NCBI GenBank assembly: GCA_014800785.1
Contig: JAAVFK010000003.1
Location: 80,183-115,241, forward strand
Source of the DNA: Bacteroidales bacterium
GTDB lineage: Bacteria; Bacteroidota; Bacteroidia; Bacteroidales; Muribaculaceae
Reading direction: 5' to 3'
Length of the DNA: 35,059 nucleotides
The position numbers and the translations under genes are program-made. The notes under the pieces are model-generated. The model made no database searches. It had not been told where the DNA came from and worked only from the letters and a program-made list of their open reading frames with translations. Below, piece after piece: positions 1-35,059 of this stretch; position 1 is the stretch's first letter, and the number at the start of each line of letters is the position of its first letter.

Positions 1-263
1 ACAACCGCCCAAGGATAAAGGAAGACGGTCTCGACATCGAAGATGAGGAAGAGAATGGCAAAAATATAGTATCCCGCCTTGAATTGAATCATTGATTCAC
101 CTCGTGTCGGGATGCCACACTCATACGCCTCTGACTTCTTTACAGAATACGATTTAGGAGAAATCAGTTTGGCAATGAGCAACGCCGCAAACACCAGCCC
201 AAGACCCGTCAGGGTGGCGGTGATTGCAAGATCTCCATTGCTTATTTGCAGCAGTAGATTCAT
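1..263 (-). CDS. nuoA: NADH-quinone oxidoreductase subunit A, 3' end cut by the window edge
   Basis: Subunit A is a small inner-membrane protein of respiratory complex I (NADH to quinone electron transfer with ion pumping). The reverse strand from the ATG at 263 reads 87 codons and runs off the window. The first transmembrane helix (about residues 10-35) is followed by the family signature AYECGIPTRGES and then a second helix ending in FDVETVFLYPWAV, which is diagnostic for NuoA/NdhC. A strong promoter lies about 75 bp upstream, so this is probably the first gene of the nuo operon, whose remaining genes would lie before position 1. What is seen is complete and undamaged. Confidence 0.95.
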   Translation of the reverse strand, partial: MNLLLQISNGDLAITATLTGLGLVFAALLIAKLISPKSYSVKKSEAYECGIPTRGESMIQFKAGYYIFAILFLIFDVETVFLYPWAV

Positions 264-338
264 ATAATCGATTGTTGTTTAAATGTTTACAACGTATGAA
301 GAGAGGCTTGCACCTGGGTGTGGCCTCCGAATTTTGCA

Positions 339-370
339 CAAAGGTATTTAAAATTTTTCACAATTACAAA
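339..370 (-). promoter_or_regulatory. Bacteroidota-type promoter for nuoA
   Basis: Read on the minus strand, a -33 box TTTG (367-370) is followed after 20 bp by the -7 box TACCTTTG (339-346), matching the TTTG-N19/20-TAnnTTTG pattern of the primary sigma factor in this phylum. It leaves a leader of about 70 nt before the nuoA ATG. Confidence 0.75.
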
Positions 371-427
371 AAAGTGTGCATGTTTTCCAACACCGGGATG
401 GTGACGGGGCTTTTGACAAAATGAAAG

Positions 428-471
428 GAAAGCCTCCGAATCAGATGGTTTATGTCTATTCGGAGGCTTTC
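428..471 (-). terminator. Intrinsic terminator at the end of the glycogen operon
   Basis: A perfect 14-bp inverted repeat (428-441 with 458-471, stem GAAAGCCTCCGAAT) encloses a 16-nt loop. On the minus strand it is followed by CTTTCATTTT, a modest T-rich tract. It lies about 65 bp beyond the stop codon of the last operon gene and just upstream of the nuo promoter, so it probably separates the two transcripts. The rest of 264-536 holds nothing else recognised. Confidence 0.75.
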
Positions 472-536
472 ATTATGTCAGCAAATTCGACCTTATGGTA
501 GAAATGTGTAAAGGCCGCGTCAATATGCAGGAGATG

Positions 537-1409
537 TCAGAACAGGGTATAGGAGACGTCGGCGTTGATGGTCACTTCGGGATCATCAGCCAGGGTCATG
601 GTCAGCTTGGCGGAGGTCATGTCGTCAGAGGTGGTTCGGAACGAAATGTTGCGGAAGACCCATGTGCGGTTACCCTCGTCCAGATTGAATATGGCCGTGG
701 CCTCGGGCGACTCGATATAATAGCCGTCGCGGGTAACGGTCACCGGAAGACCGGTCAGGGTCAGAACATCGCTATCCTTCAGGTCGCGGATAGGAAGGAA
801 CGCCATTACTATCTGGGCTTTCATCGCCTGAGCGTTGATGATTACACGGAATACCGCCTGGTCAGCTTTAACAGGGTCCTCACCGGCTTTGGTCACTTCG
901 GTCGTGCCGTCATAGTAGGCGTCCACACGTGTGGTGCGTACTTTCCAGTCGCTGCCGAAGTTGTAGGACATGACGGGAGTGGCCTGGGTGTAGCCGAGAG
1001 GATAGACGGTGCTGTTCAGCGTGCCCTTGAGATTTGTCACAGTCTGGTAGCTGTTGTCGCAGGCATTGTTCTCTCCCGCATCGAACGAGAAGATGTTGCC
1101 TACCAGATTGGGACGTGTCTGGGAGATGATCGTCTTCTGGCTGTATTTGATGTCGCGGGTCGTGAACGAATGGTTTGAGTTGTCGAACAGGAGGTCGTCC
1201 GTGTTGATGCGGAGCTCGCCGTTGTTACCATCGATGCGGAAGCTGTAGCTGCCCGGAGACATCATGACCTTGCCCTCAGGGTCAGTCGACGAGATATGGT
1301 TCAGCACCTGGAACGTGTACGTGTTGACATTCTTCGAGTCGTCGAGATCGCATGAGCTTACTCCGAAGCAGAGCGCCAGCAATCCGAAAAACGGAAATAT
1401 TTTCTTCAT
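537..1409 (-). CDS. Putative lipoprotein of unknown function, last gene of the glycogen operon
   Basis: This is a 290-residue protein with a clear lipoprotein signal: basic start MKK, a hydrophobic stretch, then the lipobox GVSSC with Cys20 as the acylated residue, followed by Asp-rich DLDD, which in Bacteroidota is compatible with outer-membrane lipoproteins. The rest is rich in beta-strand-like segments with no catalytic motif that I recognise. It starts only 4 bp after the stop codon of the GH57 gene, so it is almost certainly co-transcribed and translationally coupled, and the terminator follows it. Its place in a cytoplasmic glycogen operon is odd for an exported lipoprotein. It may simply be a passenger gene; I assign no function. 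Confidence 0.85.
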   Translation of the reverse strand: MKKIFPFFGLLALCFGVSSCDLDDSKNVNTYTFQVLNHISSTDPEGKVMMSPGSYSFRIDGNNGELRINTDDLLFDNSNHSFTTRDIKYSQKTIISQTRPNLVGNIFSFDAGENNACDNSYQTVTNLKGTLNSTVYPLGYTQATPVMSYNFGSDWKVRTTRVDAYYDGTTEVTKAGEDPVKADQAVFRVIINAQAMKAQIVMAFLPIRDLKDSDVLTLTGLPVTVTRDGYYIESPEATAIFNLDEGNRTWVFRNISFRTTSDDMTSAKLTMTLADDPEVTINADVSYTLF

Positions 1410-1413
1410 CTTT

Positions 1414-2727
1414 TTACTTCTTGTCGGCAGTCTGAGCGTTTGTGCGGACAGACTTCAGCTCCTTGTTCAGCTGATTGATCTCTGCCGCCTGGTTACGGAT
1501 CGTGAGCAGGAGCGAATTGAGCTCCTCATTGTCGATATCCTCGGGGAACTGTTCCTGAACGCGGACAAGGAAGTCCGAAAGAACGTTCATATAGTTCGTG
1601 AATGCTGCGAACGGCGAGTCATACGGGCTGAAAGCCGCGTGAGATGCGCCGTCGGCCAGATTCTTGGTCGACATATAATAGAAGTGGTCTGCGCTCTTCA
1701 GATATTCCCAGTCCTGTTTCAGTCGACGGTCCGAACAGAGGCTGACGCGCTCGGCTACGGAGAACAGCTTGTCGAGGGCTTCGCGCTGCAGGTCGTTACC
1801 CTTCCAGGCAGTGAGGTCGCGGGCCTCGTCGACACCCGAAATGGGATATGCCACCGCGAGTTCGCCGACCGGCTTGTACTTCCTGACCACTTCGGAAGGT
1901 GTGGAGAATGAGATCCCCTTATCGGCCGCAAAGCGGGGCAGAGCGCGCATGAAGTTGAAGATGCCTGTGTTCTCCGGGAGGAACTGACCGAATGTGTCCA
2001 TGGTGAAGTAGAGGTTCACCACCTGTTCTTCCTCGGGAAGAGCATCGATCCAGTTGATGTATTTGTCTGCGGTCAGAGGATACTCGGGCCACTCGTGATT
2101 GTTGAAGTTGCGGGCGATGTCGTCGGCAAGCTTCGAGTTGGTCAGGAGCAGTTTGACCTTGGGAGCTGCGGCGGAGTCGTAGACATAGTTAGGCGACTTC
2201 CAGCCGAGAATCTGCTTGGCTCCTTCGGTCAGCACGGCGTGGAATCCCATAGAGTTCAGCAGAAGCGCGATGTCGTCGTCATAGATAAGCTCGGTGTTGG
2301 CGAATACCTTCGGCTTCACTCCGAGTGTGGAGTGGAGAAGATCGGAGTGTGCCTTGACCTCGCGGATGAATTCCTCGGGATCCTCTACCGACGAGAGCGA
2401 GTGTGAATAGGTTCCGGCGAGGAACTCCACACACTTGGTCGCCGCGAGTTTTTTCAGGATCTCTTCTGCTTCGGGGACGTATCTCTGAAGCTGTTCGAAC
2501 GCGGTTCCCGAGATTGAGATGGCGCATTTGAACTTTCTGTCCGAGTTCTCGATCATCTCGAGAAGCGTGGAGAGCATCGGGATATAGCTCTGCTGGGCCA
2601 CGCGGGTCACGATCTCGTCGTTTGCGAAATCGTCATAATAGTAATGGTCGTTGCCGATCTCGAAGAAGCGGTAACGTTTGAGTCTGAAAGGCTGATGTAT
2701 TTTGAAGTAGAAACAGATGTTCTTCAT
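1414..2727 (-). CDS. Glycoside hydrolase family 57, alpha-amylase-like protein
   Basis: GH57 enzymes hydrolyse or transfer alpha-1,4-glucans. This 437-residue protein is of the cytoplasmic type found next to glycogen genes in Bacteroidota. Region I (His11-Gln-Pro) is present, the YYYDDFAN segment (30-36) follows, and region III has ANTELIYDD with Glu146 in the nucleophile position. Region IV, normally D-x-E-x-F-G with the catalytic Asp first, reads T242-M-D-T-F-G, so the acid/base Asp appears to be Thr. A C-terminal coiled-coil-like tail (about 400-437) is Lys/Asn-rich. It sits between the GT4 gene and the lipoprotein in one operon. Family membership is secure. Whether it is an active amylase or one of the catalytically incomplete alpha-amylase-like homologues is open. 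Confidence 0.9.
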   Translation of the reverse strand: MKNICFYFKIHQPFRLKRYRFFEIGNDHYYYDDFANDEIVTRVAQQSYIPMLSTLLEMIENSDRKFKCAISISGTAFEQLQRYVPEAEEILKKLAATKCVEFLAGTYSHSLSSVEDPEEFIREVKAHSDLLHSTLGVKPKVFANTELIYDDDIALLLNSMGFHAVLTEGAKQILGWKSPNYVYDSAAAPKVKLLLTNSKLADDIARNFNNHEWPEYPLTADKYINWIDALPEEEQVVNLYFTMDTFGQFLPENTGIFNFMRALPRFAADKGISFSTPSEVVRKYKPVGELAVAYPISGVDEARDLTAWKGNDLQREALDKLFSVAERVSLCSDRRLKQDWEYLKSADHFYYMSTKNLADGASHAAFSPYDSPFAAFTNYMNVLSDFLVRVQEQFPEDIDNEELNSLLLTIRNQAAEINQLNKELKSVRTNAQTADKK

Positions 2728-2811
2728 TGCTTTGGATGTTTTTTGCCGTCTCTTTGCGAGGCGCCTCCCGAGGGGACGCCGTTGCGGAGTGGCGTGGGGT
2801 TATGTATGCAG

Positions 2812-4077
2812 TTATTGCTTTTTGCCGAGCACCTTCTCGTAGATGTCGATGACCTTTCGGCCGGCTTTCTCCCAGGTGATCTCGTGGATCTCCTCGATAC
2901 CCTTCTGCTTGAGGGTCTCGAACATTGCGGGATATGAGATGATCGAATGCATGGCGTCGGCCATTGCGTCGATGTCCCAGTAGTCGACCTTGATCACATT
3001 GTTGAGGATTTCGGCACATCCGGACTGTTTCGAGATGATTGACGGCACACCCATCTCCATCGCCTCAAGAGGCGAGATTCCGAAGGGTTCCGAAACCGAC
3101 GGCATCACGTAGACATCGCTGTCCCGAAGCATCTCGTACACCTCCTTGCCTTTGAGGAAGCCGGTGAAGTGGAACTTGTCGGCGATCCCGCGTTTTGCGG
3201 CGAGTTTGATCATATCGTCCATCATGTCTCCCGAGCCGGCCATCACGAAACGTACGTTCTTGTCTTTCTGAAGCACTTTCGCAGCGGCCTCGACGAAATA
3301 CTCGGGTCCTTTCTGCATCGTGATTCGTCCGAGGAAGGTGATCACCTTCTCGCGTCCCGTGCGACGTGGAAGTTCGAGCAGTTCCTTATCAAGAGGGATG
3401 ACGGCGTTGTGGACCGTCGTCACCTTGTCGGGGTTGATGCCATACTTCTCGATGACGGTCCGGCGTGTGAGGTCCGAAACGCAGATGATATGGTCCGCGT
3501 TCTCCATACCGTCTTTCTCGATGGCGAAGACGGTCGGGTTGACGTTTCCGCGTGACCGGTCGAAGTCGGTCGCGTGAACGTGTATCACGAGCGGTTTGCC
3601 GGTGATGTTCTTCGCGTGTATGCCGGCCGGATATGTCAGCCAGTCGTGGGAGTGTATGATGTCGCACTCTACCGTGCGGGCGATCACGCCCGCGACGATC
3701 GAGTAGTTGTTGATCTCTTCAAGCAGATTGTCGGGATAACGGCCCGAGAACTCGATACAGCCCAGGTCGTTCAGCCGGAGGTAATTGAAATCTGCATATA
3801 TATGGTCGCGGAGCTTGAAATACATTTCAGGATCCATCACGTTGCCGATGCGGTTGCTGACATAATCCCAGCTGACATCACGCCACGCTACCGGAACGTC
3901 ATTGGCTCCGAGGATGGTTGCGAAACCCTTCTCTTCGTCGCCCCAGGGTTTCGGAATCACGAACGTGATGTCCATGTCGCCATTGGCGTGCATGCCTTTG
4001 GTCAGACCGTAAGACGCAGTTCCGAGACCGCCGAGGATATGCGGAGGGAATTCCCAACCGAACATTAGTGCCTTCAT
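2812..4077 (-). CDS. Glycosyltransferase family 4, glycogen-synthase-like
   Basis: This is a 421-residue GT-B fold glycosyltransferase. The N-terminal domain begins with GWEFPPHILGGLGTASYGL, the glycine-rich nucleotide-sugar loop also seen in starch/glycogen synthases, and contains HSHDWLT. The C-terminal domain has FLGRITMQKGPEYFVEA and the E-x7-E motif in SEPFGISPLEAME, which contacts the sugar nucleotide. The conserved order debranching enzyme, GT4, GH57 in Bacteroidota supports a role in glycogen synthesis. The donor (UDP- or ADP-glucose) cannot be told from the sequence. The 84-bp gap to the GH57 gene suggests one transcript. Upstream, a MITE-like element separates it from the debranching gene. 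Confidence 0.9.
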   Translation of the reverse strand: MKALMFGWEFPPHILGGLGTASYGLTKGMHANGDMDITFVIPKPWGDEEKGFATILGANDVPVAWRDVSWDYVSNRIGNVMDPEMYFKLRDHIYADFNYLRLNDLGCIEFSGRYPDNLLEEINNYSIVAGVIARTVECDIIHSHDWLTYPAGIHAKNITGKPLVIHVHATDFDRSRGNVNPTVFAIEKDGMENADHIICVSDLTRRTVIEKYGINPDKVTTVHNAVIPLDKELLELPRRTGREKVITFLGRITMQKGPEYFVEAAAKVLQKDKNVRFVMAGSGDMMDDMIKLAAKRGIADKFHFTGFLKGKEVYEMLRDSDVYVMPSVSEPFGISPLEAMEMGVPSIISKQSGCAEILNNVIKVDYWDIDAMADAMHSIISYPAMFETLKQKGIEEIHEITWEKAGRKVIDIYEKVLGKKQ

Positions 4078-4195
4078 GGTGGTATATAGGAGTTAAAATT
4101 CAGGACTGTATTTTGTATCTGATTTGGGAAGCCAATGAAGCTCTCTGCCGGGCTTCATTGTCCGGATGCGGTCCGTCGCACCCTGTCTTGCGTTA

Positions 4196-4381
4196 AGAAA
4201 CTGTTTAAATTTATGTCGAAAATTTTATTATCAGACTAATATACCATGATTTCAAGAATCTTTTTGGCGCTTTTTGCCATGATTCATCAGTCGTGATGCC
4301 CGCATCACTCCTTCTTCATCACGCAAAAATCATCCAAAAATATTCTCAAAATCATTGGTACATAAATTTAAACAGTTTCTA
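4196..4381. mobile_element. MITE-like element with 21-bp terminal inverted repeats
   Basis: The ends are a perfect 21-bp inverted repeat: AGAAACTGTTTAAATTTATG plus T at 4196-4216, complementary to 4360-4380. If the element is taken as GAAACTG...CAGTTTC (4197-4379), both flanks carry TAA, a possible 3-bp target duplication. The interior is also largely self-complementary: 4246-4267 pairs with 4334-4355, and a central GTGATGC/GCATCAC hairpin closes the fold. There is no coding capacity. It occupies most of the 311-bp gap between the debranching and GT4 genes. It is best explained as a non-autonomous element mobilised by an IS elsewhere in the genome, which cannot be verified here. Confidence 0.75.
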
Positions 4382-4388
4382 AGCCAAA

Positions 4389-6347
4389 TCATTCATTGGT
4401 TTGAAGTTTGGCGAGATCGCGGACAAGTCTGATTGTCCGGAGAATCTCACCGACGTTTTTCGCTGTCGAGACGGCGCCTCGGCCGGTATAGGGGGGATTG
4501 CCGTCATAAAGCTCAGACAAGGAGCCGACGCAACCTTCAACCATCTCTTCTTCATATCCGATCAGCATACGCTCGATAAAGGAGAGGCCGGAGAGTCCGA
4601 AGACCTTGAAATAAGCGTCGGCATAGAATCCGAACAGCCAGGGACGTGCCGGTCCCTGATGAACGATCTTCTCGCGTTCCTCGGGATTGCCGACATAGAC
4701 CGGGCGATAGGCGAAGCTCTTCGGCGAAAGAGAACGGAGTCCCTTGGGGGTAAGTAGCTCGCGTGTCGCCATGTCGAGTACACGACGGCGTTCCCTGCGG
4801 TCGAGAGGGGAGTAGTCAAGGCCGGCGGCGATCACTATATTGGGTCGAACCTCGAGGTCGGCGTAGTTGCCGTCAACATAGTCGTAGAGATACCCCATAT
4901 CGTTCATGAAGGTCTTTCTGAACGACTCGCCTGTCTTGGCTGCCAGGTCTCTGAGACCTGCGACATATTCGGCGTCCTGAGGATTGTTCTCAAGAAGCTC
5001 CGCACAGAAGTTGAGCGAGTTGAACCAGAGCGCGTTGAATTCGAGCAGATAGCCCGTTCTCGGAATAATGGGCTTGCCGTCGAGCGCCGCACAAAGCCAG
5101 CTGACCGGCGTCTCCTTGCCCGCAGTCGAGAGAAGTCCTTCATCGGTGAGAACGAGATTGGGTACGAGTCCGTCGCGGATAGCCTCGACGAGGCGTCTGA
5201 CGAGTCCGGCATATTCGGATGCGCATTTTTCAACCCCGGCATAATGGCGATATTGCTGGATGGCCCAGATGGTCCAGAGCGGAAGATCGGGCAAGGAGAT
5301 GTCGCGGATCATGTCGCTCTTCTCGCCTTCGGTGAGCCAGCGGAAAAGCGCGTCGGTGAATGTCTTTAAGATAAGGTGGAAGTCCTCCACGTGGTCAATG
5401 GCCAGTGTACATCCCGGAAGCGCGATCAGTTCGTCGCGGCTGCGGACATGATACCACGGATAACCGGCCATGATATACATTCCCTCCGGATTCTTGAGAT
5501 AGAACTGCTTCGCCGAGTTCTTCAGACAGTTGAAGAACGAGGTGCGGCATGTGCGCGTCTCCAGTTCCTTTTCATATACGCGTTTGAACTCGCGAGGTTT
5601 CTCGGGTTTGGTCGAAGCCGAGAAGATGATTGATTCCCCTTTCTTGATCGGGAGTCTGAAATAGCCGGGCACCCAAAGATCCTCCTTATACGGAAGGCCG
5701 CGGTCGCGGTCCTTGACATATTCGATACCTTTGTACCAGTGGGGATCGCTGACCCATTCCACTTTCTTGTTGAACTGCATATACAGATCGGGATACCCGG
5801 GATACAGACAAGCTGAAACTCCGTGGTCGACCTCCTTGATCTCGTCGTTCAGCGCCGTGTTTTCCACACAAAGGTCATTTGCGTTTCTGAAGCTGAGGAA
5901 CGGACGGAATTCGAGAGTCGTCGGCGAGTGTGCCTCAATGAGCGTGTATTTGATAAGAATTCTGTTCTCGTGGGAAATGAAAATCTTCTCTTTGTTGAGG
6001 ATCACACCTCCGACGCGGAACGTCATCACCGGGATGGATTCACATTCAAACTGGCGGATATACTTGTGGCCGTTCGGTGAGAAGATATTGTCTCCATACT
6101 GGTGGAGCCCGAGGTTGAAGGGAGCGCCATGTTGAATCACCGTTTCGTCAAGCGACGAAAGCAGAACATGCGCCTTGTTGTCCATATCCGGAATCGGAAT
6201 CACGAGCAGGCCATGTTGCTTGCGCGTGTTGCATCCCACTATCGTTGTGCAATGGTATGCACCCGACTTGTTTGTCCGGAGCATTTCCTTCTTAAGGCTC
6301 TGCTCCAGGTTCGTCAGGATGTTTTTATCAAACTTAAGATAACTCAT
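4389..6347 (-). CDS. Glycogen debranching enzyme (amylo-alpha-1,6-glucosidase family)
   Basis: This 652-residue enzyme is expected to remove alpha-1,6 branches from glycogen in the cytoplasm. The N-terminal domain (about 1-230) carries TNKSGAYHCTTIVGCNTRKQHG and SLDETVIQHG, typical of the bacterial/archaeal debranching N-terminal domain. The C-terminal (alpha/alpha)6 part contains GYPWYHVRSRDELIALPG and HVEDFHLILKTF, then AGLDYSPLDRRERR and VHQGPARPWLFGFY. The longer frame opens at 6380, but that ATG lies inside the -7 promoter box. MSYLKFDKNILTNLE at 6347 matches the usual start in relatives. It is the first gene of the operon; the MITE follows immediately after its stop. Confidence 0.93.
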   Translation of the reverse strand: MSYLKFDKNILTNLEQSLKKEMLRTNKSGAYHCTTIVGCNTRKQHGLLVIPIPDMDNKAHVLLSSLDETVIQHGAPFNLGLHQYGDNIFSPNGHKYIRQFECESIPVMTFRVGGVILNKEKIFISHENRILIKYTLIEAHSPTTLEFRPFLSFRNANDLCVENTALNDEIKEVDHGVSACLYPGYPDLYMQFNKKVEWVSDPHWYKGIEYVKDRDRGLPYKEDLWVPGYFRLPIKKGESIIFSASTKPEKPREFKRVYEKELETRTCRTSFFNCLKNSAKQFYLKNPEGMYIMAGYPWYHVRSRDELIALPGCTLAIDHVEDFHLILKTFTDALFRWLTEGEKSDMIRDISLPDLPLWTIWAIQQYRHYAGVEKCASEYAGLVRRLVEAIRDGLVPNLVLTDEGLLSTAGKETPVSWLCAALDGKPIIPRTGYLLEFNALWFNSLNFCAELLENNPQDAEYVAGLRDLAAKTGESFRKTFMNDMGYLYDYVDGNYADLEVRPNIVIAAGLDYSPLDRRERRRVLDMATRELLTPKGLRSLSPKSFAYRPVYVGNPEEREKIVHQGPARPWLFGFYADAYFKVFGLSGLSFIERMLIGYEEEMVEGCVGSLSELYDGNPPYTGRGAVSTAKNVGEILRTIRLVRDLAKLQTNE

Positions 6348-6377
6348 AGGCTGGGGTCTCAGTAATATTGTATTCGG

Positions 6378-6408
6378 CAAAGATAGAAAATTGAAACAAA
6401 CTTTGCAA
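6378..6408 (-). promoter_or_regulatory. Promoter of the glycogen operon
   Basis: On the minus strand TTGC (6405-6408), 19 bp, then TATCTTTG (6378-6385) fits the Bacteroidota consensus. Transcription would begin near 6371, giving a leader of about 25 nt before the ATG at 6347. This is the main reason for preferring that start over the upstream in-frame ATG. Confidence 0.7.
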
Positions 6409-6423
6409 CTTTAAGGAAGTGTT

Positions 6424-6605
6424 AAATTTAATTTATACAATATGCGAGCTTATTTTTGAGGCGATTCCGGTGCGGAGCGAAGGAGAATATAAACATATTC
6501 GACTGAGCGACAAGTCGGAAGCGGCCAATTGAAAATCGACGAGTTCCCTTTAAAATATTAAAGGACGAGTCAAAAAGAAGCCGCAGATTGTATAAAAGAT
6601 TTTTC
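6424..6605. repeat. Dispersed non-coding repeat, copy A
   Basis: This copy starts AAATTTAATTTA and matches copy B (7073-7206) in the same orientation. Both share AATATGCGAGCTTAT, TTTGAGGCGATT, GGAGCGA, TATTCGAC, CAAGTCGGAA, CGGCC and the end TGTATAAAAGATTT; I estimate roughly 80% identity over the first 105 bp. Copy A carries about 45-50 extra bases near 6527-6580. Neither copy has a convincing ORF. Copy A lies directly upstream of the glycogen promoter. Confidence 0.7.
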
Positions 6606-6755
6606 TTCATTTACTATCGTTTAAATTTGAACACTTACTTATACTTACTTATTATCGCAACAACTGAACCAATAATCTTGTTTGCAGAAGATATCCTCGA
6701 ATATACCTAAATGTAAGGTGAATTGTTGCCCGTTACGGCCGACTGGCGACTGCAG

Positions 6756-6853
6756 ATGTAGGGACATCGCTTTGCGATGTTTCAAACGCCTGATGTCTAC
6801 GGCGTAACCTCCTATACGCGTGAAATACATGCCAAAGGCCTCTGTTCCTACAA
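6756..6853. repeat. Small hairpin repeat (REP/MITE-like)
   Basis: The stretch begins with TGTAGGGAC just before 6764 and ends GTTCCTACA at 6845-6853, an imperfect terminal inverted repeat. Inside the left end is a 7-bp hairpin, ACATCGC-TTT-GCGATGT (6764-6780). It resembles short extragenic palindromic repeats. It lies just beyond the end of the truncated adaptor ORF, where an intact HlyD gene would continue, so it may mark the break. Only one copy is in the window, so its repetitive nature is inferred. Confidence 0.4.
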
Positions 6854-6884
6854 AAGCACATAATTTAATTATGGAACTAAAACC

Positions 6885-7043
6885 TTATTTATCAAGAAGT
6901 ATTTTGAAAAGTATGAAAACAATTACAGAAATAATGAAGAGAACGGTGATACCCCACCTGACAATCCAATGGGGCTTCTCATTAAGTATTTCTCTTATCC
7001 GGTTACTTCTTAATTCAGACTTCGATTTCGTGTTGGTCTTCAT
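6885..7043 (-). CDS. 52-residue membrane peptide resembling the N-terminus of an HlyD-family adaptor
   Basis: The minus-strand ORF from the ATG at 7043 encodes 52 residues. A basic cytoplasmic head (MKTNTKSKSELRSNRIREIL) is followed by EKPHWIVRWGITVLFIIS and a single transmembrane helix (about 30-50), then a stop. The pattern I-x-E-I-L-x-x-x-P-x-W-I-V-R-W-G-I-T-V is how HlyD/membrane-fusion adaptors begin in Bacteroidota bacteriocin exporters; those run on for about 350-400 residues through lipoyl and barrel-sandwich domains, which are absent. It lies downstream of the C39-ABC gene, where the adaptor gene normally sits. It is either a decayed hlyD or a retained mini-protein. No continuation of the adaptor is visible after the stop. 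Confidence 0.6.
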   Translation of the reverse strand: MKTNTKSKSELRSNRIREILNEKPHWIVRWGITVLFIISVIVFILFKILLDK

Positions 7044-7072
7044 ATAATTTGTTCTTTCGTAAGTAAGTATCC

Positions 7073-7206
7073 AAATTTAATTTATTCAATATGCGAGCTT
7101 ATATTTGAGGCGATTTATGTGTGGAGCGAGCGAGGATATAAGCCTATTCGACGGAACGGCAAGTCGGAAACGGCCAAAAATATTCGCAGGATGTATAAAA
7201 GATTTA
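7073..7206. repeat. Dispersed non-coding repeat, copy B
   Basis: This is the shorter copy of the repeat at 6424-6605, in the same orientation, lying between the ABC transporter stop and the ATG of the HlyD-like mini-ORF. Both copies are bordered by runs of AAGTAAGT/ACTTACTT (7060-7069 beside B, about 6636-6655 beside A). Because the two copies bracket the mini-ORF, recombination between direct repeats is a possible route for loss of adaptor sequence. Confidence 0.7.
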
Positions 7207-7264
7207 CAGTCACTTGCTATAGGTTAAGTTTAAAAATTTGCCTTTTAAGTTCTAATATGATAGA

Positions 7265-9460
7265 TCAGTTGGCAATTTCCAATTGTTTGGAAACCAAACG
7301 TCGGTAATACCCATTTAGGGCAACAAGCTCTTCATGGGTTCCTTCCTCTACGATTTTTCCCTTTTCCATAACGATTATATGGTCTGCAGTTCTTACGGTG
7401 GACAACCTATGGGCAATTATCACCGCCGTACGTCCTTTCATGAATTGATTCAGATTGGATACGATGGTCGCTTCGTTTTTCGCATCTAGGGAATTGGTCG
7501 CTTCATCCAAAAAAAGATAGTCCGGATTTCGATACATCGCTCTGGCAATCAGGATACGTTGTCTCTGACCTAAACTTAATCCGTGACCGTCTGCTCCGAT
7601 TTTAGTTTCATACTTCAAAGGAAGTTTTTGAACAAAGTCGTCAACACAAGCTAACTTGGCAGCATGTCTCATTCGGTCAAGATCAATCTCTCCATCAGTA
7701 CATGCAATATTGCGTGTAATAGACTCTGAGAATATTACGCCCTCCTGCATAACCACTCCCGTTTTCTGTCGCCATTTGTCAATCGCGTATTCTTCGAGAG
7801 AGTGATTGCCTATGCTGATAGTGCCTTCTCCTATCTTGTAGTAGCCTAATAGAAGTTTGACAAGAGTGGTTTTGCCGCTTCCCGATTCTCCTACAATTGC
7901 GGTTATTTTACCACCTTTTATCTTCAAGTTTATGTCCGATAAAGTAGAATCGAGTGCGTGAGGATCGTATTTAAAACCTACTGAACTCAAAATTATATCT
8001 TCTCCACTGGGAATGTCATCTAATTCTCCCCACTCATCGCTTTCCTCCCTGCTTGCATGAATATTATTAATTCGGTCAAGCGATATCCGGACGTCCTGGA
8101 GTGCATATATGAAGCCAATGAATTGTTGTACCGGACCATTTAATTGTCCGACAATGTATTGAATAGCCATCATCGCACCTAGGGTGATATCGCCTTTAAC
8201 GACGGCAGTCGCGGCGATAACTGTGATGAGAATATTTTTAATCTCATTAATTAAAATAACCCCTGCCTCTTGGTTCTGCTGAAGACGGGTACCTTTCATT
8301 TCAACTTCGAAAAGGTCGGCCTGTTTGTCTTCCCATTCCCATCTTCGTCTGTTTTCACAGGCTTGAAGTTTTATTTCGGGAATAGAGGTTAAGAGTTGAT
8401 AGGTCAGATTACTGTTTAGTGACTGTTGCTCAAAAATTTCATAGTCAAGGATTTTCCGTTTCTTTAGAAATAGAGCGACCCAACCTGCGTATAGTAAAGC
8501 TCCGGCAATAAAAACGATGAATATGATGCGATTGTAAATCAAGAGTACGATGCTGAATACAATAAATGATATGCAAGCAAAGATAATCCCGATTAGTTGA
8601 CCGGTGAGAAACGATTGGATTCGACCATGATCCCCCATACGTTGAAGCAGGTCTCCTGTCAGCTTTGTATCAAAAAACTTCATCGGCAGTCTGAGAAGCT
8701 TGATGAAGAAATCACTCAACATGGAAATGTTGATTCTCATTGATACATGAAGTATCACCCACCGTCTGATAAAGTCTATAGCGGCTTGACCGATCACGAT
8801 CATCAGTTCTCCCAAGAGTATCAACCATATCAGACCGATGTTCGAGTCATGAATACCCTTGTCTACAATGTTTTGGGTTAGAAAGGGTATTACGAGTAAA
8901 AAGAGCATTCCGAGCAACATTCCAAGTAAAAGTTGTCCGAAATAATGTTTGTACTCCTTGACGTATCCTAAAATAAATCGGAAAGTTCTTTTTTCGCCCG
9001 AGATTTCTTTAACATTAGAGTTGAAAAAATCGTCGGTTGTTTCGAAGAACACCCCAAGACCTTTTTCGTTACCATCCGTTGTGATCGATACCCAATGCTT
9101 TAATAGGTCGTCGCGGTGGCATTTATAGAGGCCTTTGGCCGGATCTGCAATATAAAAAGTCTTACCATTCTTAGAAACTTTATATAATACCACATAGTGA
9201 TTCTGATTCCAATGAATAATGGCGGGGAGTGGTGCGACCGTGAGACTGTCTAACGATACTTTTCCGGCCTTAGGAATCAGACCTAATGACTTTGAGGCAT
9301 CTGTTAGACCTTTCATTGACACTCCCTCTTTCGTGGCATGACAGAATTGAGAAACCTCTGTCATAGAGGTTTCTCTTCCTAAAGCATTGCAGACCATGGT
9401 CAGCGCAGCAATGCCACACTCCATCGAGTCGTGTTGACGGTAAAATCGGAATCTTCCCAT
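7265..9460 (-). CDS. C39-peptidase ABC exporter (bacteriocin/RiPP processing transporter)
   Basis: This 731-residue inner-membrane protein should cut the leader from a peptide and export the core. The N-terminal C39 domain has its full triad: Cys15 in DSMECGIAAL, His88 in HWNQNHYVVLY and Asp106 in IADPAKG. A six-helix ABC transmembrane domain follows (about 160-450). The ATPase domain has Walker A GESGSGKTT (about 523), signature LSLGQ (about 627), Walker B LFLDEATNSLD (about 643) and the H-loop AHRLST. It begins 28 bp after the outer-membrane gene and is clearly part of the RiPP operon. Nothing in it is degenerate, so the exporter itself looks functional. The adaptor partner expected next to it is reduced to a fragment. 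Confidence 0.93.
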   Translation of the reverse strand: MGRFRFYRQHDSMECGIAALTMVCNALGRETSMTEVSQFCHATKEGVSMKGLTDASKSLGLIPKAGKVSLDSLTVAPLPAIIHWNQNHYVVLYKVSKNGKTFYIADPAKGLYKCHRDDLLKHWVSITTDGNEKGLGVFFETTDDFFNSNVKEISGEKRTFRFILGYVKEYKHYFGQLLLGMLLGMLFLLVIPFLTQNIVDKGIHDSNIGLIWLILLGELMIVIGQAAIDFIRRWVILHVSMRINISMLSDFFIKLLRLPMKFFDTKLTGDLLQRMGDHGRIQSFLTGQLIGIIFACISFIVFSIVLLIYNRIIFIVFIAGALLYAGWVALFLKKRKILDYEIFEQQSLNSNLTYQLLTSIPEIKLQACENRRRWEWEDKQADLFEVEMKGTRLQQNQEAGVILINEIKNILITVIAATAVVKGDITLGAMMAIQYIVGQLNGPVQQFIGFIYALQDVRISLDRINNIHASREESDEWGELDDIPSGEDIILSSVGFKYDPHALDSTLSDINLKIKGGKITAIVGESGSGKTTLVKLLLGYYKIGEGTISIGNHSLEEYAIDKWRQKTGVVMQEGVIFSESITRNIACTDGEIDLDRMRHAAKLACVDDFVQKLPLKYETKIGADGHGLSLGQRQRILIARAMYRNPDYLFLDEATNSLDAKNEATIVSNLNQFMKGRTAVIIAHRLSTVRTADHIIVMEKGKIVEEGTHEELVALNGYYRRLVSKQLEIAN

Positions 9461-9488
9461 ATGTACGGAAGGAATATTGAACTATATA

Positions 9489-11750
9489 CTACTTCATTAA
9501 TGATTGGTCTTTGGTTACGCTTTCGATTTTCTGATCTTGTTGTTTCCGTCCATAACGAATAGTATAGGTTACACTCAGATTTACATCGGTCGAGGAAAGA
9601 TTAGAGTAAGACATTATATTATAGCTGTAGAGATTATTAGGAGTTCTACCCCAAGCGTCGTGATGTTTTCTCTTGTTGAAGGGATTGTTTACATTCATTT
9701 GGATAGCCCAATTACCATACACTGCCAAAGCGGCCACGCCATATTTTATTGTCTCTCTTCCGTAACCATCAAAGCTGTAATACGCCATGGGTGATTCAAC
9801 GTATGCTAAAAGCATATAATGATTGTGACTCCATTGACCCCGGATATATCCATACGGTCTGAATTTGTTTTTATTTACGGGATACGTTTTTTTAATATTA
9901 TAAATATATCCACTCCCGGTAACTCCAAACTCTTTGGAAATATTCCAAGTAACCGAAGCCCCTAACTTGTTTTCAAACCAATCGACTCCACCATTATATC
10001 CTAACGTAAGTCCGGAACCGTTCTCATTCAAAGAGGCTGTCTGATAGGGAAGATCGAACTGATAAAATGATTTTAAGTAAACGTTAAATGATATATTTTG
10101 ATGCCACCAGCTGTAGCTTAGATTCCACAGTACTACTGGAGAAACCCCAAGATTAGGATTTCCCTCCTCCCAAAGAAGAAGATTTCGTTGAATTCTGGTA
10201 GGATTAACCTGGGCAAGATTGGGACGTCCCGAAGCATAATTTATGTCTGCTGAGAATTGTTGATTCCTGCCGGGATTCCATGTAAATATTATATATCCTG
10301 ATGGAATAAATTTAGAAATGCCATATTGAGAGTGGCGAATATCAGATTTGTTATATATCATTCTTGAGGCCACGGATAGTCTGCCTGTGTTCCAAATATA
10401 TGTATAACGGGCCTCCAGTTTTGAATAAATGTTTTCAATACGACTTCCTTCACCAACGGATCCTTCATAGCTTAGATTGTAAAGGTCATATTTTCCGTAG
10501 GCATTAATGCTTAATTGATGCTTTTGACTAAAATTCTTGGTGAACCAAATGTCAAGTGTGGAGTTGTTACCTGTCTCTTTTGTTTGATAGTCATTCTCAA
10601 AAATCAGATCATTATTTTGAAATTGTTTCTGTAATTGATGAGAGTTATTCAAACGAAAAAGGGTAGATGCCGTGACGTAGAGGGCTGTGTTATGAGGGAG
10701 ACTGACATATAGGTTTCCATCCCATCCCGGGTTTAATGTCTTGCTGTGCGTTCCGTACTGAGAAAGAGCTTCAATTGTCTCAGTAGGGGTATCATAAATT
10801 GTGAGGCCTCTATTTGTTTCCCAAGGAGTAAGAGAGTGAGATAAGGACAACCTATTTTTGAATTGGACCTTCTCAGTCTGATACAACGCAGAGAAATAAC
10901 CTGTTTCCGAAGTTGTTCTTCCTTTAGGACGGTTATTTATTGTAGTGACGCTACAGTCATTCCCATCTATGTTTAAATTTTGAATCGATTCCGAATTGGA
11001 AAAATCCTGGTCATAACGGGAATTGACATAAAGAGAGTAGGTCATGCGTTTATAAGTAAATCCGGAGTTGACAAATCCTCCACCTCTCCATGAGGGAGCG
11101 CTTCCGTCAACGCGAACTTTAGTATAACCACCCCAAAGATATTTTGTGACAACATAATTGATGACATTTTTCGCACCAAGGAATTTGGCATCAGAGGGCT
11201 TCTCAAGGACCTCAACTTTATCAACGTCTGTCGGAGCAATAACTGCAACATCTTCTGCCGTGGCAGGAAGTCCGTTAATAAAATATGAAACTTCCTCTCC
11301 GGAGGTAGTCTGGACGCTGTTGTTCATGAAATTTACATTTAAGCTCGGGATCATCATGCGAGCCAACAGGGAGACACCATCTGTCGCAAATTTCTTCTGA
11401 TTTTTATCGGGAGTGTATGCTATGCCATCTTTAAGTCTTGTTTCACGTGAGGCTACAATTACGACTTCGTCGAGATTGTAAGTGGACAATGCCGTAGTGT
11501 CTGCTGTCTGATCATATTGCACATCCTGATTTTCCTGAACCTGACTCACAGAATCGCTTGGATTTATTGAAGGCACGTTTTCACTAATTTTATCCAAGCC
11601 GGAAGTCTCGGCAGATGCCGACTGCACGGAATCCGTTGACTGTTGTACGGCCACAACCAAATTATGTGAAGGAGAAGCTGAAGCATCTAAACCGATATAG
11701 CAGCAGACTCCAATAATTATCAAAGTGATGATAGTCTTGATGTGTTGCAT
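9489..11750 (-). CDS. TonB-receptor-like outer-membrane beta-barrel protein of the RiPP cluster
   Basis: The protein has 753 residues. An N-terminal hydrophobic stretch (about 5-20) looks like a signal peptide. A Ser/Gln-rich linker leads to LDEVVIVASRET (93-104), like the start of a TonB plug, and then to a plug-like domain (about 105-215: LLARMMIPSLNV, YFINGLPATAEDV, VEVLEKPSDAKFLGAKNVIN). The rest is a large barrel of alternating aromatic and polar strands, closest in style to the outer-membrane beta-barrel family PF14905. It lacks an N-terminal carboxypeptidase-like domain and a SusD partner, so it is not a standard nutrient receptor. Its position between maturase and exporter suggests a role in release, uptake or immunity for the peptide. 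The family call is firm; the role is inferred. Confidence 0.8.
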   Translation of the reverse strand: MQHIKTIITLIIIGVCCYIGLDASASPSHNLVVAVQQSTDSVQSASAETSGLDKISENVPSINPSDSVSQVQENQDVQYDQTADTTALSTYNLDEVVIVASRETRLKDGIAYTPDKNQKKFATDGVSLLARMMIPSLNVNFMNNSVQTTSGEEVSYFINGLPATAEDVAVIAPTDVDKVEVLEKPSDAKFLGAKNVINYVVTKYLWGGYTKVRVDGSAPSWRGGGFVNSGFTYKRMTYSLYVNSRYDQDFSNSESIQNLNIDGNDCSVTTINNRPKGRTTSETGYFSALYQTEKVQFKNRLSLSHSLTPWETNRGLTIYDTPTETIEALSQYGTHSKTLNPGWDGNLYVSLPHNTALYVTASTLFRLNNSHQLQKQFQNNDLIFENDYQTKETGNNSTLDIWFTKNFSQKHQLSINAYGKYDLYNLSYEGSVGEGSRIENIYSKLEARYTYIWNTGRLSVASRMIYNKSDIRHSQYGISKFIPSGYIIFTWNPGRNQQFSADINYASGRPNLAQVNPTRIQRNLLLWEEGNPNLGVSPVVLWNLSYSWWHQNISFNVYLKSFYQFDLPYQTASLNENGSGLTLGYNGGVDWFENKLGASVTWNISKEFGVTGSGYIYNIKKTYPVNKNKFRPYGYIRGQWSHNHYMLLAYVESPMAYYSFDGYGRETIKYGVAALAVYGNWAIQMNVNNPFNKRKHHDAWGRTPNNLYSYNIMSYSNLSSTDVNLSVTYTIRYGRKQQDQKIESVTKDQSLMK

Positions 11751-11789
11751 AGTTTGAATTGTTTAGTGATAAGTCCTTAAATTTGAAAT

Positions 11790-11917
11790 ATCGCAGGGAG
11801 TTGAAGAATGATTCCCTGCGATTTATTCTTACGGTACGGATTATTTACTATAGAAGTTCTTTAGAGTTTTGTGTCTGACAGTATTCTCCATACTATTTGA
11901 AAATTTTATGGAGAATA
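11790..11917 (-). promoter_or_regulatory. Two intergenic hairpins between the maturase and outer-membrane genes
   Basis: Within a 171-bp gap there are two strong inverted repeats: a 10-bp stem ATCGCAGGGA/TCCCTGCGAT (11790-11799 with 11813-11822) and an 11-bp stem TATTCTCCATA/TATGGAGAATA (11882-11892 with 11907-11917). Neither has a long T-tract on the minus strand, so they may be attenuators, RNA-processing sites or mRNA stabilisers rather than full terminators. I see no consensus promoter for the downstream gene. Confidence 0.5.
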
Positions 11918-11921
11918 ATGA

Positions 11922-13226
11922 TCAGGCTATAATTAATCTGTTTTTTAGGACTTCATTTTCGTGAATATATGCAAGTATTTCGTACTCGAAGCTCATGTCG
12001 GCTTTGTCTAATTTGCAATAAGAGAGTCTTTTGACATGATCGCGTGGACATATTCCCATACAGATGGGAAGATACTTGCAAGCTATACATTTCTCATTTT
12101 CAAATGTAGGCTTGTCATACTCCGTGCCTCGGGAATCATGCCAAGACACTGAACCCTCATTGTTAAGACTCCCTAAGCCGTTCGGAGTGTACATATCGTC
12201 ACATGCAGTGCATTTTACAACAGTTCCATTATAATTGGCTGTTAGAAAGTTGGAATTGTTGGTATAGCATGGACGAAAATCGAGGACCAGGGCCTCCTTT
12301 TTTACAAAAAAGCCCTCTTTCTCAAACTTTCCCCAAATATCTTCATAGCCTATGCGTTTGGTTTTATCCGGTTCTTCCTGCCAAACCTTTCTTGGGAAAA
12401 TTTGAATTCGATCTCTAAGATTCTGAGGCACTCTTTCGCAAACTTCCCCAACAATTCTTTCATCCATTGAATCATAGGTGTAGTTTATACGTAGAGTTAC
12501 CTGCATATCAGGTATGTTGTTTAACATTTCCACAATATGCTTCAGTGCGCGGTCAAATGCGCTGTCGCACCCTTTTTGAAATTTTACCTTATCGTGATTT
12601 TCCCGATTACCGTCAAGTGTGATCTGGAAATGATTGAAGTTATACTTTCCTAATTCCTCACTGACTTTTGATGTAAGAAAGTATGCATTAGATGTGGCAC
12701 CTTGAGAATAAGGCTTATTTACTTTTTCGCAAATATCCTTTATTCTTTTTGAGAGCGGAAGAACAATTTTAGAGAAGTACATCAATGGCTCTCCTCCAAA
12801 CCATTCTATTCTTAGATCGGAGATCTCTTCACTACCCATCTTTATTTCAAGATGTTTGATGATATTGTCCATAACCTGTTCCGACATTAAAGATGTGATA
12901 TGGTCTTGAATGCAATACCAACATTTATAATTGCAGTTCAGTGTAGGAAGAATCTGAAGTGTATAGGAGGATGTATTAGATGCTTTTTGATGGTAATCCC
13001 TGATAACGGTAAGCTCATCAAAATCATCATCTATAATCATCCCTGATGCTTTTAATTGGTCAAGAAAAGTATCGGGTAAAAGATTATAGTTGCCTGAATT
13101 AAGAGTCTGTTCTACCTTATCGCTTAATACTCTTGGGAGTTTAAAAAATGAACGAGTCAGAGCATTGAACCAATAGTTATGGCCTTGCGAATCCGGTATT
13201 ATGTGTATATAGTTACTTGTTTTCAT
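11922..13226 (-). CDS. Radical SAM/SPASM peptide maturase
   Basis: The protein has 434 residues. The N-terminal 85 residues form a small domain with NYWFNALTRSFFKLP, possibly a leader-binding (RRE-like) region. The radical SAM core starts at LPTLNCNYKCWYC with the cluster ligands Cys98, Cys102 and Cys105, followed by WFGGEPLMY, a typical GGE motif. The C-terminal SPASM domain follows the seven-cysteine pattern exactly: Cys320-x13-Gly334-x4-Cys339, then Cys380-x2-Cys383-x5-Cys389-x3-Cys393, then Cys404; Cys342 is extra. Such enzymes bind auxiliary [4Fe-4S] clusters and install thioether, C-C or similar crosslinks in RiPP precursors. The adjacent Cys-rich precursor suggests sulfur-to-carbon links, but chemistry cannot be read from sequence. 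Confidence 0.93.
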   Translation of the reverse strand: MKTSNYIHIIPDSQGHNYWFNALTRSFFKLPRVLSDKVEQTLNSGNYNLLPDTFLDQLKASGMIIDDDFDELTVIRDYHQKASNTSSYTLQILPTLNCNYKCWYCIQDHITSLMSEQVMDNIIKHLEIKMGSEEISDLRIEWFGGEPLMYFSKIVLPLSKRIKDICEKVNKPYSQGATSNAYFLTSKVSEELGKYNFNHFQITLDGNRENHDKVKFQKGCDSAFDRALKHIVEMLNNIPDMQVTLRINYTYDSMDERIVGEVCERVPQNLRDRIQIFPRKVWQEEPDKTKRIGYEDIWGKFEKEGFFVKKEALVLDFRPCYTNNSNFLTANYNGTVVKCTACDDMYTPNGLGSLNNEGSVSWHDSRGTEYDKPTFENEKCIACKYLPICMGICPRDHVKRLSYCKLDKADMSFEYEILAYIHENEVLKNRLIIA

Positions 13227-13247
13227 TCGTATAGAGCCAAAATTAGG

Positions 13248-13282
13248 GAATTATGTTAGGGGATTATCCCCTAACATAATTC
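13248..13282 (-). terminator. Perfect 16-bp hairpin between precursor and maturase (attenuator)
   Basis: GAATTATGTTAGGGGA (13248-13263) pairs exactly with 13267-13282 around a 3-nt loop. It begins 11 nt beyond the precursor stop and ends 21 nt before the maturase ATG. On the minus strand it is followed by CCTAATTTTGG, a weak U-tract. It probably acts as a partial terminator or an exonuclease block, giving much more precursor mRNA than enzyme mRNA. Confidence 0.7.
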
Positions 13283-13293
13283 TTCAGACATAC

Positions 13294-13590
13294 TTAGGAG
13301 TTGCCACAAGAAGAGGTGGAGTGCGTAAAGCACGTTAATTGCTCACAGGATGCATGAGTCATATGGCATGTTGTCCCCTGAGTGATAATTGTGCATCCGC
13401 TGTTTGAACCACAATTTGCCGTGTGGGTGGGACAAGGGCACTGAGTATTGGATATGCAGGAATCTTGACACGACTCGTCTGTAACGCTACAACCATTGTT
13501 TGTTGCGTTCGGGCTTCCGAAGCCTGCAACAACTTCAAGCTGCTCCAACTCCTGCAACTCTTCGATTGAGAATTGGGCTGAATTCTTCAT
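13294..13590 (-). CDS. Cysteine-rich RiPP precursor peptide
   Basis: This is a 98-residue peptide. The leader (1-23) contains FSIEELQELEQLEVVAG. Set against the double-glycine leader pattern it has Gly-1, Ala-2, Val-4, Glu-8 and Leu-12, so cleavage by the C39 domain is predicted after Ala22-Gly23. The 75-residue core holds 11 Cys (34, 41, 45, 51, 53, 60, 66, 75, 82, 87, 95), many Thr, Ser and Asn, several His, and no Lys or Arg. The odd Cys number argues against simple full disulfide pairing and suits enzymatic modification. It is the first gene of the operon and immediately precedes the SPASM maturase. I recognise no named family with this core; Bacteroidales GG-leader natural-product precursors are the nearest class. 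Confidence 0.85.
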   Translation of the reverse strand: MKNSAQFSIEELQELEQLEVVAGFGSPNATNNGCSVTDESCQDSCISNTQCPCPTHTANCGSNSGCTIITQGTTCHMTHASCEQLTCFTHSTSSCGNS

Positions 13591-13598
13591 ATTTTACA

Positions 13599-13657
13599 TA
13601 ATAGGAGTCCTTTGATTATATTCATGGCTCGGTGCTCCTATTAACGAGGTCCATGAA
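13599..13657 (-). promoter_or_regulatory. Structured 5' UTR of the precursor: hairpin with pseudoknot potential
   Basis: In the minus-strand RNA, UUCAUGG (13657-13651) and CUCG (13648-13645) pair with CGAG (13631-13628) and CCAUGAA (13627-13621), an 11-bp stem with a 2-nt bulge. The 13-nt loop contains UAAUAGGAG (13643-13635), fully complementary to CUCCUAUUA (13607-13599), which lies 8 nt before the start codon. The 9-bp loop pairing would form an H-type pseudoknot over the ribosome-binding region. An AUG-UAA start-stop pair also sits at 13600-13595. Confidence 0.6.
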
Positions 13658-13713
13658 AAGTCTATAAGTCCGGTACTTTGAATTATTTAGCTAGCTAATT
13701 TTTATAGACGCTT

Positions 13714-13744
13714 CAAAGTTAAGATAATTTTAACAAACAAACAA
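13714..13744 (-). promoter_or_regulatory. Promoter of the RiPP operon
   Basis: On the minus strand TTGT (13741-13744), 19 bp, then TAACTTTG (13714-13721) matches the Bacteroidota consensus. Transcription would start near 13707, giving a leader of roughly 115 nt that contains the hairpin/pseudoknot described at 13599-13657. Confidence 0.65.
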
Positions 13745-13782
13745 CTTTTTTTTGAAAAAAAATTTAAATATTTTACCGACTG

Positions 13783-13910
13783 CCAACAAAACCAACAAAA
13801 TAGCCCATAAACGAACAGCGAATGCACTATCTTCCCTCCTCCCAACTCCCCGAAGATCGCGTATCAGAAAGTGAGGTTTAAATTTTTTTCGGTGAAATAT
13901 TTTGTTGGTT
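13783..13910. repeat. Tandem and inverted 9-mers between divergent promoters (candidate operator)
   Basis: CCAACAAAA occurs twice in tandem (13783-13791, 13792-13800), and its reverse complement TTTTGTTGG lies at 13900-13908 over the -33 box of the hipBA promoter. The longer match is 13 bp (13790-13802 with 13898-13910). The position suits autoregulation by the adjacent HipB-like protein or control of both divergent operons. No protein-DNA evidence is available. Confidence 0.45.
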
Positions 13911-13931
13911 GAGGATTTTAGAGTAATTTTG
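13901..13931 (+). promoter_or_regulatory. Promoter of the hipBA-like operon
   Basis: TTTG (13901-13904), exactly 19 bp, then TAATTTTG (13924-13931) is a full match to the Bacteroidota consensus. The predicted start near 13938 leaves a leader of about 50 nt. A short palindrome, CATTC-TGCT-GAATG (13939-13952), lies at the transcription start and is a second candidate operator. Confidence 0.75.
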
Positions 13932-13986
13932 TAAATGTCATTCTGCTGAATGTTATATCGAAAATACAGGTTTAATTATCAATATA

Positions 13987-14304
13987 ATGATATTATCAAA
14001 TAAATCTTTGTCTACTCCGGACGTAGTGCGGAATCTTGGTTTGAGGTTCCGTGACTACAGGTTGCGGATGAGGATGACCCGAAAAGAGGTTTCAGTGGCT
14101 GCATCAATTGGTATGACCACACTCTACAAGTTTGAGACAGGCAACATGACCGATATCTCATTTAGTACACTGCTAAGATTATTGAGGGTCATAGGACTTG
14201 GTGAGAACTGGGAGTCATTGCTGCCGGAGTTGCCGGAATCGCCATATATGTATGACGACAATGATAAAAAAATTCAGCGGGTGAGACACTCTTCAAAAAA
14301 GTGA
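13987..14304 (+). CDS. hipB: HipB-like XRE-family helix-turn-helix antitoxin
   Basis: This 105-residue protein has a Cro/C1-type helix-turn-helix: LGLRFRDYRLRMRMTRKEVS, then VAASIGMTTLYKFETGNMTD with the recognition helix around residues 40-50, then SFSTLLRLLRVIGL. HipB proteins neutralise HipA and repress their own operon by binding palindromic operators. The stop codon (14302-14304) precedes the toxin ATG by 5 nt, the tight coupling expected of a toxin-antitoxin pair. The charged C-terminal tail (about 85-105) is probably disordered. The role comes from the neighbour and the fold; the specific operator is unknown. Confidence 0.85.
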   Translation: MILSNKSLSTPDVVRNLGLRFRDYRLRMRMTRKEVSVAASIGMTTLYKFETGNMTDISFSTLLRLLRVIGLGENWESLLPELPESPYMYDDNDKKIQRVRHSSKK

Positions 14305-14309
14305 TTGTT

Positions 14310-15803
14310 ATGAAGCATCTGAAGGTAATATTGTGGGGTCAGGAAATCGGACGTCTCGTTTATGATTCTGCAACGAGACGTATATATTTCATGTATAATC
14401 CGAAGTTAGGCAATATCCCCGATATTGCACCTCTGTTGTCGTCACCGAAGAACCGCAACATTTTTTTGCCTGTATATGGGGATGAACGGCCACTATATCA
14501 GGGATTACCACCATTTATCGCAGACTCACTGCCTGATTCGTGGGGTAATACGCTTTTTGATAAATGGGTTAAGGATAATAGGATACCTCGCAACAAAGTC
14601 ACTCCTCTTTATAAGCTGATGTTCATAGGCACACGAGGAATGGGTGCTTTAGAATATGAGCCATACGCAGAAGATCTCACACATAATCGTAAGATCGATA
14701 TAAAATCGTTGTACGATATGTCTCTGAATATTCTTGAAGACAGGGACAAGACAGTTCTAAACAGTAATGAAGAACTGACATTACAGGCACTTCTCGCGGT
14801 TGGTACTTCAGCCGGAGGCAGGCAGATGAAAGCTATTGTCGCTATAAATGGGAAAACCGGAGAAATACGTTCCGGTCAGACCGACAACCTTGACGGTTTC
14901 GACTATTATATCCTGAAATTCGGTGATAAGTCTATGCCGATTGCTGAAATTGAGACCGCTTATTTCAATATGGCTGTCGCTGCCGGAATCACTATGGAAG
15001 AATGTCGCTTACTATCGGTTGATGGAATTAACCATTTCCTTACGAAACGATTTGATAGAGCCTCGGGAAAGAAGATTCATATGCAGACTTTGGCAGCGAT
15101 AAATCCCGAAGCCCGCAGTTATGAAGACCTCGTGGCTATATGTCGGGAACTTTCAATTTCTGAGTCAGAGATTGAAGAGCTTTACCGCCGTATGGTTTTT
15201 AATGTTATGACCAACAACACTGACGATCATAATAAAAACTTCGCGTTCCTTCTTGAAGAAAATGGTAGGTGGCAACTGGCTCCGGCCTATGATATAACTT
15301 TCATTTTCAACATCAACGGAACCGGACCCAATATCGAACGAAGATTGAGCATATGTGGCAAAACAAGCGGTATCACAAAGGCAGACTTACTCGATTTCGC
15401 TAAACAAAACGGAATTAAGAATGCCAACTCAATGATAACCCGAATTGCGGAGGCTATCAAGGATTTCAATCGGTTGGCGACCGAATATGGTATCACCCAA
15501 CCGTGGCGAAGCATCATTCAGAAAACTCTAACCGAAAACCTCATTGCATTCGGTTATCAAGAAAAAGAGGATGAGGTATATTCTTCGTTCAATGACTTAT
15601 TTGGAAGAACCATTGATAATCTTTCCCTTGCTGTTAATTCCAAAGGTCATATTGAAGTCTCGGCGCTTATCAATGGAAAACGTCACCGAAGATTCATTCG
15701 TCCGAATATGCCAATCTATTCCGACCTGATGAAGCAAGACATTTTTAGCCTCCAAATCCAGGAGAAAATACGATTAGTAGAAAATCTCTTCCCTTTGGAA
15801 TAA
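14310..15803 (+). CDS. hipA: HipA-family serine/threonine kinase toxin with C-terminal extension
   Basis: HipA kinases phosphorylate targets such as aminoacyl-tRNA synthetases and slow growth. From the ATG at 14310 this is 497 residues; a GTG at 14301 overlapping the hipB stop is an alternative start. The N-terminal subdomain (1-100) has LPDSWGNTLFDKWV. The kinase part has the glycine-rich loop VGTSAGGRQMKA (about 164-175), YILKF, HFLTKRFDR, the catalytic loop NNTDDHNKNF (about 301-310) and PAYDIT (about 325-330), all intact. Typical HipA proteins end near 430-440 residues. Here residues about 415-497 add a segment with NLSLAVNSKGHIEV and KRHRRFIRP whose role I do not recognise. It forms an operon with hipB and is divergent from the RiPP cluster. 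Confidence 0.88.
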   Translation: MKHLKVILWGQEIGRLVYDSATRRIYFMYNPKLGNIPDIAPLLSSPKNRNIFLPVYGDERPLYQGLPPFIADSLPDSWGNTLFDKWVKDNRIPRNKVTPLYKLMFIGTRGMGALEYEPYAEDLTHNRKIDIKSLYDMSLNILEDRDKTVLNSNEELTLQALLAVGTSAGGRQMKAIVAINGKTGEIRSGQTDNLDGFDYYILKFGDKSMPIAEIETAYFNMAVAAGITMEECRLLSVDGINHFLTKRFDRASGKKIHMQTLAAINPEARSYEDLVAICRELSISESEIEELYRRMVFNVMTNNTDDHNKNFAFLLEENGRWQLAPAYDITFIFNINGTGPNIERRLSICGKTSGITKADLLDFAKQNGIKNANSMITRIAEAIKDFNRLATEYGITQPWRSIIQKTLTENLIAFGYQEKEDEVYSSFNDLFGRTIDNLSLAVNSKGHIEVSALINGKRHRRFIRPNMPIYSDLMKQDIFSLQIQEKIRLVENLFPLE

Positions 15804-15840
15804 ATCGGCGCTTTATATTGTCTTTCCGTCTCCGTTTCCG

Positions 15841-17205
15841 TTACTTCGAGGGGGATGGTTCCTGATCGGGGACATTGGGGGTGGGGAGGTCGGTCATCAG
15901 AACGTTGTTGTCCTCTGAATACATGTCGGTGATCAGATTGTCGATTTTTGCGAGGAGATCGGGATAATTCTTGTCCAGACCGGGGATGAAGTCTGAGGGG
16001 CCGACGCGGTCGAGTTTCTTGATGAATTCACCGGCAGTCAGTTCATTCAGTTCAAATGCGGGCGTGATGCCCACTTCATCTTTGGGTAGGACGACGTAAT
16101 AGATGAGTTTCGCCTCGTGGAACGCATCAATAATCCGGGTGATAATTCGGATCGGCAGACCATAGTTTGTGGAGATATCGCTGGCCGTCGGAGGTTGCTC
16201 CCCGCGTTTGCGGTAGTCGATCAGTATGGTCATCAGAAGAATCGAGATCTTCCGTTTGTAGTTTTCGGAGACAGAGGAAATGTCTCCGAGAAAATCGAAT
16301 GTGAAGACATTCTGGAGAGAATAGGTCAGCACACAACCCGAAAGCAGGATCAGCCATGACAGCTGAAGCCAGATGAGCATCAACGGCAGAAAAGAGAACG
16401 AACCGTAGATGGCGTTGTATTTCGAGACGTATATCTGTCCGTTCACAAACAGCATCTGGAGAATCTGGAAAGCGATAGCGCCGAACGCTCCGGCGATGGC
16501 GGCATATTTGAAGTTGACCTTGGTGTTGGGAATCAGTGCGTAGCAGAGTGTGAACCCACCCCAGGCGAAGATAACCGGCAGAGTCTCCAGGAGCGTGTTG
16601 AGCATAGGTGTCAGAAATTTCAGATCCAGCTTGTTCTGAAGCGTGGTCGCCATGAAAATGGAGACACCCGAAGAACAGACCATGAGGATCGGCACCAGCA
16701 GACAGATCGCTATGTAGGCAGTCACTTTCTGGTACAGATTACGGTCACGCTTGATGTTCCAGATGGAATTGAACGCCAGCTCGATACTTGACAGCAGAGA
16801 GATGACGGTCCATAAAAGCAGGATAGCTCCTGCACCTACAAACAGACCCTGGGAGGAATTGTTGAGGTAAGAATCCACGAACGAGAGAGCCGTGCCGACG
16901 GCCTTCGATTGGGAGGGGAAATATGAATAGAGCGCGGTCTCAAGGATCTTCTGATAACCGAAACCACGTCCGATGGCTATAAGCAGCGCAAAAGCCGGAA
17001 CAATAGCGAGGACGGTCGAGTAGGTGAGCGACATTGACCTGATCTGCAACCCCCGGTCTGTAAAGGAGCGGACAGCGAGGTTCAGGGTCTTCATCAGGCG
17101 GACGCCTATGGTATTCCGGGTGTCTTCCCAGACTCCCGTCGTGGCATAGTTGTACCAGCCGAGAATTTTGCTGACGAGCTTCGATTGGGTTGGCTTTTTA
17201 TTCAT
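15841..17205 (-). CDS. YihY/BrkB-family inner-membrane protein
   Basis: This 454-residue integral membrane protein was once annotated as ribonuclease BN; the family is now viewed as membrane proteins of uncertain, possibly transport, function. RSMSLTYSTVLAIVPAFALLIAIGRGFGY near the start is characteristic, and there are about six transmembrane segments between residues 60 and 310, including NSIWNIKRDRN and YGSFSFLPLMLIWLQLSW. The C-terminal third (about 320-430) is soluble and helix-turn-helix-like (PPTASDISTNYGLPIRIITRIIDAF), as in many Bacteroidota members. Its end faces the hipA end across 37 bp. It is the first core-type gene after the accessory island. The 95 bp between it and rnpB contain only a short CCCGG/CCGGG inverted repeat. 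Confidence 0.88.
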   Translation of the reverse strand: MNKKPTQSKLVSKILGWYNYATTGVWEDTRNTIGVRLMKTLNLAVRSFTDRGLQIRSMSLTYSTVLAIVPAFALLIAIGRGFGYQKILETALYSYFPSQSKAVGTALSFVDSYLNNSSQGLFVGAGAILLLWTVISLLSSIELAFNSIWNIKRDRNLYQKVTAYIAICLLVPILMVCSSGVSIFMATTLQNKLDLKFLTPMLNTLLETLPVIFAWGGFTLCYALIPNTKVNFKYAAIAGAFGAIAFQILQMLFVNGQIYVSKYNAIYGSFSFLPLMLIWLQLSWLILLSGCVLTYSLQNVFTFDFLGDISSVSENYKRKISILLMTILIDYRKRGEQPPTASDISTNYGLPIRIITRIIDAFHEAKLIYYVVLPKDEVGITPAFELNELTAGEFIKKLDRVGPSDFIPGLDKNYPDLLAKIDNLITDMYSEDNNVLMTDLPTPNVPDQEPSPSK

Positions 17206-17300
17206 AATATTTGAGTCTGGAAAGAAATAGTATTGGAGCCCGGGAAGAAATAATTTTGAATCCGGGAGGGTAGTCTTTGAGTGGAGAAGAAATAAAAAAC

Positions 17301-17715
17301 GCAGAGGGGCTGTAAGCCGGGTTATGTCACCGTCCGGAACCCGAAGGCTCCTCGCAGTGTCCTGTCATTTATCTTTGCCGCGATGTCTCCATGCGGCTCC
17401 GGAGCGGACGATGGGGCCCCCGCTCCGCGCAGCCTACCCCCCGGCAATGGACGAGCCATCCTTAACTGCCGGTATATTTGGCCTTGCAACACATAGGACG
17501 TGCGGCCTCCGACGTCACCGCCGGAGCCGGTGGGCTCTTACTCCACCTTTTCACCCTTACCTCCCGCGCCGGACTCGCCGACCGCGGAGGCGGTTGTTTT
17601 CTGTCACGTTGTCCCCGACGTCACCGCCGGCTGGCCGTTAGCCAGTATGCCGCTCTGAGTTGCCCGGACTTTCCTCCCCGCGCGCCCGGCGCGGGGCGAC
17701 AGGACGCCCCTCTGC
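17301..17715 (-). ncRNA. rnpB: RNase P RNA, type A
   Basis: This is the catalytic RNA of RNase P, which matures tRNA 5' ends. Read on the minus strand it has the universal landmarks in order: GGAGGAAAGTCCGGGC near the 5' end, ACAGAAAACAACCGCC, GTAAGGGTGAAAAGGTG followed by GGAGTAAGAGCCCACCG, GCAAGGCCAAATA, and AACCCGGCTTACAG near the 3' end. Helix P1 is formed by GCAGAGGGGC at the 5' end and GCCCCTCTGC at the 3' end. On the minus strand the 3' end is followed by GTTTTTTATTT, so P1 plus the T-run can terminate transcription. It starts 17 bp after the DUF308 gene and I see no clear consensus promoter in that gap. Plus-strand ORFs across it are spurious. Confidence 0.97.
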
Positions 17716-17732
17716 GATATGTTTATAAATGT

Positions 17733-18413
17733 CTATTCCGATTTTTCCGTGTCTGTGTCTGACGATGCTTCATCGCTCGCTTTGGCTTCGGCTTCCATCT
17801 CCGCGGCCGCTGTCGCTTCGGCCGAGATTTCGGCAGCCGCCTCCGCCTTCACGTTCTCGCGCACGATTCTCTTCTTTGCCCGATGATGGGAGAGGACACT
17901 GAAGAGTCCGTTTAGACCGTAGAGCACAAGTATCGCACCGGTCAAAATCGTTACAAAGTTAGCAATTTTTTCCGGACCGAGACAAACTATCAGGATTCCG
18001 ACGCCGACGGTGATCCACGGCATTCCGTACCATCCTTTCTTAAGTCCTCCGACATCATGGCTTTCCGCAACCAGACACATGATCTGGACAATACCGGCTA
18101 TGACGAGCAGAACGCCCAACGTATAGACGATATATCCGGCGAAGAAGCTGGCGAACGATATGAGCAGGATGCCCACCACGAGACCGATCACGCAGACGGC
18201 GGCTGTATACCAGGGGAGATTTTTGCGTGTTCCGTCGGCCTGTTTCTTGCCGGCGAACCCTTTGCTGATTCCGACGACTGAGGGGAGGATTATCAACGCA
18301 CCGATGATGATCACCATCAGTGTGAATATATTGCTTCTGTCGTAAAACAGACATAACAGCACTCCGATCACCAGGCCGAGCGCGTAGGTAGTAATATAGG
18401 GTTTGTTTTTCAT
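17733..18413 (-). CDS. DUF308/HdeD-like small membrane protein
   Basis: This is a 226-residue protein with about six transmembrane helices in three hairpins (for example YALGLVIGVLLCLFY, FTLMVIIIGALIILPSVVG, VCVIGLVVGILLISF and VTILTGAILVLYGLNGLF), the arrangement of the HdeD/DUF308 family, for which an acid-stress role is known in enterobacteria. Residues about 185-226 form a highly acidic, Ala/Glu-rich cytoplasmic tail not found in the short enteric proteins. The rnpB 5' end lies 17 bp downstream. Function here is unknown; the fold assignment is reasonable. Confidence 0.8.
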   Translation of the reverse strand: MKNKPYITTYALGLVIGVLLCLFYDRSNIFTLMVIIIGALIILPSVVGISKGFAGKKQADGTRKNLPWYTAAVCVIGLVVGILLISFASFFAGYIVYTLGVLLVIAGIVQIMCLVAESHDVGGLKKGWYGMPWITVGVGILIVCLGPEKIANFVTILTGAILVLYGLNGLFSVLSHHRAKKRIVRENVKAEAAAEISAEATAAAEMEAEAKASDEASSDTDTEKSE

Positions 18414-18525
18414 AGGACTGATATAGTTTGGGGAATCTGTCAGGACGACGTCGCCGGTATCAGCGTGAAATGCTCATGTCGTGACGCTTCGTCTATTGTT
18501 ATAAAGTTCAAAGCCCCCGGAGTGT

Positions 18526-19152
18526 TCAGTCCCGGTCAATGTTTTTTTGTGAGGCGTAGCTCAATATCAGGTCGACGGCCTGTTCGGGATCGAGTTTCGA
18601 AGCGTCAATCGACAGATGATAGGTAGGTGCGTAACCCCACATGCCCGGCGTGAAATAATTGTAGAACGCCTCGCGCTGAGAGTCTATCTTGTGGGCGAGC
18701 AGCTCCGCATCATGCTCCGTTGCGGCGTCGCCGCGCTCCATTATCCTTGCGATTCTCCACGGGAGCGGGGCGTGAAGGAAAATCGAGACCAGTCCCGGAT
18801 GGTCACGGAGAATATAATCGGCCGATCTACCTACAATCACGCAGCCACCGCGGTCAGCGATTTCTCGGATTACTTCTCCTTGCTGACGATAGATCTCGTC
18901 CCGGCTCATCGGCGTAGAGCCATAATTGTCCGCCACTCCGTAGAGGTGGGATGCAAGCGACCTGAAAAGCGATGGACGCTTTTCGTCGTTGGCGGCGAAG
19001 ACTTCGGGCGAGAAGCCCATGTGAGAGGCGGTCTCGCGAAGCAGCTCGCGGTCATAATAGGGGAGATTGAGCCTCCGGGCCAGCAGGCGGGCAAGTTGGC
19101 GGCCGCCGCTTCCAAATTGGCGTCCGACGACTATCACTGGTGAATTGGTCAT
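18526..19152 (-). CDS. Cytidylate-kinase-like family protein
   Basis: This is a 208-residue P-loop protein. The start PVIVVGRQFGSGGRQLARLL contains the GxxGSGGR-type phosphate-binding loop of the cytidylate-kinase-like family (PF13189), followed by LPYYDRELLRETA. GGCVIVGRSADYILRDHP (about 100-118), then IFLHAPLPWRIARIMER and YNYFTPGMWGYAPTYHLSID, complete the family signature. It differs from the canonical Cmk, and the true substrate of these proteins is not established. A divergent promoter region separates it from the plus-strand genes at 19383 onward. Confidence 0.88.
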   Translation of the reverse strand: MTNSPVIVVGRQFGSGGRQLARLLARRLNLPYYDRELLRETASHMGFSPEVFAANDEKRPSLFRSLASHLYGVADNYGSTPMSRDEIYRQQGEVIREIADRGGCVIVGRSADYILRDHPGLVSIFLHAPLPWRIARIMERGDAATEHDAELLAHKIDSQREAFYNYFTPGMWGYAPTYHLSIDASKLDPEQAVDLILSYASQKNIDRD

Positions 19153-19230
19153 CGTTCAATAAATCGAAATTGATGGGTTTCCGACGTCCGCAAAATGTGC
19201 GACAGAGCCGGTTTATTGACTTTTTCGCCA

Positions 19231-19278
19231 CAAATTTAGCAGAAAAGCGCTTAACTAAAAAATTTTTTTATACTTTTG
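19231..19278. promoter_or_regulatory. Divergent promoter region
   Basis: On the minus strand TAAATTTG (19231-19238) and on the plus strand TACTTTTG (19271-19278) both match the TAnnTTTG -7 box, about 80 bp from the kinase-like gene start and 105 bp from the start of the gene at 19383. The -33 boxes are poor in both directions. The intervening DNA is A/T-rich. Confidence 0.45.
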
Positions 19279-19382
19279 CGCTGTTGAAACCACTTCGCGC
19301 GATGTCGCGTGTGGGTTCACACAGGTCGTTGGGATCTTTTCCGAGGTTGACAACGGCTTAAAAGCTAACCAGTCAAAGAAAA

Positions 19383-19757
19383 ATGAGCGAATTGACCAAA
19401 ATACTCGAAGGGGATACCGACGGAATGGCGACATACGAATATATCGTCAACAATATCGACACCTGTTCCGAAGATATGACGGCCATTGTCGACAATCTGA
19501 AGCGTGTGGATGTCTCGGGACAGTTTCTTGCCAGCACCGCCCGTTTCCTGATGGCTGTCGATCCGGAGCGTTTCTCCATATGGCTCACTCCGTTGGTAGA
19601 CGCCGCGATTCAGAAAGACCGCGAACACAAGTATATCCTTTCTCTTCTCGAAGCCATCTGGGGAAAGGACTATGCGGACCGCGCCGATGAATTGCGTGAG
19701 AGCGATGACAACTTCCGTAGAATCTACAAACGGGTCTTCCCTCAGAGCCCCATCTGA
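19383..19757 (+). CDS. Conserved-looking small protein of unknown function
   Basis: This is a 124-residue, mainly helical, soluble protein with no signal peptide or membrane segment. It is acidic, with segments such as YEYIVNNIDTCSEDMTAIVDNL and SGQFLASTARFLMAVDPERF followed by WLTPLVDAAIQKDREHKYI. I recognise no catalytic motif or named family. Codon use and base composition match the surrounding core genes. It ends 37 bp before the cyclophilin start, so the two are probably co-transcribed. Confidence 0.8.
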   Translation: MSELTKILEGDTDGMATYEYIVNNIDTCSEDMTAIVDNLKRVDVSGQFLASTARFLMAVDPERFSIWLTPLVDAAIQKDREHKYILSLLEAIWGKDYADRADELRESDDNFRRIYKRVFPQSPI

Positions 19758-19794
19758 AGCCGGCGTCTGGCCATACTTTCAAATGACAAATCCG

Positions 19795-20688
19795 ATGAAG
19801 AGATATTTACGGACAGTCTGCATTTCGGGCGCCCTCATGGGAGTGTTCGGAGGCATGGCTGTCACCTTTGCGAATTCCCCGATAGAAAACACCATGTCAG
19901 ACACACAACAGACTAAAAAACTCACGGCTCCGGTCGAGACCGGACGCATTGTCGATATAGAAACCACAGCCGGTCCCATCAAGGTCCTGCTGTATGACGC
20001 AACTCCGAAACATCAGGAAAATTTCCTGAAACTTGCCTCCGAAGGATATTATGACGGAGTGCTGTTTCATCGTGTGATCAAAGACTTTATGGTACAGACC
20101 GGTGATCCGGCCAGCAAGAACGCCGCTCCGGGTGCTATGCTCGGTTCGGGAGATCCCGGCTACACCATCGAGGCCGAGATTGACTATCCGCGTCTCTATC
20201 ATAAGTATGGCGCTCTCGCGGCTGCACGTACCGGTGACAATGTCAACCCCGAGCGCCGCAGTTCCGGCTCCCAGTTCTATATCGTGACCGGCCAGACCTA
20301 TTCTCCCCGTCAGATCGAGCAGATGGCCGCACGTCAGAACGACAGCCGCAAACAGGCCTACTTCCGCAATCTCCAGAAAGCCCACCACGATGAGATCAAG
20401 GCTCTCTATGCCGCTCACGATACGGTCGCTCTCGAGAATCTCCGTCAGCGTCTGATCGCCGAGACGGAGGCGAATGTGAAAGATGAGGCTATGCCGGCCG
20501 CGATCGTTGAATCGTATACCACCGTCGGCGGTACTCCCCATCTCGACGGCGAATATACCGTCTTCGGAGAGGTTCTCGAAGGCATGGAGACCGTCGAGAA
20601 GATTCAGAACGCCGAGACCTCAAGAGGTGACCGCCCGGTCGAGGACATAAAGATCATAAAGATGACCGTCGAGCCGGCCAAGAAGTGA
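19795..20688 (+). CDS. Periplasmic cyclophilin-type peptidyl-prolyl isomerase
   Basis: The enzyme isomerises proline peptide bonds during folding outside the cytoplasm. From the ATG at 19795 it has 297 residues with a signal peptide (MKRYLRTVCISGALMGVFGG...VTFANS). An ATG 12 bp upstream adds only MTNP. The cyclophilin core has GYYDGVLFHRVIKDFMVQTGDP, with the catalytic Arg in FHRV, and SSGSQFYIVTG, and ends with GEYTVFGEVLEGMETVEKI. Between FYIVTG and the VFGEV strand an insert of about 75 residues is helical and charged (QIEQMAARQNDSRKQAYFRN onward), as in many Bacteroidota cyclophilins. Confidence 0.93.
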   Translation: MKRYLRTVCISGALMGVFGGMAVTFANSPIENTMSDTQQTKKLTAPVETGRIVDIETTAGPIKVLLYDATPKHQENFLKLASEGYYDGVLFHRVIKDFMVQTGDPASKNAAPGAMLGSGDPGYTIEAEIDYPRLYHKYGALAAARTGDNVNPERRSSGSQFYIVTGQTYSPRQIEQMAARQNDSRKQAYFRNLQKAHHDEIKALYAAHDTVALENLRQRLIAETEANVKDEAMPAAIVESYTTVGGTPHLDGEYTVFGEVLEGMETVEKIQNAETSRGDRPVEDIKIIKMTVEPAKK

Positions 20689-20829
20689 CCGGTTCCGGGC
20701 AATCGGCCTGATCCTCCGGATCATCGTCCCGGACGTTTTGTCCCGGCCGGCTGTGGCAGATGCGCTTTGCCCGGTCAGATCAGGTCTGATATACATGAGA
20801 AATATATATAGTCATTATAACTTCAAACA

Positions 20830-22641
20830 ATGAACGAGAACGAAACGAAACTTCCCGAAGAGGAGGTTGTCGCTCCCGCTGAGGCAGTGGCCGTCGAGAC
20901 GGAAACTGTCGTAGAGCCCGAAGCAAACGGTGAGATGCCCCGTATCCACGAAATGGACAAACAGCAGCTTGTCGACACACTCAAGGAAATTCTGGCCGAA
21001 GACCGCATGAACGCACACCGCGAGGTCACGGCGATCAAAACAGCATTCTATGCTCTCCGCAACCGCGAGACGACGGCCGAACTGATGGCCTTCATCGACG
21101 AGGGAGGCGCCCCGGAGGCTTTCGTAGCCACTCCCTGCGCTCTCGAAGAGGAAGCGAAGGTGTTGATCGCTCAGTTCAAGGAGCGTCGCAACGCATACCT
21201 TGAGGCTGAAGAGAAACTCCGTCGCGAAAATCTCGAAAAAAAGCAGGCCATCGTGGCTGAGCTCGAGCGTCTTGCAGGAGACATCGACAATATAAACAAT
21301 CATTATCCGGCGTTCCGCAAACTTCAGGACGAATTCCGCGAGAAGGCGGAGCTCCCCCAGGGTGCGGATGCCGATGTCTGGAAATCATTCCAGAAAGCGG
21401 TCGAGACTTTCTACGACCAGCTGAAGATGCACAAGGAACTGCGCGACCTCGACTACAAGAAGAATCTTGAGGTCAAGAAGCAGCTGATCGAGGAGGCCAA
21501 GGCTCTCGAAACCGCTGAGGATCCCATCGAAGCGGTGGCGAAACTCCAGAACCTTCACATTCAGTGGCGCGAGACCGGTCCCGTTCCCAAAGAGGTGCGC
21601 GAGTCAGTCTGGGAGGAGTTCAAGACAAGCTCGTCCGTGATCAACAAGCGCCATCAGGAGGTCTTCGCGAAGCGCAAGGAAGCTGAGGAGGCTGCTCAGG
21701 CCGCGAAAGAGGCCATCATCGCCAAGCTTGAGGAGATCGTTTCGCGCGAGTTCAACTCGTTCGACTCTTTCGAGAGCGCAACGAAAGAGGTGCTGGGCCT
21801 CCAGGCTGAATGGAAGGAGACCGGCTACGCTCCCAAGAAGACAAGCGCTAAGCTGTTCTCGACCTATCGTGAACTCTGCGACCGTTTCTTCACCGGCAAG
21901 AACCAGTATTATAAGTCAGTCAAGGCTGAGAAAACTGAAAACTACGACAAGAAACTCCGTCTGTGTGAACGTGCTGAGGCACTCGTCGAACTCGAGGATA
22001 CCGCCGAAGCGCTGAAGCAGGTGAAGATGCTTCAGGAGGAATGGAAGACTGTAGGCAGCGTGAACCGCAAGGTCAGCGAAGAGGTTTGGAAACGATTCAA
22101 CACCGCCTGCACTGCCGTCTTTGAGCGCCGTCGCGCCGTGATGAGCGAAGTGCGCAAGGAAGAGAATGCCAACCTCGTTGCGAAGCGTGAGATCATTGAA
22201 AGTCTCAAGGCTCTCCCTGCCGACGTTGATCCGCGAGAGAACCTTCCCCTTGTGCGCGAGCTCCAGAACAAATGGAACTCCATCGGCTTCGTGCCCCGCA
22301 AGGTGATGGACGAGCTTCGCGCTGAGTATCGCACTCTCTGTGACAACTTCTACAACTCGCTCGGCGAACGCGGCTCACGTGTGCGTATGGAGAAATTCGA
22401 GCGCCAGGTCAGCAAGATCAAAGGTGACGAACGCCAGGTAGGCAGTGAACGCCAGCGTCTCGTGCGCCAGCTTGACCAGAAACGCAACGAGCTGAAGACA
22501 ATGGAGAACAACCTCGGCTTCTTCAACTTCAAGACCTCAGGCTCCAACTCGATGCTCAAAGACATCGAGCGCCGTCAGCAGCGCGTCAAGGAAGAGATCG
22601 CCGAACTCGAAAAGAAAATCGCCCTCCTCGCCAAAGACTAA
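20830..22641 (+). CDS. DUF349 repeat protein
   Basis: This is a 603-residue, highly charged, alpha-helical protein. After an acidic N-terminus (1-40) it carries five repeats of about 80 residues, each with a LQxxW/F...G...P/R core: near residues 162 (LQDEFREKAELP), 239 (LHIQWRETGPVP), 322 (LQAEWKETGYAP), 400 (LQEEWKTVGSVN) and 477 (LQNKWNSIGFVP). The C-terminal 70 residues form a coiled coil rich in Arg, Lys and Glu. DUF349 proteins are widespread in Bacteroidota and of unknown function. There is no signal peptide, so it is probably cytoplasmic. An intrinsic terminator follows directly. Confidence 0.92.
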   Translation: MNENETKLPEEEVVAPAEAVAVETETVVEPEANGEMPRIHEMDKQQLVDTLKEILAEDRMNAHREVTAIKTAFYALRNRETTAELMAFIDEGGAPEAFVATPCALEEEAKVLIAQFKERRNAYLEAEEKLRRENLEKKQAIVAELERLAGDIDNINNHYPAFRKLQDEFREKAELPQGADADVWKSFQKAVETFYDQLKMHKELRDLDYKKNLEVKKQLIEEAKALETAEDPIEAVAKLQNLHIQWRETGPVPKEVRESVWEEFKTSSSVINKRHQEVFAKRKEAEEAAQAAKEAIIAKLEEIVSREFNSFDSFESATKEVLGLQAEWKETGYAPKKTSAKLFSTYRELCDRFFTGKNQYYKSVKAEKTENYDKKLRLCERAEALVELEDTAEALKQVKMLQEEWKTVGSVNRKVSEEVWKRFNTACTAVFERRRAVMSEVRKEENANLVAKREIIESLKALPADVDPRENLPLVRELQNKWNSIGFVPRKVMDELRAEYRTLCDNFYNSLGERGSRVRMEKFERQVSKIKGDERQVGSERQRLVRQLDQKRNELKTMENNLGFFNFKTSGSNSMLKDIERRQQRVKEEIAELEKKIALLAKD

Positions 22642-22666
22642 CCCTCCAACTCCGTCAACCCACATC

Positions 22667-22698
22667 AAAGGCCGACCCGCTAATCCGGGCCGGCCTTT
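22667..22698. terminator. Terminator between convergent genes
   Basis: AAAGGCCG (22667-22674) pairs with CGGCCTTT (22691-22698), and CCCG with CGGG inside after one mismatch, with a short loop. It lies 25 bp after the DUF349 stop and 65 bp beyond the stop of the convergent patatin gene, and probably serves both. Confidence 0.7.
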
Positions 22699-22763
22699 GT
22701 AATTTGAGCATAGTGGAACTGACTGAGAGGTGTCTTTAAGGAGGACGGCTATTTAGGGGCTGA

Positions 22764-25124
22764 TTAGTGGAGGAGGCGGGGGGCTTTGAAGTAGAGGCCG
22801 AGGTTGATGCCGAAGCTCCAGTTGGCGTGGGGGTAGGAGAGGTAGTTGCCGTAGATGCCTATCGAGGCGAAGGGGAGAGAGTAGATCGCTGAAAGCTGGG
22901 CAATGTAGTTGGGCTTGTTAAGCCATCCGTCGTAGACGGCTTTGCCCGTGTCGGTATGGCCTATCTTTCGCGTCTTGCAGTATGCGTAGAAGTCACCACG
23001 GATCTGGAACCCTGTGACCGGGATCCATGCCGGGACGAGACCTACGGCAATGTAATTGTCGGATCTGAACGCCGGATTATATATGTTGGCGATCGACGGC
23101 ATCGGGGTGAAGGCTGCTGCGTGAACCTCTTCCGCGACAAGATTCCCTTTTAACGGCGAGAGGGTGACAAGTCCTTCGGCTCTCGCTCCGAGCACGAAGT
23201 GCTTGTGTAGCTGGAAGAATTGCATCCATTCGGCCTTGACCGATGCGCGCCATCTTCCCCAACGGCTCGTGTGGTTGTAGATGAGATCTTCTTTGGACGT
23301 GTCAATATTTCCGGTCTCCTCATCTCCCGCATCCGGAGTCTGATTGCTCGATCGTCCGGGCGAGTACTTCGCGTCTTCGTGAACACCCTTCATATAAACC
23401 ACGATCTTTTTGCCTGAGGTGGGATACTGCTGCCTGTTGAGGGTATTGACTTCATAATGAAGATCCAGAACCGCCATGTCATAGCGCGAACGGTCTCTTT
23501 TTGCAGTCGCGAAATCGACGTCATTGTCTGCGAAATATCGGTCGGCCGAACGTCCGTAGGACGCGCTGACTCCGAAAATCATATCGTTGCGCGGACCGAG
23601 ATTGTAGGTTATACGGGCAAACGATTCCTGATTGGTGATGAACGAGGGATTCTTTGTCTCGTAGAAAAGAAGATCCGTGTCATAATTCTTCTCGCGAGAA
23701 ATAACCCCCTCAAGTTTCATATATGAGGGCATGTGGGTGCGCAGAGCGAAAGTCGCCGCGGCGCGCGCGGCCATATATGACTGGCCGAGCCATGCTGAAA
23801 TATCGACATCGAGTGAGTTGTAGCTCAGGGCGTGATAGCCGAAATCGGCATAAAGCATGGAATTGGTGGTCGATGTTATCCAACCTCCGATCCCTATGCT
23901 CCACGGGTTGTTCACCTTTGCTTTCAGATTCAAGGTAGCGCTCTTATAGTCAGGCGCAAACTTCGCTTCCGGGAGCAGATCAGAGATCTTTCCCTCGGCG
24001 ATCGCGCGATAATAAGACTGCTGAACCTCGGGAAGAGAAATGGGGAAACGGTGGTCACCGAAAAGATATTCGAGATAATTGCGCTGGCTCTCGTTGGCTC
24101 CCGTGATATTGATCGAGTCAAATTCTACCTGAGGAGTGCAGGCGGCGAATGCTTCCCGGCGTCGTGCCACTTCTTCCGGAGAACGTCTCGCGGTGACGCG
24201 ACTCTTGATCGAATCCACCATTTCCAGACCGGTCTTGTAGCCGATCTCGTAGATCGTCTTGGCTTGAGAGAAATCCAGAACGCCGAAATTCAACACCGGG
24301 ACCTGTATCTTGATGCCGTTGCGCGACGGCACGCTGTAGTCATTGTTCTGGATGATCATATCTTCCAGCTCGCCGTAGACGTTATTGCTGCGAGGTTTCT
24401 TGTCGGCTCTGGCGACGCTGACGCCGATGATGAAGTCCGGATTGAAATCCTCCTGCATCACGTCGACCGGGAAGTTGTCATATATACCACCGTCGTATGC
24501 CAGAATTCCATCAACCTCGATCGGTTTGAAAACGAGCGGAAAACTCATCGAACCGCGAACCGATTCGCCGAGAGACCCTTTGGAACATACGACTTTGTGC
24601 TTACCATATATGTCCGAAAAAACGCATCTGAAGGGTACGAACAGGTTGTTGAAGTTTCCCTTGCACTGTTCGGTATAGGGTGTGTAGAGCTTAAGAAATT
24701 CAATGTTCATCGGCAGTGGCGAGACGAGGCTGTTCGGAATAACCTGATTCGCCAGATTTGACGTATTCTTAAGATTTATATTCACGTTGGCCCATGCCGG
24801 GGTGGGAGAGGGCTTGTAGAGCAGATACTGCCATTCCGGATTGATCTTGCCCGTAGCCCAATAGAGAAAGTCGGGGGCTGTGAAAAATTCATACATCTTT
24901 TCCGGACTCCATCCTATGGCATAAAGCGATCCCACGATCGATCCCATCGACGTGCCGGTTACATAGTCTATCGGGATATCGTTGTCTTCAAGGGCCTTGA
25001 TGACCCCGACGTGGGCGATTCCCTTCGCGCCGCCGCCGCTTAGAACCAGACCTACCGTCTGCTTGGCATGAAGAGGAAGGATCGTCGCGATGAGTGCGAG
25101 AAGAAGTATGGTGTATTTTTTCAT
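22764..25124 (-). CDS. Patatin-like phospholipase with outer-membrane barrel (type Vd-like)
   Basis: This 786-residue protein begins at the ATG at 25124, which gives a clean signal peptide (MKKYTILLLALIATILPLHA); a longer frame would add MDPIKTSL. The patatin domain (about 22-300) has the oxyanion loop GGGAKG (30-35), the nucleophile motif GTSMG with Ser59, and the catalytic Asp in AYDGGIYDNFPVDV (about 208). A POTRA-like segment (about 340-400) leads to a C-terminal barrel with many aromatic-ended strands, finishing NLGLYFKAPRLLH. This is the PlpD-type architecture, in which a phospholipase is displayed or secreted by a fused BamA-like barrel. All catalytic residues are intact. Confidence 0.92.
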   Translation of the reverse strand: MKKYTILLLALIATILPLHAKQTVGLVLSGGGAKGIAHVGVIKALEDNDIPIDYVTGTSMGSIVGSLYAIGWSPEKMYEFFTAPDFLYWATGKINPEWQYLLYKPSPTPAWANVNINLKNTSNLANQVIPNSLVSPLPMNIEFLKLYTPYTEQCKGNFNNLFVPFRCVFSDIYGKHKVVCSKGSLGESVRGSMSFPLVFKPIEVDGILAYDGGIYDNFPVDVMQEDFNPDFIIGVSVARADKKPRSNNVYGELEDMIIQNNDYSVPSRNGIKIQVPVLNFGVLDFSQAKTIYEIGYKTGLEMVDSIKSRVTARRSPEEVARRREAFAACTPQVEFDSINITGANESQRNYLEYLFGDHRFPISLPEVQQSYYRAIAEGKISDLLPEAKFAPDYKSATLNLKAKVNNPWSIGIGGWITSTTNSMLYADFGYHALSYNSLDVDISAWLGQSYMAARAAATFALRTHMPSYMKLEGVISREKNYDTDLLFYETKNPSFITNQESFARITYNLGPRNDMIFGVSASYGRSADRYFADNDVDFATAKRDRSRYDMAVLDLHYEVNTLNRQQYPTSGKKIVVYMKGVHEDAKYSPGRSSNQTPDAGDEETGNIDTSKEDLIYNHTSRWGRWRASVKAEWMQFFQLHKHFVLGARAEGLVTLSPLKGNLVAEEVHAAAFTPMPSIANIYNPAFRSDNYIAVGLVPAWIPVTGFQIRGDFYAYCKTRKIGHTDTGKAVYDGWLNKPNYIAQLSAIYSLPFASIGIYGNYLSYPHANWSFGINLGLYFKAPRLLH

Positions 25125-25225
25125 AAGAGACGTCTTTATCGGATCCAATGGATGGAATTTGCTTTTGAATGAGAGTTTGTGTGCGTGGAGTCGTGCCCGG
25201 CTATCAATTATCTTTTAGAGATTTG

Positions 25226-26524
25226 TCAGACTGCCGATGCGATGGATTCGTCCTTGAATCCGAGGAAATAGAGCACGCCGTCGATACCTATTGTCGAGAT
25301 GGATTGCGATGCCTCCGCCTTGACTTTCGGTTTGGCGTGGAACGCAATTCCGAGACCCGCTTCCGAGAGCATCGGAAGGTCATTGGCTCCGTCACCGACG
25401 GCAATGGTCTGGCGGATGTCGATATTCTCCACCTGAGCGAGCAGGCGTAGCAACTCTTTCTTGCGGTTGCCGTCGACGATGTCTCCCTTCACCTTTCCGG
25501 TCAGCTTCCCCTCTTCGTCAATCTCCAGATCGTTGGCATAGACATAGTCGAACCCGAACCTGTTCTTCAGATCGTTGCCGAAGAACGTGAAACCGCCCGA
25601 AAGTATGGCTGTCTTGTAGCCGAAACGTTTGAGTACCTTCATCAAGCGCGGAAGACCCTCGGTTATCGGCAATGAGCGTGCGATATCTTCCATCACGCTC
25701 ACATCGAGCCCTTTCAGTAACGCAACGCGACGCGTGAAGCTTTCGCGGAAATCAATCTCACCTCTCATGGCCGACTCGGTGATGGCGCGGACCTCTTCTC
25801 CGACTCCGGCGCGATCCGCGAGTTCGTCGATCACCTCGGTCCGTATAAGAGTCGAGTCCATATCGAAGCATATCAGACGGCGCGAACGGCGGAACATAGA
25901 ATCCTCCTGAAGCGAAATGTCAAAATTGAGTTCGGACGCAAGACGCATGAATTCACTTTGCATCAATTCCTTGTCCTTCGGAGTGCCGCGCACGGAAAAC
26001 TCGATGCAGGCCTTGGGTGTCTTGGCACCGACGTGGGTGAGTGTCTCCACTGATTCCTTGACCTCTTCAGAGACGGGGGGATCGAGGGGGATACGGCCGG
26101 TGAGGCGCTTTATGGCGTCAATATTGAGGTTCTGGGATGTTATTATGTCCGCGACGGCAGAGATCTGTCGTGCATTGATCACCCGGCCCACGAGGGTGAT
26201 GATATATCGGTTCTTGCCCTGCAGATTGACCCATGCCTGATATTCCTTCTCGTCGATTACGGAGAACTGAACCTGCATGTGGAGCTCCGAGGTCTTGAGG
26301 AGGATCTCCTTGAGGATATCGCCGCTCAAGTCCGAACGGGTCAGGAAGAGAATGCCGAACGCAAGCGAATGGTGGACATCGGCCTGACCGATGTCGAGTA
26401 TTGTAGCGTCATATTTGGCCAGGATGGATGTCAGTGCGGCGGTGATGCCGGCCTGATCCGGTCCTGACACATTGATCTGAATAAGCTCCCGGTGAGACGC
26501 CGGGAAACGATATGAAGATGCCAT
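25226..26524 (-). CDS. serB: Phosphoserine phosphatase with N-terminal ACT domains
   Basis: SerB catalyses the last step of serine synthesis, phosphoserine to serine. The 432-residue protein has a regulatory region (about 12-165) starting LIQINVSGPDQAGITAALTS, an ACT-type domain, followed by a second ACT-like part. The HAD catalytic domain begins with CFDMDSTLIRTEVIDELAD (about 220), where the first Asp of DMDST is the nucleophile. It continues with MRGEIDFRESFTRRVALL, the ILSGGF motif and IAVGDGANDLPML for Mg binding. Upstream, TTTAACGTC occurs twice 14 bp apart (26546 and 26560), possibly a regulator site. The protein is full length for the two-ACT form. Confidence 0.95.
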   Translation of the reverse strand: MASSYRFPASHRELIQINVSGPDQAGITAALTSILAKYDATILDIGQADVHHSLAFGILFLTRSDLSGDILKEILLKTSELHMQVQFSVIDEKEYQAWVNLQGKNRYIITLVGRVINARQISAVADIITSQNLNIDAIKRLTGRIPLDPPVSEEVKESVETLTHVGAKTPKACIEFSVRGTPKDKELMQSEFMRLASELNFDISLQEDSMFRRSRRLICFDMDSTLIRTEVIDELADRAGVGEEVRAITESAMRGEIDFRESFTRRVALLKGLDVSVMEDIARSLPITEGLPRLMKVLKRFGYKTAILSGGFTFFGNDLKNRFGFDYVYANDLEIDEEGKLTGKVKGDIVDGNRKKELLRLLAQVENIDIRQTIAVGDGANDLPMLSEAGLGIAFHAKPKVKAEASQSISTIGIDGVLYFLGFKDESIASAV

Positions 26525-26614
26525 AATTCGGTAACGAAAGCAAAATTTAACGTCATAGCTTTAACGTCACCGGCAAATAAAAAGTTTAAAAAAGTTTAAA
26601 TGAGTTAAGTGGGT

Positions 26615-27841
26615 TTAGTCGCGGCTGACGTCGGTGGGGAGGCGGCGGGACGTCTTTGCGCCGAGGTCGCGGAGGCGTTCGGCTGTGCGTGTCAGACTCT
26701 GGGTCGAGCCGGCGAACTGAGTGTAGGCGTCATCGAAGGCGCGGTTGGTTTCGTTTATGCGCGACTGAATTTTCATCATCGCCTCGTTGAAGCGCACAAA
26801 CCGGTCATACAATTTGCCGCCGAGTTCGGCTATTGCCGCAGCGTTGCGGTTCTGGCTCTCCTGACGCCATAGTTGCGAGATAATCTGCATCACCGAAAAC
26901 ACATGGGTAGGGGAGACGATCACCACCTTGCGGTCGTACGCATATTTCCATAGCTCAGGGTCTTGGCGTATCGCCGCGAAATATGCACCCTCGTTGGGGA
27001 TGAACATAAGTGTGTGGTCAGCCGCTCCCGACCAATGTTTCTGATATTGTTTTGATCCGAGTTCGTCAACATGTTTGCGTACAGAGCGCACATGATCGCG
27101 TGCCGCCAGCCGCTCTTCCTCAGGAGTCTTGGCTTCACAAAGGCGAACATAGGCCGTCAAAGATACCTTCGAGTCAATGATCATAGAATGTTCGTCCGGA
27201 AGCTTCACGAGAACATCCGGCCGTTGGCGGTTTCCTTCATCGTCCTTCAAGGTCACACCCGAGTCGTTCCGGGCCGGCTGGACAAAGAACGTCACATCCT
27301 TCTTCATGCCTGCACTCTCCAGCAGAGTCTCGAGAATCATCTCACCCCAGTCGCCTTGAACTTTTGAGTCTCCTTTCAGAGCTGACGTCAGAGAACGCGT
27401 CTCCTCGCCGATAGTGTTGTTCAGCCTTATCAGTCGGTCTATCTGTTCTGAAAGCGACCGGCGCGAAGCGTTGTCGGTCATGTGTGCGTCCGATACGGCC
27501 TTTGAAAACTCCGCGAGTTTCTCTCTCAGTGGCGACAGGAGTGAGTCAATCTCGCGTCTCGACTCCGCTCTCATACGTTCCTGCTGGGCCGACAGCGTAG
27601 CGTTAGAGATGTTTTCAAACTGAAGCCGGGTTGTCTCGGCCAGAATCCGGCTTTGCTCGTCCATACGTCGACGGAGCTCTTCGACCTGGCGGTCATATTG
27701 TTCGCGGATAGCGTTAATCTCCTCACGAGCCGACGCGTCCCGACGGTCACGCTCGGCATTTCCCCGTGCGTGCATACGGAGACCGACATACAACACGCAC
27801 CCGATCAATAAAACAAGTAAAACGATTATGATTATTTCCAT
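26615..27841 (-). CDS. rmuC: DNA recombination protein RmuC
   Basis: RmuC limits DNA inversions and rearrangements and has a restriction-nuclease-like core. The likely start is the ATG at 27841 (408 residues), giving an N-terminal membrane anchor (MEIIIIVLLVLLIGCVLYVG). The longer frame to 27901 adds a non-conserved head that abuts the upstream gene. A coiled coil (about 25-125) is followed by the core with QGDWGEMILETLLESAGM, RPDVLVKLPDEHSMIIDSKV, FIPNEGAYFAAI and VIVSPTHVFSVMQII. It lies 59 bp downstream of apbE in the same direction. The assignment is firm. Confidence 0.95.
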   Translation of the reverse strand: MEIIIIVLLVLLIGCVLYVGLRMHARGNAERDRRDASAREEINAIREQYDRQVEELRRRMDEQSRILAETTRLQFENISNATLSAQQERMRAESRREIDSLLSPLREKLAEFSKAVSDAHMTDNASRRSLSEQIDRLIRLNNTIGEETRSLTSALKGDSKVQGDWGEMILETLLESAGMKKDVTFFVQPARNDSGVTLKDDEGNRQRPDVLVKLPDEHSMIIDSKVSLTAYVRLCEAKTPEEERLAARDHVRSVRKHVDELGSKQYQKHWSGAADHTLMFIPNEGAYFAAIRQDPELWKYAYDRKVVIVSPTHVFSVMQIISQLWRQESQNRNAAAIAELGGKLYDRFVRFNEAMMKIQSRINETNRAFDDAYTQFAGSTQSLTRTAERLRDLGAKTSRRLPTDVSRD

Positions 27842-27900
27842 CTGTTCGAAATCTCTGTTATCAGTAACGGTCTTGCAATCTCGTGAAACCGGAATATGCA

Positions 27901-28902
27901 TCAGTCATTAGCCCTCTTCAGCTCCCTGAACGTCTTGTTTGGAATAACCGAAAAGGAAGCAGAGTCCTGTCCGGCCATCACAAAGACAGCCGGAAGTTTC
28001 AGTGAGTCGAGAAGGACTGAAGCTTTGCGGAATCCCATCGCCATGGCGGCCGTAGCCAATGCGTCGGCCTCCGCACAGGTTGATGCCATGACCGTCACCG
28101 ATAATATATCAGTGCGGACCGGCCGAAGTGACCGCGGAGAAATGGTGTGTCCGAAACGCGAACCATCCGTAGCGCTGTGGTAGTTTCGGTAATTGCCCGA
28201 AGTTGCGATTCCCATATCGGTAAACGAAACCGTTTCCACCGCCTCTTCTCCTGCGCGGGAGTCTTCACGCGGACAATCAATCGCGACGCGCCAGAGCCGA
28301 CCGTTCTGATTTACACCCGAGGCACGGATCTCTCCTCCTACCTCTATAAGATAGTTGCCAACACCGTTACGCTCCATCATCGCTGCGATACGATCCACAC
28401 CATAACCCTTGGCTACAGCCGAGAAATTGAACTCGACCCGGGGATCATCCTTGTGAATCACCGTTCCCGTCAGATTGGTTTTCTCCAGCCCGACAAAAGA
28501 ACGCAGCGAATCGAGAGCGAGCGTATCTGGTGAAACCTTGTGACCTTTTCCGAACCCCCAGGCCGAAATGGCCGGTGCGACCGATGGGTCGAAAACCGAA
28601 TCGGTCATCAGCCATACGCGCCTTGAAAGCGTGTACACATCGCGGATCGACTGGGAAACCTCGATGTCCCCGGTCGCGCTGTTTATGGCCGACAGCTCCG
28701 ACTCCGGATTGAAAAAAGAGAGCGAGGAATCTATGGAATCTATCACGACGCGGATAGAATCGTCAAGTTCCCGGGGAGACTGATATGTTATATGGTATAG
28801 TGTATGCCACGCCGATCCCTCGGCTTGACGATATATGCCGTCGGAACTGCATCCCGCAAGCATGAACGTGGAAATTATTATGGATATGAATGGAATTTTC
28901 AT
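27901..28902 (-). CDS. apbE: FAD:protein FMN transferase, lipoprotein form
   Basis: ApbE attaches FMN covalently to Thr residues of Na+-pumping NQR/RNF subunits and related flavoproteins outside the cytoplasm. From the ATG at 28902 the 333-residue protein has a lipobox MLAGC with Cys18. Conserved features include SLSFFNPESELSAIN, FDPSVAPAISAWGFG, VEFNFSAVAKGYGVDRIAA, YLIEVGGEIRASG, GIATSGNYRNY and HTISPRSLRPV, followed by ADALATAAMAMG, covering the FAD-binding and Mg-binding sites. A longer frame would only add MVCP. The upstream -7 box TACCTTTG (28928-28935, minus) suggests its own promoter. Confidence 0.95.
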   Translation of the reverse strand: MKIPFISIIISTFMLAGCSSDGIYRQAEGSAWHTLYHITYQSPRELDDSIRVVIDSIDSSLSFFNPESELSAINSATGDIEVSQSIRDVYTLSRRVWLMTDSVFDPSVAPAISAWGFGKGHKVSPDTLALDSLRSFVGLEKTNLTGTVIHKDDPRVEFNFSAVAKGYGVDRIAAMMERNGVGNYLIEVGGEIRASGVNQNGRLWRVAIDCPREDSRAGEEAVETVSFTDMGIATSGNYRNYHSATDGSRFGHTISPRSLRPVRTDILSVTVMASTCAEADALATAAMAMGFRKASVLLDSLKLPAVFVMAGQDSASFSVIPNKTFRELKRAND

Positions 28903-28927
28903 GGGACAAACCAACTGATTTCGGTCA

Positions 28928-28994
28928 CAAAGGTAAGAAAAACCAAGATTGTGGAGAAAAAATTATGTGGTTTCAGATATTTTTGTTAAGTTTG
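28928..28994. promoter_or_regulatory. Divergent -7 boxes between apbE and the DJ-1 gene
   Basis: TACCTTTG on the minus strand (28928-28935) lies 26 bp before the apbE ATG, and TAAGTTTG on the plus strand (28987-28994) lies about 95 bp before the DJ-1 gene. Both match TAnnTTTG; the -33 elements are weak. Confidence 0.5.
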
Positions 28995-29089
28995 GGGTCG
29001 AGAAACGGCTACAGGCTTTGACCGGGAAGTCAAGATGACCTTCGGCTCCCTTCTCAACTGCAATTATACAATCTAATAGAGTTAAACTT

Positions 29090-29677
29090 ATGAAAGAAAG
29101 CTACGTATTTCTTGCCGACGGCTTTGAAGAGATTGAAGCCCTCAGCGTTATTGATATCCTGCGGCGTGCCGGTATGCCGGTGAAGACCGTGTCTATCACG
29201 AGTGCTCTTCAGGTAAAGGGAGCGCACGGTGTGACTGTGACGGCAGATGTCCTCTATGACAACACCCTTTTTTCTGACCCCGCATGGCTTGTCTTGCCCG
29301 GAGGAATGCCCGGCGCCACCAATCTCTATGAATTCGCGCCCCTTCTGGGACTTCTCGAACAGCAGGCGAAATCTGCCGAGGGCCGCATCGCGGCTATCTG
29401 TGCCGCTCCGGCGGTTGTGCTTGGACAGGCAGGACTGCTCAAAGGAGAGAAAGCGACATGTTATCCCGGCTTCGAGAATCTTCTCGGATGTGAAGCTGTA
29501 GACGCGCCGGTGGTAGTCTCGGGCAAGTTCGTGACCGGAAACGGCCCCGGAAACGCCGCGATATGGAGCCTCAGGATTGTTGAGGAGGCTCTCGGCCACG
29601 AGGCGATGTTGAAAGTTGCCAACGGAATGTTGATATATCCCCGTTCGGAAGGTGACGTAGATTATTTCTTCGGCTGA
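29090..29677 (+). CDS. DJ-1/PfpI-family protein (YajL/ThiJ-like)
   Basis: This 195-residue alpha/beta protein has the DJ-1 signatures: FLADGFEEIEALSVIDILRR with the conserved Glu (DGFEEIE), LPGGMPGATNL, and the nucleophile elbow AAICAAPAVVL with Cys about 104. Related proteins are chaperones or deglycase/glyoxalase-like enzymes with disputed activity. It ends with RSEGDVDYFFG. It is followed after 62 bp by yigZ on the same strand. The catalytic residues are present; the physiological substrate is unknown. Confidence 0.92.
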   Translation: MKESYVFLADGFEEIEALSVIDILRRAGMPVKTVSITSALQVKGAHGVTVTADVLYDNTLFSDPAWLVLPGGMPGATNLYEFAPLLGLLEQQAKSAEGRIAAICAAPAVVLGQAGLLKGEKATCYPGFENLLGCEAVDAPVVVSGKFVTGNGPGNAAIWSLRIVEEALGHEAMLKVANGMLIYPRSEGDVDYFFG

Positions 29678-29739
29678 ACGCTCAGCGATTTATACACATC
29701 CGAAAACAGATACGCAGCCGAATACGTACATAATAGCAA

Positions 29740-30345
29740 ATGTCCGACGATACATATTACGCATTAAAAGGAGAGGGCGAAGCGCAGATCCGGGAAAAGA
29801 TGAGCCGGTTCATAGGCTTCGCCCTCCCGGTCGCTTCTGCCGACGAGGCACGCGCACGTATAAAGGAATATCAGAACCGGTATCATGACGCCCGCCATGT
29901 CTGCTGGGCTTACGTGATAGGACCCGACAGATCCGAATGGCAGCTCAATGACAACGGCGAGCCGAGTGGCACTGCGGGCAAGCCGATACTCGGTCAGCTC
30001 AACTCGACCGGAGTCACCGACGCGGTGGTGATCGTCGTCAGATATTTCGGCGGAATCAAACTCGGCACCCCCGGCCTTATCGCCGCATACCGGCAGACCG
30101 CGCGCGAGGCTATCGAAGCCGCAGGTATAAAAGAGATGCACGCCATGAAGGAATTCACGGTCGAATTTCCATACGTTTCGGCCGACAGAATCATGAAATT
30201 TGTCAAAGGTGACGACGATATCGAGGTGCGCTCTCAGGAATTTGATAATGTGTGTCGGCTTGCCCTGTCGGTGCGCCTTGACAGATGGGAAGAAGTGCGC
30301 GGACGCATCGGCTCGATAGAAGGGGCTCAGATAGCGGAAAATTGA
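29740..30345 (+). CDS. yigZ: YigZ/IMPACT-family protein
   Basis: The 201-residue protein belongs to the UPF0029/IMPACT family. Its N-terminal domain carries RFIGFALPVASADEARARI, then YHDARHVCWAYVIG, the diagnostic NDNGEPSGTAGKPILGQL and VVIVVRYFGGIKLGTPGLI. A smaller C-terminal DUF1949-type domain (about 140-201) follows. The yeast and mammalian relatives regulate translation through Gcn1; the bacterial role is unknown. It is probably co-transcribed with the DJ-1 gene upstream. Confidence 0.92.
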   Translation: MSDDTYYALKGEGEAQIREKMSRFIGFALPVASADEARARIKEYQNRYHDARHVCWAYVIGPDRSEWQLNDNGEPSGTAGKPILGQLNSTGVTDAVVIVVRYFGGIKLGTPGLIAAYRQTAREAIEAAGIKEMHAMKEFTVEFPYVSADRIMKFVKGDDDIEVRSQEFDNVCRLALSVRLDRWEEVRGRIGSIEGAQIAEN

Positions 30346-30461
30346 GAAATTGCCCTCAAATCAGCCTCAAAATCGGCCAAAAATGGTCTAAATTACGGCT
30401 AAAACTAAAATATTGTGGCTTTTATAGCCGTCATATCAAAAAAAATTACGATATTTGCACG

Positions 30462-30630
30462 CTGAAAATCGCAAGCCTCTCAATTAAGATGTCATTCAGC
30501 AGTCCTTCGGGGCTGTAGAAATCGGAGACAGATTGAGAATCAGATCAGGGAAGCGAGGTCCCTTTCGGACCTTCGGTTCAGATTCAATCTCGATGTGTCA
30601 CAAGATTTGGGGAGGGGGCTGCTGATTTTC
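30462..30630 (+). ncRNA. Structured small RNA, probably 6S-like
   Basis: A 329-bp gap before the HU gene holds a GC-rich, self-complementary stretch in an A/T-rich setting. A -7-like GATATTTG (30450-30457) precedes it. GAAAATC (30464-30470) pairs with GATTTTC (30624-30630), and AGCCTCT with GGGGGCT, to form a basal stem. A hairpin CAGTCC-TTCG-GGGCTG lies near 30501-30516. A long apical arm pairs GATT/AATC, GAATC/GATTC and AGGTCC/GGACCT (about 30526-30600). A rod with an internal bubble and a side hairpin is the shape of 6S RNA. No Rfam comparison was possible; a structured leader of the HU mRNA is the alternative. Confidence 0.5.
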
Positions 30631-30674
30631 CGAAATACCTAAAAAAACAGTAGTATTTTAATTAACCAACAGCA

Positions 30675-30959
30675 ATGACAAAAGCAGATATTGTCAACGA
30701 GATTTCCCGCAGCACCGGTATCGAGAAAGCTACCGTGCTTCAGACCATTGAGAAGTTCATGGAAGTAATGAAGGATACGATGTCCGACGGCAATAACGTA
30801 TACCTCCGTGGCTTCGGCAGCTTCATTATCAAGACCCGCAAGGCCAAGACAGCCCGCAACATCTCGAAGAACACCACCATTCTTATCCCCGAGCACAAGA
30901 TCCCCGCTTTCAAGCCCTCGAAAGTTTTCCTTGAGCAGGTGAAAGAGAATGACGCTTGA
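30675..30959 (+). CDS. HU/IHF-family DNA-binding protein
   Basis: The 94-residue nucleoid protein bends DNA as a dimer. It shows MTKADIVNEISRSTGIEKATV, the GFGSF turn preceding the DNA-binding arm, and ARNISKNTTILIPEHKIPAF, with the Pro that intercalates at the arm tip, then KPSKVFLEQV. Its length and arrangement are normal. In Bacteroidota this gene commonly precedes the RNase G gene, as here, with a micro-protein gene between them. Confidence 0.95.
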   Translation: MTKADIVNEISRSTGIEKATVLQTIEKFMEVMKDTMSDGNNVYLRGFGSFIIKTRKAKTARNISKNTTILIPEHKIPAFKPSKVFLEQVKENDA

Positions 30960-31007
30960 TATCAGCAAGAATATTATATAAAATAAAATCATCAAACAAT
31001 AACCATT

Positions 31008-31097
31008 ATGCCCAGCGGAAAGAAAAGAAAAGGCCACAAGATGGCTACGCACAAGCGTAAGAAAAGACTGAGAAAGAACCGTCATAAGAAGAAATAA
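31008..31097 (+). CDS. 29-residue AURKAIP1/COX24-like basic protein
   Basis: The ATG at 31008 opens a 29-codon reading frame ending at TAA 31095-31097. The product starts MPSGKKRKGHKMATHKRKKR and ends RKNRHKKK, so two thirds of the residues are Lys, Arg or His. This matches the short bacterial proteins annotated as having an AURKAIP1/COX24 domain, related to the C-terminal motif of the mitochondrial small-subunit protein mS38. A ribosomal role is therefore likely but inferred. It lies 48 bp after the HU gene and upstream of rng. Its conserved size makes it easy to miss. Confidence 0.85.
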   Translation: MPSGKKRKGHKMATHKRKKRLRKNRHKKK

Positions 31098-31250
31098 GAC
31101 GGTCCTCGATTGACCCGGTCTCCAAAGGACATGATCGGTGTTCCGAAGTCTGTGAAAATCCTTATACAGCTGTCAAAAACAAACCGGCCCCTTAACCGGG
31201 GTCACTATTCACAGCACGGACGCCGGACGGTCAATCTCCAGTCGAAGACA

Positions 31251-31379
31251 GAAACACGGGAGAACACTCTGAAACGCGCGGGCCGAGAGGATCCCTGAGT
31301 TCGGGGCTGTTCTCCCTTGGTGTTTCATCGTCCGCAGTATATCAGGACTGCGGATTTTGCAGGGACAGGAACCTGCAAA
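31251..31379 (+). promoter_or_regulatory. Three successive hairpins in the rng leader
   Basis: The 335-bp gap before rng contains a long stem (GAAACA plus GGGAGAACA at 31251-31266, with TGTTCTCCC plus TGTTTC at 31308-31326), then TCCGCAGT/ACTGCGGA (31331-31338 with 31347-31354) followed by TTTT, then TTTGCAGG/CCTGCAAA (31356-31363 with 31372-31379). The middle hairpin with TTTT could terminate transcription. The set could also be a target for RNase G autoregulation. Nothing else was recognised in this gap. Confidence 0.55.
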
Positions 31380-31432
31380 GCAGAAATGGGATAGGATAAG
31401 GAGCGATTTGGGAAACACCTCCAGATATCCCG

Positions 31433-33064
31433 ATGAAAAGCGAATTAGTAGTAGACGTCCAGCAGAAAGAGATTTCGATCGCACTGCTTGAGGACTCGCG
31501 TCTGGTCTCATTGCAGAAAGAGAACAGAAACGAGGCCTATGCCGTCGGCGACCTCTATGTGGCAAAAGTCAGAAAACTGATGCCCGGACTCAACGCAGCC
31601 TTCGTCAACGTAGGCTATGAGAAAGACGCTTTTCTACATTATCTCGATTTAGGCCCACACTTCAATACATACAACAAGTTTCTTGAGGCGGCCTTCGCCG
31701 ACACCAAGAAAGTGCCTAACATCGGAAAAATCCCCCGCCAGCCGGACATTCCGAAAAGCGGGTCGATCTCCGACCTCCTCGAACCAGGAAAAGAGTTGCT
31801 CGTCCAGATAGCCAAAGAGCCGATCTCATCCAAAGGTCCGCGATTGACCACTGAGATTTCGTTCACCGGTCGCTATATGGTCCTCATTCCCTTCGGAGAC
31901 AAGATTTCGGTTTCACAGAAAATCAAGTCGGCGGAAGAGAAGATCCGTCTTCGCCAGCTGATCGGCAGCATCAAGCCCAAAGGCTTCGGAGTGATAATCA
32001 GAACTTCGGCCGAGAACAAAAGGGTAGCAGAGCTGAACAACGAGATGAGGATACTCGTCAAGCATTGGGAAGAAGCCGTCGCGAAAATGCAGCGGTCCAT
32101 TCCCCCGGCGATGATTTATCAGGAAGAGAGCCGCGCCGTCGGTGTGATCCGCGACGTGTTCAACCCGGACTTCGAAAGCGTTCATGTGAACGAAGCCGAA
32201 TCATTCGAGCAGATCCGCAACTACGTGGAAATGATCGCGCCTGACCGCAAGGATATAGTCAAGCTATACTCTAAAGACGTACCGATCTTCGATCATTTCA
32301 ATATCACTCGTCAGATCAAGAGCTCTTTCGGCAAGACAGTATCGTTCAAGAGCGGAGCCTACATCATCATCGAGCACACAGAAGCGCTCCACGTCATCGA
32401 CGTGAACTCAGGCAACCGATCGAAAGCCTCCTCAGACCAGGAAAGCAACGCGCTCGACGTCAATATGCGTGCGGCCGACGAGATCGCCCGCCAGCTGAGA
32501 CTCCGCGATATGGGTGGCATCATCGTCATCGACTTCATCGACATGGCGAAACCGGAACACCGGCAGACGCTCGTAGAGCACATGCGTCAGGTGATGTCTA
32601 CCGACCGTGCAAGACACAATATCCTGCCGTTGAGCAAATTCGGACTTATGCAGATCACGCGTCAGCGTGTGCGTCCGGCGCTTGACATCCCCACGACAGA
32701 AACTTGTCCGTCGTGCTTCGGAAAAGGTGAAATCCAGTCGTCGCTTTTGTTTACCGACAAGCTGAACGAGAAGATAGAATATCTCGTGAACCATCTTCAG
32801 ATCAAGAAGTTCACTATGTATGTCCATCCCTTCGTAGAGGCATACATCAAGAAAGGTCTGTTTTCGCTCTACAGCAAATGGCGCCGTGTATATGGCCGTG
32901 GCTGTAAAGTTGTAGCCGACGAATCTCTCGCTTACTTGGAATACAAGGTGTTCGACGAGAACCGCCGTGAAATTGACCTGAAAGAGGAGAGCGACATGAA
33001 CAGCTCGAGCTCGAAAACGAAGAACAAGCTCAAAAACCGAGATAATGAAGAAAGCGCCTCATGA
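31433..33064 (+). CDS. rng: Ribonuclease E/G family endoribonuclease
   Basis: This 543-residue single-strand endonuclease is involved in rRNA and mRNA processing. Order: N-terminal SELVVDVQQKEISIALLED; an S1 RNA-binding domain (about 37-125) with YVAKVRKLMPGLNAAFVNVG and KDAFLHYLDLG; the 5'-sensor and RNase H-like part; and the catalytic site with Mg ligands Asp in HVIDVNSG (about 323) and Asp in VIDFIDM (about 366). The Zn-link TCPSCFGKG (Cys about 424 and 427) supports tetramer formation. The C-terminal tail is short and charged, so it lacks the long degradosome scaffold of RNase E. Translation starts at MKSELVV, as in relatives. A 44-nt palindromic terminator follows. Confidence 0.96.
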   Translation: MKSELVVDVQQKEISIALLEDSRLVSLQKENRNEAYAVGDLYVAKVRKLMPGLNAAFVNVGYEKDAFLHYLDLGPHFNTYNKFLEAAFADTKKVPNIGKIPRQPDIPKSGSISDLLEPGKELLVQIAKEPISSKGPRLTTEISFTGRYMVLIPFGDKISVSQKIKSAEEKIRLRQLIGSIKPKGFGVIIRTSAENKRVAELNNEMRILVKHWEEAVAKMQRSIPPAMIYQEESRAVGVIRDVFNPDFESVHVNEAESFEQIRNYVEMIAPDRKDIVKLYSKDVPIFDHFNITRQIKSSFGKTVSFKSGAYIIIEHTEALHVIDVNSGNRSKASSDQESNALDVNMRAADEIARQLRLRDMGGIIVIDFIDMAKPEHRQTLVEHMRQVMSTDRARHNILPLSKFGLMQITRQRVRPALDIPTTETCPSCFGKGEIQSSLLFTDKLNEKIEYLVNHLQIKKFTMYVHPFVEAYIKKGLFSLYSKWRRVYGRGCKVVADESLAYLEYKVFDENRREIDLKEESDMNSSSSKTKNKLKNRDNEESAS

Positions 33065-33178
33065 AAGACGCGCAGGCGAGACCCGAACGCAGGTCTGCCA
33101 CAATCAGCGGAGAGACTACTCCCGGTTACCCTAACTGTCAGAGACCGGTGAATGGCTCATCCTTCGAAAACCAAAGCC

Positions 33179-33222
33179 TAAAATTAACGGAGTTCGCTTA
33201 TAAGCGAACTCCGTTAATTTTA
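33179..33222. terminator. 44-nt perfect palindrome, bidirectional terminator
   Basis: The 22-bp arms TAAAATTAACGGAGTTCGCT plus TA meet without a spacer at 33200/33201. The GC-rich stem is flanked by A-tract and T-tract on both sides, so it can terminate rng from the left and the fimbrillin gene from the right. The remaining sequence between 33065 and 33319 contains no supportable gene. Confidence 0.85.
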
Positions 33223-33319
33223 ATAAGAGATTTAAGACGCAACCTCTCGTTTATGAACTCTGAGGTTTTGATATTTTTTAAGCGGTAGATTTTTGAGGAT
33301 TTTCAGAGAAGCTCAACCC

Positions 33320-35059
33320 TCAATTTGCTTCTGCTCCCGTCTCCGTCTTTATCAGCAGTAGCGGATAACCATACCCAACGGCACGCTCACTAAATCCTAC
33401 CGTTGTTTGAGTTATTAACCCTGCTAAAATATTTGAGTTTTTATTGTTCTTTGAATTTGACACAACTACTCCGGTTGCCCACTGTAAATTTAGCTGTGTA
33501 TTGTTAGTGGCATCAGTTCTAAAGATATATGGCATCTTATACTCTATATAACCGTCATTCCAATAACGGTCATTATTAGCGATCTCATAAACGGACACTT
33601 CCAGATCCTTCGGGATTGCTTTAATTTTAATAGATACATATATTCTATCAGTAGCCAGATCTTTTTTTGTCTCCCATTTATAGGCTGAGTATTGGTCTGT
33701 CCCTTTGAACCGTATAGCATAGGCGGGAAACAGACTTATCGGAGTGCCTTCAGTTTCAGAATATTGAAAATCATTAAAATAATATGCAAGTAATGAAGAC
33801 TTTGTTCCTCTAACAGCCTCAATTTCGGTATACAGGTCAGCATCATCCTTGTCTGTCGGAGTATAAGGTGTACCAGTGGCATTATTCTTAAATGAGATTT
33901 TCTCGGTCCAATGTCTACGCATCGCGGGATTACCATTATCCACAGGGGTATGTGAATATATTCCCACAGTTATGCCTTGGCTAATTTTCTGCGGTACGCC
34001 GTTACTGTCTATATACTGTTCAGGTTGATGGTTAGGATCAAACCATGTACCAGAATACGGATACAACAGACAAACTTCGCCTGCAGTCGGTACCCTATAC
34101 ATATCGTTTGACGCCTTATCCTTAAGCTCTGCGGTAAGCAGCCCCGAGCTTTGCAGATAATTCCTTGAATAGTATACGCGATTCTGCTCAAGAGGATAGT
34201 CATTCAGGTCGTTTGTGAAATGGTCATAGAACTCAACCTCCTTGGCGCTGGGATCGATACTCTTCACATAGTAGTGCGCGAAGCGGTTTACCCAAAGCGC
34301 GTCGTTGAGGCGCTGCTGCTCCTCGGCTGAAATGCTGTACAGATCGTTGACCGAGAGGTCTGACGCATTAATCTCGTCACCCTCTTCCCAGTCCGATACG
34401 GAAACGTTGAATTCGAGTTTCTCCGCCTTTGTCAGGGTTATCGTGTAGAGGTTGTTTGCCTTGATCATAAGGGGAGTATTGGCCGGAGCCGCGGGATCGA
34501 TGAACTGAACGTCATGGGTTCTCTTGACGCCGGTCTCATCTTCGGTGTACTCGATAGTCAGGGTCGGCAGCTTACCGTTTTCCGCTGTCGAATAGTTGCG
34601 GTATGAGTAGATCGAGTGGAGAAGCTTGTTGTCTGTCGCCTCTTCGTCCGAGCTACCCTTCAGGTTGAGATTCTCATACGGTTTGTTGTCGTACCATGAA
34701 TCCTCGGCCGACCATGCGTTATTCAGTTCGGGGAACAGGGTTGTGTGAATAGTGCGGTTGTTATAAGTCACCTTATCGATCGTGATGCCGTCGGCCTTGT
34801 TTACGATGTCGAAGCGGGCCGAACGGCGCTCAAGATTGACCGTTCCCACATCGATCGTGCCGGTAGCAATGCTGACAGTGAAAAACACATATTTGCCCAC
34901 CGGGGTCGACATGAGGAAGTATTCGCCATCGGGAGCCTGCTCTAATACCACTTCTCTGACGAGATTGACATAGTCTGTATATCCGTAAAATCCCGGTTCC
35001 AGGCGCTCAAGATTCTCCAGTTTCTCGCGGGTCTTGGCGTCCGCATTGGCTACGAAGAT
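33320..35059 (-). CDS. Fimbrillin-like (FimA/Mfa family) surface protein, N-terminus beyond the window
   Basis: An open reading frame of 579 residues runs to the window edge with its N-terminus missing; the in-frame GTG at 34951 is not the start because coding continues upstream. The visible part begins IFVANADAKTREKLENLERL and includes VNLERRSARFDIVNKADGI, the conserved patch of Bacteroidales major fimbrial subunit N-terminal domains, and FNVSVSDWEEGDEI, typical of the end of such a domain. The C-terminal half has SGLLTAELKDKASNDMYRVPTAGE and many beta strands. Such proteins are exported as lipoproteins and assembled into fimbriae by donor-strand exchange. The long C-terminal half suggests a tip or accessory subunit rather than the main stalk. 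Confidence 0.7.
   Translation of the reverse strand: MFVANADAKTREKLENLERLEPGFYGYTDYVNLVREVVLEQAPDGEYFLMSTPVGKYVFFTVSIATGTIDVGTVNLERRSARFDIVNKADGITIDKVTYNNRTIHTTLFPELNNAWSAEDSWYDNKPYENLNLKGSSDEEATDNKLLHSIYSYRNYSTAENGKLPTLTIEYTEDETGVKRTHDVQFIDPAAPANTPLMIKANNLYTITLTKAEKLEFNVSVSDWEEGDEINASDLSVNDLYSISAEEQQRLNDALWVNRFAHYYVKSIDPSAKEVEFYDHFTNDLNDYPLEQNRVYYSRNYLQSSGLLTAELKDKASNDMYRVPTAGEVCLLYPYSGTWFDPNHQPEQYIDSNGVPQKISQGITVGIYSHTPVDNGNPAMRRHWTEKISFKNNATGTPYTPTDKDDADLYTEIEAVRGTKSSLLAYYFNDFQYSETEGTPISLFPAYAIRFKGTDQYSAYKWETKKDLATDRIYVSIKIKAIPKDLEVSVYEIANNDRYWNDGYIEYKMPYIFRTDATNNTQLNLQWATGVVVSNSKNNKNSNILAGLITQTTVGFSERAVGYGYPLLLIKTETGAEAN

Follow-up and report, generated by a model that had tools for sequence, protein, structure and literature searches.

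How a cysteine-rich RiPP might leave a Bacteroidales cell when its exporter is followed by no full-length adaptor is the question raised by the locus described here. The 2023 survey of Fernandez-Cantos et al. (PMC10352776) left open how peptides are exported by clusters that combine a C39 peptidase-containing ABC exporter (PCAT) with an outer-membrane protein and have no detected adaptor. Among these are the Bacteroidales RiPP clusters BGC6–BGC9, for which, as they are described there, the authors identified no MFP (PMC10352776). The operon considered here lies in the window, that is, the whole 35,059-nucleotide stretch of DNA that was analysed, and consists of the following features.

13714..13721, minus strand: promoter-like TAnnTTTG element (TAACTTTG), a sequence motif
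13294..13590, minus strand: precursor gene, RiPP precursor of 98 aa
13248..13282, minus strand: hairpin directly 3' of the precursor gene, 16-bp perfect stem with a loop of 3
11922..13226, minus strand: maturase gene, radical SAM/SPASM enzyme (rSAM) of 434 aa
11882..11917, minus strand: hairpin between the rSAM and barrel genes, 11-bp perfect stem
9489..11750, minus strand: barrel gene, TonB-dependent-receptor-like outer-membrane protein with an N-terminal hydrophobic segment, a plug at about residues 102-203 and a strand-rich C-terminal part
7265..9460, minus strand: exporter gene, PCAT of 731 aa
7065..7260, minus strand: repeat copy A, an intergenic repeat element between the PCAT and micro-adaptor genes
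6885..7043, minus strand: micro-adaptor gene, 52 aa, HlyD-type N-terminal segment and one transmembrane (TM) helix
6420..6640, minus strand: repeat copy B, an intergenic repeat element downstream of the operon

All five ORFs are intact and form the single minus-strand unit that the preliminary description had delineated, at the same coordinates and with the catalytic residues in place. The GC content is 0.39 for positions 6381-13744 versus 0.52 for the flanks. Because 32 of the 53 genus genomes, a set that includes the window, have the two flanking genes side by side with the junction closed, whereas 9.5 kb separates them here, the five-gene region is an insertion in this genome, in line with the earlier suspicion of an AT-richer, acquired segment. 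The intergenic repeat has eight matches in the window's genome, copies A and B counted. RNase P was the sole match of an Rfam scan of the window.

The locus comprises a small precursor with a conserved leader and a variable core, an adjacent maturase and a C39 exporter with a GG-type leader to act on, which bears out the earlier reading as a RiPP operon. Relatives share these gene types; therefore, the five-gene arrangement is not a matter of chance, and the cluster is a member of a RiPP family that recurs in Bacteroidales. The combination had been regarded as unmatched, which holds in that no named class fits, but it is not unique. Whereas the window has an undamaged maturase and exporter, both are split into several ORF pieces in a Porphyromonas crevioricanis relative (L008). 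The gene set probably serves to produce a cysteine-rich peptide, to constrain it chemically and to export it.

The precursor leader, MKNSAQFSIEELQELEQLEVVAG, ends in VVAG and the core starts with FGSPN, a division proposed earlier and upheld by alignment with GG leaders. All 11 Cys lie within the 75 residues after VVAG, which contain no Lys or Arg. In the alignment of the window precursor with 14 relatives, M1, F7, L18, G23 and C34 are invariant. The window precursor has no match in NCBIfam at E<=0.1; this includes CefA (NF038108), whose profile matches two of the 15 precursor family members (best E 0.0035). Cys at every fifth residue, as in CefA, is shared by the relative precursor L042 and not by the window precursor, in which the gaps between Cys are irregular. 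Across the cores of 17 distinct precursors (L004/L037 share one core, as do L005/L006, and each pair was counted once), Ser or Thr stands at position -4 of 55 of the 129 Cys against 27.5 expected, and Gly at position -1 of 48 against 17.6. The window core has Ser, Thr, Asp or Glu at +4 of eight out of ten Cys versus 4.0 expected, one of many offsets examined. A Cx3[D/T/S] acceptor rule for the family was rejected, the other 16 cores giving 28/109 versus 30.8 expected, again with many offsets examined.

Upstream of the precursor gene lies the TAnnTTTG element, which we take to be the Bacteroidota -7 motif. Neither the 16-bp stem after the precursor gene nor the 11-bp stem before the barrel gene was matched in any of 200 dinucleotide shuffles. 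In seven of ten loci with a true gap of at least 40 nt (window included), the stem between precursor and rSAM genes was reached by at most 2 of 200 shuffles; L007, L038 and L046 have no clear stem there. L050, with a true gap of 34 nt, was left out of this count. That locus holds a second rSAM. Among loci that carry the precursor gene behind that of the rSAM, a clear stem occurs in L042 and a borderline one in L047 (6/200 shuffles), and none was found in L004/L037 or L044. The hairpin was rejected as a conserved sequence, since the presence of a stem alone recurs (7/10). Placed after the precursor gene, the hairpin would hold the precursor transcript above that of the maturase.

The maturase shows the radical SAM/SPASM pattern, with the CxxxCxxC motif and seven SPASM Cys invariant across 23 aligned homologues. 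Among the best 25 NCBIfam families listed, it passes only the cut-off of the generic SPASM-domain model TIGR04085 (35 versus 27 bits) and reaches that of no specific maturase family. The best profile matches, TIGR04463 (139.1 bits, cut-off 525, E 1.7e-40) and NF038107 (CefB; 136.3 bits, cut-off 600, E 1.3e-39), and likewise TIGR04334 (134.2 bits, cut-off 600), leave it outside these families. The likeness to the CefA/CefB pair (NF038108/NF038107) and to TIGR04463 thus goes with scores far under the cut-offs. No characterised family was hit in these searches. A single-sequence PDB search with the rSAM gave no matches. By profile, its closest solved relative is 5wgg/5why (E 8.7e-25), which is also the best by fold (E 2.2e-12) at 17% identity in the fold alignment; its precursor is a different one. 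The entry title names thioether bond formation, and the enzyme is presumably CteB. Residues 7-60 of the maturase are predicted as three strands followed by helices, so that residues ~1-60 presumably resemble an RRE in secondary structure.

Most likely, the maturase forms thioether cross-links from some of the core Cys. Alternatively, it may carry out other chemistry, such as epimerisation or carbon-carbon links, and the Cys may form disulfides. SPASM-type enzymes are chemically diverse, and anSME and the epimerase EpeE match the maturase structural model too. Nevertheless, the core contains only two Phe and neither Trp nor Tyr, and the top matches by sequence and by fold are to a thioether maturase, which makes other chemistry an unlikely, though not negligible, reading.

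In the exporter, the C39 residues Q9, C15, H88 and D106 and five ABC-motif residues are identical in all 103 aligned PCATs. The gene behind the PCAT falls into distinct classes among the 106 PCATs surveyed: micro (47-103 aa) in 37, window included; short (153-226 aa) in 16; and full-length (428-469 aa) in 39. In the remaining 14 surveyed, no adaptor was found behind the PCAT. A profile of the 39 full-length N-termini finds all 37 micro forms at E<=0.01, the window's at 1.1e-15, versus 2 of 740 shuffled stubs (best 0.0093). The 52-aa protein has the HlyD-type N-terminal segment and TM helix and ends after it, without the periplasmic bridging domains of the full-length proteins. A PYPYSxGESI-like tail motif occurs in 22 of the 37 micro forms and is absent from the window stub and the 14 others. 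Searches of a library of PMC papers yielded no earlier report of stub adaptors among the entries listed, which does not prove that none exists.

The preliminary description had taken this small gene for an adaptor remnant; on that view the adaptor would be decaying and the system dying. Its 52 aa against 428-469 in full-length forms, the missing tail motif and the repeat element separating the stub from the PCAT fit such decay. That reading was overturned by the recurrence of the micro class behind 37/106 PCATs and the absence of lengths between 103 and 153 aa, together with intact PCAT and rSAM genes and a dN/dS of 0.16-0.33 in the ten most similar micro-adaptor pairs. The ratio is at most 0.47 among the 25 pairs listed of 113, most pairs being near synonymous-site saturation. 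Micro-adaptors thus show signs of purifying selection. Decay is very improbable, and judged by its sequence, the 52-residue protein is a member of a conserved small-gene class and not a remnant.

Colicin V, exported by PCAT-MFP-TolC, offers the obvious comparison: there, too, one PCAT removes a GG-type leader and carries out export, but the window PCAT has no full-length MFP behind it and has a receptor-like barrel in its operon (PMC10352776, as far as its description of that system extends). The peptide could leave via TolC in trans with a generic adaptor from elsewhere, leaving a regulatory role to the stub and self-immunity or another service to the barrel. The TolC of colicin V is itself encoded elsewhere, according to the same description (PMC10352776). 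TolC in trans is conceivable here because OEP (TolC-type) domains are encoded at several other sites of the window's genome (16 matches, 14 above the cut-off). On the other hand, the stub is the sole match of the full-length adaptor profile in that genome at E<=0.001; as the genome is 91% complete, a missing full-length adaptor could sit in an assembly gap. Across 101 genus genomes, one (G084) has a match over most of this profile, and several show weak matches to generic adaptors. Exit by this path appears quite improbable.

The barrel is the other candidate. At E<=1, its family profile matches eight distinct PDB sequences, each a ferric enterobactin receptor (best 1.5e-5), and identifies the plug domain that characterises TonB-dependent receptors. 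Searched as a single sequence, the barrel gave no PDB matches and stayed below the Pfam Plug cut-off (E 0.014). The AlphaFold2 model is poor (mean pLDDT 35.2), with plug blocks at 63-76 and the barrel part below 50; the plug alone is usable, and structural matches obtained with this model count for little.

In the gene-order sample, 12 of 13 reduced-adaptor systems have a barrel no more than 2 kb upstream, compared with 4 of 33 full-length ones; 46 of 60 loci were used, ten being dropped for less than 2200 bp upstream and four for an uncalled adaptor. The genus sample held 27 micro loci whose upstream DNA was long enough, and in six of them no barrel was called, by a caller that misses fragments and diverged barrels. 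Of these six, L142 and L155 hold barrel pieces, L153 has a piece on the other strand, and inspection of L135, L157 and L158 revealed no barrel. These last three micro loci, and the four full-length systems that also carry a barrel, speak against barrel exit. On the PCAT tree (103 of 106 PCATs used), adaptor class changes only 2-3 times, and an independent-pairs test of class versus barrel finds one pair on well-supported branches and two on all (p = 1). For this reason, the association is not independent evidence; it is essentially that of one old lineage. With so few changes on the tree, independent evolution of stub and barrel is unsupported.

The barrel could also serve uptake: the secreted peptide would bind a metal or act as a signal and re-enter through the barrel, having left the cell elsewhere. 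Import receptors are the solved relatives of the barrel found by profile, and 11 Cys in a core free of Lys and Arg could bind metal. Uptake leaves unexplained why the barrel accompanies 12/13 reduced and 4/33 full-length systems, though largely in one lineage, and the neighbouring genes scanned (an HTH/HipA pair, a BrkB-type gene and three glycogen-type genes) include no importer. It is rather unlikely, though not negligible.

Secretion through a TonB-dependent transporter has a precedent in Oar/PopC of Myxococcus (PMC6434023). As that system is described, the likeness is one of route, with a periplasmic intermediate and an exit that needs a TonB-dependent barrel; its substrate is a protease, and PCAT and RiPP are absent (PMC6434023). 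A two-step route for the present peptide starts from the observed gene content, motifs, homology, stub-class conservation and insertion. The RiPP cluster would have been acquired horizontally. Its radical SAM/SPASM enzyme would bind the FSxEELxELExL-type leader and join some of the 11 Cys of the core into thioether cross-links. The C39 domain of the PCAT would cleave after VVAG, and passage through the inner membrane would be driven by the exporter. The micro-adaptor may be kept as a small, docked PCAT subunit; it is too short to span the periplasm, and the peptide would therefore be released there. It would then cross the outer membrane via the co-encoded TonB-receptor-like barrel and not TolC. 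The whole account, from acquisition through thioethers, VVAG cleavage, stub subunit, periplasmic release and barrel exit to the role of the hairpin, has in our estimate a little less than an even chance of being right. More tentatively still, an old Bacteroidales exporter lineage may have swapped the PCAT-MFP-TolC conduit for a stub-PCAT and a dedicated TonB-receptor-like barrel that secretes the RiPP.

With BGC6–BGC9, the operon shares a GG-type precursor, a PCAT and an outer-membrane protein, and with BGC6-8 also an rSAM; unlike those clusters as described, the loci studied here have a short or micro adaptor gene directly behind the PCAT (PMC10352776). Set against the same description, the window operon also has no YcaO and a Cys-rich core (PMC10352776). 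Two shortened adaptor classes, down to a TM stub, beside receptor-like barrels thus provide a recurrent candidate for the missing export part. The cluster points to an uncharacterised family of Cys-rich RiPPs, whose peptide is most likely active in competition between related bacteria. How such peptides leave the cell, and the outer-membrane step in particular, becomes testable, and if the two-step reading is true, a receptor fold would have turned exporter.

The five operon genes lie where the preliminary description placed them, and all are intact. They share an insert with a further gene pair.

13294-13590, minus strand: precursor gene
11922-13226, minus strand: radical SAM/SPASM maturase (rSAM)
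9489-11750, minus strand: TonB-receptor-like outer-membrane protein (barrel)
7265-9460, minus strand: C39 peptidase-containing ABC exporter (PCAT)
6885-7043, minus strand: 52-aa stub, like the N-terminus and TM helix of an HlyD-type adaptor
13987-15803: HTH/HipA-type gene pair, within the same insert, beside the RiPP promoter

All 11 Cys of the 98-residue precursor fall within the 75 residues past VVAG, a stretch lacking Lys and Arg. The maturase carries CxxxCxxC and the complete seven-Cys SPASM pattern, invariant in an alignment of 23 homologues, and nine C39 and ABC residues kept in the PCAT are identical in 103/103 aligned exporters. The large membrane protein is outer-membrane-receptor-like. 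Searched against the PDB at E ≤ 1, a profile of 18 homologous barrels matched eight different sequences, each of them a ferric enterobactin receptor (best E 1.5e-5). Five of the 18, a set that excludes the window's barrel, have an OMP_b-brl_3 match at E ≤ 0.001. As a single sequence, the window protein has a merely suggestive Pfam Plug match (E 0.014), and the plug is the sole confident region of its predicted model.

A promoter-like TAACTTTG precedes the precursor gene. A perfect stem, matched by at most 2 of 200 shuffles, lies 3' of the precursor in seven of ten testable loci, the window included, and differs in sequence between loci. This stem may keep the precursor level above that of the maturase.

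The small protein had been called an adaptor remnant, a view that the comparison of 106 PCAT loci does not support (the window, five named loci, 40 from the genus and 60 order-wide, the latter the best by rank of 130-odd matches). An adaptor-like gene follows the PCAT in 92 of them, as 37 micro (47-103 aa), 16 short (153-226 aa) and 39 full forms (428-469 aa), with no lengths in between; none was called behind the other 14, four of which have less than 100 bp of contig remaining. The genus sample of 40 loci has 31 micro forms, no short or full ones, and nine loci where no adaptor was found. A profile built from the 39 full-length N-termini alone matches 37/37 micro and 16/16 short forms at E ≤ 0.01, a level reached by 2 of 740 shuffled stubs (best 0.0093). 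dN/dS is 0.16-0.33 for the ten most similar micro pairs and at most 0.47 for the 25 pairs shown of 113, most pairs being near synonymous-site saturation. Because of this class survey, the N-terminus match and the low dN/dS, the stub is a gene class maintained in this lineage and no remnant. In the window's genome, the stub itself is the only match to the full-length-adaptor profile at E ≤ 0.001. Among 101 genus genomes, one match covers most of the profile (G084:C22:22221-23408, E 1.5e-44); the remaining hits are stubs or weak partial ones. A PYPYSxGESI-like tail is present in 22/37 micro forms and absent from the window's.

Reduced adaptors, micro or short, go together with the barrel. Among order-sample loci whose upstream sequence is long enough, 12/13 reduced systems have a barrel no more than 2 kb upstream, versus 4/33 full-length ones (Fisher p 5e-7). 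The PCAT tree requires three changes with three adaptor classes and two for reduced versus full, and an independent-pairs test of adaptor class against barrel gives p = 1. Since this is nearly one split, the link shows a stable old association rather than repeated invention. In the genus sample, a barrel accompanies 21 of the 27 micro loci that could be tested; on inspection, three of the other six have barrel pieces or an opposite-strand barrel and three have none. Three loci (L156, L157 and L158) combine an rSAM gene, two similar genes of no recognised kind (481-494 aa) and a PCAT; two have a stub, and an adjacent barrel was called in none.

The precursor would be matured in the cytoplasm, and the PCAT, with the stub as a subunit, would cleave the peptide, carry it across the inner membrane and set it free in the periplasm, from which it may leave via the barrel. 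Oar/PopC (PMC6434023) is a precedent for secretion requiring a TonB-dependent transporter. As a rival to exit, the barrel may be the uptake route for the peptide. The exit may also be TolC acting in trans; OEP domains are present in the window's genome (16 matches, 14 above cut-off).

The closest models for the window maturase are TIGR04463, CefB and Clo7bot, with scores far under their cut-offs for this protein; across the set of 23 homologues, TIGR04463 gives the best E-value (4.9e-48). By profile and by fold, the best solved relative is 5wgg/5why, with 8vpo a close second in the fold comparison (E 3.6e-12), which used a model of mean pLDDT 71.9 and a low SPASM part. Thioether formation is our best guess for the predicted chemistry.

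In one contig-database scan, seven named loci turned up, 32-45% identical to the window rSAM. Counting the window's genome, rSAM matches occur in 49/101 genus genomes (E ≤ 1e-20) and 15/393 order-sample genomes (E ≤ 1e-40). Of 27 relative loci, several of which stop at a contig edge, 18 have a precursor detected in a BLAST search with that of the window; a complete or partial PCAT is present in 13, a micro-adaptor in five and a short one in two. Leaders are conserved and cores variable, as expected for RiPPs. Over 17 distinct cores, the window's included, Cys is patterned, with S/T at -4, G at -1 and N at +2 and +3, and the next Cys follows five residues further in 31/117. The window core shares the -4 preference (S/T/D/E at 8/11 Cys, expected 4.5).

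In genome G018, a sister RiPP operon (L042) with CTGNS-type precursor repeats sits at the opposite end of a glycogen gene block resembling the one beside the window operon. Another locus (L054, 3031-3816) has four small tandem Cys-containing GG-leader ORFs ahead of the rSAM gene. In Porphyromonas crevioricanis (L008), exporter and maturase are split into several ORF pieces, by either decay or assembly error. A Bacteroidales-type cluster in a record titled Lachnospiraceae (L003) is perhaps from a mislabelled or mixed MAG.

The operon region has a GC content of 0.39 versus 0.52 in its flanks. The flanking genes encode a glycogen debranching enzyme and a BrkB-type membrane protein, and both were detected in 53 of 61 genomes of the genus, counting that of the window. 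In 32 of these they are neighbours (gaps of 153-594 bp), in ten they share a contig without being adjacent (9464 bp apart in the window, 9411 bp in G047), and in the other 11 they lie on separate contigs. The insert holds no further gene of at least 90 aa in the window's ORF list, and the window has no tRNA genes. Insertion here, or loss in the other genomes, is thus well supported by the junction comparison and the GC contrast. The 9.4-kb gap at the same junction in a second genus genome is G047:C6:37675-47086, and the junction is a possible insertion hotspot. Related intergenic repeats lie at 7065-7260 (copy A) and 6420-6640 (copy B); one copy separates the PCAT and stub genes, and copy A has eight matches in the genome, itself counted, at 72-100% identity. 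An AT-rich 148-aa ORF at 30639-31085 (GC 0.43) has no Pfam match at E ≤ 0.001.

The PCAT-exported rSAM RiPP is a known kind of system. No description of TM-stub adaptors with receptor-like barrels was found in the literature searched; their combination is a variant of that system.
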